Part shown: piece after piece, positions 1 through 51,805 of the stretch
Position numbering within the stretch: the stretch's first letter is position 1
How the letters are laid out: each line of letters begins with the position of its first letter
Virus record (IMG/VR): IMGVR_UViG_3300048006_000111
Span: 1-51,805 of that record
Length of the DNA: 51,805 bases
Strand: one strand, 5' to 3'
DNA from: a virus
The notes under the pieces: model-generated
Databases searched by the model: none
Told to the model about the DNA's origin: nothing
Seen by the model: only the letters and a program-made list of their open reading frames with translations
Made by a program: the position numbers and the translations under genes

Positions 1-2
1 CC

Positions 3-143
3 CCTAAATGGCTTAATAAAGTGCATTTTGAAGCTTGGAAAAAAGGTGTTAAAACTTTATATTATACTAGAACAGAATCTGTTTTACGTGGAGATATAGC
101 TCAACAAGCAATGAGTGAAGACTGTTTGGCTTGTGATGGCTAA
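3..143 (+). CDS. nrdA: Ribonucleoside-diphosphate reductase alpha subunit, C-terminal fragment
   Basis: The last 46 codons of a gene that begins outside the window, ending at TAA 141-143. The fragment holds HFEAWKKGVKTLYY, which matches the conserved end of the barrel in class I ribonucleotide reductase large subunits, and it ends in CLACDG. The C-x-x-C tail is the swinging thiol pair that is re-reduced by thioredoxin or glutaredoxin, so the enzyme's regeneration end is intact. The reaction is reduction of ribonucleoside diphosphates to deoxyribonucleotides for phage DNA synthesis. It is on the plus strand and converges on the late operon, separated by a terminator hairpin. Family recognition is from the motif only because most of the protein is missing. 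Confidence 0.82.
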   Translation, partial: PKWLNKVHFEAWKKGVKTLYYTRTESVLRGDIAQQAMSEDCLACDG

Positions 144-219
144 AGGCTAAAAGTTATGACTTTTTTATACATACAATAACTAATGTGTATAAAAAATTTA
201 ATAATCTATACATATCAAA

Positions 220-246
220 AAAGGGCTCTCGTAATGAGGGCCCTTT
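220..246 (-). terminator. Strong intrinsic terminator at the convergence point
   Basis: An 11-bp stem (220-230 with 236-246, one G-U pair) closes a 5-base loop, GTAAT. Read on the minus strand the hairpin is followed by TTTTTT, which makes a classical intrinsic terminator for the late operon that ends at 277. Read on the plus strand it is followed by only a short T-tract, so it may also stop the nrdA transcript, less efficiently. Confidence 0.85.
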
Positions 247-276
247 CTGGTTACAGGAACTTTAGGTATGGTACGC

Positions 277-444
277 CTATTTTTTTTTGTTCCTTTCTTT
301 TCTAAGTTTTAACCACTTATCTACAGTATAACCTATAGTAACTACTAATAGTAATATTTTTAAACCCATCTCTAATGTTGTGAAGGTAGTAACCCCAAGA
401 GTAGAGGCGTTTATAACGTATAATTTTATCTGCTGAAAATCCAT
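277..444 (-). CDS. Small single-TM holin-like protein (55 aa)
   Basis: A 55-residue frame that starts with MDFQQIKLYV and ends in a basic tail, RKERNKKK. One hydrophobic segment is visible at about residues 26-42 (MGLKILLLVVTIGYTVD), followed by a lysine/arginine-rich cytoplasmic-type tail. Size, topology and position at the end of the lysis segment, near the amidase, fit a small holin or membrane-disruption protein. Its ATG overlaps the stop of the upstream 25-codon frame (TAATG), suggesting translational coupling. It is the last gene of the late operon. I cannot assign a named holin family. Confidence 0.6.
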   Translation of the reverse strand: MDFQQIKLYVINASTLGVTTFTTLEMGLKILLLVVTIGYTVDKWLKLRKERNKKK

Positions 445-521
445 TATCTATATTTTTTAAACATTAACTTATATAATAACTTGTTCCATAAATGTTGTAA
501 TTTATCTATTAGCTTTTTCAT
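444..521 (-). CDS. 25-residue cationic peptide, unknown
   Basis: The frame begins MKKLIDKLQHLWNKLLYK and ends with KKYR. Lysines alternate with leucine, isoleucine and tryptophan in a pattern that would make an amphipathic helix with one basic face. It sits between the 195-residue gene (stop at 526-528) and the holin-like gene, whose start it overlaps by one base, so it is probably translated. A role in membrane disruption during lysis is possible but is inferred only from position and composition. Confidence 0.45.
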   Translation of the reverse strand: MKKLIDKLQHLWNKLLYKLMFKKYR

Positions 522-525
522 TGTT

Positions 526-1113
526 TTATTTATTTTGTTTATATATATTATTACCTGTTTTTAATCCTTTATAACCATAATACAAGCTTAATAATGATTT
601 GCTTGGATCTAGACCAGTTTTTTTAATAGCGTTGTAAATAGGTTTAACTACTTTAGCTTTCTTTAATAAAGCTGCTTTAGGATCTCCTTGTGCAAGGTCG
701 TTAACTGTTGATGCCGTTAATACAGCTCCACTGGTTAAAGCGGCTAATTGAGATGCTGTATTAAAAGCTGAGCTCCTTGATAACGCTTTTTTAACATCTT
801 CGCTATTGGATGCTTTTGCTCTTCTTAAATTGGAAAGGCTACCATAAACTCCATCTCTATCTCCCTCGTCTCTCATACCAAGTGATTCACGTATACCTCC
901 TCTTGTCTGGTTAACTAAAGCTTTTACACCATCAAATGGATTACTAAACAAGGTTCCAATTTGTTGGAAAACACCATCGTCTGGAGTAGGCATACTTATA
1001 GTAGCAGGCGGATTTTTTGGATCTTCTGTAGCAAACTTATAATCATCTTGAGGTGTTTGTGCTGGCCCAAAGTGAAAGGGCGTAATATTTCTTAGCTTGT
1101 CTCTCATTACCAT
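526..1113 (-). CDS. Hypothetical virion-associated protein (195 aa)
   Basis: I do not recognise this protein. The N-terminal 50 residues are proline- and acid-rich (DPKNPPATISMPTPDD). The middle has short glycine/alanine stretches (residues about 120-140, TSGAVLTAST), and the C-terminal third is basic and helical, ending KTGNNIYKQNK. The composition resembles small internal or minor virion proteins of marine podoviruses. The start overlaps the stop of the 86-residue gene upstream by 7 bases, and the start could equally be the second methionine (residue 3). It lies downstream of the amidase in the same transcript. Confidence 0.6.
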   Translation of the reverse strand: MVMRDKLRNITPFHFGPAQTPQDDYKFATEDPKNPPATISMPTPDDGVFQQIGTLFSNPFDGVKALVNQTRGGIRESLGMRDEGDRDGVYGSLSNLRRAKASNSEDVKKALSRSSAFNTASQLAALTSGAVLTASTVNDLAQGDPKAALLKKAKVVKPIYNAIKKTGLDPSKSLLSLYYGYKGLKTGNNIYKQNK

Positions 1114-1367
1114 TTAACTTTATTAGCCCAGTAAGCTGCGCTCATTTTACCTTTAGCTATGTTTTTTCCGTGACGAGCCTTAAAACTAGCTCTTCTAGCT
1201 TTTGATTTAGAATCTGTTTTTTTACCAGCTGTACTCACTCCTTGCTGACCAAATCTAATTATCTTTTCTCTACCGTTCTCACATGCTTTAACTATGTGTG
1301 ACTTAGTTTTATGACTTGGCGTTCTTCTTGGTTTGTTACAAGCTAATGTTTTCTTGTCTGTAGCCAT
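1107..1367 (-). CDS. Conserved small basic phage protein (86 aa)
   Basis: Very rich in lysine and arginine. The C-terminal half (GKKTDSKSKARRASFKARHG, then KGKMSAAYWANKVKW) is a block I recall from many marine phage genomes, always as an uncharacterised small protein. An N-terminal ACNKPRRTP segment contains the first of two cysteines. The basic charge suggests nucleic-acid contact or packaging in the virion, but no function is known to me. The start overlaps the stop of the 48-residue gene upstream (ATG at 1365-1367). Confidence 0.75.
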   Translation of the reverse strand: MATDKKTLACNKPRRTPSHKTKSHIVKACENGREKIIRFGQQGVSTAGKKTDSKSKARRASFKARHGKNIAKGKMSAAYWANKVKW

Positions 1368-1513
1368 TATTTTTTCTTTTTAGTAGGTTTGCAATCAGGA
1401 ACCATTTTACCACCTTTCTTTTTAAACTGTGGCTTTCCGTTAACAATATTGCTGTAACCTTTCCAGCAAGTTGTTTTCTTTTTAGCAGGTCCTCCTATTA
1501 TTCTATCTATCAT
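1367..1513 (-). CDS. Small basic two-cysteine phage protein (48 aa)
   Basis: Begins MIDRIIGGPAKKKTTCWKGY and ends CKPTKKKK. The two cysteines (residues 16 and 41) flank a lysine-rich stretch with FKKKGGKMVPDC. The C-W-K-G-Y ... G-K-x-V-P-x-C pattern recurs in small marine phage proteins, often fused to minor virion proteins. It may bind a metal or DNA, but no function is established. It fills the gap between the amidase and the 86-residue gene with a one-base overlap at its stop, so it is a real operon member. Confidence 0.65.
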   Translation of the reverse strand: MIDRIIGGPAKKKTTCWKGYSNIVNGKPQFKKKGGKMVPDCKPTKKKK

Positions 1514-1524
1514 TTTTTTAGTTT

Positions 1525-1950
1525 TTATATGTTACAATATTCTTTATAAGCATCAAAGCACGGGCAACTTTTCGCAGCAAACTCATTGTGGCCATGTATA
1601 GTAGCAAGTGGATGCATTTTCTTTAATGTTTTAAGCAATAATAATAAGCTTTCTTTTTGTTCTGATGTTCTAGTATCCTTAGCAATCCATTTGCCATTAG
1701 ATCCACGTTCTGATTCAACACCTCCAATATAACAAATTCCTATTGATCCTTTGTTATGATTTTTAACGTGAGCACCTTGCTCATATATGTTGCGACCATA
1801 TTCTATAGTCCCATCTAGTAAAACTACGTAGTGATATCCTATCCCTTTCCAACCTCTTTTTAAATGCCACTGATTTATTTCAGCCGCATCCAAGTTTCTA
1901 CCTTCTTGCGTAGCAGAGCAATGTACTATTATTTTGTTTATTGTTCTCAT
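1525..1950 (-). CDS. N-acetylmuramoyl-L-alanine amidase (endolysin, amidase_2 type)
   Basis: 141 residues, close to T7 lysozyme (about 150). It cuts the bond between N-acetylmuramic acid and L-alanine in peptidoglycan and is the likely lysis enzyme. Zinc ligands can be read directly: H10 in IIVHCSAT, H121 in HGHNEFAAKSCP, and C129 in SCPCFD. The active-site tyrosine region is GIGYHYVVLLDG (around residues 37-48), and GSIGICYIGG is the conserved central strand. No signal peptide is visible, so it depends on a holin. Its ATG overlaps the TGA of the giant gene upstream (ATGA). Confidence 0.93.
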   Translation of the reverse strand: MRTINKIIVHCSATQEGRNLDAAEINQWHLKRGWKGIGYHYVVLLDGTIEYGRNIYEQGAHVKNHNKGSIGICYIGGVESERGSNGKWIAKDTRTSEQKESLLLLLKTLKKMHPLATIHGHNEFAAKSCPCFDAYKEYCNI

Positions 1951-4900
1951 TTTAGATCGTTGTATTTTTCTTCTAATTTTTGTAACTTAAACGCAGGTGT
2001 TTTTATACCAGATTCTTTTTCTTTTCTATAAAGTTCCTCTCTCACTTCAACAGGTAGCATGTATAAAATTTTTCTTCTATAAGCTTTGTATTCTTTTGAC
2101 TTCTGCTTGTTTATTTTTCTAGTTTCTTTAGCTTTTTCTTTACCAGCTTCTTTTCTAGCAGCTTTAGCTTTTGTCTTTATTAAATCATGCTCTTCAATTT
2201 TAACACCTGTATCCCATGATCTCCAACCTAAAGCAAGAGCTATTCTTTGCCACTGTGTGTTTCTAGTATCTAAAGCTTCTGTTATAGAATTAACTTCATC
2301 TACAGCTCTATCTAAAGGTAAATTAAGTGTTGCAGCTGATAATGAACCTATCATGTTATATGTAGGGCTAAGTTGAAACTTACCATCTATTGTAACATCA
2401 AAACCTCTTTCATTTATTACGTCTTTTTCATATTGCAAAGTTTGTAATGCCGAGTTTATTTTTCTAGCTTTAGAACCTATAGGTGGTGATATTTGAAGAG
2501 CTGCTAATATTATATCTGCATTTTCCCTAGAAAACTGAGGTTTTTCTTGGTACTCAATAAACTCTCTTATAGTATTTTTAACAGTAACAGCTACAGCACC
2601 TGCTAAACCAGATCCACGAACAATTGAATCAACCATACCATTTGAAATTCTAGCTATTTTATTTTCCTCACCTCTAATTTTCTTTTCGTCGTATTTTTCT
2701 TTTTCTTTATCTGTTGCAAAATCTTCGTCTTCATCATCAAATCCTGGTACTAAAGCAAACAACGCGTTTTGTAATGCGTTAAATATAAAGTTTTGTATAG
2801 CTCCGTAGTATAATATTTTAGATATATTTTGTTTTTTACTGCCTCTTCCGTTTATAAGATCTTGACCAGCTTTTTTAATCAACCTAGTATACTGCATAGG
2901 TGTATTTTGAAAAGCTAAAACTAATCTACCTAAAACACTAGATTGTTGACCTGATATAAGCATTGGATCTGCAGACTGTTGTGTTTCGTCTGATATAGCA
3001 CTAAAGTCTTCAAAAGCTTTCGCCTCTGCTTCACTTGCTTCAAAACCTTGCTTTTTATAAGTATTAATTCTATTTCTATAAAAAGTAGCGCCACCCGTAG
3101 ATATAGCTATACTATCTGCTATTTGTGTTGGTGTAAAACCTATTTTAAGTAAATAAGATATAACACCTGTCATTCCTCCTTTTCTAGACGCTTGAGCGAT
3201 TTCAGCTTCTTGTATGTCACCCTCTAACCCAGATCTTCTTTGTTTTAGTTTGTCTGAGTTAAACAATCTTATAACATCTTTCCAATACTGAGGTTGATTT
3301 GCTAAAGCTAAAGCTGCTTGTGCGGGGTTGTTGTCTGACCAGTTTATAAAGTTAGCAGATGACATAAGTTGTAATAGTGCGGATCTTCTATTGAAAAACA
3401 TTATAGCACCAACAGAATTGTTAACCCAATTGTTCCATGATTCAACAAGCCTACCGCCTCCGCTAGTTTTGTTATTACCACTTTTCATTCTACGTATAGA
3501 ATCTTCTATAGCTTCTCTAACTCTAAACCCGTATACTGCTTGTACTTTGTTTAGGTTTTTTGGTGAAAATATTATATCTACATTTTCTATAAACTCGCTT
3601 AAATATTCTTTTCTATTAATATCTCTACCAACTCTACTTAAATCACCTATTATAGTGCTTGCATCCCAAAAATCATTTGGCTCAACAAAACTATCTAATC
3701 TAGTTATTAGCTCAACTCCATCAGCAAACTGTATTAAAGAATCATTTTTAGATACTAAGTCTACAACTTTAGCTTGATCTGTTTTACTTAAACCTGGTAT
3801 AGTAAAACCAGCTCTATCCCATAAAAATATTCTTATGGCTTCGTCTGTCGTATATTTTGTTCCTTCAAACTTTTTTCTTAACTTCTTTTTTACTTCTGGA
3901 TACTTTTTTATTAATGCTCTGTAATCGTTTGTTATTCTTTGCTTAGCTTGCTCAACAGCTCCAACACCTCTCATATAAGGTTTTATTAATGCTTTGTCAA
4001 AAAACTCTTGATCAGCTTCACCTTGTTTTCCTTTACCAGCGAAAGTATACATTGTTAAACCTCTAAAGTCGTCGGCTGAGGGTGGTATAAAGAATGAAAA
4101 CCTTTTTTGTTTTTGACCTCTTCTTCTAGCTAATGCATCTGAAAAAGTAGCTTTAGCAGCAATACCTTTATTTCTTTCTATCATAGAGTTAAACTCATCA
4201 CTAAGCTTTTCGCTAAACTTTATTCTAGCTTGTTGTACTTTAGATTTAACATCTAAAACACTTAACACATCTTTGACAGCTTTAACGTTACCTAAATGAT
4301 CATCTGTAAAGTAAAAGTCATTATAACCTTCAGCAAACTTACCTAGCATCCAATCTGCTTTTGCTTGAGGCCTACCATCTGCTAGTCCAGTTATATTTTT
4401 TAAAGGTATATTTAAACCTAAGCTTCCTAAAAACTCTTTAATAGGGCCAGCTGCGTCTTGCGGTCTAGCTGTTAATACAAATATATCTTCAGATCCCCTA
4501 GCATCTTGTATCTTTTTTGCTACATCAAACAGTGGTCCTTTTTTACCATTCATTACTTTGCTAAACTCAGAAAAATCCCACACAGCTCCTTCTGCTTCCA
4601 TTTTACCTGCATCTTTAGCAAACGTACCAGCATCTATTTTACCAGTAGTTCCATCAGGCATAGTATATAAAACGTTACTTTTTGTTTGAGCTAATGTATC
4701 ATCAAAATCAAACACTCTAGCTTTTTTAATTTTCTCAGAGTACTTAGGACTTCTAGCGTTTTTCATAGCTTTGTCGGCTATGTTATCTTTTCTAACTTGT
4801 GATTTAGCTTCTGGTTTAAACGTGCCTCTAATGTAAGGACTACCATCTGCATTTATACTATATTTATCTTGAAAGTTAGTACCATCAATGCTTATTAATC

Positions 4901-7900
4901 CTCTTGGATCTATACCTCCATCAACAGTAGCTACTAGTTCGCTAAAATATCTATCGTACCATTTGTTGTTTAACAAGTTCCAACCAATTGGCATTTCACT
5001 ACGAAGACCTACAGCTATAAGCTTTTTATCCATAGCTTTATCTAATGATATTAACTTGTAGTTATCTATAACAAAATCATAAGCACTTTCAAAAGCACTT
5101 TTAGATAATGAAACATCTAGCAAATATAAGTAAGCAGACGTGGCAGGCATAGCATGCTCGTATTCAAACCTACTACCTGTAATTTTGTTAGAGTAACCAA
5201 CAAACTGAGCTCCAAGTTTGTGCCAATGTCCAGTATCACTACCTGTTATTTTTAGATAATTACCTATTACTTTAGCATTTTCCTTATTTGACTGTATAGC
5301 TTTATTAAATCTATACCACATAGCTTGGTGTATTTTACCTACTTTTTTATTAAAAGCAGCTATGTCTCCTGATTTAACTTTTGCTTTTATAATTTCTTTT
5401 GTCTTAAAAAGCGTATCATAACCAGATATTGAAAAATCACTAACGCCTTTTACAGGTGCACCATATTTCTGATTAGGATCTGTGGCAAGCTTTTTCATTT
5501 GATCCACATAATATTCTTTGTAAAGAGATTTAGCAACGTCAGTTGTACCTAGCACTTTAGATGTCGGTGTAAACACAGTCCCGTAGTTTCCTTTTTTATT
5601 TGGTTTACCAAACCAAAAATCCCTAGGCATCAAAGGTAGTAAATTCTTTTTAACTTCGGCTACATACTTATCTACGTCTTCTCTTGTTTTAAATTTAAAA
5701 GTTCCATCTATACCGTATGCTTTAAGTAAACCGTCAACACCTCTTGTTTCTAACTTAAATACTGGGTTAGCTAATATGCCTTTTACTTTTTCACTAAACT
5801 GAATATCAGATCTACCAGCGCCTATGTCTGCTTGTATTTGTTTAGGTGATCTAGAAGATTTTTGATCTAACTTAGAAGCTTTGTCTCTGGCTATAGTGTT
5901 AGCAATTATAGAACCTTTTAGTTTAGCTATACCACCTAGAAAGGTACCTATATTTCTATCATATCTATTTAATTCTCCAGCAGGCGTAATACCCATAGCA
6001 TCTTGAAGATCTTTAATAGTTTGAGTAGAAATACTACCCGTAAACTCAGGCTTTAATTTTCTTATAAAAGGTTGACTGCTTAATCCAGATGATCGCTCAC
6101 CTGTTTTATCAGCGTAAAAATAATTTAATACTCTACCTTTTAAACCTATAGATCTACCCTGAATATCTTTAGACACAGGAATTTTTTCTCCTCTAGACCC
6201 AACTTCAGATTCTTTTGAAGTTACATTTGTAGGAGGTAGTAATTTTATAAATTTTCTAACTTCTTGATCGTTTCTAAAATCATCTTGTATTCTACCTGCT
6301 TCAGAGTTTTCAGGTATACCATTTGTTATTTTTTTAGCATACGTTAGGTTTGCGTTTTTGTCAAGCTTACCCTCTGATATGTTATAAATAGAAGAAGCAA
6401 TTTTAGTTCCAAACTTACTACTTATAGATTTAAAATCAGCATTGAAAGGCGCTAAGTCACTTTGAGATATGTTAACAAGGTTTTCAATTTTCTTAATATC
6501 TGGACTTACAATTTTAAACTTTCTAGGATCTATTTTAGATACTGTTTCTTTAGCTTCTCTAGCTTCTCTTTCTTCTAGTGTTTCGTTAGAATCTTGTGAT
6601 GCTATATCAAATCCTACACCTATTCTAGTTTGTTTAAAATCTTTAGGTGCAAACTCTTGTTTGTAAAACTTATTTGCTCTACCTGCTTTAAATACGTTAA
6701 ATACGTATGTAGTAAAAGCTTGTTTATTACCGTCTTTGTCTACAGGTTTATAGTTTTTTATAACGCTTTCAAACTCTGTAGCTACAAACTGAGATGCTTC
6801 ATTAGCTAATATATCACCTTTAGAAACGTTATAACCCATAGCATCTAAAGCTACTGATTGATATTGAGTAAAAAAGTCAAAATATTTATCACCCGTGTTA
6901 AATGAACTAGGATCATTTTTATATTCAACAGCTAACTTGTTTACTGTAGATTTATCTGAAAACTTAGTGTCTTTACCTTCAAATTCTTGTAAAGCTTTTT
7001 TTGTTTTTTTACTTACCTTACCAGCTCTAAACGCAGCATTGTTAGCGGCTAAATAACTTAAGGCTTTCTCAGGAGTATTAAGCTTGTTAGGATTAGTGTT
7101 GTTAAAAACCCTAGTCATAAAACTATCTTCTTGTTCTATCTGTACCTCATCTTCATAAGCATACAAATACTCTTGCATATACTTAGTATACTCATCTCTA
7201 TACTTCTCACTATTTTCAAACGTTAAATTTTCATTAGCGTATAAATTATCAAGCATGCTTCTAACACTTTTATCTACAGCTTGTATAGCTTTGTTATTTG
7301 TTTTAGCGGCAGCAGCAGCTAAGTTTTCAGCATATAGCTTTCTGTTTTCAGGCTTTATACGAGCGTCATCAACTATATGAGAAAATTCATGCAATATAAC
7401 TGTTCCGGCTTTAATTTGCCCTTTATCTAAATCTTTCTTTGCTTGATCTTTGTCTTGGGTTATTATAGTATTACCCATCACAGCACCGTAAGTCTCGCCA
7501 TTATTAAATTTAGAAACAGCGTCTTTATATTCTTTAGAATTAACATCTACTCCTTGGTCCTCAAGTGCTTTCTTTAACTCTTCCTCTGTAGTGTATTCAA
7601 TTATGTTTACACTTTTTACATCTGCAAATATATCACTAGCTTTAGCGCTTACACCTTCAGCCACGGAAATAGCTCTTGATCTGTCTAAAGCCATTTGATC
7701 TCCAAGCTCTTTATATCTAGATTCTTTTTGTTTATTATTTAAAGGCTTATCGTTTATAGTTTCGTTTTCAACAATCTCTACAATCTCAGGATTTGCTTTT
7801 GCTGCTTTTTTACTTTCTCTGCTAACGCTCTCTCTTACATGATTTATAACAGCTACTATTTGATCTTCGATAGATTTAGAGTTATAATTATCTTTGTTTA

Positions 7901-10900
7901 CCTTTTTTAAATACTTGTTGTTGTTAGTCCATAGATCACCTAAACTTTCTTTGGCTTTTTTAGTACTAGTTGGTTTTTCTTTTATATTGTTAACCTGCTT
8001 ATCTAATACGTTTAATTGAGTTTCAAATACTTTAGCTTCTTCTTTGGTTAAAGACTCTTTATATGAATTTACAACCTCAGCTTTGTCAACGTCAGACATA
8101 CCAGGCATAACACCTGCTTGCGATAAAAGCTGTGACTTTATTAACTCAGTACCTATTAATCTTTTTATATCATTAACATCACGACCAAGAATATCTACAC
8201 CTAACCTGTCTAGTTCTAATCCTTGCTCTTGAAGATTTGAAGCCATATCAGATATTAGCAGCTTTTTTTGTTTATCATCTAATTTAGAATCTTGTATTAA
8301 AGTGCTAAGCTCGTTGTTGTTTATTCTAAGCTTGTTTATTTTCTGCTCAAACTTTTTAGTAGCGTTATAATTTACCATACCAGAATAAGCAACACCTGGG
8401 CTTTGCGAAACACCTAGTGTTATTATAGTAGACATAGCAGTGTCGTCCCAAGCGCTAAGATCTAATTCTCTATCAAGTATACCATACTCTGTTATAAACT
8501 GTTGACCACCATATATTAACTCTTCTTCAGCAAGCTCACCAGCACCTCTTGTCAATAATGGCTTACCTATTAGACTTGCTACTTTTTGATAATTACCTGC
8601 GTATAAATTTTCAGCTATGCTTGTTAAAGACGTGGGAGATTTAAAATCTTTTAAAAGTTTTATAGTGTTAGGAGCTGTACCTAAAAACCTAGTTACAGTA
8701 CCTTCAATTATACCATTAGCTAATGAAGCATTTACTATTTGAGCGTCGCTTATTTCACTCATGGCTTTTGTTTTGTTTATATCTCTCATAGTGCTAGTAT
8801 AAGTATATAAATCTATAATGCCACTCTCGTAAGCGTTTAAAGCTATTTTAGCTTGCTTGTCAGCTGTTCCAACTATTTGCTGTTGTGTTTTTAAATCACG
8901 ATAAGTTTGAGTTCCTGAAGACAAACCAAATAAACCACCAATAGCGTTAGCTGTCATGGAAGAAGATAAACCCGCTGCTGAACCTACCCCACCAGTAGCT
9001 ATAGCTAAAGTAATGTTAGCGGACTGCTGACCTAGTGTTCTAAAAAAGTAAGTACCAAAATTACCATCATCATAACTACCCATTTTTTCAAAATAGTCAT
9101 TTTTAGAGTTTAATCTTTTTTGTGCTTCTATAGCCCAGTCAGCGTCAACTAAAGTAGGTGCTGCTAATAGTATTCCAGCAAAGGCATCATTAACATCTTT
9201 AGCCAACAAACCACCTATACCGTACTCTTTCATTGAATTTCTAAAAACATCAGCATCAGCAGGATTAGCCGCGTAAAATTCTGAAACCTCTCTCTGCATG
9301 TTCTCCACAGTAGCTGAGTAGTCTATTTGAAGATTAACAAAGTCGTTCTGTAGTTTGTACATTTCTGACTGAGCTTGCTTTAGTTTCTCACCCTCTTCAG
9401 AACTAAGGTTTCTATCGTTAGATACTGAAAATATAGCTTCACCACTTGGTGTATACTCTATGCTAATCTTAGTTCCTTCTGGTGAGTTTTTTGAAATTTC
9501 ATTAGCTTTTTCACTTAGTATATCAATAAACTTTTTTTGTATATTAGGTAACTCTTTAACTTGAGCTTTTATTCTTTCATCAAACTTTTCTTTTTCAATT
9601 TTAGCAACACCCTGACCTAGTTTAATTAAGTTTTGATCACCAGAGTTAGCCATTATTCTTTCTGCTATAGTAGAAGATCTATCAAGCAACTCTTGATTTT
9701 TTAACTCTTTAATACCAGCGACGTACATGTTTTTAATAAAATCCTCACCACCAGCTTGCTCTATTTTATCCACAACACTTTCAGGTAAACCACGCCAGTT
9801 TCTCATTCTTATGATATCGTCGTCTATCTTTCCAGGTACTTTAATCATTTTATCCAGCTTAGCATTATAAACCATTTCGCCTATAGCGTTGCTTTCCATG
9901 TACTCTCTTATTTGATCTTGCTCTTCCTCGCTAAAACCTTCTGATAAAACTTGGTTTACGTTTGCTATTATATCTTCTGCATACGTATTTTTAAAATATT
10001 TTAAGTCTAGAGATTTATTAGACTTAATTACTTTTTTTTCAGCTTCGATCTCTCTAGCTTTATTTTCTAAATAAGTGCTAGTTGCTTCGTAACTACTTTT
10101 CTTTATAGATTCATAACCTTCATCTCCTAGATCTTCTTTCATAAAAGACCTTAACTTATTTACATCTAATTTTTCTTGAACAACAACACCATCTTTTAGA
10201 ACATTATAAGAATAAGGTTGATATGTTCCGTCTTTTCTAGAACCGCTAGGTTGATTTATAGATACACTATAACCTGTAGACTCTAAAGCTTTGTTTATAG
10301 CTCTATCGTCTTTTGTTTCATTTAACACATCAGCTAGTTGACCAACAGTGTTAATAATTAAATCTTCATCTGTTTGACTATTATAAGCTTTATCTAGTTT
10401 TTTTAAAACATCTACAGCCTCATCTCTACCGTCTAAGGTAAAAGGTTGTAAGTCTAGTTCTATTGGGTTGTCTGTTCCAGGTAAAACTATGTTTAATGCA
10501 TTTCTAACACCTGTTTGTTCTATGAAAACACCTGGATATTCATTCATTAAAAATTCTTGAACCTCTTCCTCTGTCTTATCTATAATAGACATAGGTTTAT
10601 TTATATCCATTTCAGAACCAGTATATGCTTTTTTAAGCTTGCTTCTTATGTTAGAGTATCTCTCGTCAAGAAGCATTTTACCTGCTCTAGTACCGTTATA
10701 TTTGTCACCAAATATACCTCCTGGTTCAACTTTTTCGTATTCCGATAAAATATCTTCCAACTGAGATTCCAAAGCGAATGTCTCGTCTATTTCCGTTACT
10801 ACAGGTACATTCTCTCCTGCAGCAACTATCGGCTTTCCCTCTGTTGGCCTTAATACGGTTCCAGTTCCTACTGGTTCTTTTTCTTTTATCTTTAAATTAA

Positions 10901-11012
10901 AAGCACTTACGTACTCTTCTAAAGACATTTCCTCGTAATTAGCGTTGTCTTGCACTTCAGCAAGTGTTAATTCACCTAAAACTGGGTGTATGTAAATAGG
11001 ATCTATTGCCAT
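1947..11012 (-). CDS. 3021-residue polyvalent virion protein with HExxH and HAD signatures
   Basis: By far the largest gene. Visible parts: an N-terminal segment (1-60) with LEEYVSAFNLK, a short motif that I recall at the start of such giant phage proteins; long charged helical regions; a glycine/alanine-rich hydrophobic patch near residues 650-690; a zinc-peptidase-like motif HEFSH at 1208-1212; a HAD-type phosphatase signature FDFDDT with D2102 and D2104, followed by FVLTARP and FTDDH; then a C-terminal helical region with NRRSALLQLMSSANFINW, typical of large polyvalent proteins. It is probably injected with the DNA. In Crassvirales such proteins are packed as cargo. Which activities are real is inference. 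It is translationally coupled to the amidase. Confidence 0.8.
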   Translation of the reverse strand: MAIDPIYIHPVLGELTLAEVQDNANYEEMSLEEYVSAFNLKIKEKEPVGTGTVLRPTEGKPIVAAGENVPVVTEIDETFALESQLEDILSEYEKVEPGGIFGDKYNGTRAGKMLLDERYSNIRSKLKKAYTGSEMDINKPMSIIDKTEEEVQEFLMNEYPGVFIEQTGVRNALNIVLPGTDNPIELDLQPFTLDGRDEAVDVLKKLDKAYNSQTDEDLIINTVGQLADVLNETKDDRAINKALESTGYSVSINQPSGSRKDGTYQPYSYNVLKDGVVVQEKLDVNKLRSFMKEDLGDEGYESIKKSSYEATSTYLENKAREIEAEKKVIKSNKSLDLKYFKNTYAEDIIANVNQVLSEGFSEEEQDQIREYMESNAIGEMVYNAKLDKMIKVPGKIDDDIIRMRNWRGLPESVVDKIEQAGGEDFIKNMYVAGIKELKNQELLDRSSTIAERIMANSGDQNLIKLGQGVAKIEKEKFDERIKAQVKELPNIQKKFIDILSEKANEISKNSPEGTKISIEYTPSGEAIFSVSNDRNLSSEEGEKLKQAQSEMYKLQNDFVNLQIDYSATVENMQREVSEFYAANPADADVFRNSMKEYGIGGLLAKDVNDAFAGILLAAPTLVDADWAIEAQKRLNSKNDYFEKMGSYDDGNFGTYFFRTLGQQSANITLAIATGGVGSAAGLSSSMTANAIGGLFGLSSGTQTYRDLKTQQQIVGTADKQAKIALNAYESGIIDLYTYTSTMRDINKTKAMSEISDAQIVNASLANGIIEGTVTRFLGTAPNTIKLLKDFKSPTSLTSIAENLYAGNYQKVASLIGKPLLTRGAGELAEEELIYGGQQFITEYGILDRELDLSAWDDTAMSTIITLGVSQSPGVAYSGMVNYNATKKFEQKINKLRINNNELSTLIQDSKLDDKQKKLLISDMASNLQEQGLELDRLGVDILGRDVNDIKRLIGTELIKSQLLSQAGVMPGMSDVDKAEVVNSYKESLTKEEAKVFETQLNVLDKQVNNIKEKPTSTKKAKESLGDLWTNNNKYLKKVNKDNYNSKSIEDQIVAVINHVRESVSRESKKAAKANPEIVEIVENETINDKPLNNKQKESRYKELGDQMALDRSRAISVAEGVSAKASDIFADVKSVNIIEYTTEEELKKALEDQGVDVNSKEYKDAVSKFNNGETYGAVMGNTIITQDKDQAKKDLDKGQIKAGTVILHEFSHIVDDARIKPENRKLYAENLAAAAAKTNNKAIQAVDKSVRSMLDNLYANENLTFENSEKYRDEYTKYMQEYLYAYEDEVQIEQEDSFMTRVFNNTNPNKLNTPEKALSYLAANNAAFRAGKVSKKTKKALQEFEGKDTKFSDKSTVNKLAVEYKNDPSSFNTGDKYFDFFTQYQSVALDAMGYNVSKGDILANEASQFVATEFESVIKNYKPVDKDGNKQAFTTYVFNVFKAGRANKFYKQEFAPKDFKQTRIGVGFDIASQDSNETLEEREAREAKETVSKIDPRKFKIVSPDIKKIENLVNISQSDLAPFNADFKSISSKFGTKIASSIYNISEGKLDKNANLTYAKKITNGIPENSEAGRIQDDFRNDQEVRKFIKLLPPTNVTSKESEVGSRGEKIPVSKDIQGRSIGLKGRVLNYFYADKTGERSSGLSSQPFIRKLKPEFTGSISTQTIKDLQDAMGITPAGELNRYDRNIGTFLGGIAKLKGSIIANTIARDKASKLDQKSSRSPKQIQADIGAGRSDIQFSEKVKGILANPVFKLETRGVDGLLKAYGIDGTFKFKTREDVDKYVAEVKKNLLPLMPRDFWFGKPNKKGNYGTVFTPTSKVLGTTDVAKSLYKEYYVDQMKKLATDPNQKYGAPVKGVSDFSISGYDTLFKTKEIIKAKVKSGDIAAFNKKVGKIHQAMWYRFNKAIQSNKENAKVIGNYLKITGSDTGHWHKLGAQFVGYSNKITGSRFEYEHAMPATSAYLYLLDVSLSKSAFESAYDFVIDNYKLISLDKAMDKKLIAVGLRSEMPIGWNLLNNKWYDRYFSELVATVDGGIDPRGLISIDGTNFQDKYSINADGSPYIRGTFKPEAKSQVRKDNIADKAMKNARSPKYSEKIKKARVFDFDDTLAQTKSNVLYTMPDGTTGKIDAGTFAKDAGKMEAEGAVWDFSEFSKVMNGKKGPLFDVAKKIQDARGSEDIFVLTARPQDAAGPIKEFLGSLGLNIPLKNITGLADGRPQAKADWMLGKFAEGYNDFYFTDDHLGNVKAVKDVLSVLDVKSKVQQARIKFSEKLSDEFNSMIERNKGIAAKATFSDALARRRGQKQKRFSFFIPPSADDFRGLTMYTFAGKGKQGEADQEFFDKALIKPYMRGVGAVEQAKQRITNDYRALIKKYPEVKKKLRKKFEGTKYTTDEAIRIFLWDRAGFTIPGLSKTDQAKVVDLVSKNDSLIQFADGVELITRLDSFVEPNDFWDASTIIGDLSRVGRDINRKEYLSEFIENVDIIFSPKNLNKVQAVYGFRVREAIEDSIRRMKSGNNKTSGGGRLVESWNNWVNNSVGAIMFFNRRSALLQLMSSANFINWSDNNPAQAALALANQPQYWKDVIRLFNSDKLKQRRSGLEGDIQEAEIAQASRKGGMTGVISYLLKIGFTPTQIADSIAISTGGATFYRNRINTYKKQGFEASEAEAKAFEDFSAISDETQQSADPMLISGQQSSVLGRLVLAFQNTPMQYTRLIKKAGQDLINGRGSKKQNISKILYYGAIQNFIFNALQNALFALVPGFDDEDEDFATDKEKEKYDEKKIRGEENKIARISNGMVDSIVRGSGLAGAVAVTVKNTIREFIEYQEKPQFSRENADIILAALQISPPIGSKARKINSALQTLQYEKDVINERGFDVTIDGKFQLSPTYNMIGSLSAATLNLPLDRAVDEVNSITEALDTRNTQWQRIALALGWRSWDTGVKIEEHDLIKTKAKAARKEAGKEKAKETRKINKQKSKEYKAYRRKILYMLPVEVREELYRKEKESGIKTPAFKLQKLEEKYNDLK

Positions 11013-11030
11013 TTCTTATATTATATTTAA

Positions 11031-12680
11031 TTAACGATAAAGTTTTTTAGCTTGTTCAAAAGTCATTGCATCACCTATTGGATCACCGTCTTTGTTTTCT
11101 ATTTGAAACTTTTGTGCCACAGGATCATAAACAAGTTTTCTACCACCTGTTCCAGCCCCTAAGGTTCTTGCTACTGTAAAGTATTCTTTTGCTGCATCCT
11201 CACCTTCATCTAGAACTTTTTTGCTTTTTCGTAATTCTCTCTCGTTAGCATCTCCAACATTAGTTCTACTAGGATTATTGTTCTTTTGAGCTTTAGCAAC
11301 GTCACTTTCTTCTATGTAGAAATACTGCTCTGTATTTGGTTTAACATTACTTACATCAACACCAGCTTCTTTAAGCTCGTCTATCTGCTCTTGTGTTATC
11401 ATTCTTTTTTGAAGTTCTAATCCGTTAACTTTTTGATTAACAAATTTACCAGAAGAATCTCTTTCTTGACCTAAGTTAAAATGAGTTAAAAAATCATCGT
11501 TAATGTAGCCTAGTATTTCTTGCTGAACGTCTTCTGCTGAGAATTTTCCAGATTTAATTTGCTCAGCATAATCTATACCAGCTCTACCTAAGGACTCTAG
11601 ATAATTATAAGCATCTTGCTGATCTGTAGGACTTCCTTGTAGCATTTTTGTTATTGTACCTGCCTTAGCGTTAAATAAATTTTTCATAGAACTTAAAGCT
11701 CCATCTATATTAACAAACTCCATAGACTTAACTTGATCTAAAGTATCTCCCTTTGTTTTTGTTCCTGCTAATTTATGCTTGTACTGTTTGTTTAACTGTC
11801 CGTTTTTTACTACATTAAACTCTTTAGCCTGTGTGTTGTAGTCTATCTTGGGTATTATATTTTGTCTGGCCATATCACCACTCCAACTACCGTCAGATAA
11901 GTTTCTACTCCAATCAACATGTATGTAACCATCAACTACAGGATATTTACTTTCATCACTATAAGATGCTGCTTCAGGAGTTCCAGCCTTTATTTTAAAA
12001 GAAAGCTTCATTACTGACTCAAGATCGTTTTTTGAGTTTTGTATTCTTTCAAAAGATCTGTTTGTAACCTCTACGTTGCTAGGTAAAGGTTTATTATATA
12101 TGCTAGAACCTACTAAGTAATTAGTGTATTGTCCAGCTCCTGTTCCAGCTAAGTAATAACCTTCTTCACCGCTAATTGCTTTTTCAAAATCATCTTTATC
12201 AGATAGCGGTATAGCAGCTTCTTTAGAAAAATTGTTAAAAGTTCTTTGTTGACGTGCTATAGCTCTTTGGTATTCTTTTCTTTTATCCGGATCTAAGTCT
12301 AAATTTGAATTAACTTCTGCAGCCATTTTTATGGTACCTATTCCATAGTCTTTTTTAAAACCCTTGTATTCATAAACGCCTCCATACATTTCGTATTCAA
12401 CTTGTTCTCTAGCTTGTTCTATAAAACCTTTATCAGCGCCTTCGTTTTCTAGCTTTATAAAGTTAGCTTCTGAGGCTTCTAAGGCTTTTTGCTCTGCAGA
12501 TATATATGATTTCTGATATATTTGTTTTTTCTTTTCTACTATATCAGCTTGTTTATTTCTAGCTTCTACCACTTGGTTAAAGCCGGATACTAAAGCTGCT
12601 GAAACTTGACTAGATGCATCGGCCCAAGCTTTTGCACCGTATAGATCTTGTATTATTGTTGGATTAGTATATGCGCTCAT
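11031..12680 (-). CDS. Putative internal virion protein (549 aa)
   Basis: I do not recognise a catalytic domain. Residues about 1-90 are strongly helical and alanine/lysine/glutamate-rich (VVEARNKQADIVEKKK, EQKALEASEANFIKLE), likely a coiled coil. The rest is mixed and polar, ending in GDPIGDAMTFEQAKKLYR. It lies between the hydrophobic 246-residue protein and the giant polyvalent protein, the usual place for ejection or internal core proteins in podoviruses. An internal virion role is inferred from order alone. Confidence 0.6.
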   Translation of the reverse strand: MSAYTNPTIIQDLYGAKAWADASSQVSAALVSGFNQVVEARNKQADIVEKKKQIYQKSYISAEQKALEASEANFIKLENEGADKGFIEQAREQVEYEMYGGVYEYKGFKKDYGIGTIKMAAEVNSNLDLDPDKRKEYQRAIARQQRTFNNFSKEAAIPLSDKDDFEKAISGEEGYYLAGTGAGQYTNYLVGSSIYNKPLPSNVEVTNRSFERIQNSKNDLESVMKLSFKIKAGTPEAASYSDESKYPVVDGYIHVDWSRNLSDGSWSGDMARQNIIPKIDYNTQAKEFNVVKNGQLNKQYKHKLAGTKTKGDTLDQVKSMEFVNIDGALSSMKNLFNAKAGTITKMLQGSPTDQQDAYNYLESLGRAGIDYAEQIKSGKFSAEDVQQEILGYINDDFLTHFNLGQERDSSGKFVNQKVNGLELQKRMITQEQIDELKEAGVDVSNVKPNTEQYFYIEESDVAKAQKNNNPSRTNVGDANERELRKSKKVLDEGEDAAKEYFTVARTLGAGTGGRKLVYDPVAQKFQIENKDGDPIGDAMTFEQAKKLYR

Positions 12681-12696
12681 GTTTTGTTTTTTCTAT

Positions 12697-13437
12697 TTAC
12701 GGGTTAAATAAAGTTCCTTCTTGAGCTCCACCAATAGCTGTCCCAACACCAATCGCACCTGTTATAGCACCACCCCATGCTTGAGCTTTTGCTTGGTTAG
12801 CGGAAGCTTGATTTGCCATAGCTTGTTGTTGTTGTCCAGCTGCTCTAGCTAAATCTGCGTTACTTCTGTTTTCCTCTGTTTGCATTACAAATTGTTCTCC
12901 AGCTGCCATTTGAGTTTGCATTCTCTGTCCTTCTGATATTTGTATACCTTGTATTCTTTGTGCTTCACTCATTTGAAGCATTTCCATTTTTTGTTGACCT
13001 TGTGCTCTTAGTTTTTCATTAGCAACTTCTTGTTGTTCTATACTAGCTGACACTCCTTTTTTACTAGCTAAAGCAGCCTGCGCTAAAGCAGTAGCACCAC
13101 CTGCACTAGCACCTGTTGTTGCTAATGTATCTAGTGAATTAGCTAAAGCCATATCCGCTTGTTCCATTTGTATTTCAGAAGCTTGAGTAGCAACAGACAT
13201 ACTAGCAAAAGGATTAGATACCATGTCGCTTAAATTAGAAGCTAAACTAGATAGATTACTATTACCTGCATAAGGGTTAGTTATAGGAACTCTTTCAGCC
13301 TTTATTCTATCTATCTCTTGCTGAGCTCTTGATGCTGCTCTACCGGCTCTTTTACCCGCTTTATCGGCTTGATTTGCTGACACGGCTCCACCTATAAGTG
13401 ATGCTCCCGCGCCTACAACCGCTGCTACTACTGCCAT
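12697..13437 (-). CDS. Putative internal virion / ejection protein (246 aa)
   Basis: The N-terminus MAVVAAVVGAGASLIGGAVS is a glycine/alanine hydrophobic segment, and the C-terminus has another (AWGGAITGAIGVGTAIGGA, about residues 219-237). Between them lies a long alanine/glutamine-rich helix containing runs such as MSEAQRIQGIQISEGQRMQ. Hydrophobic ends around a coiled-coil core is the layout of T7 gp14-like and other ejection proteins that help carry DNA across the membrane. It is followed by the 549- and 3021-residue proteins, which together would form an ejection set. This is an architectural call, not a family match. Confidence 0.6.
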   Translation of the reverse strand: MAVVAAVVGAGASLIGGAVSANQADKAGKRAGRAASRAQQEIDRIKAERVPITNPYAGNSNLSSLASNLSDMVSNPFASMSVATQASEIQMEQADMALANSLDTLATTGASAGGATALAQAALASKKGVSASIEQQEVANEKLRAQGQQKMEMLQMSEAQRIQGIQISEGQRMQTQMAAGEQFVMQTEENRSNADLARAAGQQQQAMANQASANQAKAQAWGGAITGAIGVGTAIGGAQEGTLFNP

Positions 13438-13438
13438 A

Positions 13439-13846
13439 TTAAATGTTTTTAGTTATTTCATGTGATGAGCCAGGATCTACTGTCCAACCCAAGTTCTTAT
13501 GTATATTTATCAAGTTTCTATTTCTACCTATAGTAAACATGTGTTTTTTACCTATTTCTTTACAAGCTGCTTCAGCGCTATTTATTAATAACTCTAAAGC
13601 TTCTTTACGATCGCTGTCTCTGTAAGTTGGATCTGAAACTATCCATTCTAATAAAACAGCATCTGAGTTTGTTTGATATACAAAACCAGCGCAAATAGAT
13701 TTACCTTTTTTTTCTACCATAAAACCTCCTTTTCCATTGTCAGGCAAAAAAGATTTAGGTGGGTTAACCCAATTAGGCCATGAGTCCCACCATTCACATA
13801 ATGTTTCCCAGTCTTGATCTGTTAATACTCTTACTTTTAATTCCAT
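13439..13846 (-). CDS. GNAT-like acetyltransferase
   Basis: 135 residues, with the order of a GNAT N-acetyltransferase: GGFMVEKKGKSICAGFVYQT (strands 2-4), LLEWIVSDPTYRDSDRKEAL (strand 4, pyrophosphate loop and helix 3 region), then NINLIN/IHKNLGWTVD (helix 4 and final strand). The usual Q/RxxGxG/A loop is degenerate, here YRDSDRKEA, so acetyl-CoA binding is uncertain. Similar short GNAT-like proteins sit among tail genes in many marine phages, where their substrate is unknown. It is tightly packed, one base from the 246-residue gene and 10 from the 431-residue gene. Confidence 0.65.
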   Translation of the reverse strand: MELKVRVLTDQDWETLCEWWDSWPNWVNPPKSFLPDNGKGGFMVEKKGKSICAGFVYQTNSDAVLLEWIVSDPTYRDSDRKEALELLINSAEAACKEIGKKHMFTIGRNRNLINIHKNLGWTVDPGSSHEITKNI

Positions 13847-13856
13847 TTAATTTTAT

Positions 13857-15152
13857 TTAATAAGATGACTCAGAGTAGTTTGATGATAACGCAAACAACT
13901 CGTTTGTTCCTGAGCTAGTTGTATTTGTAGCTCTTAGTTTTACTGTTGCAAAAAATCCTTTAACTCCAGATATTGATCTACCATATATAACCTCGCCACC
14001 AGCAGCAGCTGAAGTATTTATTAGGTTAGCAAAATACTTATCTTCTTTTCTTTTGAATTCATTTTTAAACAAACTACTTTCCATGCTAGCTAAAGTTGTT
14101 GGTAAAGCATAAACTGCAATTGGATTTGCTGAATCTTCGTTAGTGACAAAGCTTTCCATAGACCAGTTAAAGTTACCTTCATAATTAACTGTTTTAAATG
14201 TCTTTATTAAAGAAGGATTTGTGTTTAATATACTAGTGACAGTTGAATCATATTGAACTCCATAAAAATTAGCTCTAGGTAAAACAGCACCGGAGTTGTT
14301 AAACTCAACATAGTGTTTGTATAAAGAACCGCTTTTAGTAGAAAAGAAGTTGTTTTGTATACTAAACATTTGTCTAGGTATATAGCTTAATGTACTTGTC
14401 CAACCTTTTACTTGTTCATCAAAAGTTACAGTTATTGGTGATTGGCTTGTAGAGGTTTGTAAAGACAATACATAAGCTTTGTTATATATGTCATAACCAC
14501 CTATAGCTTTTCCAGCTTCTAGTATACCAAATTGATCTCTAAAAAAGTCATACATACCGTAGTTAGATATTTCTGTTATACCATCTCTAGACAACCTAAG
14601 AACAGATCCTTGAGCTGCATCAGTAAAGTATTTTCTATAACCATAAACAGCAAAAGACTCTGGATTCTTTGCAATTCCAAATTCACCAGCGTATGGTTGT
14701 ATAGCTCCAATAACTACATTAGATGTGGTTTGCACTGGTAAACCCTCTTGAGTATATATAGCATCTTTATCTATTAAAGCTCTATTTACTTTTCTTTCTT
14801 GAAATATAGTTAAATTAGTATCCTCAGCGTATAGTTTTTGTATACTACCTTTTGATGGGTCTACGGTTCTAGTTATGTCTTGACCAGATGGAAAAACATT
14901 TGTTTGGTTTACACCTGTTCTAGAATTTACAACGCCAGAATATATAATAGAATTAGCTAATAGCTGTTGAGCGTTTTCATCTGATGCTAAAAAAGCCCTA
15001 GGTGCTAGTCCAGTCTGCACATTGTTATAGCCACCTCTAATTCTAGATTCTTCAATATACCAATCATACTCAGTTCTAGAAGGCCCAGTCTGTCTGTTTA
15101 TTTTCTTTAAAACGTATGTGTTATAATACTTTACTGGTATAGCTGTAGCCAT
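13857..15152 (-). CDS. Putative tail protein (431 aa), partner of the 1639-residue tail protein
   Basis: No enzymatic signature. A central block with IFQERKVNRALIDKDAIY and the following VIGAIQPYAGEFGIAKNPES resembles a conserved beta-rich region of tail or muzzle-type proteins of marine Bacteroidota and crAss-like phages. In other phages I recall, this block follows the region represented by the 1639-residue gene, so the two genes here may be a split form of one longer tail protein. The C-terminus is Ser/Thr/Asn-rich and ends ALSSNYSESSY. Assignment rests on recalled similarity and position. Confidence 0.6.
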   Translation of the reverse strand: MATAIPVKYYNTYVLKKINRQTGPSRTEYDWYIEESRIRGGYNNVQTGLAPRAFLASDENAQQLLANSIIYSGVVNSRTGVNQTNVFPSGQDITRTVDPSKGSIQKLYAEDTNLTIFQERKVNRALIDKDAIYTQEGLPVQTTSNVVIGAIQPYAGEFGIAKNPESFAVYGYRKYFTDAAQGSVLRLSRDGITEISNYGMYDFFRDQFGILEAGKAIGGYDIYNKAYVLSLQTSTSQSPITVTFDEQVKGWTSTLSYIPRQMFSIQNNFFSTKSGSLYKHYVEFNNSGAVLPRANFYGVQYDSTVTSILNTNPSLIKTFKTVNYEGNFNWSMESFVTNEDSANPIAVYALPTTLASMESSLFKNEFKRKEDKYFANLINTSAAAGGEVIYGRSISGVKGFFATVKLRATNTTSSGTNELFALSSNYSESSY

Positions 15153-15187
15153 ATTTTTATTATTACTTGTTTTTTAAATTATTTAGG

Positions 15188-18100
15188 TTATGGTCCTACA
15201 AATCCACCTGATGGGACCGCTGTTGGAAACACGGTTGGATCTGTTGTGCCAGTACCTCCTCTTGGGTAGAATGGCGGATCTGCCATTATAACTTCAGTTA
15301 AATTTGTTCCTGGATTTTGTATAGTTGGTGTTTGACCAGCAGGAAGATACGTAACTATAGCGCCAGCATAACCAGTTGGAGCAACACCTGGCCAATTTTG
15401 ATTTCGGGTCATTTCTATTTTTAAATTAACCGCTGCGCTAGGTTGAAAATTATACGTACCCGTGGTGGTTGTTGGTGTAGGATTTTTTTCACCTGGACTA
15501 ACGCCTTCTGTTATTTGAGTTGAAGTTCTAGACAAACCTTCTAATCTAGCAACTCTTTGAAAAGAACCGTTAAAACCTGTGTTTTGGTTTGAACCTTGAC
15601 TTGTTACATCGCTAACAAAGTATCCACCAACAGTATTGGTGCCACTACCTAGTGTACCATCAGGATATGTACCTCCGTTTTCAGTACAACCTCGAACATC
15701 ACAAAAGCCAGGGTTTTGCTTACTAGAAGCAATCCATATATCTACATCATTTGCTGTCCAGTTTTGAATTTGACCTTGCCAAATAGGTAGATTGTTTGAG
15801 CTAGTAATAGTATTTAGCGATATATCTGATTGAGTACCTTCATATGCTGGATTTGGATTACCCTGTGTATATGAAGCGTATACTACTTGACCCGTGTAGT
15901 TAGCTGCTCCAACAGTGTAATTCATGTAAGTATATGTAACAGCTCCCACGTCGTCTGTAAGACTAAAATATAAAGAATAAGCACCTACTTGTTGGTAATT
16001 ACCAGTAGTAGCATTACCAGATAATACAAATTGTCTATACTTAATAGGGCTTGAGCCACTAGCTGTTTGATTAGCTTGATATACTATACTTGCAAAATCA
16101 CTTATATTTCCAGAAGTGCCTGAGTTACCAGGGTAAACACCGTAATATGTTACACTACCCGCATTGTTTGTATACCTAGCACCTACAAAATCCCAACCAT
16201 TATTACTACTAAAAGTCGCAGAATCACCATTAGTTGGATATCCAACACCGGATGTTATAGCACTACCATTTAAACCTAATGGGCTAAGGCTACGCGCGCC
16301 TGCGTTTGGATACATACCAACTATCAATCCTCCAGTGTTAGGGACTGTAAAAGGAGGTAAAGTGTTAATTATAACAGGTGGATCGTTTTGTAATTGTAAA
16401 GTTACAGTTTCAAAAGTATCAACACCACCTAAACTCCATTTAAGATTAACTTCAAATTTACCTCTCCACGTAACATCATACAAGTTTGAGTTACTACCGC
16501 CGGCGAAAAACCCATTGGGATCATTAGGTCCTTGAGCTGTTGTTATATTAAAACTACCATTACCAACGGCCACTAGGTTAAATCTACTTATATAATCTAT
16601 ATTAGTGTCTATGGCTTGTGTCGTTGGATTGTAAGAAAAAATATTTACAATAGAACAAGAGGCAGATGTAACTATTTGACCACCACTAGTTGGAAAAAAG
16701 TTACCAGTTATAGTACTACCTATAACGTCGTTTTCAGAGAAAGAAACTGATACGCTCGAAAAAGTAGATCCATTTATATCGCCGCTTTCGTTTTGTATAT
16801 CAGAATTTAAATCAGATATAAGCTGTGCTGAAGATGTCTCGTAAAATAATTCTAATTGTGATACGAAAGGAGATGTTTCATAAATAGCTAAACCTAAGTT
16901 TGCTGGATATGGATCAGTACCTGTGGGTTGAGTGTAAAGCGACTCGTCTAAACCAACTGGTTTTCTAGTAGAAAGCTTAGCAACGTAAGGTTTTGTGTTA
17001 AAATTATATATAGAATATGGGTTAACATCACCTGCAGCTGTTGGTATAGGATTTGCTGCGTCACCGGTTAAAAGAGGGAATACATCTTTTATTGTTCCAA
17101 CTAAATCAACTGAGTCAGGAGAAAATGCAGGATCAAATTGCTTTGTTTGAGTTGAAAAATTATTCACAACTACAGGAACTATATTTGTTACTCTAGGAAA
17201 CATTGTTTCATCAGACGTAAATTGATCTTGTAATGGACCAACGTCTTGTAAATTTCTAGGTACTTTGTTTATATTATCAGATATTAAAGTTATAAAACCA
17301 GTTTCTCCTTCTTCTAAAGTAGAGCTTTTAATTGGATAACCATTTATTATACCAGGTAAGTAAACATTATAATAATCTTGCTGTTGTTGTTTTACTCCAA
17401 ACTTATAAGTGTAAAAACCATTTACGTTTATATCGTAAGTAGCACGAGTCATGTTCGACGTTAGGTCAGGTTCTGGTTGTTGAAGATCTGGCGTATTAGA
17501 GAACAGATATTTAACATCTATTTCTTCCTTAGTTTGTATAGTTATATTATAAACAGGTGTCGAACTGGATGGTGTTACAGTTACTATATCAGTGTAGTCT
17601 ATATACTGGCCTGACATTTTTCTACCAACTGAAAAACATCTACCATAATTTGTAGTAAAATTATCAAACATAAGCCCAGTTCCATTTGAGCGCACCCCAG
17701 CTGATCCTAACTTATATTGATAGTATCTATTAGGTCCAAACAACAACTCTACTTTAACGTTAAAACCAGGAGTTATAGCGTTATTAAATACAACGTTTAC
17801 ATGAGCTAAACTAACACTTGCTGTGTAATCATCGTTTATTTTTTTTAGTATCCAACCATTACCTTCATTAACATATACATTGAGAATGTTAGCATTATTT
17901 TGGAAATCAACAGCTTTGATAGCATAAGCAAAAAATGTTGTTGTTAAATTTGTTGTGTTTGCGGTAAAGTATTGATAACTTTGACTTTCAAAATAAGGAT
18001 ACAAAGCTCCTGTGCCCGTGGTTCCAGTTCCATCTTCAATATTTACAGCATAATACTCTCCTTGAGCATAAGCACCTGGGTAACCCGATGTTAAAGAGTT

Positions 18101-20107
18101 TTCTGGTATAGGTTGAAGATAGTTTACAGAAAGCGTATCACCAGGCCAATTTAATATATTACCATTAAATTGCAAGGTGTTGTAATCAGAAAACACGTTA
18201 GAGCCTGGTTGAGGATCACCATTGACGTCTAATAAACCGTCATAATTAGACAAAACAATATCAGTTTGTCTACCAAACTTATCTGCTAAAACTATACCAA
18301 CTTGATAATTTCTGTTTTGCTTTAATGAATGTTGTGGATATTCTATAAATTGCTGAGTAGATTTATCAGCTACAGACGTGTAATAATCTAAACCTAACGG
18401 TGCTGTGTAACTTTCTACGTAATTAGAATATAATATTCTATTACCACTAGATTCTTGTGCTAAAGCTCTAACAGGCACCTTGTCGAAAACCCTAGTGGTC
18501 TCAGACGCTGGCATTGTTTTGATAGGTTGCTTAGATTGATAATTGTATTGATATACATTAGTATAATTTAAATTACTTATAAACGCGGCGTCAACATCTA
18601 CTTTTTCTAATATCTGATAAGCCTGCTTGTCTGACTCCTTATATATTATCTCTATGGCTTTTATTTTGTAGTTGTTTATTATATCTATACAAGGAAGTTT
18701 AATGTTTAGTACAGCATTGTTAATACTGTTCTGCATAAACTCAACTACAGTAGTAATAAAAGCCTGAGTTTCATCATCATTAATAAACTTACCTTCATGT
18801 TCAGGTATAAAAACATCTTGACTAAAAGGAGCTACTACTGAGTATTCGTTGTCGTCAAACTTAAATCTATAGCTAAATCTAACAAACTTATCTTTTAATA
18901 ACTCGGGATCTCCATTCCAACCGTTATAACCTGCTTCTTTTATAACTCTTACAGACATTCCGTAAGAAGATGGACTTGTTAATGTTGTGACTGGTAAAGC
19001 GTTAGTGTTACTAAAGTTAACATAAAGATTATTTGCGGTAATAGCATCACTCGTCCAAAACCTAGCTCTTGTAGTTAATTCTCTAAAGTCATTACTGCTA
19101 GACGCACCTTGTCTCCAACCACCAGGCTTAACATTCATTCCGTTAGCATTTGTGTTTGCTTGAGGTGGATTGTCCCAGAGCGTTGTGCTTTTGAAAAGAT
19201 TAGAAGTAGCTCCACCAGCACCTATAATGCCATTCCATTGTGCAGTTGTTGGTATTGTAAATCCTATAGGTGCTAAGCCTCTAGAATCCATTACAGCATA
19301 TTTGTTGTATAAAACACCATAAGTAACTTCGTTTCCTATGTATTCATCATAATAGCAAAAAGCTCCATACTGACCGGTGTCTGCGGCTTGCCACGAAGCT
19401 AAAGTCTGTGCTTCAACTATTGGGTCTCCATTTCTATATCTAGTTACAGCTAAGTTAGAGTCGCTAACCTCGTATACACCTACTGGTACAGTGTCTGGAT
19501 CAGCGGCGTTTGTCATTGTAGAAGGGTAAGTATCTAGCTCTGGCGAATAATTGTTTATAAGAGGAGCTCTTAAATTTAAATACTGAGGTGGAAATATAGG
19601 TGCAAACTTTGCTACAGAAATTTGGTCTTCATTAAAGTAATAGGTAGAAGGTTGTTCTACATTTATTTTCCTAGGTTGATTTCTGTTATCTGTCCAAAAT
19701 AGTAAGTTTTCAACTAAATTAACACCTAACACTGGACTTTGTGTTGAAAAGTTCAACCAATATCCTTCAACTTTTACGTTTGTAGTATCAAGTATAGAAT
19801 TATACACTAGTATCTGGCATAAGGCTGTGCTTGGCGCTAGCGCAACGCCACTCCAGTTTGTTTTAAAATAATACACAAGAGAATTAGCGTCGTCAACGAA
19901 ATACCCTATCACCTCACCAGCTTCATCATATTCGTTAGATGTAACTTTATTGTTACCTAATATAGACTCCAAAGCTCCAACGTCACTTGCTTCTGATCTA
20001 GAGACAGCTATATTTAAAGCGTCTCTGTATTCGTTATTTGGTATAAGTCTCTCGTCTAAATCTTTATTCATTTTAGACTTGATGAAACTATTTTTAGCCT
20101 CTGCCAT
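15188..20107 (-). CDS. Large tail (muzzle-like) protein with inserted FISUMP domain (1639 aa)
   Basis: The N-terminus contains NSFIKSKMNKDLDERLIPNN and EYRDALNIAVSRSE, then GALESILGN, a signature I recall from tail proteins of marine Bacteroidota phages and crAss-like muzzle proteins. Residues about 264-391 look like a Fibrobacter succinogenes major paralogous (FISUMP) domain inserted into this backbone: GVLYNKYAV, LAPIGFTIPTTAQWNGI, NGMNVKPGGWRQG, ARFWTSD, YGMSVRVIKEAG. The flanks (up to PIFPPQYLNLRAP and from PELLKDKFVRFSYRFKFDD) read as one continuous domain without it. The rest is beta-rich and Asn/Thr/Tyr-rich. It probably forms the tail exit or a receptor-contacting part; the exact role is inferred. 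Confidence 0.72.
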   Translation of the reverse strand: MAEAKNSFIKSKMNKDLDERLIPNNEYRDALNIAVSRSEASDVGALESILGNNKVTSNEYDEAGEVIGYFVDDANSLVYYFKTNWSGVALAPSTALCQILVYNSILDTTNVKVEGYWLNFSTQSPVLGVNLVENLLFWTDNRNQPRKINVEQPSTYYFNEDQISVAKFAPIFPPQYLNLRAPLINNYSPELDTYPSTMTNAADPDTVPVGVYEVSDSNLAVTRYRNGDPIVEAQTLASWQAADTGQYGAFCYYDEYIGNEVTYGVLYNKYAVMDSRGLAPIGFTIPTTAQWNGIIGAGGATSNLFKSTTLWDNPPQANTNANGMNVKPGGWRQGASSSNDFRELTTRARFWTSDAITANNLYVNFSNTNALPVTTLTSPSSYGMSVRVIKEAGYNGWNGDPELLKDKFVRFSYRFKFDDNEYSVVAPFSQDVFIPEHEGKFINDDETQAFITTVVEFMQNSINNAVLNIKLPCIDIINNYKIKAIEIIYKESDKQAYQILEKVDVDAAFISNLNYTNVYQYNYQSKQPIKTMPASETTRVFDKVPVRALAQESSGNRILYSNYVESYTAPLGLDYYTSVADKSTQQFIEYPQHSLKQNRNYQVGIVLADKFGRQTDIVLSNYDGLLDVNGDPQPGSNVFSDYNTLQFNGNILNWPGDTLSVNYLQPIPENSLTSGYPGAYAQGEYYAVNIEDGTGTTGTGALYPYFESQSYQYFTANTTNLTTTFFAYAIKAVDFQNNANILNVYVNEGNGWILKKINDDYTASVSLAHVNVVFNNAITPGFNVKVELLFGPNRYYQYKLGSAGVRSNGTGLMFDNFTTNYGRCFSVGRKMSGQYIDYTDIVTVTPSSSTPVYNITIQTKEEIDVKYLFSNTPDLQQPEPDLTSNMTRATYDINVNGFYTYKFGVKQQQQDYYNVYLPGIINGYPIKSSTLEEGETGFITLISDNINKVPRNLQDVGPLQDQFTSDETMFPRVTNIVPVVVNNFSTQTKQFDPAFSPDSVDLVGTIKDVFPLLTGDAANPIPTAAGDVNPYSIYNFNTKPYVAKLSTRKPVGLDESLYTQPTGTDPYPANLGLAIYETSPFVSQLELFYETSSAQLISDLNSDIQNESGDINGSTFSSVSVSFSENDVIGSTITGNFFPTSGGQIVTSASCSIVNIFSYNPTTQAIDTNIDYISRFNLVAVGNGSFNITTAQGPNDPNGFFAGGSNSNLYDVTWRGKFEVNLKWSLGGVDTFETVTLQLQNDPPVIINTLPPFTVPNTGGLIVGMYPNAGARSLSPLGLNGSAITSGVGYPTNGDSATFSSNNGWDFVGARYTNNAGSVTYYGVYPGNSGTSGNISDFASIVYQANQTASGSSPIKYRQFVLSGNATTGNYQQVGAYSLYFSLTDDVGAVTYTYMNYTVGAANYTGQVVYASYTQGNPNPAYEGTQSDISLNTITSSNNLPIWQGQIQNWTANDVDIWIASSKQNPGFCDVRGCTENGGTYPDGTLGSGTNTVGGYFVSDVTSQGSNQNTGFNGSFQRVARLEGLSRTSTQITEGVSPGEKNPTPTTTTGTYNFQPSAAVNLKIEMTRNQNWPGVAPTGYAGAIVTYLPAGQTPTIQNPGTNLTEVIMADPPFYPRGGTGTTDPTVFPTAVPSGGFVGP

Positions 20108-20110
20108 GTA

Positions 20111-20614
20111 TTAATTTTTTACTTTTCCGTCTGGTAAATATTTTTTTAATCTATCTAATATTTTAGTGCTAGTGTTTTTAGAAAACAAAGATCCAAGTGA
20201 ACCTACAAAATTATTAGTTGCATCTTCTACTGATTCTAAAATAGGTCTGCCTTCTTTTATATTTTGAGCTTCGTGAATTAATCCGCCTACATTAGAACCA
20301 ATAACACCAATAGTTTTACCTGGTAGTGTTTTTCCAAAAGAACCTAACTTGTCTTGTATTGATCTAGAAGTTTGATCACCAGCAAAATAATGTCTAGCCG
20401 TATCGCCGTGCTCAAAAGAGTTTTGCTCTTTCATTAAACCATCTTTGTCTGGAGTAATACTTAAATACTCATCAGTTCTTTGTCTTGCTTTTTCTTGTGG
20501 AAAGTTTAAAGCCTCTTCAGCTTTATGTTCTATGTTTGAAAAAGCGTTAGACTGGTTTGGTGGATCTTGTTTGTTAATAGGGTTTTTACCCGTAAATTTT
20601 GATGAAAAACTCAT
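20111..20614 (-). CDS. Small protein with HGDTARH...HE motif (167 aa)
   Basis: The N-terminal 60 residues are polar and look disordered. The centre reads FEHGDTARHYFAGDQTS, and about 40 residues later GLIHEAQNIKEG. The spacing H-x-D-x-x-R-H ... H-E recalls small metal-dependent hydrolase-like domains found in phage tails and toxins, where the motif often appears as D-A-x-R-H-A-x-W ... H-E. Here tryptophan is replaced, so catalytic function is uncertain. It lies between connector and tail genes, 6 bases from the 422-residue gene and 4 from the 1639-residue gene. Confidence 0.5.
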   Translation of the reverse strand: MSFSSKFTGKNPINKQDPPNQSNAFSNIEHKAEEALNFPQEKARQRTDEYLSITPDKDGLMKEQNSFEHGDTARHYFAGDQTSRSIQDKLGSFGKTLPGKTIGVIGSNVGGLIHEAQNIKEGRPILESVEDATNNFVGSLGSLFSKNTSTKILDRLKKYLPDGKVKN

Positions 20615-20619
20615 GTGAC

Positions 20620-21888
20620 TTAATGTTTAATCCATTTAGATTTACCTCTCATCACTTGAACTATTTCGTCAAGTTTTATATTAGATAATCTTATTTTAGC
20701 ATTTCTTAATTTAGAGCTTTTTTCTCTTCTTAGTCTTTGAACTATGTACTCTGGTTGATTTATTCTAGTAGATATAAGAGCATGTAATATATAAGCATAC
20801 ATTGCGTCTTCAGCCATTTTAGGTATTCTACTATCTAGGTCAAAAGCTAGTCCATCTGAGATGTACTCTAGTACTATTAGTTTACCAACTAAATTACTTG
20901 AAAAAGAAACTTTACCTTCTCTTTCGTTCATATTAAACCATCCGTTCATTTGAGAGTACTGAGGATCCATTCCATACATTCTTCCGTAACCAGATCCAAT
21001 AGTATTGCCTAAGTCACCCCAGTTGTAAGCCCACATATCATTTGTAAAATCATTGGTAAAATTACCGTCAATAAAATCAGTGTTAGCGTTATGCCATCTT
21101 TCCTGAGTTATAGACGTTCCTTCTATGTCGTTACCCCATTGATCTTGAGTTGGTATACCTGCTGAGTCTTGAGCTTGAGTGTAGTAAGGGCTAGTTGTTA
21201 AGTTGTTGGCTGGATACATAGGTCTTTTAACACCTAATTCATCAATCCAAGACATACTTACATAGTTAACATAGTCTTGAGGCAGCACTAAAGTAAGCTC
21301 GTTAGGTACAGTTAGTTCAGCTTTTTTTATACTTTTTAAAGTGTCATAGCTAAACTCTTGCATTGCTCTTTTAGTGTGGAATATTACATCCGTTCTTTTA
21401 GCGTTTGGTATTAATTTACCTTGCCCTATATATCCTACTAAGAAATTACTAACAATGTCGTTTAGTTTAATATATTGATATCCTCCGTAGTTATCTTCTA
21501 CTGCTTGCCCGTATGCTTTTTCAGCCTCTGTGTTGGCGTACTTACCACCACTTAATGTTTTTAATTGAACAACTATAAAAGCGTTTGCTTGTGGAGACGC
21601 AGTTAAAGATATAGTTTTGCCATTAGTAACTACTATTTCTGTAACCCATTGACTCCAGGTCCCAGCTAAACCGCTTTGACTTGTGTAAACTTTAAAGTTG
21701 TTTAAGCCATAGTCAGGGTCACTAGGATTCCAGCTAGTAGGACTTCCTAATATTAAGTCTGTATTAAAATCTGTTGTAAATTTTTGATTAGGTGCTACAG
21801 ATCCAGCTCCTCTAAAGTCTTGCGTTCCTTGATAATACTGTTGAGAATTTTCAGTTATTAATCCGTTATTAGTAGGTTGTATAGCCAT
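20620..21888 (-). CDS. Head-tail connector / ring protein (422 aa)
   Basis: The N-terminal 130 residues form a Gly/Thr-rich beta domain. A conserved-looking block follows: YGGYQYIKLNDIVSNFLVGY, then RTDVIFHTKRAMQEFSYDTL, then ELTVPNELTLVLPQDYVNY. I recall this block from ring/connector proteins of crAss-like and marine phages. The C-terminus is basic and helical (RLRREKSSKLRNAKIRL). Its position right after the 310-residue gene and before the tail gene supports a role in joining the portal to the tail. The named role is an inference from order and recalled similarity. Confidence 0.65.
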   Translation of the reverse strand: MAIQPTNNGLITENSQQYYQGTQDFRGAGSVAPNQKFTTDFNTDLILGSPTSWNPSDPDYGLNNFKVYTSQSGLAGTWSQWVTEIVVTNGKTISLTASPQANAFIVVQLKTLSGGKYANTEAEKAYGQAVEDNYGGYQYIKLNDIVSNFLVGYIGQGKLIPNAKRTDVIFHTKRAMQEFSYDTLKSIKKAELTVPNELTLVLPQDYVNYVSMSWIDELGVKRPMYPANNLTTSPYYTQAQDSAGIPTQDQWGNDIEGTSITQERWHNANTDFIDGNFTNDFTNDMWAYNWGDLGNTIGSGYGRMYGMDPQYSQMNGWFNMNEREGKVSFSSNLVGKLIVLEYISDGLAFDLDSRIPKMAEDAMYAYILHALISTRINQPEYIVQRLRREKSSKLRNAKIRLSNIKLDEIVQVMRGKSKWIKH

Positions 21889-21894
21889 TGTATA

Positions 21895-22827
21895 TTAGTT
21901 TCTTTCGTTTTGTGCCTCTTGAGCAATTTCACTAGCAGCGGCTTGAACTATACTTGGATCTTTTATTACAACTCCAGCATAAAGCAAAATTTGCAAAACA
22001 ACATTTGTTTGTTCTGTTATATCTAACTGAAAGTCAACTGATGTTGAAGGATTCCACGTGTATGTATAGTCAGGAGCTGACGATGTAAAGTTCCAAACAA
22101 CATCCGCTGGTTTTTTAACGTAAGTAGCTTGTACGTTAGAATTTATTGATTGAGGATATATAGTTATTTTATTATCTTCGTATATGTAAACTGGAAAATA
22201 AGTTGAAGGTTTAGTTATTGTAGATAAGTTTAATTGAGCTAGTTCATTTCTTTGAACAGCTTCAACCTCTTTGTCGTCATTATAAATAACAGTACCTAAC
22301 TTATAAAAATCTAAAGGATACAATGTTATAACTATACTTACGCCTACCCCTAGTGCTCCAGCTGTTAAATTAAAATTACCACCTGTTATATTGTAGTTGG
22401 TGTATACAACACCATTAACAGTTACAACAACTTGGCTTTGTTCAACCTGAGCTTGAGTTATAGTTGTTAAAGGATATGATATAGTGTTTAGTGTTCCTGT
22501 TAAGTTTTGAGTTCCAGTAGCTGTCCCTGAAGATGTTGGGGTTGTAAAAAAACCTGGTTGCGTGGTAGTTGGCGCCGTATAAGTACAAGAGCCTATAGTT
22601 TTAAAAACGTCAAGTTTTTCCTGTACGCTTTTATACCTGTTGCCGTATTCACTTTCGTTTTGCGGCACTCGTAGTTGTTGGTTTATAGTTTCAAAGTAAG
22701 TGTCAACTATATCAAGCTGTACTTGAGTAGCTAACTTGTTAAACTCGTTAGGCGTGAGATAACCTCTTTGTTCCTTATTTATTATTAACAAGACTGTTTT
22801 ATAAACTTGATCTACGTTTATTGCCAT
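21895..22827 (-). CDS. Putative connector / tail-tube-like protein (310 aa)
   Basis: Starts with a helical region, DQVYKTVLLIINKEQRGYLT and PNEFNKLATQVQLDIVDTYF, which resembles adaptor-type helical bundles. A Thr/Ser-rich beta insertion follows at about residues 85-170. The second half contains YFPVYIYEDNKITIYPQSI and ATYVKKPADVVWNF, then ends with helices rich in alanine and glutamine. A helical-plus-beta layout and its place after the capsid gene fit a ring or adaptor protein on the portal. A hairpin lies just upstream (22850-22869). No family name is claimed. Confidence 0.6.
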   Translation of the reverse strand: MAINVDQVYKTVLLIINKEQRGYLTPNEFNKLATQVQLDIVDTYFETINQQLRVPQNESEYGNRYKSVQEKLDVFKTIGSCTYTAPTTTQPGFFTTPTSSGTATGTQNLTGTLNTISYPLTTITQAQVEQSQVVVTVNGVVYTNYNITGGNFNLTAGALGVGVSIVITLYPLDFYKLGTVIYNDDKEVEAVQRNELAQLNLSTITKPSTYFPVYIYEDNKITIYPQSINSNVQATYVKKPADVVWNFTSSAPDYTYTWNPSTSVDFQLDITEQTNVVLQILLYAGVVIKDPSIVQAAASEIAQEAQNERN

Positions 22828-22849
22828 TTTAATTTGTTTATTATAATAT

Positions 22850-22869
22850 GGGCCCGAGTGAACGAGCCC
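22850..22869 (-). other. Intergenic hairpin
   Basis: GGGCCCG (22850-22856) pairs with CGAGCCC (22863-22869), with one C-A mismatch, around the loop AGTGAA. It sits in the 59-base gap between the 254-residue and 310-residue genes. There is no T-tract after it on the minus strand (ATATTATAATAAAC follows), so it is more likely an mRNA stability or processing element, or an attenuator, than a full terminator. Confidence 0.55.
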
Positions 22870-22886
22870 TATATTAGTATTACATG

Positions 22887-23651
22887 TTATTTAAACTTTT
22901 TCTCGATAGACTTGTATATTTCTACTCCTTCGTCAGTCTTCAAGAAAGCAGCAAACGCTGCATATGGATTTTCATCAAATGGTACAGTCATTAATTTTCT
23001 TCCATTGCTAGCCCAAGTAAATACACGTTGATCTTGTGATAACTTTATTATTCTAGCTTCAGTGGCTTTTATACCAAAATTTCTTAATTGTACATTTTCA
23101 TCATTTGCTAACTCCATAAATAATTGTGGATTTGATTTAGCAAACATTAATAAATCTCTCTTTATTTCTTTAGAACTTAGTTTGTTTATGCTAGTTCCTA
23201 TTTCCACTCTCAATACAGCTTCAGCTTGGTCTATATCCATATCTCTAGCTGCTAAAAGTGCTTGTATTTCCCACTCCATCCACTGTAATTCGTTAACAGC
23301 ATTTTCTTGTGGTTTTAGTTCTTTAAATCTATGCCCTGACAAAGGGTGATATAAAGACAATAGTTTTTGTAAGTTTTGTTTTTCTTTTGGAACAGCTAAA
23401 ACGCCGTCTCTAAAAGTTATATGACCCATTGTTGATTCTCCTTTGTGTTCATCTACAAAGACAGATGCTTGGTTTGTTGCGTACTTAAGTTCTCTTTGAG
23501 ATCCTCTTGATTCATCAAACCACAATAATGGATGTTTTTTTGTATGCTTACTAGGTATTGTATAAGTCAATGGTGACTCATTACCTGTTAGATAGTAATT
23601 TCTATCTTTTATTTCCCACTCAGTAGGTTTAGTTTGTTTTTTTGTTGACAT
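22887..23651 (-). CDS. Conserved head-associated protein, unknown (254 aa)
   Basis: Directly downstream of the major capsid gene. Residues about 110-200 are helical (NELQWMEWEIQALLAARDMD, EIKRDLLMFAKSNPQLFMEL), followed by a short beta region with VFTWASNGRKLMTVPFDENP. I have a general recollection of this kind of protein beside the capsid gene in crAss-like phages, but no function is known to me. It could be a decoration, head-completion or capsid-binding protein. Confidence 0.6.
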   Translation of the reverse strand: MSTKKQTKPTEWEIKDRNYYLTGNESPLTYTIPSKHTKKHPLLWFDESRGSQRELKYATNQASVFVDEHKGESTMGHITFRDGVLAVPKEKQNLQKLLSLYHPLSGHRFKELKPQENAVNELQWMEWEIQALLAARDMDIDQAEAVLRVEIGTSINKLSSKEIKRDLLMFAKSNPQLFMELANDENVQLRNFGIKATEARIIKLSQDQRVFTWASNGRKLMTVPFDENPYAAFAAFLKTDEGVEIYKSIEKKFK

Positions 23652-23734
23652 AATATAATATAATTAAATAATTTTATAAGGGTAATTGTTACCCCCGTAA
23701 TTACAACGAGGGTAAGAATTACATTTGTTGAATC

Positions 23735-25213
23735 TTAGATTCCTTTGAACAATACGAAGTTGTTCGCAGCTTGTGTAACTAAACATCTTTCTGATAAGAA
23801 GTTTACTTCCATTGCATCCAAAGATGAAGTAAAAGCACCTCCTACAGAACCAGTCAACCAAGACTTCATACGTCTGTCATCAGCTTGAGAAGCTCTATAA
23901 CGCACGTGTAAGAATGGTCTTCTAATATTTGTTCCTAAGATTTGATCATATACCGTAGAAGTTCCAGCTGGTACTAACACACCTTCAATAGATGCAGGTC
24001 CAGAAATAGCTCCACGAGTAGAAGCATCGTTTAAGTATTTCCAGTCAGTTTTGTAGAAGTCATAAGAACCTCTTCTGAAACCAGAGAAACCTAAATTTAA
24101 TGCCATTTCTTCAGAATTTTCAAATAATCCAAAAGCAGTACCTCCAGCGAATCCACCTGAGATAGAAGCAAGCATATCATCAAAATCAAGAGCAGTAGCT
24201 CTGTTTAAGAATAACATGTTTTCTTCAATAGCTCCTTGAGTATCTAAGTTTTTAAGTATTGCATCAAAAGCATCTAATCCAGCAGCAGCTGTAAATCCAG
24301 TTTGTACATTACCTCTCTGACTGATAGCAGAGAATAAACCTTGAGAACCACCACTTTGATTTGTTAATGCAGCAGGTCCACCAGCACTTAATTCTCCTTC
24401 AACCATTGCCATTTCTAAGTAATCTTCAAAACGTAAACGAGTTTCAGATTCAGCTTTTAAATACCATAAGTATCCTCCAGTTCCATCTTCAGTAGCAACT
24501 TCTACCCATCCAATCTGAGCAGTATCAGAACCATTAATAGTATAAGTACTTCTAATGATTATTGGAGAGTTTGAAAATTGAGTAAAGCTAGGATCTACAG
24601 TAACCATAGGGTTAGCGTTAGCAGCGTAAGTATTTGCTCCTACAGCTGCGTTTGCAGTTGAAGTTCCTTTTTGAAAATCAGAACCGTAAACAAATATCTT
24701 TTTTCCAGCACCGTCAGCGATACCAGCAGCAGCTAAATTAGCGAAACCATAAGGCTCTACAACTAACTGTCCTGGATTACCTCCTCCACCTGCTAAGCGA
24801 GTGTCAGAAGTTCTAACGAAACATTTTGCTTCACCACCGAATTGATCCATTACAACTATTGTTGCACCTGGAGAAATTACGTTTACAATTGGCACAGCAG
24901 CACCCGCAGCTGTAACAGGAATTGTAATTGTTCCCGCTCCAGAAGCTGAAGTACAGTCGTTGTAAGCAATGTGTAATCTATTTTGTTCAGACCAAATTAC
25001 TTGATCAGATGTCATTGGCATTTCAGCGCCAACCATTCTTAAAAATCCTGATAACGTTCTGTTACCATATCTTTCTACCTCTGCTTCGTAAAGCTCTGGT
25101 AGGTATTGTTGTGAGAAATCGTTTTGTCCACCTGTAAAATTTAGGTAGTTGTTTGCCAACGTTTGTTGTTGTTGACTTGGTACGATTGAACCAAATTGCG
25201 GAGCAATTGCCAT
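23735..25213 (-). CDS. Major capsid protein (HK97-fold, crAss-like)
   Basis: 492 residues, a typical size for crAss-like capsid proteins. The N-terminal arm is helical (FSQQYLPELYEAEVERYGNR). The central region has acidic helices ending in the LRFEDYLEMAMVEGEL segment. The C-terminal half has ENMLFLNRATALDFDDMLAS, GSYDFYKTDWKYLND and YRASQADDRRMKSWLTG, patterns seen in major capsid proteins of crAss-like and related Bacteroidota phages. It follows the scaffold-like gene and precedes the connector genes, the usual order. Codons here look more uniform than in its neighbours, as expected for the most abundant virion protein, although I did not compute this. Confidence 0.82.
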   Translation of the reverse strand: MAIAPQFGSIVPSQQQQTLANNYLNFTGGQNDFSQQYLPELYEAEVERYGNRTLSGFLRMVGAEMPMTSDQVIWSEQNRLHIAYNDCTSASGAGTITIPVTAAGAAVPIVNVISPGATIVVMDQFGGEAKCFVRTSDTRLAGGGGNPGQLVVEPYGFANLAAAGIADGAGKKIFVYGSDFQKGTSTANAAVGANTYAANANPMVTVDPSFTQFSNSPIIIRSTYTINGSDTAQIGWVEVATEDGTGGYLWYLKAESETRLRFEDYLEMAMVEGELSAGGPAALTNQSGGSQGLFSAISQRGNVQTGFTAAAGLDAFDAILKNLDTQGAIEENMLFLNRATALDFDDMLASISGGFAGGTAFGLFENSEEMALNLGFSGFRRGSYDFYKTDWKYLNDASTRGAISGPASIEGVLVPAGTSTVYDQILGTNIRRPFLHVRYRASQADDRRMKSWLTGSVGGAFTSSLDAMEVNFLSERCLVTQAANNFVLFKGI

Positions 25214-25228
25214 AATTTTAATTTTTAA

Positions 25229-26455
25229 TTAGTTAAACTTTTTAGTTTTAATTTTTAGTTTTGACGAGTCTAACCCACTAATTGCTTTAACTTTTAATCC
25301 ATTTATAAATACATTTCCGTCGGCAACTCGCCTAGGTTCGTCTTTAGATGGATTTTTAGATCCACTGATTATGCTTTTTACACCATCAGCTTTTCCTTGT
25401 TCGTAAAAATGATTAGCAAGTTTATCTGCGTTCATAGCAGCATACATCGCTTTATGGTAACCTGCAGCATCTGTCATTAATCCTTCTTCGTTTGTATATT
25501 TACCCACGAAATTTTGTACGTCAGCTTGTAGTTCACCTACTTTAACCGGATCTTTAATTCCATATCTAAATCTTTTTTCCCCAAGATTAAATTCAAAACC
25601 TTTGAATTCATTGTTGAATAGTTTTTTAGTTCTGTCTCTAAAATCACCGTGCATTTGTGTAGCAACTTCTTGTTGCTGCTTATATTGGTCGTAAAAGCTA
25701 ATAGCTTCTTGTTGCTCTTGAGTAACGCCCGGTCTCAACTTGATCTCGTCGTAATATTTGCTCTTAGAACTTTCAAGAAATTGTTTTGCATTTGCAACCT
25801 CTTCCTTAAACGCAAGTTTTTTCTTACGTATTTCTCTTGGCTCATCTACATCTTCATCAAAATCAAAATTATCTTCCATTAAAAAGCTAATTTCTTCTTG
25901 ATCTAAATGTGGTTTTGCCTTTGTATAATATTCTCTTAAAACATCTTTAGAACTGTAAGAGTTGTAGTCTTTATTTAAAGCTACATAATCTTGTACAGTT
26001 CCGCCGGTTTCTTCCATAAAAGATACTAGCTTTTCGATATTTTCTGGTAAAGGTTTACCTAAGATTTTTTCATCTCTTTGTGCTTCTTTAACTTCTTGAG
26101 CTATTTCCTTTACCTCTTCTTTTGTTATTTCTTGGATGGGGGTAATTTCTTCAACAACCTTTTCGGGCTTTGATACTTGTTCGTCCATTCCAGAGCTATC
26201 TCCGGTTTGTTCGCCCACATCCATCTTCTTTGTTTCTCCGATTTGAATGGCATCTTCTTCTTTGTTTAGAGCCTCAGTAGGTACTTCTATTTTTATAACC
26301 TCTGGAGCTATCTCACCTGTTGCTTCTGGTTTTGTTAAATCAACCTTAGTTATTTCTTCCTTAGATTGTAAACTTAGATTTTTAGGTTTTCTTTTTTTAA
26401 CTTTGAACTCGCCTTCTTGTTTAACGGGTTCTTGTGGTTTTGTTTCTTCTGACAT
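25229..26455 (-). CDS. Putative scaffolding protein (408 aa)
   Basis: The N-terminal half is extremely rich in Glu, Lys, Val and Pro (KPQEPVKQEGEFKVKKRKPK; EEITPIQEITKEEVKEIAQE), without hydrophobic core patterns, so it is probably disordered or coiled. The second half is charged and helical (RKKKLAFKEEVANAKQFLES) and contains FKGFEFNLGEKRFRYGIKDP. The acidic, extended composition and position between portal and capsid genes match a scaffold. I see no protease motif in it. Confidence 0.68.
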   Translation of the reverse strand: MSEETKPQEPVKQEGEFKVKKRKPKNLSLQSKEEITKVDLTKPEATGEIAPEVIKIEVPTEALNKEEDAIQIGETKKMDVGEQTGDSSGMDEQVSKPEKVVEEITPIQEITKEEVKEIAQEVKEAQRDEKILGKPLPENIEKLVSFMEETGGTVQDYVALNKDYNSYSSKDVLREYYTKAKPHLDQEEISFLMEDNFDFDEDVDEPREIRKKKLAFKEEVANAKQFLESSKSKYYDEIKLRPGVTQEQQEAISFYDQYKQQQEVATQMHGDFRDRTKKLFNNEFKGFEFNLGEKRFRYGIKDPVKVGELQADVQNFVGKYTNEEGLMTDAAGYHKAMYAAMNADKLANHFYEQGKADGVKSIISGSKNPSKDEPRRVADGNVFINGLKVKAISGLDSSKLKIKTKKFN

Positions 26456-26483
26456 GATAAAATATTATATAATTATTAAATAG

Positions 26484-28898
26484 TTAACTAGGCGGCATTA
26501 TATTTTGTAAACCAAACGTGCCTAGTTGTGATGAATCTCCACTTTCAAAATCTACTGGAGCTGAATCATTTTGTCGTTGATTTATTAATTGACTTTGTTG
26601 AGTTCCTTGTAATTTAACTCTTTTATCTTTTCTATCCTCTATTTTGTTTTCTTTTTCAGACTCTACGCCCATTTTTATTTGAGCTAACTGTTTTTGGTAC
26701 TCAAACTCTTGAGCCATTAGCTGTTGCTTAACCGTCATCTCTGTTTGCATCCTTTGAATTTCAAACTGTGATTTAGCTTGCTCTACTTGCACCTTTGATT
26801 CTGTCATAGCTTGGTTTTTTTGAACCTCAGCCATAGCGGCAGCCTCTGTAGTTTTAGCATTTGCCTGTGCTTGCGCTTGAATCATTTGTTGTTGTTGTGC
26901 CTGTTCTCTTGCTAGTTTCTTTTTTCTTTTCTGCTTCAACAGCTGATTAGCTAATTTAAGGTTTTTTATTTGCCTTATATCTATAGCGTCTTCTAAATCA
27001 ATACCTCCACTTTGTAAAGCTATTTGTATGTTTTGCTCTAACTGAGCTTGAGCTTCGTCGTCAGGTTCTAGTTCTAAGAATATACCAAAATCATGTAGAT
27101 TAAGTGTGGCTATTTCAGCTAACGTACTAGCATTAAATAGTGATATACTCTCTATTAAAGCATTTTTAGTTAAAGGAAAAGAAAGTACATCAACCATTTT
27201 TAAAGATATGTTTTCACATATTCTAAGAGCAAGAAACAAGCTAGCTTGATTAACGTGCTTAGTTGCTATATTAGATTGATTAGCAGCCATCTTTGCTATG
27301 CCTACTAAAGCGTCTTTATCTTGCATGCTACCATCTCTAGCTTCGTTAAGACCTGTTACATCTCTTATCATTTGTAGATAATAATTGTAAGTCATTATTA
27401 AGCTTTGTAGCTTGGCACTTCCAGCTGATGACTGTAGTTCTTGAATAGGTACTTTACCTCTATTAAGCTCTCCATCTTGAGTTAAGGATCTACCAACAAT
27501 GGAACCAGTTTGAAAATACATATTTAATGCTTCCGCTGGGTTGTAATTTGTACCATTACCTAGGTCAACTTCAGCAAGCCCATCCATATCTAAGAATACA
27601 CCATCTGGTACCATTCTAGATAAAACTTGCTGCATTTTCAAATGTGTTATTTGAATCATGTCAGCAAAACCTGTTATCTTACTTACTATAGACTCTATTC
27701 TACCCTTGTACATTCTAGGAGCACATATAGCATAGTTCATTTCAACTTTAGTGCTATCAGAATTAGGTCTAGTCATGTTTTCAGCAAGTTCCCATTTTAG
27801 CATTATATCTGTACCAAGAACTTTTACGCCTGAATATAAAACCTCTATAGTTCTAGAAACTCTATTATATGTATCAGCAGGAGGTGGATTAAATTCGTCT
27901 GTTTTTTGAATAACTTTTTCTAAACCATTTTCAGTGTTTTTTAACTTAAACACTTGGTTCATGTATGTTTTATATTCAAAATACATAACTTGAACAGTGT
28001 TACTATCGTAATTACCCCACCCTGTTATATACTGCCTATTACCTGGCATTTCCTGTATTCTTTGAAGTTCTCTTTCTGGTATATTAGGAAATTGTTTTTT
28101 TAGTTCAGGTATTGTAATAGATTTAACTTCACCGACATAGTAAACATCTTCAAAGTTAGGGTCTTCTGTATATGAATATATTAAGTTAGCTGGATCAACG
28201 TAGTCAACAACTATACCATTTGTTTTGTTGAAACTTGTCTTAGCACAAGCAATACCACAGACAACTAAATCCTCGTTTATTCTTCTTTTTATCAAAGGCC
28301 ACCTATTGCTAGCCAATGTAGTTGTTATAGCTTCTTCTTCTGCTATTTCTACTGATTGCTTGTAGGAAAGCTGCATGTGAAGTTCTAATTCCTCATTACT
28401 TTGAGGTAGTTGTTCGTCTGGTATTTTTGACTGCTTAGCGTCAATACCTAAAGCTTGTTTTGCTTGCTGCATTAGCTCTTTAGCGTACATATCTTCCGCT
28501 ATAGCTTGTGCATACTTTGTTCGTTTTTTTACAGACTCTGGATCTTGGGAAAAAGCTTTAATTTCAAACTCCTTATTTGATATACCATTTACTACTATAT
28601 TTACAAATTTTGATATAACAGGAACTGGCTTCCAGTCTAAATTTAAATAAGACAAATCACCATTTATAGATAATTCGTCTTTGTATTTTTGAACAGATTG
28701 TTCTCCTCTAGCGTACAGTCTTAGATTATGAAAATTATTCCAACTCGTAAGGTACCTGTTACCGTTTGTTCTACCTTGATTAAACCACTCAGTTTCAATA
28801 GCAGAAGCTACTTGAGAGCCGTACTCTCTTGAAGCTTTTTCAGCGTCTGGTACTACCTGACTAGGAAAAGCGCTATTTGAATTAGTATATATTTTCAT
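26484..28898 (-). CDS. Portal protein (804 aa)
   Basis: Forms the dodecameric channel for DNA entry. The N-terminal third has the combination YARGEQSVQKYKDE, INGDLSYLNLDW and PVISKFVNIVVNGIS, which is typical of crAss-like portal proteins. The middle holds long helices and RDVTGLNEARDGSMQDKDAL, a conserved part of the stem/clip region of this portal type. The C-terminal 150 residues are a glutamine-rich coiled coil (REQAQQQQMIQAQAQANAK). It follows the terminase directly, with stop and start adjacent. A length of about 800 agrees with crAss-like portals. Confidence 0.85.
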   Translation of the reverse strand: MKIYTNSNSAFPSQVVPDAEKASREYGSQVASAIETEWFNQGRTNGNRYLTSWNNFHNLRLYARGEQSVQKYKDELSINGDLSYLNLDWKPVPVISKFVNIVVNGISNKEFEIKAFSQDPESVKKRTKYAQAIAEDMYAKELMQQAKQALGIDAKQSKIPDEQLPQSNEELELHMQLSYKQSVEIAEEEAITTTLASNRWPLIKRRINEDLVVCGIACAKTSFNKTNGIVVDYVDPANLIYSYTEDPNFEDVYYVGEVKSITIPELKKQFPNIPERELQRIQEMPGNRQYITGWGNYDSNTVQVMYFEYKTYMNQVFKLKNTENGLEKVIQKTDEFNPPPADTYNRVSRTIEVLYSGVKVLGTDIMLKWELAENMTRPNSDSTKVEMNYAICAPRMYKGRIESIVSKITGFADMIQITHLKMQQVLSRMVPDGVFLDMDGLAEVDLGNGTNYNPAEALNMYFQTGSIVGRSLTQDGELNRGKVPIQELQSSAGSAKLQSLIMTYNYYLQMIRDVTGLNEARDGSMQDKDALVGIAKMAANQSNIATKHVNQASLFLALRICENISLKMVDVLSFPLTKNALIESISLFNASTLAEIATLNLHDFGIFLELEPDDEAQAQLEQNIQIALQSGGIDLEDAIDIRQIKNLKLANQLLKQKRKKKLAREQAQQQQMIQAQAQANAKTTEAAAMAEVQKNQAMTESKVQVEQAKSQFEIQRMQTEMTVKQQLMAQEFEYQKQLAQIKMGVESEKENKIEDRKDKRVKLQGTQQSQLINQRQNDSAPVDFESGDSSQLGTFGLQNIMPPS

Positions 28899-31112
28899 TT
28901 ATTCAATTATTTTTGACAATGTACCTTTATTATTATATCTTTTAAAACCTAAATTGTAAGAAGGTCTTTTGAATGTTGGGTTTGGTTTATACTTATTTTT
29001 ATTACAGGCCATAATAGCTAAGCCTGAACTTATAGATGCATCATGTGATGTTCTATTGTTTATATTAAATTTAGCCCAATCCTCAAGAGTTCTTTGAAAA
29101 TAAACATCGCCATAGTTACCATCATCTTTTAAACCAACATGATGTTCTATGTAAGACTCTATAGCTGCAGCATGAGCTTGCTTTATGTCTTCACTAGAGT
29201 TTGGTATTCCACCTATCTCTCTTTCTGTAGTTGATAGTTTACTGTATTTTTTATCTGGTCTGTTTATAGAATAACCTCTATAGCCTCTACGTTTAAAATA
29301 GTACAATAGTCTAGGTTTATTGTTTTCAGCAAGTATTGGCATACCGTAAAAAACACAAGCCATTAATACATCTTCAAAAAATATTTCAGCTGTTTGAGGT
29401 CTAGATATATATTCTAGGAAAAAATGATTTGATGGAACGTTATCCATGTTAAACTTAGTTAAACCATGTAAAGCCCCGTTAGATCCTCTTCTATCTACAG
29501 TTCCAGATATATCGTAACTATCACAGCCAAAAGCCCCCATGTAATCATTACCAGGCCATTTAAGTCCATTTTTCTTTATAACACTATTTTGCATTTCAAC
29601 AGATGGTATCCAGGATACAAAAAATCTACCCTGCTTGCTAGGCATAAAAACAACTTTAGTATCTTTAACACCATTAACCCATTGGAAATTGCCTTGTGTT
29701 ATTATTCCGCTGTTTTTTAAATCAGCATTCCAATCTACTTGTTGGTATATTTTAGTAAGATTAAATAAAGATGATTTAGCCTCATCTCTAAATGCGTGTT
29801 CTTCTGTTCTTGGAAACTGACGGTAAAATTCGTTTAAACCATCTTGATCTTCTTTTAAACCATTTACTTCATTTTGCCAGTATTCAATTACACCTATTTT
29901 TATATCAGATCCATGCGGATCTTTTACAGCTTTTTTAGGCGTGTCGAAGACAGGTATGCCATAAGAATCAATGTATCCTTCGTAATTCCATTCCATAGGT
30001 ATGAACAAAGAATATAGTCCCGAGCTAGTTTGCCCATTGGCGTTTCTTTTTGTAACATCTGAAGCGTTATATAGGTTTTTAAAATTATCTCCTCCTTTAT
30101 CTAAAGCGTTTGATGTACTTCCCATCATGCACTTACCTATGACCTTACTACCTAGTCTTAATGTTGTTTTCGTAACCCTCCAGTTATTGAGGATGTTGTT
30201 TGGTCTTTCCCATTTACCTGATTCATCATGAACGAGGAGCTTGAGTTTCTCTCCATCATAGGAGTTATCCCCTGTGTTCTTCCAGTCGATAGTGGTGTCA
30301 AGACCGGTAATTTCTTGTACTTTTGTATTGGCGTCAAGCTTTCTACGGGTGAATTTAGAAGCGGGAACTCTGTAAGCAAGCTCGGTTTTTGGCCTGTCCA
30401 TACCATCTTGGATCGGTTTAAAAAAGAAAGGGTAGTTAACGGAAATTGGTACAACTTTATCTGTGAACATCTTTTTAGCATCGGGACCAGATTTGGACAA
30501 TATGCCGAACCGTGAATCCGTGGATATTGTAGCAAGGTTGACCGATTCAGCTGAGGACATAAATGAGAATCCTGATCTACGGTTTTTAAGATAGCACATT
30601 CCATATGATCTTGGGTCTGCTTTGCAAGCCTCCCAAAAGATGTAGAATAATCTATTTGATTCCCTAAAGTCTGGTTTCCCAACATCAATCTTGGACCACT
30701 GCAAGTACATGTAATGAGTACCAGTGATATAAGTAGGAATGTCTTTGTTAACAAACCAAAAACCTTCTTCACGTCTAGTAAATTCTTTGTCAATATAGTC
30801 ATACCATTTTTCTTTAAAATCTAATGGATATTCTTCCCAGTCGAATACAGATTTAATTTTTTTTAATTGCTTAGGGTATTCAGAATAATTCCACTTATTG
30901 TTTTCAAACTTTACGACTTCATTTTCTTTTGGCAGAGCTATTTTAAGATTCTGTATTTCATACACCTCTCCTATTTGACCTGTCTTACTTATTACTACTA
31001 TGTCATATTCCTCATTGTAGCCATATTCCCATTTCTTATGTTTGTTCTTGTGATTTAAAGTTTTAGAATCAACATAGTTTTTTAATACTTTATATAGAGT
31101 TTGCTCGTACAT
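28899..31112 (-). CDS. terL: Terminase large subunit
   Basis: 737 residues. ATPase part: YITGTHYMYLQWSKIDVG (about 128-145), the Walker A-like loop KNRRSGFSF (176-184), and Walker B KLLVHDESGKW (around 291-301) with D296 and E297. The coupling region is VIGKCMMGSTSNALDKGG. Nuclease part: FGCDSYDISGTVDRRG, carrying the first acidic metal ligand. The canonical GK[S/T] of Walker A is replaced by GFS, which I recall is usual in this terminase branch. It packages DNA through the portal encoded next to it and overlaps the small-subunit gene by one base. Confidence 0.9.
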   Translation of the reverse strand: MYEQTLYKVLKNYVDSKTLNHKNKHKKWEYGYNEEYDIVVISKTGQIGEVYEIQNLKIALPKENEVVKFENNKWNYSEYPKQLKKIKSVFDWEEYPLDFKEKWYDYIDKEFTRREEGFWFVNKDIPTYITGTHYMYLQWSKIDVGKPDFRESNRLFYIFWEACKADPRSYGMCYLKNRRSGFSFMSSAESVNLATISTDSRFGILSKSGPDAKKMFTDKVVPISVNYPFFFKPIQDGMDRPKTELAYRVPASKFTRRKLDANTKVQEITGLDTTIDWKNTGDNSYDGEKLKLLVHDESGKWERPNNILNNWRVTKTTLRLGSKVIGKCMMGSTSNALDKGGDNFKNLYNASDVTKRNANGQTSSGLYSLFIPMEWNYEGYIDSYGIPVFDTPKKAVKDPHGSDIKIGVIEYWQNEVNGLKEDQDGLNEFYRQFPRTEEHAFRDEAKSSLFNLTKIYQQVDWNADLKNSGIITQGNFQWVNGVKDTKVVFMPSKQGRFFVSWIPSVEMQNSVIKKNGLKWPGNDYMGAFGCDSYDISGTVDRRGSNGALHGLTKFNMDNVPSNHFFLEYISRPQTAEIFFEDVLMACVFYGMPILAENNKPRLLYYFKRRGYRGYSINRPDKKYSKLSTTEREIGGIPNSSEDIKQAHAAAIESYIEHHVGLKDDGNYGDVYFQRTLEDWAKFNINNRTSHDASISSGLAIMACNKNKYKPNPTFKRPSYNLGFKRYNNKGTLSKIIE

Positions 31113-31387
31113 TATCTAGATCTACCTTCAGCAAAACCTTTAAAAGCTGTTTCTTCTTTAACTTTTTTAGGTTTTTCATTTAACAAATCTTCTTCTTCCT
31201 GTATTCTATTTAATATTTCAAAAGCATCAAATATAGCTAACTTTTTTGTAGCCGCTGCGTTTTTTAGTCTATCTGCTGATATATCATCATCAGAATCAAC
31301 AATAGCCTCTTTAGCTACTTTTATTAATTCCTCAACTGCTACTTGCCCAGCTTGGATTATATTCCTTTTGGTTTTGTTGATCTCCAT
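31112..31387 (-). CDS. Putative terminase small subunit (91 aa)
   Basis: A short, highly helical acidic/basic protein directly upstream of the large subunit with overlapping stop and start. Helices: QAGQVAVEELIKVAKEAIVD and ADRLKNAAATKKLAIFDAFE, followed by ILNRIQEEEDLLNE, then a basic tail. The size and place are those of DNA-recognition subunits in many podoviruses. No helix-turn-helix is obvious. Its first 56 bases overlap the end of the 201-residue gene. Confidence 0.6.
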   Translation of the reverse strand: MEINKTKRNIIQAGQVAVEELIKVAKEAIVDSDDDISADRLKNAAATKKLAIFDAFEILNRIQEEEDLLNEKPKKVKEETAFKGFAEGRSR

Positions 31388-31937
31388 ACTTAATTACAAT
31401 ATCATTTGATTTCATACAATACAACCGCTCTTTATCTACAATGAAGTCATATTCACCATAGGGCGTGTAGCCTACAGTGTCACCCTCGCTTATTCCTAGA
31501 GCTTCTAAGGAGCTATTACCTATTTTAAGTATACCAATAAGTTTTTGCTCTTTACTCACTTCTAAACCATCTTTATTAACTAGTGGTTTTATAAAACATC
31601 TATTGTTTATAGATTTCCATTTGTCTTTTTTCTTATAAAGATACACTTGATCTAGTGCACAAAAATATAAACCATCAATAAATGACGATCTACTTTTTTT
31701 CTTAACACCTTTCATGTCGTAGAACGTGCGAAAAACATTGTGATGTATAACTATGAAGTCACCTTTATTTATAGGTGTTTTAAATGCTTTAGGAGTTTCT
31801 ACAACCTCGGCTATGTTGTTAACGAATTTAAAACTTTCTATTTTAGTATTAAGTATTATTTTTTTATTACCTATTTCTATTTCGTTATCGTATTCGTTTC
31901 CAACCGGTCTAACTATAAAGTCGTATAAGCTTTTCAT
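31332..31937 (-). CDS. Tandem GroES-like co-chaperonin fold protein (201 aa)
   Basis: Two similar halves. The first reads DFIVRPVGNEY ... INKGDFIVIHHNVFRTFYD. The second reads RCFIKPLVNKDG ... IGILKIGNSS ... GISEGDTVGYTPYGEYDFIV followed by RLYCMKSNDIVIKYG. Each half follows the GroES chain: (V/I)-R/K-P, mobile-loop region, G-D-x-V, then a final strand like x-Y-x-(M/I)-x-x-x-D-I-(V/L). A free GroES-like gene (36902-37162) is also present, so this may be a structural use of the fold or a second cap. It overlaps the small terminase gene by 56 bases. Confidence 0.62.
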   Translation of the reverse strand: MKSLYDFIVRPVGNEYDNEIEIGNKKIILNTKIESFKFVNNIAEVVETPKAFKTPINKGDFIVIHHNVFRTFYDMKGVKKKSRSSFIDGLYFCALDQVYLYKKKDKWKSINNRCFIKPLVNKDGLEVSKEQKLIGILKIGNSSLEALGISEGDTVGYTPYGEYDFIVDKERLYCMKSNDIVIKYGDQQNQKEYNPSWASSS

Positions 31938-32164
31938 TAGTATTCTAAATCGTACTCAACGGATATAGCCATGTTAGAGTTAAACTTTTTCCATGGCAAT
32001 ACCTCGTTGTTTTTCTTTATATGTATATTATAAGAATTATCTGAGTCTTCAAAAAGTATATGTGATATTTCATGACCACCATAAACTTGTTGACCTACAG
32101 AGTAATGCATAGCATCATTTTTGTAGTCAGACCCAATACTAATCTTTCTAATATTATTTGTCAT
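31937..32164 (-). CDS. Hypothetical small protein (75 aa)
   Basis: I chose the inner start at 32164 (MTNNIRKISIGSDY) because the longer alternative at 32194 would overlap the upstream gene by 41 rather than 11 bases. The residues look like short beta strands (YSVGQQVYGGHEISHILFED, YNIHIKKNNEVLPWKKF). The ATG of the 201-residue gene overlaps the stop of this one by one base. No function is recognised. Confidence 0.6.
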   Translation of the reverse strand: MTNNIRKISIGSDYKNDAMHYSVGQQVYGGHEISHILFEDSDNSYNIHIKKNNEVLPWKKFNSNMAISVEYDLEY

Positions 32165-32417
32165 CTTTCTGCTCAATGTCTGTATAAGAACCATCTTTTA
32201 AGTCTATATTGACTTGACCATATTGATCTTCTAATTCTTTTTTTGTTTTATCTATTTCAGCAGTTATTTCTTTAATAGCAGCGTGCGTGTTTAATTTTTG
32301 CACGTCTAACAAACCTATGTGTCTTAACAGATCATTCATCTTAGTCTGTTGCTCAGTTACAGTTTTTAATTGCTCTTCTGTAATCTTGTTTACTTTCATT
32401 TCTTTTACTTTACTCAT
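32154..32417 (-). CDS. Small coiled-coil protein (87 aa)
   Basis: Almost entirely helix-forming: EMKVNKITEEQLKTVTEQQT, LLRHIGLLDVQKLNTHAAIK, EITAEIDKTKKELEDQYGQV, ending in acidic DIEQKDDK. The heptad-like spacing of Leu/Ile suggests a coiled coil, as in small phage adaptor or chaperone proteins. It is preceded by a (TTTAA)-type repeated leader at 32418-32440. Function is unknown. Confidence 0.65.
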   Translation of the reverse strand: MSKVKEMKVNKITEEQLKTVTEQQTKMNDLLRHIGLLDVQKLNTHAAIKEITAEIDKTKKELEDQYGQVNIDLKDGSYTDIEQKDDK

Positions 32418-32425
32418 AATTTAAT

Positions 32426-32767
32426 TTAATTTAATTTAGTGAATTGTTGAAGCATACCATTTGCTTCTTTTGTTAGTATATTATCTTCTAATCTGTACTC
32501 GGTAATAAATTTGACATTATTAATATTGTCTTCATACTCTGTTTGAACTAAACCGTTTTTTTCATATAAAAAACTTTCTTTAATGTTAAACTTGTCACCT
32601 AATTTAAAGTTCCAAAATTTTAAAGATTTAATAATTTTGTCGTGATACACAACTAAAACAGTTTCTTCGTTATTGATGTCTTGCCACACTCCAGCAAATT
32701 CTTTTCTATCTTGTGAATACATTAGAATAGAACAGAATAAACATAATGATAATATTAGTTTTTTCAT
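32426..32767 (-). CDS. Secreted protein with Bacteroidota-type signal peptide (113 aa)
   Basis: MKKLILSLCLFCSILMYSQD is a textbook Sec signal peptide. The basic n-region and hydrophobic core end in YSQ, the cleavage context common in flavobacteria. The mature part reads as repeated short beta strands: KEFAGVWQDINNEETVLVVY, LGDKFNIKESFLYEKNG, VKFITEYRLEDNILTKEANG. This resembles a small lipocalin-like or calycin barrel. A phage protein exported to the host envelope during the late phase could block superinfection or aid lysis; this role is inference. The lone C in the signal (residues 9 and 12) is not a proper lipobox. Confidence 0.72.
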   Translation of the reverse strand: MKKLILSLCLFCSILMYSQDRKEFAGVWQDINNEETVLVVYHDKIIKSLKFWNFKLGDKFNIKESFLYEKNGLVQTEYEDNINNVKFITEYRLEDNILTKEANGMLQQFTKLN

Positions 32768-32803
32768 TTTATTAGATTTTATTTAATTTAATTAATACTC
32801 TTA

Positions 32804-33205
32804 CTATTTATTATTACTTATAGATTTGAATTTTTCCACGCCTCGTGATCCAAAGTAAGCTATATAAACAGTTGTAAGTAACTGTTTTAATAATCCAATC
32901 CACTCTTGCTCTACAGTAAAAGATATTTCATGATGACTATCAACCCATATAAAAGCTATAGCCATAATAGATAAAAATATTAAAGCCATAGGTCGTGTGT
33001 TTTTAGAAAGCCATGAATCTGATTTCATATCGCTTTCCCAACGCCTTGTTATTTGACTCTCTGCCTCAGCATTAGCTTTATCCATGATTTCTTGGATTTG
33101 CTTTTTAATTAGCAGCTTTTCTTCTTTTGTGGTTGTAAGCTTATCAATGACGTCACCAACTTCTTTGATGACGCCACCTGTAAGCCATTGAATTATTTTT
33201 TTCAA
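32804..33205 (-). CDS. Holin, 3-TM type
   Basis: 133 residues. The N-terminal half is amphipathic and charged (KEEKLLIKKQIQEIMDKANA), and is followed by SQITRRWESDMKSDSWLSKN and TRPMALIFLSIMAIAFIWVD, a pattern typical of the three-TM holin family used for gene-transfer-agent and phage release. Hydrophobic segments lie at about 74-90 and 101-117, with a short C-terminal tail. It makes the membrane pores that let the amidase reach the wall. It is far from the amidase in this genome, and a second holin-like gene is at 277-444. Confidence 0.75.
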   Translation of the reverse strand: MKKIIQWLTGGVIKEVGDVIDKLTTTKEEKLLIKKQIQEIMDKANAEAESQITRRWESDMKSDSWLSKNTRPMALIFLSIMAIAFIWVDSHHEISFTVEQEWIGLLKQLLTTVYIAYFGSRGVEKFKSISNNK

Positions 33206-33211
33206 AGTCTA

Positions 33212-34156
33212 TTATTGTTTATTTTGACCACCTCTATACATATTAGTAACCTCTTCTCTACTGAAAAGACCGCTATCACGTCTAGATTGTGCAGCTGCTC
33301 TACCTCCAGCTCTACCTGCGAAATTCTGTCCTTGTGGCGTTAATTGTCTATGTCTAGGCAATCTATCTAACGCTCTATTAGAAGCCCTAATAGAATCATT
33401 AGCGGCTTTAATATTAGCCTCGTCTCTATCAAAATTAAATCTCTGTGCTCTATTTTCATTTCCAATATTAGCTTGAAGAAGTGTCTCAGCCATCGAGTTT
33501 GGTGATGTAGTTGTATTAGAAGTAGTTGTACTTCTACCAGCATTAGTATTGTTAGATGAACTACTAGACGATGTTACATTCGCAGCATTAGCTGTAGCTG
33601 CATCCGCGTCTTTCTTTTTCAACTCTCTAACTCTAGCGTTAGCCCTTGCTGTTTGCTCTGCAGTTGGCTTAAAATCAGGTCCTAAATCTTTCAAACCTGC
33701 TTGATAGTTAGCTAAATTATCTGTTGATTGCATAGAGCTAGAACTTCCGCCTCCAGTGGTGTTTGAGCTAGAAGAAGAACTTCCACCACCGCTAGTATTT
33801 CTAGATGTTATTGTCATTGATGGGTGATCGTGACCTTCTGGTCCACCGTGTCCTGCGTCAGCTGCACCATGTTTCATATATTTAGAAGCTCCAAATGTCA
33901 TTATTTCCGCTACCTTAGCAGCGCCTTTTGCATAGCAGTTTGCTTTATTTGCTCCAAATGATTGTTTGTAACCCATTCTAGATGCTCCGTGTGGGTGATC
34001 GTGAGATCCTTTTCCAACACTGTAGTCAGCGGCACCTTTTTTATGGTCCATACCTTTAGCTGCACCTTTTTGGTTTGCCGCTAACTCCTTTGCTGGAGCG
34101 CTTGATTTTTTAGCAGAATAACTTCCACCGTCTTGATTTGTTTTCATTTTTGCCAT
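33212..34156 (-). CDS. His/Ser/Gly-rich low-complexity protein (314 aa)
   Basis: The N-terminal 115 residues are Gly/Ala/Lys/His-rich, with two histidine patches (SHDHPHGAS and GHDHPSMTI) and a single cysteine (NCYAKGAAKV). Residues about 115-220 are near-pure Ser/Thr/Asn/Gly linker (SRNTSGGGSSSS...). The C-terminal part is Arg/Asn-rich (RGGQNKQ). It may be a disordered virion or DNA-binding protein. The histidine groups could bind metal, but this is speculative. No homologue is recognised. Confidence 0.55.
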   Translation of the reverse strand: MAKMKTNQDGGSYSAKKSSAPAKELAANQKGAAKGMDHKKGAADYSVGKGSHDHPHGASRMGYKQSFGANKANCYAKGAAKVAEIMTFGASKYMKHGAADAGHGGPEGHDHPSMTITSRNTSGGGSSSSSSNTTGGGSSSSMQSTDNLANYQAGLKDLGPDFKPTAEQTARANARVRELKKKDADAATANAANVTSSSSSSNNTNAGRSTTTSNTTTSPNSMAETLLQANIGNENRAQRFNFDRDEANIKAANDSIRASNRALDRLPRHRQLTPQGQNFAGRAGGRAAAQSRRDSGLFSREEVTNMYRGGQNKQ

Positions 34157-34166
34157 TGTTGTTTTT

Positions 34167-34532
34167 TTAATTTTTTTGCTTTAATTTTCTTTCCGCGGCG
34201 TATGCGTCTTTTTCCCAAGGACCTTTACCGGCTTGCATTACTGAATAGTCGTACTCTTTTCCTTTAAACATTACTTTACCAGCTCCTTTAGAATCAACCT
34301 CATAATCTAATCCAGTGCCTGGATTTTTTAATTCATCTTTGTATTGATCAACGTGAACTTGTTCATGAGCTAATGTTTTCTCTAATTCTACTGGATCTTT
34401 TAAGTCTTCATTTATAATGATAACCCCGTTTTTAGGTGTTCTAGCAAATACAGGATCTTCTCCCATATCTCTTTCGAACACAGATGTATTCATCTTGCTT
34501 AAATCAAACGGAGAATTAATTTTAAATGCCAT
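34167..34532 (-). CDS. Small HExxH protein (121 aa)
   Basis: The start at 34532 (MAFKINSPFD) was chosen because the upstream extension to 34607 would run into the next gene in another frame. A zinc-peptidase-like motif HEQVH occupies residues 56-60 inside LEKTLAHEQVHVDQYKDE. In the small metallopeptidase family of phages and plasmids this segment is followed downstream by an acidic ligand; here E75 or D77 might serve. It might act on a virion precursor. The helix KEYDYSVMQAGKGPWEKDAY ends the domain. Confidence 0.6.
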   Translation of the reverse strand: MAFKINSPFDLSKMNTSVFERDMGEDPVFARTPKNGVIIINEDLKDPVELEKTLAHEQVHVDQYKDELKNPGTGLDYEVDSKGAGKVMFKGKEYDYSVMQAGKGPWEKDAYAAERKLKQKN

Positions 34533-34533
34533 G

Positions 34534-34689
34534 TTATCTTCTGTAAGGAAACTTTTCGTTAAACCATTCTTGTCTATTATTACAACCACAGTTAATGTTA
34601 AGACCATCAGACACTCTGTCTACGATAGTCTTAACACCTGTTTTCTGTGTGAATTTAGCAATGCTGTCGCCAAGTCCTCTAGATTTCAT
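34534..34689 (-). CDS. Conserved small phage protein with GLGDxIxKxT motif (51 aa)
   Basis: Reads MKSRGLGDSIAKFTQKTG, then KTIVDRVSDGLNINCGCNNR, then QEWFNEKFPYRR. The pattern G-L-G-D-x-I-x-K-x-T ... C-G-C-x-x-R-Q is a small conserved protein I recall in many phage genomes, without known function. The C-G-C pair may bind metal. It is translationally adjacent to the HExxH gene: its TAA lies two bases before that ATG. Because it is short it is easily missed. Confidence 0.7.
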   Translation of the reverse strand: MKSRGLGDSIAKFTQKTGVKTIVDRVSDGLNINCGCNNRQEWFNEKFPYRR

Positions 34690-34692
34690 CTA

Positions 34693-35157
34693 CTATAGAG
34701 TTGAATCAGAACTAAATACAGCGCTTGACCAGTACATTTGATTGCTAGATGGTAATCCAGCTCCGTCTTTACCTAACTGGCAAGAAGCAGCTACACCACC
34801 AGGGTTAGCTGTTAAAGCTTTTATAATAGATTGAGAAGGCATGTTAGCAGGTACAGTGATTGCAACTGGCTCATCAGCGTTAGCTGGAGTAGCAGCTCCA
34901 ATAGGGCTTTTTGAAACTTGAAGAGTAAGTATTCTACCACCAATAGTATCTGCTGGTACAGCAGCTCCGTCAGCATGACCAACTCCTAGTCCAACAATTC
35001 CTTTTAATGTTACTACTACACTGTAGTTTCCTGCTGCTACAACATCTCCTACGTTTTCAATGTCATCAACGTTTACTAATACATCTCTAGAGTAATCTCC
35101 CCCAGCTGCTAAAGTAGCGTTGTTGTTTACGATTTTAAATTTTACAAATTTTGCCAT
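34693..35157 (-). CDS. Putative virion decoration or minor structural protein (154 aa)
   Basis: A beta-rich protein with Ala, Val, Gly and Asp in short strands (LVNVDDIENVGDVVAAGNY, VVVTLKGIVGLGVGHAD). It contains LTLQVSKSPIGAATPAN and ends QMYWSSAVFSSDSTL. The composition and position fit a minor virion protein. The leader has six TTTTTG units on the plus strand (CAAAAA on the coding strand), which suggests strong translation. No family name. Confidence 0.55.
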   Translation of the reverse strand: MAKFVKFKIVNNNATLAAGGDYSRDVLVNVDDIENVGDVVAAGNYSVVVTLKGIVGLGVGHADGAAVPADTIGGRILTLQVSKSPIGAATPANADEPVAITVPANMPSQSIIKALTANPGGVAASCQLGKDGAGLPSSNQMYWSSAVFSSDSTL

Positions 35158-35159
35158 AA

Positions 35160-35199
35160 TTTTTGTTTTTGTTTTTGTTTTTGTTTTTGTTTTTGTTTT
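35160..35199. repeat. Six-unit tandem repeat TTTTTG in a leader
   Basis: Six copies of the hexamer TTTTTG (35160-35195) followed by TTTTA. On the minus (coding) strand this is CAAAAA repeated, just 2 bases before the ATG of the 154-residue gene. A-rich leaders replace Shine-Dalgarno sites in Bacteroidota, so the repeat probably acts as a translation enhancer. Its length may vary between isolates by slippage. Confidence 0.85.
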
Positions 35200-35228
35200 A
35201 TGTGATTTATCAGTTTACTCTGTTTGTT

Positions 35229-35465
35229 TTAATGATGTTTTTCATCATACTTAAGATCTCCAGCTAATTTTGAAATGTGTTTTTCATCAGCAGTCATATC
35301 TATATCACTGTGACCATGTTCATTATCATAATCAATATCTTCTTTTAGATATTTCATGTGGTGTATATCATCAGCTCTTGTAGCCTTGTAGTTGTGTTGA
35401 GTCACTCTAGTATGTCTGTGATAGTTACCAGAGTATTGTCCTGTGTATCCTTTTTTTGTATCCAT
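35229..35465 (-). CDS. Hypothetical small His-rich protein (78 aa)
   Basis: MDTKKGYTGQYSGNYHRHTR begins the protein; the rest is rich in His, Asp, Lys and Tyr (DDIHHMKYLKEDIDYDNEHG, HISKLAGDLKYDEKHH). No family is recognised. It is in the small-gene block before the capsid module. Nothing in the sequence indicates a specific function. Confidence 0.5.
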   Translation of the reverse strand: MDTKKGYTGQYSGNYHRHTRVTQHNYKATRADDIHHMKYLKEDIDYDNEHGHSDIDMTADEKHISKLAGDLKYDEKHH

Positions 35466-35468
35466 ATC

Positions 35469-35825
35469 TTATCTACCTACTATAAAGTCACTTACTGTTA
35501 TACCTGTTCCTGCAACTGCTGTTACATAATCTACAGCCACGGGAAGTATAGTTCCTGATTGTAAACCTTCAAATGTTATAGCTTGAGACGGTACTGGTGC
35601 ACCTCCTGTTGCTGATACCACTCCTGGTAAAATTACAGTTATTTTTGCATCACCAGCTGTACCCATGTCTCCACAGTATATAACAGATGAGTTTAAGTTA
35701 GTACCTAATACGCCTGATTGATTTTGAAACTCCCAAGCTGGTCTAACATCTATACTTGCAATCATTGCACCTGTCAATGGCATTGCTTTGCTTATTACAG
35801 CGTCTTGTGTTCTAAATAGTCCCAT
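35469..35825 (-). CDS. Hypothetical small beta-rich protein (118 aa)
   Basis: Reads as beta strands with Gly turns: AMPLTGAMIASIDVRPAWEF, LNSSVIYCGDMGTAGDAKIT, ending in AVAGTGITVSDFIVGR. The pattern suggests a small jelly-roll-like or virion-surface protein. Single copy, unknown role, transcribed between the 72- and 78-residue genes. Confidence 0.5.
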   Translation of the reverse strand: MGLFRTQDAVISKAMPLTGAMIASIDVRPAWEFQNQSGVLGTNLNSSVIYCGDMGTAGDAKITVILPGVVSATGGAPVPSQAITFEGLQSGTILPVAVDYVTAVAGTGITVSDFIVGR

Positions 35826-35835
35826 TTATTTTTTT

Positions 35836-36054
35836 TTAATATTGTTTTCCTTGAGCACACAAAACAGCATTTAAACCTTTATAAGGCACAGCTGCTTTTG
35901 ATATTTGCATACCTGTTATTCCTGAGCTAGAGCCCATTCCGTGTACTCTACCTTCTTGATCTAATGGTCCGTCCCATATAGCGCTTTCACCTACTACGCC
36001 GTGAGCGTTTTTAGATGCCATAGTTTCATTGTAATTTGGATCTGTTTTATGCAT
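35836..36054 (-). CDS. Hypothetical small protein (72 aa)
   Basis: MHKTDPNYNETMASKNAHGV followed by a Gly/Ser-rich tail (VHGMGSSSGITGMQISKAAV) and a lone cysteine near the end. No domain is recognised. It is likely disordered, sits in the same transcript and has A-rich leader sequence (AAAAAAAATT on the coding strand). Confidence 0.45.
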   Translation of the reverse strand: MHKTDPNYNETMASKNAHGVVGESAIWDGPLDQEGRVHGMGSSSGITGMQISKAAVPYKGLNAVLCAQGKQY

Positions 36055-36066
36055 AATTTTTTTTAT

Positions 36067-36465
36067 TTACATGTTAATCATAGGGACGTTCATAGACTGC
36101 TCTAGCATTTGTTGCTGAGGTTGAAATGTTCCTGTTATCTGTTCGTTTGGTAAACCAAAAGCTTTTTCACTTATAGGGCTATTTTGCATTTGCGATACAC
36201 CCATCATACTTGGATTAGAAGCAGCTAAAGAACCTTGATCAGAAATATCAGCAGCCATAGCTGAAGCTGGATCTGCAGGGGGAGTTGAACCCACTGCTGA
36301 TTGTTGCGCTGATTCTAAAGCACTAACTCTTGACGTTAAGTCTTGAATGTTATTATTACTAGTATTTTGACCAGTTGCTGATTGTGATTGTCTAGCTGCA
36401 AGTTTAGATGCTAAACCGCCTAGTAGCCCACCAGCAGATCTTCCGAAGTTCATGAATGGAATCAT
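36067..36465 (-). CDS. Hypothetical Gln/Ser/Ala-rich protein (132 aa)
   Basis: MIPFMNFGRSAGGLLGGLAS starts with a short hydrophobic Gly/Ala segment. The middle is a coiled-coil-like polar stretch (IQDLTSRVSALESAQQSAVG), and the end is Gln/Met-rich (TFQPQQQMLEQSMNVPMINM). It has the features of a small structural or internal protein. The ATG overlaps the stop of the next gene upstream (147 aa) by 4 bases. Confidence 0.5.
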   Translation of the reverse strand: MIPFMNFGRSAGGLLGGLASKLAARQSQSATGQNTSNNNIQDLTSRVSALESAQQSAVGSTPPADPASAMAADISDQGSLAASNPSMMGVSQMQNSPISEKAFGLPNEQITGTFQPQQQMLEQSMNVPMINM

Positions 36466-36905
36466 AGTGTATCTTTGTTTACGTTTTTTATGGATTTAGT
36501 CAAAACCTTATCCATGTAAGATTTACCGTTAATTATTTTGTTTCTTCTAGAGCTAGTAGGTATTTTTTCATCTCCTAGCATTATCTTGTAAATTCTATTT
36601 ATTAATTGCTTACCTTTAAAAGAAACTTTATATATATTATAAGTCTGTGTTGTTCTGTTTCTTTTTCTCCAAACAGTTATCCAGTTTTCTTTTATCAATC
36701 TAGACCAACGTCTATTATCCCAACTATAAGAATATACACCTGCTTCAAAATCTTTTTTCGTAAAAAGATCTACGCAGTCAAGATATATTAATAACTCCAA
36801 ATCAGACTCACGTAAGCTGTTGTTTTTACAAGCCCATTTGCGTATTATACGGTAATGTTTTAGCAAGTTTAAATCTTTTAAACTACTTGCGTCTAGCTTT
36901 TTCAT
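36462..36905 (-). CDS. Winged-helix-like small protein (147 aa)
   Basis: KDLNLLKHYRIIRKWACKNN, ESDLELLIYLDCVDLFTKKD, and RWSRLIKENWITVWRKRNRT give the helix-helix-helix-wing order of MarR/winged-helix DNA-binding domains, followed by VSFKGKQLINRIYKIMLG. Proteins of this type occur beside structural genes of marine podoviruses. It may regulate late genes, but no target is visible. Overlaps the GroES-like gene by 4 bases. Confidence 0.55.
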   Translation of the reverse strand: MKKLDASSLKDLNLLKHYRIIRKWACKNNSLRESDLELLIYLDCVDLFTKKDFEAGVYSYSWDNRRWSRLIKENWITVWRKRNRTTQTYNIYKVSFKGKQLINRIYKIMLGDEKIPTSSRRNKIINGKSYMDKVLTKSIKNVNKDTL

Positions 36906-37162
36906 AAAACAACAACCACATCTTGTGTCTTAATTACGTGGTATGATCTATCGTTAATTTCTATCTTGTGTCCAGCATGTCTATCGTAGTATATAACGTC
37001 ATCTTTTTGTAATCCAACAACTTCGTCTCCTATCTCAACTACGTTTGCTCTAATGTACCTTATATCGTCTCTATGTAAACCTGCTAAAAGTAAACCACCT
37101 TTTGTTTCAGTAGTTCCTTCTTTTATTTTTTCTATTATTAAATTTCTACCTACTGCCTTCAT
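36902..37162 (-). CDS. GroES-like co-chaperonin
   Basis: 86 residues (bacterial GroES about 95). The order is clear: AVGRNLIIEKIKE, then the mobile loop EGTTETKGGLLLAG, where GGLLLAG corresponds to the tripeptide loop that docks on GroEL, then VVEIGDEVVGLQKDDVIYYD and DRSYHVIKTQDVVVVL. It would cap the chaperonin encoded just upstream. The start overlaps the end of the GroEL gene by 17 bases, so translation is coupled. The usual bacterial order groS-groL is reversed here. Confidence 0.85.
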   Translation of the reverse strand: MKAVGRNLIIEKIKEGTTETKGGLLLAGLHRDDIRYIRANVVEIGDEVVGLQKDDVIYYDRHAGHKIEINDRSYHVIKTQDVVVVL

Positions 37163-38717
37163 CTATTCTCATGTTATTGATTACACAATCGGTAGATAGT
37201 ATTGTTGATGCTACGGAAGCTGCATTAATTAAGGCACTTTTAGTAACCAATAAAGGATCTATAATACCAAACTTAACCATATTAACCATTTTTCCTGTAA
37301 CTACATCTAGCCCTTTGCCTTTAGAAGATTCTAATTGCTTTTTTTGTTCAGATGTTAAAACCACACCAGCATTTGCTAGTAGTGTTGAGAAAGGCGCTGT
37401 TATTGCTTTAAGTAATATTTCTTCGCCAATACTTTTTGGTTTTAAAACATTAGAAGCGTTTAACAAAGCAATACCTCCTCCTGGTACAATACCTTCTTTA
37501 ATGGCAGCTTTTGTAGCACAAATAGCGTCTTCAACTCTATCGCTTTTTTCTTTTAATTCAATGTCAGAATTAGCGCCTATTTTAACTACAGCTACTTTCG
37601 CGCTTAGTCTAGCTAATCTTAATTCTAACCCAACTTGAATATGAGGTTTGTTTTTCTTTTTTAAATCTTCTTTTATAGTTGCTATAATGTCTTCAACTTC
37701 TTCAGAAACATCATTTACTTGTATTATCGTTTGATCTTGCGTAGATGTTGATTTTTCGCAAACACCTAAATAATCAACATGTATAGAACTTAAGTCATCT
37801 CCTAAATCTTCATTTATGACAGTAGCCCCTGTAAGTAAAGATAAATCTCCAAATATTTCTTTTCTTCTTAATCCAAAAGCTGGAGGCTCAATAACATTTA
37901 TTTTAATATTACCTTTCTTTTTGTTCATCACTAAAGCTGATAGCACTCCTGCTTCTATTTCGCCAATAATTAGTAATGATCTGTTGTTCTTTATAACATA
38001 TTCTAGTACTGGTTGTATTTGCCTTATTGAATCTACTTTTGAATCCATTAAAAGAACTAAAGCGTTTTCTAATTCAGAAACGTTTTTCTCTTTATTTGTT
38101 ATAAACTCAGCGTGTGAAAATCCTTTATTATATTCTACACCTTCTACTATTTCAACCTTAGTCACACCACCGTCTGACGGCTCCATTGTGACCACACCTG
38201 TTTCGCCTACAGCTCTAAAAGCATCAGCTATTAGTTTACCCAACTCTTTATCGTTGTTTGTTGATATAGTAGCTATATCGTCTATCATATCACCTTTAAC
38301 AGCTATAGAAATAGACTTTAAATAATCTACAACTTTCTCAACTCCAGATGATATACCATCTTTCATTTCTCTAAAGCTTTTATCAGAACCTAATTCTAAA
38401 TAAGCTGTTTTCATTATAGAGTGGGCTAAAACTGTAGCTGTAGTTGTTCCGTCTCCAGCTTCTTTAACCGTTTTACGCGCTGCTTCTTTTAAAAGCGTAG
38501 CACCCATGTTTTCAACAGGATCTCTTAATATAACTGAATTAGCAACAGTTACACCATCTTTAGTTATTATAGGGTTACCAGAGTTGTCCTCCATGATAAC
38601 ACATTTGCCGCTAGCCCCTAACGTGGAGCTAACAGCTTTTGTGAGTTGTTCTATTCCTTTAAATACCTTGTTTTTAGCTTGTTTTCCAAAACTAAGGTTT
38701 TTGACGATTCCGTCCAT
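37146..38717 (-). CDS. groL: GroEL chaperonin
   Basis: 523 residues. Conserved sites are visible: TLGASGKCVIMED (about 32-44), TKDGVTVANSV (52-62), the ATP loop GDGTTTATVLA (88-98), and IVPGGGIALLN in the C-terminal equatorial domain. The C-terminal GGM-rich tail of bacterial GroEL is missing; it ends NNMRIDEGSR. Together with the phage GroES it would fold capsid or tail proteins, as T4 gp31 does with the host chaperonin. A phage-encoded GroEL is less common than a phage GroES. Confidence 0.93.
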   Translation of the reverse strand: MDGIVKNLSFGKQAKNKVFKGIEQLTKAVSSTLGASGKCVIMEDNSGNPIITKDGVTVANSVILRDPVENMGATLLKEAARKTVKEAGDGTTTATVLAHSIMKTAYLELGSDKSFREMKDGISSGVEKVVDYLKSISIAVKGDMIDDIATISTNNDKELGKLIADAFRAVGETGVVTMEPSDGGVTKVEIVEGVEYNKGFSHAEFITNKEKNVSELENALVLLMDSKVDSIRQIQPVLEYVIKNNRSLLIIGEIEAGVLSALVMNKKKGNIKINVIEPPAFGLRRKEIFGDLSLLTGATVINEDLGDDLSSIHVDYLGVCEKSTSTQDQTIIQVNDVSEEVEDIIATIKEDLKKKNKPHIQVGLELRLARLSAKVAVVKIGANSDIELKEKSDRVEDAICATKAAIKEGIVPGGGIALLNASNVLKPKSIGEEILLKAITAPFSTLLANAGVVLTSEQKKQLESSKGKGLDVVTGKMVNMVKFGIIDPLLVTKSALINAASVASTILSTDCVINNMRIDEGSR

Positions 38718-38745
38718 AATTTGATTAGATTAAATTTTATTTATT

Positions 38746-39069
38746 TTACTTAAAGGTCTTAACGACTTGTGGTCCGCGAATATAAGAAAGTTTTTTCTCA
38801 TAGTGGTTAATTGAAGCATCTATAGCTTGCTCAGCTCCTTCAATTGTTTCGCGTCTCGTTACGTCTATCCATTTTTCGCAGCAGATATCCTTTTCTGGAT
38901 TACACTCGCAGTCTGGATCTTTGTATTCGGTTTGATAAAAACCGTTTGGTAATTGCACAATTCTCCAATTAGATTTTTTGGCAACATGCTTCCAAAGGTC
39001 TAAGGTTTGTTGTGTTGGTTGTGATTGTGGTTGACTACTCCACGTATTAGTCGAATAAAATAGTGTCAT
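38746..39069 (-). CDS. Hypothetical Cys-containing protein (107 aa)
   Basis: MTLFYSTNTWSSQPQSQPTQ starts with a polar tail. Then KHVAKKSNWRIVQLPNGFYQ, followed by a cysteine cluster DPDCECNPEKDICCEKW (four cysteines in 11 residues) and the helix TIEGAEQAIDASINHYEKKL. The cysteine group may bind zinc. It lies between GroEL and the S74 fibre gene. No homologue is recognised. Confidence 0.5.
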   Translation of the reverse strand: MTLFYSTNTWSSQPQSQPTQQTLDLWKHVAKKSNWRIVQLPNGFYQTEYKDPDCECNPEKDICCEKWIDVTRRETIEGAEQAIDASINHYEKKLSYIRGPQVVKTFK

Positions 39070-39150
39070 TGGTTTTGGTTTTAAATTGACATTGGTTATC
39101 GCTCTTCCCGAGCAGGGTATAAATATATTATTACAAGTTTTTACTATTTT

Positions 39151-42100
39151 TTACTTTTTTTGTTCTAAGGTGTCAAGTCTGGTTTCTAATGACTCAATTT
39201 TAGCTAAAGCTTCTTGTAAAGCGCTTGTTAATAAAGGTACTAATTTTGATTGATCAATTGATTGGTATTCAGGATCTCCCTTGTAATCTAATTCATCTTT
39301 TTGACCTGTAACGGCTTCTGGAACAACACCTGAAGCTTCGTGGGCTAAAAAACCATCTACTTTTCTTTTAACGCCTTTTTTATCCTTTATTTCTTCTTCA
39401 ATAAAGTTAAACCTGCAGGGTTTTAAAGCCTTTATTCTTTCTATAGAACCTGACATTGGCTCTATATTTTCTTTTAATCTATAATCAGATGAAGTATTAT
39501 AACTAGTAGACGAACTTCCACTTTGACTAATAGTACCTACAGACGATCCAGAGCTACTATAAAATCTCATGAAGGTAGATCCAACATTAGGATTTTTAAC
39601 AGATATACCAGCATTACCGTACCTTGGCCCGTTAACAAAAATACCATGCGCACCGTAAGGAGCACCTGATGTAGAGTTGTATATTTGAAGACCTATTCCA
39701 CCTGAATTTGAAGTTGGACCTTGGATTTGCACTGCTCCACTATTGAATGTAGATCCACTGTAGTTTACACCTAAAACATTATTAGTTGAATTCCAATATA
39801 AAGTATCAGAACCTATTGAGTTTGTAAATCCACTACCAGTCCAGACAGCTACTCTTCCACTTGTTCCTGGCGCACCTTTGACTATTCCATTATTCTCAAT
39901 AAACTTAGCAGGTGTTTGTTGTCTTTGTACTTGAGGTGTTGAACTCGAGGCAGAAGTGTAAACAGGTATGTATGTAGCAGTGCTATTAGTAATAAAATTA
40001 TCAACTACGTTTCTCAGGGTATTAACTGTTATTTCTCCATAAATATTTTCTTCAATATTCCGTAAAGTTAACCCATTACCACCAACACCCATTTCCATAT
40101 CACCACTTGTAGCTTGGATGTAATTCCATTGATCACCATCATCATCAAATATAATTTTATTGTCTTCCTCTAAATTTATTGGCCCACTATTAAATGTGTT
40201 TCCATTTCCAGAAATAGTACCATTTGATTGTACTGAAAATCGAGTAGAACCTCCATCTTTTATCCTAAAATTATCTCCAAAATATATATTAGTATCAGAA
40301 CTCGCTGATAAAGCTGCATTTGAAATTTCAACATTATTACTGTTATCTAAGGTAATTAATGTTCTTGCAGCTCCACTTGTATCTGTTCCTAAATAATCAC
40401 CATTGTTTGGTATTATATAATTACCTGAAGACAATCTATTAGTTCCAACAGCAAATGTTAAATCTTGGTCAGATGTTAAAGATGAACCACCACTCCAGAA
40501 AGCTATACGTGTACTTAATCCAGATCCACTTACATTTCCTGTGGGTACTGCATCTACATACGCTTTAGTAGCAGCATCAGTTGATACGGTAGGCGTAGAT
40601 AAATTCGTTATTTTATTTGAGTTTAAATTTATATTTGCCTCTGCAGCTCCAAAATCATCTAAGTGTATATCGCTTACTCGTATTTTATTAACTGGACCGG
40701 CTGCAAGTCCAGGATTGCTTTCCGCAGCTAATACATAAGCAGCATAACCGCTTGATGCTCCATTAATAGAATTAACAGCTGTGGCAGCGTGTATTAAATT
40801 ATCTGAATCACCAGAATCGTAATTTGCAGAAATAGTAACACTTGAAGCTGTACCTGATTTTTTTATACCGTCTCCTTCATTGATAGTTTGCACTCCACTA
40901 GTGTGAGCATCTACATAGGCTTTATTAGCAGCATCAGTACTTGCTGACACTGTATCTACTCCTTGTATTCTACCGGTACCACTTAATGTAATATCTCCAC
41001 CACTAATTGTTAAATCACCTCCAATTGTTGCTGCACCAGTTGCTTGGAAAAAAGTTCCAGATGTGCCACTTGCTCCGTTTCCAATTACAAGAGAGCTTCC
41101 AGTATCAGTTCCTGTGTAATAGTTTACATATGTTGAATGGCCATCATCAGAGTCAATATGTAAATTACCGTTTGTTGTTTTTATAACTGAAGCACCATTG
41201 TTAGCTGTAGTTCCGTATAATAATAGTCTTGCTGTTGTAGTCCCAGCTTGAGTACCTATAGCAAGATCGTTGCCAGAAATACTTAAATTTTCATTTGAAT
41301 CAATAGCTGTTGTTCCGTTCCATAAAGCTAATCTATTATTGCTACCAGTACCAGTTACAGTTCCTTGTGGTACGTTAAATGATGTGCTTAAACTATTACC
41401 ATCTTGTCTACCTATTGTTAACGTCACGGTAGACGTACCTGAATCACTAAATGAAGTAATACTTCTATCATAAGCTAAATTAGATTCAGTTGAACTACCA
41501 CCTGACCAGGTCATGCTCCCACCAACAGCTAAATTATTGCCATCATAAGTAAAATTACTATTACTACTTAGTGTATTTGTACCGTTCCAAAATGTTACTC
41601 TTCCAGAAACACCAACACCTGTTAGTGCAGAAGTATTATCAATTTTTTCCCATTTATCAGTTGCGCCAGCTTCTACAAACACAGCCCAATCACCAACTTG
41701 CCAATCAGTTTCGCCATCTAAGTTTGTGCTACCAGCAACAGATACATTGTAATAAAAACCAGGTGTACCAGATCCACTTGTAAGTGTTGGTGAGTTTGTA
41801 CTTGCGTTCCAGTTACCTTGAAAATTTAAACCAGAAGGTATTGTAGCTATTTGCGAATCAACATAAGCCTTGTTTGCCGCATCAGTACTTGCAGATACGG
41901 TATCTACACCTTGGATTCTACCAGTACCATTTAAAACTATTTGACCATTGCTGACAGTTACAGTACTTGAGAAAGTAGCTGCAGTTGCTGTCAACCCTTG
42001 GATTTCCATATTTTTATTAACCTCTATATGCTCACCTCCATTAGTGGTGATAAATCTCATATATAAATCAGAACCTTGCTTTACTTCTAAAGCAGCACCG

Positions 42101-42918
42101 CTATTATCTATTATAGAAATATCAGAACTACTTGGAGTTAAATCAATATTACCTATAATACTAACACCATTGCTTGCAGTTTCAAACTTTTTTAGACCAT
42201 TATGAAACAACATTGTTTGAGCATTTGCAGCTCCATATAAAGCGTGTTCACCAGTTGAAGTATTAAGTTTAACATCTCCATTAGCCTTTATCTCATTTAC
42301 ACCAGTAATATTGTTATTGCCCATTCCAATATTACCTGACATAGTTCCACCAGCTAGTGGTAAGTAAGCTCCAGTTGCTGTAGTGATAGCATTATCAACA
42401 TATAGTTTATTAGCCGCGTCTGTATTTGCTGAAACAGTATCAACGCCTTGTATTCTACCAGTACCACCTAAAGTTATATCACCACCCGAAACAGTTATAT
42501 CACCACCAAAAGTTCCTGTTGTAGCTACATTTAAACCTGCATAACTTCTTAGTAATCCTAAAGTCTCAAGACCATCACTTACTCTAATAGCAGAATTAGC
42601 CGCTACTCTAGTCATAGTAAGTCCATTAATATTTATACCAGAATCAGTTGAAGAAATAAATGATGTAGCGGTAGCTGTTCCTGCAAAAGTTGCGTTACCA
42701 TTGCTATTTAAAATTTCTAAAGCACGACTGCTTGTGCCGCCGTATGTTATATAAAGCTGAGTACCATCATTGTCTATTCTATTAGTGGAATTCGTACCTC
42801 CAGATGTTATATAAACATTTTCAGTAAAAACATTTGGAGTTATTACATTACTTGAAAAAGTTGCGTTGCCAGTAACGGTTAAAGTACCTTTTATGTCATA
42901 ATTACAATATTGTATCAT
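39151..42918 (-). CDS. Tail fibre with C-terminal S74 intramolecular chaperone (1255 aa)
   Basis: The N-terminus begins MIQYCNYDIKGTLTVTGNAT and the body is Gly/Thr/Asn-rich beta repeats. Repeated blocks of TGRIQGVDTVSA(S/N)TDAANK occur at least three times and a fourth degenerate copy reads STDAATKAYVD. The C-terminal 110 residues are a Peptidase_S74 chaperone: SSDYRLKENIEPMSGSIE with the Ser-Lys dyad around S1144/K1149, then KVDGFLAHEASGVVPEAVTG, and a final coiled coil, LQEALAKIESLETRLDTL. It trimerises the fibre and then cuts itself off. It likely recognises the host. Confidence 0.87.
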   Translation of the reverse strand: MIQYCNYDIKGTLTVTGNATFSSNVITPNVFTENVYITSGGTNSTNRIDNDGTQLYITYGGTSSRALEILNSNGNATFAGTATATSFISSTDSGININGLTMTRVAANSAIRVSDGLETLGLLRSYAGLNVATTGTFGGDITVSGGDITLGGTGRIQGVDTVSANTDAANKLYVDNAITTATGAYLPLAGGTMSGNIGMGNNNITGVNEIKANGDVKLNTSTGEHALYGAANAQTMLFHNGLKKFETASNGVSIIGNIDLTPSSSDISIIDNSGAALEVKQGSDLYMRFITTNGGEHIEVNKNMEIQGLTATAATFSSTVTVSNGQIVLNGTGRIQGVDTVSASTDAANKAYVDSQIATIPSGLNFQGNWNASTNSPTLTSGSGTPGFYYNVSVAGSTNLDGETDWQVGDWAVFVEAGATDKWEKIDNTSALTGVGVSGRVTFWNGTNTLSSNSNFTYDGNNLAVGGSMTWSGGSSTESNLAYDRSITSFSDSGTSTVTLTIGRQDGNSLSTSFNVPQGTVTGTGSNNRLALWNGTTAIDSNENLSISGNDLAIGTQAGTTTARLLLYGTTANNGASVIKTTNGNLHIDSDDGHSTYVNYYTGTDTGSSLVIGNGASGTSGTFFQATGAATIGGDLTISGGDITLSGTGRIQGVDTVSASTDAANKAYVDAHTSGVQTINEGDGIKKSGTASSVTISANYDSGDSDNLIHAATAVNSINGASSGYAAYVLAAESNPGLAAGPVNKIRVSDIHLDDFGAAEANINLNSNKITNLSTPTVSTDAATKAYVDAVPTGNVSGSGLSTRIAFWSGGSSLTSDQDLTFAVGTNRLSSGNYIIPNNGDYLGTDTSGAARTLITLDNSNNVEISNAALSASSDTNIYFGDNFRIKDGGSTRFSVQSNGTISGNGNTFNSGPINLEEDNKIIFDDDGDQWNYIQATSGDMEMGVGGNGLTLRNIEENIYGEITVNTLRNVVDNFITNSTATYIPVYTSASSSTPQVQRQQTPAKFIENNGIVKGAPGTSGRVAVWTGSGFTNSIGSDTLYWNSTNNVLGVNYSGSTFNSGAVQIQGPTSNSGGIGLQIYNSTSGAPYGAHGIFVNGPRYGNAGISVKNPNVGSTFMRFYSSSGSSVGTISQSGSSSTSYNTSSDYRLKENIEPMSGSIERIKALKPCRFNFIEEEIKDKKGVKRKVDGFLAHEASGVVPEAVTGQKDELDYKGDPEYQSIDQSKLVPLLTSALQEALAKIESLETRLDTLEQKK
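40925..42450 (-). repeat. Internal fibre repeats
   Basis: Three near-copies of a 20-25-residue block (TGRIQGVDTVSA...TDAANK) lie around 40950, 41910 and 42445, with a more divergent fourth copy near 40560. At the DNA level they share a stretch reading TATTCTACC(A/G)GTACC in the plus sense. Repeated blocks of this kind permit recombination and changes of fibre length. Confidence 0.7.
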
Positions 42919-42965
42919 TTACGTTGGTTTTATCATTAATTTAATTAAATTTGATTTATATGACA

Positions 42966-45440
42966 CTATCCAATTTTCTCAACAAGAACTCTTATTCCAC
43001 CTGCTGGGAACGAGTTTCCTGATATAAGAACAGCATTTACACTTGTTCTATCTACACATGCATGAACTGTTTCTTTAGTAGTGTTGTCAAATAACTGCAC
43101 TGAAACATCGTAAGAATTTAAATTATGTGTAACTGATCCAAATGCGCTTAATGTAGCGGCGTGACCAGAAGCTTGTCTAGCATAGTTCGATACAGCATCA
43201 ATTGTAGTTGTGTTGTTTGTATCTGTGTCAACGTTATAGTATATTAACTTATCAGCAGCTACTATTGTTGAACTTGATGTACCTTTAATATCAAGACCAA
43301 CTTTTGGTATAGGACCTGTACTACTTGTTACTATAATACCTTTTTCATCATTAGTTGTTGAAGCTTGTACAGCTGTAACATCACCTTGTGGTATAGCTGG
43401 AAAAGTAACTAAATTACCCTCACCATTTATGTACTGGCTAGAAGAACCAACAACATCTATATCAATAGCCGGTGCTGTGGTTGGATTACCAACGCTTACA
43501 GTAAACGCATTCCCTTCATGTGAAGCACTAACGTTAGTCACTGTACCTCCTGAGTTGTTGTCTGACCAAGGTACGTTAACTACTAAGTTATCTCCTGAAT
43601 CAACTTGAATCTTATATGTTCTATTTGTATTTGATGATGAGCTATTTGCTGCGACAGTTTGTGTTCCGTCTACGTTTGCGTTTATAGTATTTCCTGACAA
43701 GCTTAAACCTGTACCTGCAGCTCTTTGTGTGTTTGTATCTGTTGATGTTATAGTTAAAGTATCTCCAGCTACAGAGGTAGTAACGTTTGCGCCACCTGTT
43801 ATAGTTAGCGTATCATTGTTATTATCTGCAACCGCTGTACCTGAATCAGATGCTACGTTTTTAAATATGTTCTGACTTGATCCTCTATCTAAGTTTGTTA
43901 ATGTAGCTGTACCTGCTGAGTATGTAACACCTATTTGGTTAGATGTTCCGTTTACATTACCTAAACCAACTGTTGTTAATGTCGCTAGATCTGTATCGGA
44001 TTGAACAACTATAAAGTCGCCTTCAACAGAAGCTCCCGCTGCTGCAGCTGTTTGAACTATAACTGAATCACCAGGTGTTAAAGGTGTTGCGGCGTTTCCA
44101 AAGAAATTACCAGCAACTGTTACTACGTAGTAATCACCTACTGCAACTGCAACTCTACCGGCACCTGATGTTAAATTACCACCACCGACTATTGCACCGG
44201 TACTGGCATTGAAACCACCCTTAAACTCTAATAAACCAGTTAATGAAGATTGCACGAAAGCAGTTGTTGCTATTTTAGTAGAACTATCACCAGAATTTGG
44301 TGTTATAACATAACCATAACCAGAACCGTCTCTTGCTACAATTTTATTTGCTGTAGCCGCGACTGTTGCTTCAACATCAAGCTCAACTGAGCCAGAAGCT
44401 CCACCGCCAGTTAAATAATCTCCAGCTACTACTTCAGTTATGTCACCTTGAGGTATTGCTGGGAAAGTAACTCTATCACCTTCACCATTTACATATTCAG
44501 AAGAAGTTCCTTGCCATACACCTGTCATGGTTGTTGAACCAGACCCTGTAACTGTGTTTGAAACTACATTTAAAGCAGTACCGTCTGTTTTAAAGTTAAC
44601 AGCCGTTACACCAGATACTGTTCCTGCTGGAGCAAATGGTAAGTCAGAAACTAAACCTCTTTTAACAGCATCACTAGCGGAAGAATCTCCATATATAATA
44701 ATATCAGCTGTGTTTATAGCAGTTCCTTCAGCGTCTGGGGCTTTAACCACAACGTTGTTTGTACCTGTATATTCTACGTTTACTTCTGGAGTTGCCGTAG
44801 ATCCGTCATCTATTCTAATACCATCACCAGCGTCTACACCTGTTACATCACCTACAGCAGATATAGTAACCGCACCTGTTGATCCACTTATAGATATATT
44901 AGAACCAGCTACAATACTTGTTACACCTGAGTTTGTTATTGTTAATGTATTTGGAGATGCAGCTGCATCAGCTAATGAAATTCCTGTACCGCTAATAAAG
45001 TTTACAACTTCACCGTCAACCATATCAATAGCAGTTCCACCATCTGTTTGGTATTGCCATTTAGTATATGCTCCTGCTGGAGTTGCCCATACATTATCAC
45101 CTCTTAAAAACTTAGTAGCACTAGGCGTACCAGTAGCAGAAAGATCCGCTGTTGTTGTTATTGCTCCTGAGGTTGCATTTTGAGTTATGTCTATAAAAGT
45201 ACCGTCAGTTGGTGTTAAACTTATAACCCCAGATCCTGAACCATCCATTTCTACCCAAGCACTTCCGTTGTAAAAGTACATTTTTTTATCACCAACAGTA
45301 GTATCATAGTACATTTGACCTTCAACAGGTGAAGATGGTTGGCTTGCTGAGTTTTCAATTACCGGTTCCAGTAACTGGTTTTTATTCATCTCGATGTTTG
45401 ATCCAACCATTCCGATTGAACAGTAATAATTAATAGGCAT
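42966..45440 (-). CDS. Tail fibre protein (824 aa)
   Basis: MPINYYCSIGMVGSNIEMNK begins the N-terminus; the next block, SPVEGQMYYDTTVGDKKMYF and YNGSAWVEMDGSGSG, is a recurrent N-terminal motif of phage fibres and adhesins. The body is Thr/Gly/Ser/Val-rich beta repeats without catalytic motifs. The C-terminus (VRVLVEKIG) ends in a short hydrophobic strand. The gene lies between the S74 fibre and two short adaptor-like genes, so it probably attaches to the tail and bears the receptor-binding end. Confidence 0.78.
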   Translation of the reverse strand: MPINYYCSIGMVGSNIEMNKNQLLEPVIENSASQPSSPVEGQMYYDTTVGDKKMYFYNGSAWVEMDGSGSGVISLTPTDGTFIDITQNATSGAITTTADLSATGTPSATKFLRGDNVWATPAGAYTKWQYQTDGGTAIDMVDGEVVNFISGTGISLADAAASPNTLTITNSGVTSIVAGSNISISGSTGAVTISAVGDVTGVDAGDGIRIDDGSTATPEVNVEYTGTNNVVVKAPDAEGTAINTADIIIYGDSSASDAVKRGLVSDLPFAPAGTVSGVTAVNFKTDGTALNVVSNTVTGSGSTTMTGVWQGTSSEYVNGEGDRVTFPAIPQGDITEVVAGDYLTGGGASGSVELDVEATVAATANKIVARDGSGYGYVITPNSGDSSTKIATTAFVQSSLTGLLEFKGGFNASTGAIVGGGNLTSGAGRVAVAVGDYYVVTVAGNFFGNAATPLTPGDSVIVQTAAAAGASVEGDFIVVQSDTDLATLTTVGLGNVNGTSNQIGVTYSAGTATLTNLDRGSSQNIFKNVASDSGTAVADNNNDTLTITGGANVTTSVAGDTLTITSTDTNTQRAAGTGLSLSGNTINANVDGTQTVAANSSSSNTNRTYKIQVDSGDNLVVNVPWSDNNSGGTVTNVSASHEGNAFTVSVGNPTTAPAIDIDVVGSSSQYINGEGNLVTFPAIPQGDVTAVQASTTNDEKGIIVTSSTGPIPKVGLDIKGTSSSTIVAADKLIYYNVDTDTNNTTTIDAVSNYARQASGHAATLSAFGSVTHNLNSYDVSVQLFDNTTKETVHACVDRTSVNAVLISGNSFPAGGIRVLVEKIG

Positions 45441-45459
45441 AATTTATTTTTTTGTTTTG

Positions 45460-46164
45460 TTAGTTTAAAAATGAAGACCCCGTGACAGGTATGTCAAAGT
45501 CTACTGTTATTGTTGTTGCGTTAGTATAATCAATACAACCAAATATAACTTGATCTTGCGCGTTCACAAGTGTTACAGATGGTTCTGCTTTACCAGTTGT
45601 GTTATTTATCACCCATTGGTTAGATGATCCAAAGTCCTGTCTTATACTTACTCCAGAGCCTCCAGTTATATCAAAATGAATTAAAGTATATTGTGTGCCT
45701 TCTGTAGCTACGGTACCATTACCTCCTATGTATGTTAAGGTTGCGATATAGTAACTACTTGTTTGTGGGTCTACGACATAAGTATCCAATGTGTAATGAC
45801 CAAATTGGCTTATTTGATCACCTTGACCTAATAATATAGGTTTACCCGTTATATATTCTAAAAACTTAACTACGTTTTGTCCGTTTAGTTCTTTAGTAGA
45901 TATTCTTATTTGAGTTAAATTGTTAAAGCTAGAGCCAGAACCACCACCACCTGTTTTAGATATAGTGCCAACACCGCCATTTTGAGTATCTGACCATTTA
46001 AAAGACATTTGCCCACCGATGTTTACTTTAGCGTTTAAGTTTAAGTAATTAGCTACAGCGGAAGCTGTAAACTGTCTGGTTAATCTATTTGTGGCTTCAG
46101 TTCCTATCCACGCATCATTATCCGAAATTACTGTATCAAATGGATACGAACTTATTCTTGCCAT
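45460..46164 (-). CDS. Tail fibre adaptor-like protein (234 aa)
   Basis: MARISSYPFDTVISDNDAWI and EATNRLTRQFTASAVANYLN form an N-terminal block also seen, with variation, in the 163-residue gene next to it (ISAYP / DLLLGT / TTNFTVSSIAGF). The rest is Gly/Thr-rich beta (FNNLTQIRISTKELNGQNVV). This N-terminal pattern is common in proteins linking tail and fibres in marine Bacteroidota phages. Function is inferred from context. Confidence 0.55.
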   Translation of the reverse strand: MARISSYPFDTVISDNDAWIGTEATNRLTRQFTASAVANYLNLNAKVNIGGQMSFKWSDTQNGGVGTISKTGGGGSGSSFNNLTQIRISTKELNGQNVVKFLEYITGKPILLGQGDQISQFGHYTLDTYVVDPQTSSYYIATLTYIGGNGTVATEGTQYTLIHFDITGGSGVSIRQDFGSSNQWVINNTTGKAEPSVTLVNAQDQVIFGCIDYTNATTITVDFDIPVTGSSFLN

Positions 46165-46167
46165 GTG

Positions 46168-46659
46168 TTATTTGTATATTCTTATTTCTATCATTCCGTT
46201 TGTAACGTCATCTACAAAGCTACCATCAGCATTGTCTATATTGGTAACTCTTATGTAGTTTGGTCCAGCTGTTTTTATACTAACAGACTTTGACCCTGTA
46301 GAAGCAGGTGTAGAAATTCCCTTGTCTTCCCATGCAGAAACTGTTGCATATACTTTTTCTGTAAAACTAGCAGAAGCTGTTAAGTCATAAGAACCTATAC
46401 CCAGTCTTGTCCAAGTCCATGTTAGACCTGTTGTGTTTTGTAGTATGTTTGACACCGGTACACCTGAACTTCCTTGTTGACTCCACCTAGCTACATACGT
46501 TGTGTAGGCAGCTGTTGGATTAGCAAATCCTGCTATCGAGCTTACTGTAAAGTTTGTGGTGGTTGGCTGGTCGTCTGTGTTGGGTAGAGGTACACTTGTT
46601 CCAAGCAGTAGGTCATTTACCTTAGGTGTTCCTGTTGGGTACGCTGTTATGTTAGCCAT
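46168..46659 (-). CDS. Tail fibre adaptor-like protein (163 aa)
   Basis: MANITAYPTGTPKVNDLLLG and TTNFTVSSIAGFANPTAAYT, followed by beta-rich stretches (VARWSQQGSSGVPVSNILQN). It shares its N-terminal plan with the neighbouring 234-residue protein, suggesting duplication. It is the first gene of the long minus-strand operon, so its promoter should lie in the divergent region just above 46660. Confidence 0.55.
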   Translation of the reverse strand: MANITAYPTGTPKVNDLLLGTSVPLPNTDDQPTTTNFTVSSIAGFANPTAAYTTYVARWSQQGSSGVPVSNILQNTTGLTWTWTRLGIGSYDLTASASFTEKVYATVSAWEDKGISTPASTGSKSVSIKTAGPNYIRVTNIDNADGSFVDDVTNGMIEIRIYK

Positions 46660-46994
46660 TTAGTTGTTTTTTTCTTGTTCTTATATATTATATATACTTA
46701 CACAATTACTTCTTTTTTTACATAGGGTGTGACACTAGCCCCTTACTTATATCTCTTATAAGGCTTATGTCCTGTTTTTAAAAAATCGTTACGTATATAG
46801 GGGTATAGCACTGCCCCCTTTCTTTCACTAGCCAAACTCTCAGGAAAATGCAATTTATTTCGCCGGGCCCCCATTGTTTTCTAGCTTTCCAGCGTATATA
46901 TACGAACTTTTGCTGGCCCCCTCCCCCTATATTTAGACTTTTTTCTCTAATTTTTCACATGCTATTCTATATATTTAAAGAGATTTTACACAAG
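46660..46994. promoter_or_regulatory. Divergent control region with C-runs and inverted repeats
   Basis: No coding frame is evident. It separates the minus-strand late operon from the plus-strand small-gene array. C-runs of four to five bases lie at 46739-46742, 46814-46818, 46868-46872, 46917-46921 and 46923-46927 in otherwise very A+T-rich DNA. A perfect 12-bp palindrome, CGTATATATACG, is at 46893-46904, enclosed by CCAGC ... GCTGG. A second inverted repeat, CTTATA-TCTCT-TATAAG, is at 46746-46762. It likely holds the late promoter and perhaps operators or a replication origin. Confidence 0.6.
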
Positions 46995-47030
46995 AAATAC
47001 AGAATCAGTTTGATAATATATATGTAACTA
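46995..47030 (+). promoter_or_regulatory. Promoter-like repeat 1 (AAATAC-N10-TGATAATATA)
   Basis: AAATAC at 46995-47000, spacer of 10, TGATAATATA at 47011-47020, then TATGTAACTA. It is one of six copies on the plus strand with the same spacing. It lies 30 bases before the 23-codon gene, so it probably starts the array. Confidence 0.75.
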
Positions 47031-47059
47031 AAATACTAATAACAATTAAACTAAACAAT

Positions 47060-47131
47060 ATGCTATTACTTGTCATCGCACTACCAATCGCTCTCATCGC
47101 TACATTCCTTAGATCTGGAAACAATAGCTAA
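47060..47131 (+). CDS. 23-residue hydrophobic micropeptide
   Basis: MLLLVIALPIALIATFLR followed by SGNNS and TAA. A single hydrophobic helix (residues 2-17) with a positive residue and polar tail gives a minimal membrane peptide. It is directly after promoter repeat 1. Many phages use such peptides to inhibit host membrane proteins, but no target can be inferred. It may be spurious because it is so short; the promoter position supports it. Confidence 0.45.
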   Translation: MLLLVIALPIALIATFLRSGNNS

Positions 47132-47261
47132 TCGCTAAGTGACACATTGTCATGACATTACAAAGTATAATACTTATAATAGTATATGACACAATGACAC
47201 ACTGTGGTATGACATAACGACATATTAAACAACTAAACAAACATACACATTTATACATACA

Positions 47262-47297
47262 AAATACAAAACACAATTGATAATATAAATGTAACTA
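47262..47297 (+). promoter_or_regulatory. Promoter-like repeat 2 (AAATAC-N10-TGATAATATA)
   Basis: AAATAC at 47262-47267, spacer of 10, TGATAATATA at 47278-47287, then AATGTAACTA. It is upstream of the 75-residue gene (ATG at 47336) with the same architecture as the other copies. Confidence 0.75.
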
Positions 47298-47335
47298 AAT
47301 AACTAAATAATAATAATAACTTAAATATCTTAACT

Positions 47336-47563
47336 ATGCAAAATTTAAATTCAAAAAGATTTGTAATCAGAAAATCTTTAATCGGCAAAAACACTACAAT
47401 CAATGTAGTATTCACTAACGGCAAAACTGTCACTTACAATCACGATAAAGTGTATGAAGTAATGAAGTCTAAATTAGACACTATGAACTGCTGGCACAAG
47501 TATAAATCATATACTTCTTCAACTAGCGTTCCAGTAATCTGTCGTGAAGTAGTAGAAAAATAG
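47336..47563 (+). CDS. Hypothetical small protein (75 aa)
   Basis: MQNLNSKRFVIRKSLIGKNT, VVFTNGKTVTYNHDKVYEVM and NCWHKYKSYTSSTSVPVICR form two beta strands and a helix, basic overall. Preceded by promoter repeat 2 and the A-rich AATAATAATAAC leader. Its stop lies inside the hairpin before the first tRNA-like element. No family recognised. Confidence 0.65.
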   Translation: MQNLNSKRFVIRKSLIGKNTTINVVFTNGKTVTYNHDKVYEVMKSKLDTMNCWHKYKSYTSSTSVPVICREVVEK

Positions 47564-47660
47564 TATACTACTTCAAATACAAACAGACATAACGGTTTCA
47601 CTCTGCATTTTGACTACGTGAGCTCTACTTTGTGAGGTGGTTCGATTCCACTAATGTCTA
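47546..47660 (+). ncRNA. tRNA-like element 1 with upstream hairpin
   Basis: A 9-bp perfect hairpin, GAAGTAGTA/TACTACTTC (47546-47554 with 47566-47574), precedes an acceptor-like stem AGACAT (47585-47590) pairing with ATGTCT (47654-47659), followed by A. A T-arm-like hairpin lies inside it: GTGG-TTCGATT-CCAC (47637-47651). AACGGTTT resembles a D-loop. I could not find a regular anticodon stem, so it is not a normal tRNA. The sequence after the stem is ACTAA, as in the other elements. Confidence 0.6.
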
Positions 47661-47684
47661 CTAATAACTAATAATAATATAAAT

Positions 47685-47864
47685 ATGAACAGAAAATTTA
47701 TTCACTACGTACTAATCAAAATAACAGACATCGCTATTAAAGGATTTATAGCATCACTTGCAACCTTAGCCTTTGGCGGAATAGCTTACTTCATCTTCAT
47801 GATGATAACAGGTCAAGTAGATTACTCAGCGATGGATTCTATTCCATGTGGAATATGTAAATAA
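47685..47864 (+). CDS. Small membrane protein (59 aa)
   Basis: MNRKFIHYVLIKITDIAIKG, then FIASLATLAFGGIAYFIFMM (residues 21-40, a clear transmembrane helix), then GQVDYSAMDSIPCGICK with a C-x-x-C pair. A single-pass membrane protein of unknown role in the probable early block. It is too short for most gene finders. An AATATAAAT leader precedes it. Confidence 0.6.
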   Translation: MNRKFIHYVLIKITDIAIKGFIASLATLAFGGIAYFIFMMITGQVDYSAMDSIPCGICK

Positions 47865-47875
47865 GTTCACACAGT

Positions 47876-47906
47876 AAATACAATATCTATATGATAATAT
47901 AATAAA
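47876..47906 (+). promoter_or_regulatory. Promoter-like repeat 6 (AAATAC-N10-TGATAATATA)
   Basis: AAATAC at 47876-47881, spacer of 10, TGATAATATA at 47892-47901. It lies only 5 bases upstream of the ATG of the 46-residue gene, so a transcript starting downstream of the motif would have a very short or no leader. Confidence 0.65.
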
Positions 47907-48047
47907 ATGAAACGTATAAAATACATATCGCTCTTATCACTCTGGCTACAAAGTAACCATGAAATACTACCAGTTCTTCCACAAGAATTACTCGATGAAG
48001 TATATGTATACCAACGCTTCCAAACTAAACTAATTAATAATCTTTAA
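47907..48047 (+). CDS. Hypothetical small protein (46 aa)
   Basis: MKRIKYISLLSLWLQSNHEI and LPQELLDEVYVYQRFQTK. A helix pattern with basic N-terminus. The ATG is directly after promoter repeat 6. No function recognised. Confidence 0.5.
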   Translation: MKRIKYISLLSLWLQSNHEILPVLPQELLDEVYVYQRFQTKLINNL

Positions 48048-48059
48048 AACAATATAACT

Positions 48060-48179
48060 ATGTCTACATTTTCATACACATTACTAAAAATATCTTGGCG
48101 ACTATACGACAAGCATTACACTAAATTAACTGACGAGCAAAAGTCTAAAGTTATGGATATCTACTACGATTTCTACTAG
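48060..48179 (+). CDS. Hypothetical small protein (39 aa)
   Basis: MSTFSYTLLKISWRLYDKHY then TDEQKSKVMDIYYDFY. Aromatic-rich helices. The ATG follows 12 bases after the previous stop, so it probably belongs to the same transcript. Ends in TAG. No function recognised. Confidence 0.5.
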   Translation: MSTFSYTLLKISWRLYDKHYTKLTDEQKSKVMDIYYDFY

Positions 48180-48194
48180 TGTACATAAAGGTGA

Positions 48195-48278
48195 CTATCC
48201 GAACCTGCGGGCAACGAGCTTAACTGGATAGAACAAAAGACATAATGGTTAACGTGAGTTCGATTCTCACCATGTCTA
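48195..48278 (+). ncRNA. tRNA-like element 2 with upstream hairpin domain
   Basis: CTATCC (48195-48200) pairs with GGATAG (48226-48231), closing a domain that contains AACCTGCGGGCAACGAG. Next, AGACAT (48238-48243) pairs with ATGTCT (48272-48277), followed by A and CTAA, and encloses only nine bases (ATGGTTAAC region) plus a perfect T-arm, GTGAG-TTCGATT-CTCAC (48254-48270). It is an acceptor plus T-arm minihelix with no room for an anticodon arm. The acceptor stem matches element 1. Confidence 0.6.
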
Positions 48279-48307
48279 CTAATAATAACTTTTAAAATAA
48301 TAATACT

Positions 48308-48442
48308 ATGCAATTTATACTTACATGCCAAAACGGCAAGCAAATAGATATGTCAAGCGACGTACTAAAACAAATGAGCGGCGAGATAACTCGTGAAGAC
48401 GTTCAAGAAAGAATAACCTTCTATCAAAATACTAATAAATAA
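48308..48442 (+). CDS. Hypothetical small protein (44 aa)
   Basis: MQFILTCQNGKQIDMSSDVL followed by GEITREDVQERITFYQN. Beta strand then helix. Starts after AATAATACT leader and near tRNA-like element 2. No function recognised. Confidence 0.5.
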   Translation: MQFILTCQNGKQIDMSSDVLKQMSGEITREDVQERITFYQNTNK

Positions 48443-48443
48443 T

Positions 48444-48575
48444 ATGGATTTACTAGACTACATTGACTGGAATGGAATATGTGAAGATAATGATTTAAAA
48501 TATGGTGATCTATCACCTCATCAATATCAACAACTAGAAATAATAATAAAAGAATTTATAAAACAAAATAAATAA
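48444..48575 (+). CDS. Hypothetical small acidic protein (43 aa)
   Basis: MDLLDYIDWNGICEDNDLKY and HQYQQLEIIIKEFIKQNK. Acidic N-terminal half and helical C-terminal half. Its ATG lies one base after the previous stop, so it is an operon member. No function recognised. Confidence 0.5.
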   Translation: MDLLDYIDWNGICEDNDLKYGDLSPHQYQQLEIIIKEFIKQNK

Positions 48576-48580
48576 TAACT

Positions 48581-48841
48581 ATGGCTAAATACAGAAATGC
48601 AGAATATTTCCACAAAGAGTGGATTGCGTATAACGGCGAACATTGCTCAGCTTATACTTGTAACGACGTAGACTTACTAAGAGGCTACAACACAGTATCA
48701 TTTCCTGCAAAAACAGAAGCAGAAATGAAAGAAAAAATAGATCACTACATAGATAATAGATCTAATATACTAAAAGGTCTCGAGCTAGAGCGTAAAGCAG
48801 CGGCTGTATTCTATCAAACCTTAGACTATAAAGGCGACTAA
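48581..48841 (+). CDS. Hypothetical small protein (86 aa)
   Basis: MAKYRNAEYFHKEWIAYNGE, VDLLRGYNTVSFPAKTEAEM and ELERKAAAVFYQTLDYKGD form a beta-then-helix arrangement. Two cysteines (HCSAYTC). No family recognised. It starts five bases after the previous stop in the small-gene operon. Confidence 0.6.
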   Translation: MAKYRNAEYFHKEWIAYNGEHCSAYTCNDVDLLRGYNTVSFPAKTEAEMKEKIDHYIDNRSNILKGLELERKAAAVFYQTLDYKGD

Positions 48842-48842
48842 T

Positions 48843-49022
48843 ATGACTATGAGAGAACTAAGAGAAGTTTTTGGTCAAAAGGTGATCGACTTCACAATAA
48901 GTAAAGATCTATTATGTTATGATGAGATAATGGATAGAGATTACTTAGAGGAAAGAATAAGATTTTATGTAGATACACAACAAATACAAATTGAGTTGGA
49001 TAATACAAATGTAACAAATTAA
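48843..49022 (+). CDS. Hypothetical small protein (59 aa)
   Basis: MTMRELREVFGQKVIDFTIS, SKDLLCYDEIMDRDYLEERI and YVDTQQIQIELDNTNVTN. Its 3' end contains promoter repeat 4, so part of the coding sequence also serves as a promoter for the next gene. No function recognised. Confidence 0.5.
   Translation: MTMRELREVFGQKVIDFTISKDLLCYDEIMDRDYLEERIRFYVDTQQIQIELDNTNVTN
48982..49014 (+). promoter_or_regulatory. Promoter-like repeat 4 (AAATAC-N10-GGATAATACA)
   Basis: AAATAC at 48982-48987, spacer of 10, then GGATAATACA at 48998-49007 and AATGTAAC. Two differences from the consensus (T to G and T to C). It lies inside the end of the 59-residue gene and drives the next gene (ATG at 49033). Confidence 0.6.
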
Positions 49023-49032
49023 CAAATAAACT

Positions 49033-49233
49033 ATGCTAAAATTAAAACAAGTCAATTCGACTACTATTAAAATCGACGGCAAAACCTACAAAGGTTATAC
49101 TGTTGGCGATTTACCAAAAAGATTTGCTTTCATTTATAATGAAGAAAAAGATCAAGAAGGTATCACTGAGTTTTTCAACTTCAAAGGTCTTACTTATGTT
49201 GAATATAACCCTTCAATATGGTCTTATGTCTAA
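49033..49233 (+). CDS. Hypothetical small protein (66 aa)
   Basis: MLKLKQVNSTTIKIDGKTYK and GYTVGDLPKRFAFIYNEEKD plus EFFNFKGLTYVEYNPSIW. Beta-rich with basic start. It follows promoter repeat 4 and overlaps the next gene by eight bases (ATGTCTAA). No function recognised. Confidence 0.55.
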   Translation: MLKLKQVNSTTIKIDGKTYKGYTVGDLPKRFAFIYNEEKDQEGITEFFNFKGLTYVEYNPSIWSYV

Positions 49234-49480
49234 TCCAAAAAACATGAAAGAAGCATGCCTCTATGTAGAACAGGCAAGAAAAAATCGTGGTCGCGAGCAT
49301 AGGCGTGTCCACTCCCATGAAGTATGCGGCAGACTGACTGATAGCGAATGGCTGTCTGTAGTTACAAGGCAAAAGAAAACGTTTGCTAAAGGTAAGACGT
49401 TTGCCCATACTGCAAGGTGGAATGATCACCACGAAAAGTGGGATTTAAAAACAGTAAAAAATAAATACAATAAACTATGA
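49226..49480 (+). CDS. Hypothetical small protein (84 aa)
   Basis: The start at 49226 (MSNPKNMKEACLYVEQARKN) was chosen over a more upstream ATG because it overlaps the previous stop by eight bases. Basic and His/Trp-containing: RGREHRRVHSHEVCGRLTDS and HTARWNDHHEKWDLKTVKNK. It could bind nucleic acid. No family recognised. Confidence 0.55.
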   Translation: MSNPKNMKEACLYVEQARKNRGREHRRVHSHEVCGRLTDSEWLSVVTRQKKTFAKGKTFAHTARWNDHHEKWDLKTVKNKYNKL

Positions 49481-49596
49481 GTAAAATAAAAAACCCGTGG
49501 GATTTAGCCTACGAATTAAACAAAGATAATTATAGTAGAGCAGATATAGATGATATGTTGTTCTGTGAAGTAGAAGAATTAATAAATCAAGAATAA
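49477..49596 (+). CDS. Hypothetical small protein (39 aa)
   Basis: MSKIKNPWDLAYELNKDNYS and RADIDDMLFCEVEELINQE. It overlaps the previous gene (ATGA) and its TAA is directly followed by the ATG of the next. Acidic helix. No function recognised. Confidence 0.5.
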   Translation: MSKIKNPWDLAYELNKDNYSRADIDDMLFCEVEELINQE

Positions 49597-49842
49597 ATGA
49601 AAGATAATATTAGAGTAAACGGATGGGACTTCGAGTATGTAAGTCAAGATGATGGTAACGACCAGTTTTACCAATGTAGAGGTGAGGTAATGTATGATGA
49701 CGAGCATGACCAAATACCTGAACCAGCGTTGTGGAATGCAGCGTTGAAGTTAGAAGAACAGTTAACCGAAGAAGGTTATAGATGTGATGCAAATCATTCA
49801 GAAAAAGGTTGGGTTGAAGTAACAATATATAATAAGATATAA
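49597..49842 (+). CDS. Hypothetical small acidic protein (81 aa)
   Basis: MKDNIRVNGWDFEYVSQDDG, QFYQCRGEVMYDDEHDQIPE and LEEQLTEEGYRCDANHSEKG. Acidic beta/alpha protein with two cysteines. Tightly packed after the 39-residue gene. No function recognised. Confidence 0.55.
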   Translation: MKDNIRVNGWDFEYVSQDDGNDQFYQCRGEVMYDDEHDQIPEPALWNAALKLEEQLTEEGYRCDANHSEKGWVEVTIYNKI

Positions 49843-49843
49843 T

Positions 49844-50041
49844 ATGGAAAAAGTAAAAGACTATGTAGAAAGTGAATTAAAAATGTTAGATAGAGGTATT
49901 GTAGCCACACCTAATCAAGATTACCTTTTACAATTTACAGAAGCTAACAATGGAAGTAATGATTACTTACTAATGCAAATGGCAAAAAACTATGGCTATA
50001 AAATAGCTTTATTAAATATAAAAGATAGATTTTATGAGTAG
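49844..50041 (+). CDS. Hypothetical small helical protein (65 aa)
   Basis: MEKVKDYVESELKMLDRGIV, LQFTEANNGSNDYLLMQMAK and YGYKIALLNIKDRFYE. Helical, moderately charged. The start is one base after the stop of the preceding gene, and its end overlaps the next gene by eight bases. No function recognised. Confidence 0.5.
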   Translation: MEKVKDYVESELKMLDRGIVATPNQDYLLQFTEANNGSNDYLLMQMAKNYGYKIALLNIKDRFYE

Positions 50042-50249
50042 AATGAAAGAAATAGACGAAATAGCACAAGGTATTGCTGACGTCACTAAAGAATTAATGT
50101 ATGATAGTATACATTGGCAAATAGCAGATCAACACGTTGAAGGTGATTCTTACAACGACTTGCACGATTATGTTATGGCTAAGGCTATTGAGTATATGTA
50201 TTTATCTCAAGAGAGATTTCCACACAAACAAAATACGATTTCAAATTGA
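50034..50249 (+). CDS. Hypothetical small protein (71 aa)
   Basis: MSRMKEIDEIAQGIADVTKE, MYDSIHWQIADQHVEGDSYN and YVMAKAIEYMYLSQERFPHK. Helical with acidic patches. Its last codons contain the start of promoter repeat 3 (50231-50256). No function recognised. Confidence 0.5.
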   Translation: MSRMKEIDEIAQGIADVTKELMYDSIHWQIADQHVEGDSYNDLHDYVMAKAIEYMYLSQERFPHKQNTISN

Positions 50250-50266
50250 TAATATAAATGTAACTA
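50231..50266 (+). promoter_or_regulatory. Promoter-like repeat 3 (AAATAC-N10-TGATAATATA)
   Basis: AAATAC at 50231-50236, spacer of 10, TGATAATATA at 50247-50256, AATGTAACTA after it. It precedes the 62-residue gene (ATG at 50282) by 25 bases and matches repeat 2 almost exactly. Confidence 0.75.
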
Positions 50267-50281
50267 TTAAAATAATAAACT

Positions 50282-50470
50282 ATGTATTGTAAATGCGGCA
50301 CAGAAGTGCACCCTATCAGAATAAATTATGGCTATAAAACTTGTGTTCCTTGCAGCACTGTAGAAGATTACAGTTATGTTCCTATAATAAATCACAAGAC
50401 AGGTAATACAATACAAGTTGTTAGCCAAGAAGTAAGTGCATCAGTGCACAGAGCTTGGCGACGTAAGTAG
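50282..50470 (+). CDS. Small zinc-ribbon-like protein (62 aa)
   Basis: MYCKCGTEVHPIRINYGYKT and CVPCSTVEDYSYVP. C3-x-C5 and C21-x2-C24 give four cysteines in a C-x-C ... C-x-x-C arrangement, the pattern of small zinc ribbons. A basic tail (VHRAWRRK) follows. Proteins like this often bind RNA polymerase or nucleic acid, but no target can be named. The stop codon TAG forms the 5' base of the first stem in the structured region. Confidence 0.6.
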   Translation: MYCKCGTEVHPIRINYGYKTCVPCSTVEDYSYVPIINHKTGNTIQVVSQEVSASVHRAWRRK

Positions 50471-50667
50471 ACTGTCGCTGTGTGTACTCAGGGAGGAGAT
50501 GACACGGCAGGTCTAATAGCTACTGTGGAGGGATTAGTACGGCTACGGTATTTTAAGTAGTTAAGCTAACGAAGATCCTCTAAGGTAGTAAATAGCTAGA
50601 CTAGTAGCTTAATTAGGTATGATTAAAGGCGAACGAAGATTAATTAGAAGCATCATTGCATCACCTT

Positions 50668-50790
50668 CTATTCGGCTCGATGATTACACATAAGTGAATA
50701 GCTAGCGGGAACTAGGTCAGGTTAGAGACGCAAGACAGGCTTCGCGACTCGGGCTACCGACGGGTATGAGGTTCGAATCCTCACTAGTTA
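50668..50790 (+). ncRNA. tRNA-like element 3 with upstream hairpin domain
   Basis: Hairpin domain CTATTC/GAATAG (50668-50673 with 50696-50701), then AACTAG (50710-50715) pairing with CTAGTT (50784-50789), followed by A and CTAA. A D-arm-like hairpin GTC-AGGTTAGA-GAC is at 50716-50729, a short stem TCGG-GCTA-CCGA sits in the middle, and a perfect T-arm TGAGG-TTCGAAT-CCTCA is at 50767-50783. It has the most complete tRNA-like form of the four, but no regular 5-7-5 anticodon arm was found. Confidence 0.55.
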
Positions 50791-50794
50791 CTAA

Positions 50795-50944
50795 GCCCAG
50801 CGAATAAATAACAAACCTGCGTACTGGTTGAGTGTAACTAAATCAAGGTACCGGAGAGCGGTTAGGAAATGACTGGGTAGGACGTGAATGGTTAAACGTT
50901 ATACAATATGTATTGTAGTGCGGGTTCGATTCCCGCCACGTCCA
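50795..50944 (+). ncRNA. tRNA-like element 4 with upstream hairpin domain
   Basis: Hairpin domain closed by GCCCAG/CTGGGT (50795-50800 with 50873-50878) and containing AACC-TGCGTACT-GGTT. Then GGACGTG (50880-50886) pairs over seven bases with CACGTCC (50937-50943), followed by A and CTAA. Inside are AATGGTTAA (D-loop-like), a hairpin TACAATATGTATTGTA (50902-50917) and a perfect T-arm GCGGG-TTCGATT-CCCGC (50920-50936). The acceptor and T-arm are ideal, but no D-stem is available without breaking the acceptor. Confidence 0.6.
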
Positions 50945-50957
50945 CTAATTACAAATT

Positions 50958-50990
50958 AAATACGAATAAAAACTGATAATATAATAAAAC
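50958..50990 (+). promoter_or_regulatory. Promoter-like repeat 5 (AAATAC-N10-TGATAATATA)
   Basis: AAATAC at 50958-50963, spacer of 10, TGATAATATA at 50974-50983. It precedes the 79-residue gene (ATG at 50993) by nine bases and follows tRNA-like element 4. Confidence 0.7.
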
Positions 50991-50992
50991 AA

Positions 50993-51232
50993 ATGGCAGA
51001 ATTAAAAACAATTTACGACGAGCTTTTACCAAATGTAAAGCTAAAATTAAGAGCTAGCGCTAGAGAATACGCTACAGCTAAAAGATTAAAATATACATTA
51101 ATGTCTAAGTACCTATGGTCACACTTAACAATTGACGAGGTTAGAGATCTATTGACATATGGTGGAGTTAACAGCTGGGAGTTAGACTCTTTTAGTTTCA
51201 TGTATGGTGATAAAATTATAGATAAAAACTAA
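50993..51232 (+). CDS. Hypothetical small helical protein (79 aa)
   Basis: MAELKTIYDELLPNVKLKLR, SAREYATAKRLKYTLMSKYL and LTIDEVRDLLTYGGVNSWEL. Helical, basic in the middle. It is directly after promoter repeat 5 and overlaps the next gene (TAATG). No family recognised. Confidence 0.6.
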   Translation: MAELKTIYDELLPNVKLKLRASAREYATAKRLKYTLMSKYLWSHLTIDEVRDLLTYGGVNSWELDSFSFMYGDKIIDKN

Positions 51233-51471
51233 TGGAACAGGTGTTTAAATTAACGAAAAGCGACTTAAGTGAAAGAGCTTCTAACAAAGCTTTTGCTAAA
51301 GTTGCTATGCTAAAATTCGAAATAGACGGTTTAGCAAACGACATAAAGTCGGGAAATACAGGTGGTATAACAATGGAAGAGCTATGTATGGTGTACGAGA
51401 GTACTAAAGTAGAATTACAAGTATGGAATTACTTATCAGAATTAATAGAAAAAAACAATAAATTAACATGA
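51232..51471 (+). CDS. Hypothetical small helical protein (79 aa)
   Basis: MEQVFKLTKSDLSERASNKA and FAKVAMLKFEIDGLANDIKS, then GGITMEELCMVYESTKVELQ. Helical coiled-coil-like. Start and stop overlap the flanking genes by one and four bases. No function recognised. Confidence 0.55.
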   Translation: MEQVFKLTKSDLSERASNKAFAKVAMLKFEIDGLANDIKSGNTGGITMEELCMVYESTKVELQVWNYLSELIEKNNKLT

Positions 51472-51805
51472 GAGACTTAGAACAAGAGCATATGGACTGG
51501 AAACAGAGACGTGCAGAACTAGTAGATTTATTCGCTAAACGTATGTTTATAGAGTACGGCATCAAAGAAATGACTACTAAAAGACAAAAGAAAAATGGTA
51601 CAAAACAGTTTGTTTTACCTAATGGTGATCAAATAGCTTCGTATAAAACCGGTTATGTAAGAAGATGTAACTCAAGCGACAGAATATATCAGTTAAACAA
51701 GGTATATAAACGTGAAGAAAGATACACTGTTATAAATGGCGGTGAGCTAAAGACTATGAAATATATAGTGCATGCTAGAGAATTAATTAATGATCCACTT
51801 GCAAG
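51468..51805 (+). CDS. Hypothetical protein, partial (at least 112 aa)
   Basis: Starts MRDLEQEHMDWKQRRAELVD and continues to the end of the window without a stop (112 full codons). Contains FAKRMFIEYGIKEMTTKRQK and GDQIASYKTGYVRRCNSSDR, with a basic character. It overlaps the previous gene by ATGA, so it belongs to the same operon. The real length and function cannot be judged. Confidence 0.6.
   Translation, partial: MRDLEQEHMDWKQRRAELVDLFAKRMFIEYGIKEMTTKRQKKNGTKQFVLPNGDQIASYKTGYVRRCNSSDRIYQLNKVYKREERYTVINGGELKTMKYIVHARELINDPLA

Follow-up and report, generated by a model that had tools for sequence, protein, structure and literature searches.

The window, by which we mean the whole stretch of 51,805 nucleotides analysed here, contains a divergent intergenic region (46660..46985) with a minus-strand late block on one side and a plus-strand early block on the other. 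Six copies of a promoter-like motif lie in the plus-strand block. Copy 1 (46986..47024) consists of a -35 box (46986-46992), the middle box AAATACAG (46995-47002) and the -10 element GATAAT (47012-47017), with a predicted +1 G at 47024, and precedes a 23-codon ORF at 47060. Copy 2 (47253..47291; -35 box 47253-47259, middle box from 47262, -10 element 47279-47284, predicted +1 47291) is followed by an ORF of 75 aa (47336-47563), and copy 3 (47867..47905; -35 box 47867-47873, middle box from 47876, -10 element 47893-47898, predicted +1 47905) by a 46-aa ORF at 47908. Copy 4 (48973..49011; -35 box 48973-48979, middle box from 48982, -10 element 48999-49004, predicted +1 49011) overlaps the 3' end of the ORF 48843-49022 and precedes the ORF 49033-49233 (66 aa). 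Copy 5 (50222..50260; -35 box 50222-50228, middle box AAATACGA from 50231, -10 element 50248-50253, predicted +1 50260) overlaps the 3' end of the ORF 50034-50249 and is followed by the ORF 50282-50470 (62 aa). Copy 6 (50949..50987) has the -35 box TTACAAA (50949-50955), the middle box AAATACGA from 50958, a -10 element at 50975-50980 and a predicted +1 at 50987, ahead of the ORF 50993-51232 (79 aa); a tRNA-like element is located directly 5' of this copy. In all copies, the box borders were set by position weight matrices (PWMs), and +1 by an ORF-start analysis of relatives.

A sequence-only reading of this DNA had described the motif as bipartite, AAATAC-N10-TGATAATATA, in six plus-strand copies. 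A pattern scan of the window confirmed the strand of all six and their positions, with exact matches at 46995, 47262, 47876, 50231 and 50958 and two mismatches at 48982. Both halves are present, but the motif is in fact three-part: an upstream box had been overlooked, with ACA found at -7 to -5 from the first A of AAATAC in 6/6 copies. The trailing AATGTAAC is exact in three copies and carries one change in a fourth, whereas 47876 and 50958 read ATAAAA. A gene 5 to 40 bases downstream was found for five of the six copies only, the distances from the motif end to the next ATG being 39, 48, 6, 25, 25, and 9. The motif exceeds chance level in the window (10 matches at up to three mismatches; shuffle mean 2.96, with 1 of 100 shuffles reaching 10). 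A seventh plus-strand match (48735) has three mismatches, and the three minus-strand matches (17270, 39124, and 40390, each with two to three mismatches) look like chance occurrences.

Motif family and predicted start site

A PWM scan of related phages yielded 140 sites in 15 stretches from 14 records; 139 of these are on the motif strand, and five block shuffles gave none. All 17 records found by an exact longer pattern carry the motif, 16 of them in more than one copy and nearly all on one strand. Many records of uncultured marine phages thus carry the motif, on a single strand. In one relative, G002, all six copies are found at one offset and genes for a sigma factor and an HTH protein are present. 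The window stops short of both genes, which its phage is predicted to carry by comparison with G002. Among cultured relatives, the PWM found no motif above 3 bits in the fetched parts of MW202828, elemoE, phi38:1, and phi18:3. In a sister TerL clade, neither sigma nor motif was found in the 22 longer records searched, out of 80 loci. Assignment to the Crassvirales was considered and rejected: tblastn searches with TerL and portal each match 87 phage records, with no similarity to crAss-phage hallmarks, and by our tallies the matches are all from Flavobacterium, Cellulophaga, Tenacibaculum, or Maribacter phages or MW202828. The motif very probably represents a dedicated promoter family of the early strand of marine Bacteroidetes phages.

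The full motif reads TTACAAA (-38 to -32), AATACGA (-28 to -22), GATAAT (-12 to -7), and a purine at +1. In a set of 257 sites, which was picked without use of downstream sequence, position 29 is a purine in every case, and ORFs start at offset 29 in 53 cases but never at 28 or 30. The larger set from sigma loci described below behaves alike (ORF starts at position 29 in 33 of 453, at 28 in one, at 30 in two), and GATAATA is near-invariant across its hundreds of sites. Because of the purine at position 29 and the spike of ORF starts there, the predicted +1 is the seventh base past GATAAT. Judged from sequence, the -10 element would then lie 6-7 bases before +1, as in sigma-type promoters, which argues against T7-like initiation. 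Transcript starts had been expected 5-15 bases downstream of the motif; the predicted +1 comes close to this range, being the fourth base after TGATAATATA. For 139 sites, the median distance from the predicted +1 to the ATG is 22, compared to 141 for random points, and the predicted +1 falls inside ORFs of at least 60 aa in 4% of the cases, compared to 69%. G084 and G082 have a degenerate middle box, with no known protein change alongside. A separate, weaker motif is found on the late strand; its two-part form also matches twice in phi18:3.

The sigma factor and the neighbouring HTH protein

A gene of the sigma70 family (phrog_351, ca. 250 aa) was found in 38 of the 44 motif-bearing records searched, and in none of four relatives without the motif (which had been sought in the fetched parts of those four). 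The best 80 of 93 sigma loci were analyzed as a set; these are mutually related and several are near-identical. They show 454 motif matches on the sigma strand and two on the opposite strand. The motif is present upstream of sigma in 60/60 loci having at least 5 kb of upstream sequence, and in 13 of the 80 loci, several of which are near-identical, it is placed 30-33 bases ahead of the sigma start. The sigma of G002 matches phrog_351 with an E-value of 1.5e-24; with Pfam, its region 4 is above the cut-off and region 2 just below. The NCBIfam sigma70 superfamily is matched by 28/28 sigma members, and a tabulated member reached the superfamily cut-off but no subfamily cut-off. The best PDB match is sigma28 (1rp3, E 1.3e-6). 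According to the alignment and the AF2 model (mean pLDDT 75.9, TM ca. 0.3 to sigma chains), region 4 is retained.

An HTH protein of ca. 209 aa is encoded near sigma in 77 of the 80 loci. A tblastn search of 50,697 phage records detected no relative of either protein, and the HTH model (pLDDT 80) had no structural match at E 0.001. The three loci without the HTH gene, which is also absent from their records as searched, have the -35 box CGAAA instead of ACAAA, with CGA in 13/13 sites having a middle box. In two further loci with an altered recognition helix, 4/4 GATAATATA copies that precede an ORF have ACGGA. The HTH columns private to these two loci are 135, 184, and 188, two of them within the recognition helix; their sigma has one private column, which is outside region 4. 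The natural pairs are the CSTRT-type helix with ACAAA, CSERT-I with ACGGA, and no HTH protein with CGAAA. Since the -35 box changes together with the HTH protein while sigma barely differs, the HTH protein probably reads the -35 box and sigma the -10 element, although in the tree the -35 changes trace to no more than some two or three evolutionary events. ACGGA is also found at one distinct site in L332-L334, whose HTH protein is normal, and the GCAAA boxes of three loci are accompanied by no matching change in the HTH helix. Dropping the requirement for a middle box leaves five of the 80 loci with -35 boxes that are mostly unclassified and nine with no site; L327 and L329 then have three and two unclassified sites. 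Subtypes of sigma region 4 showed no clear link to motif columns, except that the loci with -35 CGA stood apart.

Proposed reading of the promoters

We consider it likely that the six copies are early/middle-strand promoters, read by a host core RNA polymerase which the phage sigma and the HTH protein have reprogrammed; binding by these two proteins, use of the host core, and early timing are what we infer from sequence. Sigma would open the DNA at GATAAT (-12 to -7), the HTH protein, encoded nearby, would bind the -35 box TTACAAA, and transcription would begin at the purine seven bases past GATAAT, often the A of the start codon. As the sigma and HTH genes sit behind the same promoter class, they may form a self-feeding circuit. 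The dedicated promoter class proposed earlier is strongly supported for the early strand by the computed motif family, strand bias, co-occurrence with sigma, and +1 position. The phage-modified RNA polymerase then suggested is strongly supported as well, if understood as a phage sigma and a partner protein acting on the host core, to which the co-occurrence, the adjacency of the HTH gene, and the computed covariation of -35 box and HTH protein point.

More tentatively, and with rather low probability, the promoter may have three elements read by a divided machine, with GATAAT contacted by region 2 of sigma, the -35 box by the separate HTH protein, and the mid-spacer box (-28 to -22) by a third party, which may be a region 4 of sigma shifted downstream, a second HTH unit, or another protein. 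The sigma/HTH pair might then be delivered with the DNA, since the search upstream of the early block turned up no host-type promoter; in that case the early genes would depend on the pair from the first minute.

It is unlikely that the entire promoter is read by the phage sigma unaided, with region 2 on GATAAT, region 4 on TTACAAA, and the HTH protein acting elsewhere (in replication or late control). The retained region 4 and a -35 to -10 spacing close to that of sigma28 would fit, but the -35 box shifts in lineages whose HTH protein is missing or changed, and sigma region 4 has no private residue there. Many lytic phages use the host sigma early and a phage sigma for late genes, and the motif could similarly mark immediate-early promoters read by the host sigma, with the phage sigma then reading the late strand. 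Early genes need a reader already present at infection, and given the weaker late-strand motif, the phage sigma could act on late genes, either instead or additionally. Phages 7-11 and phiEco32 likewise employ the host sigma early and their own sigma later (PMC8948821). We nevertheless judge this quite improbable. The near-invariant GATAATA is unlike the flavobacterial sigmaA -7 box TAnnTTTG (PMC9723704), motif and sigma co-occur with neither found in the sister clade, and the sigma gene itself is located behind the motif. The earlier suggestion of a host sigma with an unusual -10 found no support either: TTTG-N15..23-TAnnTTTG was found in none of 13 stretches, which cover the 329-600 bases preceding the first copy, no full-consensus TTTG-N-TAnnTTTG promoter is present in 46660..46985, and host-type promoters on the early strand of the sigma loci are not in excess (12, compared to 12-31 in five shuffles). 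A candidate at 46909, which misses the consensus by a single base, was dismissed, near-matches occurring in three of 13 stretches compared to 2.2 in shuffles.

That a phage RNA polymerase, T7-like or a giant virion enzyme, reads the motif, as had also been suggested, is unsupported and highly improbable. TAATACGA, which equals positions -17 to -10 of the T7 promoter, is part of a TAATACGA-N9-G arrangement that fits this promoter in letters and spacing, but the T7 geometry predicts +1 at position 17, whereas starts cluster at 29 and fit sigma-type initiation; on the strength of this position, the T7-like reading of TAATACGA was rejected. PF00940 was matched in 0 of 17 records, though the control likewise matched nowhere. 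The late block encodes a 3021-aa protein, but this has no DxDxD or T7-type string (regex) and no PDB relative at E <0.7, though a remote relation may exist; DxDxD-like strings occur only in smaller proteins of 549, 254, and 408 aa, where their context is acidic or unremarkable. Least probable of all is that the motif acts in RNA, as a leader or as a signal for processing or translation, or that it is a hairpin promoter like those of N4. The near-fixed distance to many start codons would suit the former, but with many ORFs starting at position 29 the boxes would be untranscribed given such a +1. No conserved upstream hairpin of the N4 virion polymerase type was found, pairing being not in excess (3.22 bp, compared to 3.09 bp in spacer shuffles).

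Comparison with known systems and significance

Promoters of sigma28/FliA read TAAA ... GCCGATAA; the present motif shares the GATAA -10 but has the extra AATACGA box. At T4 middle promoters (MotA/AsiA), MotA works with the host sigma70 and takes over the upstream element. The reading we prefer, sigma and HTH protein on the host core, likewise would place a phage DNA-binding protein on the upstream element and a sigma on the -10, but here the sigma is the phage's own. As in the T4 late system with its gp55/gp33 split sigma (PMC2988020), specificity would be divided between two phage proteins on the host core. In T4, gp33 reads no DNA and late promoters have no -35 element, whereas the present sigma keeps region 4 and the recognition helix of its partner covaries with the -35 box. 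Phages 7-11 (SaPh711_gp47; bipartite consensus GTAAtg-(16)-aCTA) and phiEco32 (phi32_gp36; tAATGTAtA) resemble our case in a phage sigma with host core, several dedicated promoters, and proposed positive feedback (PMC8948821). They differ in that their phage sigmas serve middle/late genes and the host sigma70 early ones, in their boxes, and in their enterobacterial hosts, and no adjoining HTH protein tied to the -35 box was seen in the part of the source consulted.

Phage sigma factors are already known; we found no description of the present motif in the literature searched. Its analysis points to two candidate proteins, sigma and HTH, and the naturally occurring combinations of helix and -35 box allow a direct test of the code of a divided sigma system. 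A single motif, with its start located to the base by sequence alone, would map the early promoters of a large group of uncultured marine phages.

Motif and gene layout of the window

The six copies of AAATAC-N10-TGATAATATA reported by the sequence-only reading are all present on the plus strand of the window. Those at 46995, 47262, 47876, 50231 and 50958 are exact, whereas the one at 48982 has two mismatches. When the first A of AAATAC is numbered 0, conservation covers TTACAAA at positions -9 to -3 (-35 box), AATACGA at 1 to 7 (middle box), GATAATA at 17 to 23 (each position 98-100% conserved over 453 sites; it includes the -10 box GATAAT), and a purine at 29. No description of this motif was found in open-licence PMC papers.

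An exact longer pattern retrieved 20 stretches in viral contigs. The shorter motif (up to two mismatches) occurs in all 17 underlying records, in more than one copy in 16, one strand holding up to 13 copies and its opposite no more than one; a reversed control pattern gave 0-2 per strand. The proposed matrix scan of relatives, based on 15 stretches from 14 records and excluding the uncultured viral record G002 as a near copy of the window, gave a strand-specific pattern: 139 of 140 sites lie on the motif strand (the exception is in record G005), and five block shuffles gave 0. Only 4% of the 139 sites fall within ORFs of at least 60 aa (random points: 69%), and the median distance from position 29 to the next ATG is 22 bases (random points: 141).

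The window is the entire record, which is 51,805 bases long and classed as viral. Its minus strand encodes the terminase, the portal, other virion proteins and a GroEL-like protein, while small ORFs occupy the plus strand beyond 46,995. The GroEL-like chaperonin lies in the late block (37146-38717, minus strand; Cpn60, E 3.7e-55), and GroES/GroEL are likewise present in related phages. Terminase and portal are related to those of Flavobacterium elemo phages, Cellulophaga phages phi38:1 (Pervagoviridae) and phi18:3 (Pachyviridae), Tenacibaculum and Maribacter phages, and the unassigned MW202828 (63.8% for the terminase). By record tallies, crAss phages are absent from the 87 records matching the window terminase or portal. 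G002 (66,464 bases) carries all six copies, each shifted by 5,815 bases, and runs on beyond the window's end.

A GC-rich, terminator-like hairpin (GGGGTATAGCACTGCCCC) is found at 46800-46817, inside the divergent intergenic region. Four tRNA-like plus-strand elements (47590-47660, 48200-48282, 50600-50790, 50880-50947) have GGTTCRA-type T-arm sequences as judged by eye. ARAGORN with default settings detected no tRNA in them, and the single Rfam match was to the tmRNA model (50880-50947, E 4.4e-9, under the gathering score). They may be tRNAs that have degenerated or that contain introns.

On the late strand, a different and weaker motif (GTAAAA/GGAAAA-like, about 12 bases, then AAGTAATWATA) lies upstream of late genes in the window (32819 and 15168, minus strand) and at terminase (TerL) loci L009-L088. 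A GTAAAA-like sequence followed by AAGTAAT had 36 matches in 80 terminase loci as compared to 8.3 in shuffles and 0 on the opposite strand; phi18:3 too has 2 matches to the two-part form. The phage sigma factor described below might also act at this motif.

A probable transcription start at position 29

To avoid circularity, start-site analysis used patterns stopping short of position 29. Loci were found by a pattern stopping at GATAATATA (115 loci among the matches listed, L157-L271), and sites were re-extracted by a pattern ending at GATAATA, with identical 82-base windows counted once. At least 257 distinct sites resulted, distributed over 109 of the 115 listed loci. Among these matches listed, position 29 is A or G in 257/257 sites (purine share 20% at position 28 and 44% at position 30), and 53 ORFs of at least 40 aa begin exactly there (0 at offsets 28 and 30, 5 at 27, 7 at 31). 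In the sigma-locus set, the matrix of which took in position 29, ORFs start at offset 29 in 33 of 453 sites (1 at 28, 2 at 30, 5 at 27, 13 at 31). A purine at +1 with frequent leaderless mRNAs would give this pattern. The putative +1 is seven bases past the last T of GATAAT, which is the spacing of sigma70-type initiation.

For F. psychrophilum, a median 5' UTR of 24 bases, 5.5% leaderless mRNAs and a sigmaA box TAnnTTTG have been reported (PMC9723704). The host promoter TTTG-N-TAnnTTTG was found ahead of the first copy within the fetched sequence in 0 of 13 stretches. In the window lineage, ATGTAAC is retained right behind the -10 box (copies 1, 2, 4 and 5; positions 26-33); if transcription begins at its G, the transcript would not contain the whole of the apparent ATG-TAA start-stop.

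Association with a phage sigma factor

Downstream of the motif block, G002 encodes a 253-aa sigma70-family protein, and a seventh motif copy heads the gene run with ligase, a helix-turn-helix protein (HTH) and sigma. Against the PDB, sigma28 is the best match of this sigma (E 1.3e-6), followed by primary sigmas. Neither sigma nor HTH has a relative among 50,697 phage records (tblastn). The family model matches sigma in 38 of the 44 motif-bearing records searched, the exceptions being the window plus five records (40-57 kb) that may be fragments; it matches 0 of 4 relatives whose fetched parts showed no motif.

Of 93 relatives obtained by a search starting from sigma, the best 80 were analysed. 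At least 5 kb upstream was available at 60 of these best 80 loci; the motif is there in 60/60, with three or more copies in 58. At the 20 truncated loci, it is present upstream in 11 and absent in 9. Sites at the best 80 loci total 454 on the sigma strand and 2 on the opposite strand, and one shuffle per locus gave 0. At 13 of these 80 loci (several being near-identical), the motif lies 30-33 bases ahead of the sigma start codon; nine of the 13 placements were viewed in sequence. The 129,537-base record G046, twice the usual length, has two sigma genes 62 kb apart (L302, L317) and would be either a chimera or a record combining two phage genomes.

In the sister terminase clade of MW202828 (80 loci), neither sigma nor motif was found in the 22 longer records searched, 6 of which have at least 54 kb. 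Of the window's own terminase clade, 11 records were searched, mostly fragments around late genes: sigma was found in 1, and 4 showed motif matches, a weak single match in two cases.

Covariation of the -35 box with the HTH protein

HTH has about 209 aa with the helix-turn-helix at its C-terminus; HTH_11 is matched by 15/15 members at E up to 1 (best 9.3e-7; G002 just 0.02). Its gene is near sigma, mostly immediately upstream, at 77 of the best 80 of 93 loci. The three HTH-less loci (L312, L327, L329) are those with CGA instead of ACA in the -35 box. Where a recognisable middle box was required, CGA occurs in 13/13 sites at these loci versus 0/365 elsewhere (356 ACA/GCA, 9 other). Without this requirement, 61 of the 80 loci have mainly ACA/GCA, the three HTH-less loci mainly CGAAA, 2 mainly ACGGA and 5 mainly unclassified boxes, and 9 have no site. 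HTH was not found in the records of L312, L327 and L329 (68.9, 62.5 and 28.9 kb; the 28.9-kb record is surely partial), and it was found in 9/9 comparator records.

L316 and L314 have the recognition helix CSERT-[VI]I, while 75 of the 77 HTH proteins have a small residue plus Y/H/Q/N there. In the fetched parts of their records, 11 GATAA[TA]A strings precede an early-strand ORF; all four reading GATAATATA have ACGGA at -7 to -3, and the seven without it are taken for chance occurrences. In addition, these records contain a single ACAAA match, in G083 and on the opposite strand. Three HTH alignment columns are private to L316/L314 (135, 184, 188), with 184 and 188 in the recognition helix, separated by one turn, as compared to one sigma column (46), outside region 4. 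No sigma alignment column is private to L312/L327/L329. One ACGGA site is shared by three near-identical loci with normal HTH. On the sigma tree, the HTH-less rows require two changes, one still being conceivable. From the HTH, sigma and tree patterns, the covariation would thus represent some two to three events, and every one of them points to HTH, not sigma, as the putative -35 reader.

In L301, L308 and L336, GCAAA replaces ACAAA with no matching change in the recognition helix. The middle box is constant in most lineages and degenerate in records G084 and G082, and no protein change could be tied to this degeneracy; in G084, all seven GATAATA copies with a -35 box retain ACA, six reading TTACAAACAAA. 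In phage elemoE (NC_055854), 19319-19618 weakly matches the middle of HTH (E 1.1e-4) within a 302-aa ORF, and sigma was not found there.

Phage sigma factors with their own promoters exist: for phage 7-11, PMC8948821 gives GTAAtg-(16)-aCTA and a proposed positive feedback. T4 gp55/gp33 has been called a split sigma, but gp33 does not read DNA (PMC2988020). Apparently new are the lineage, the motif and the presence of a neighbouring protein covarying with the -35 box.
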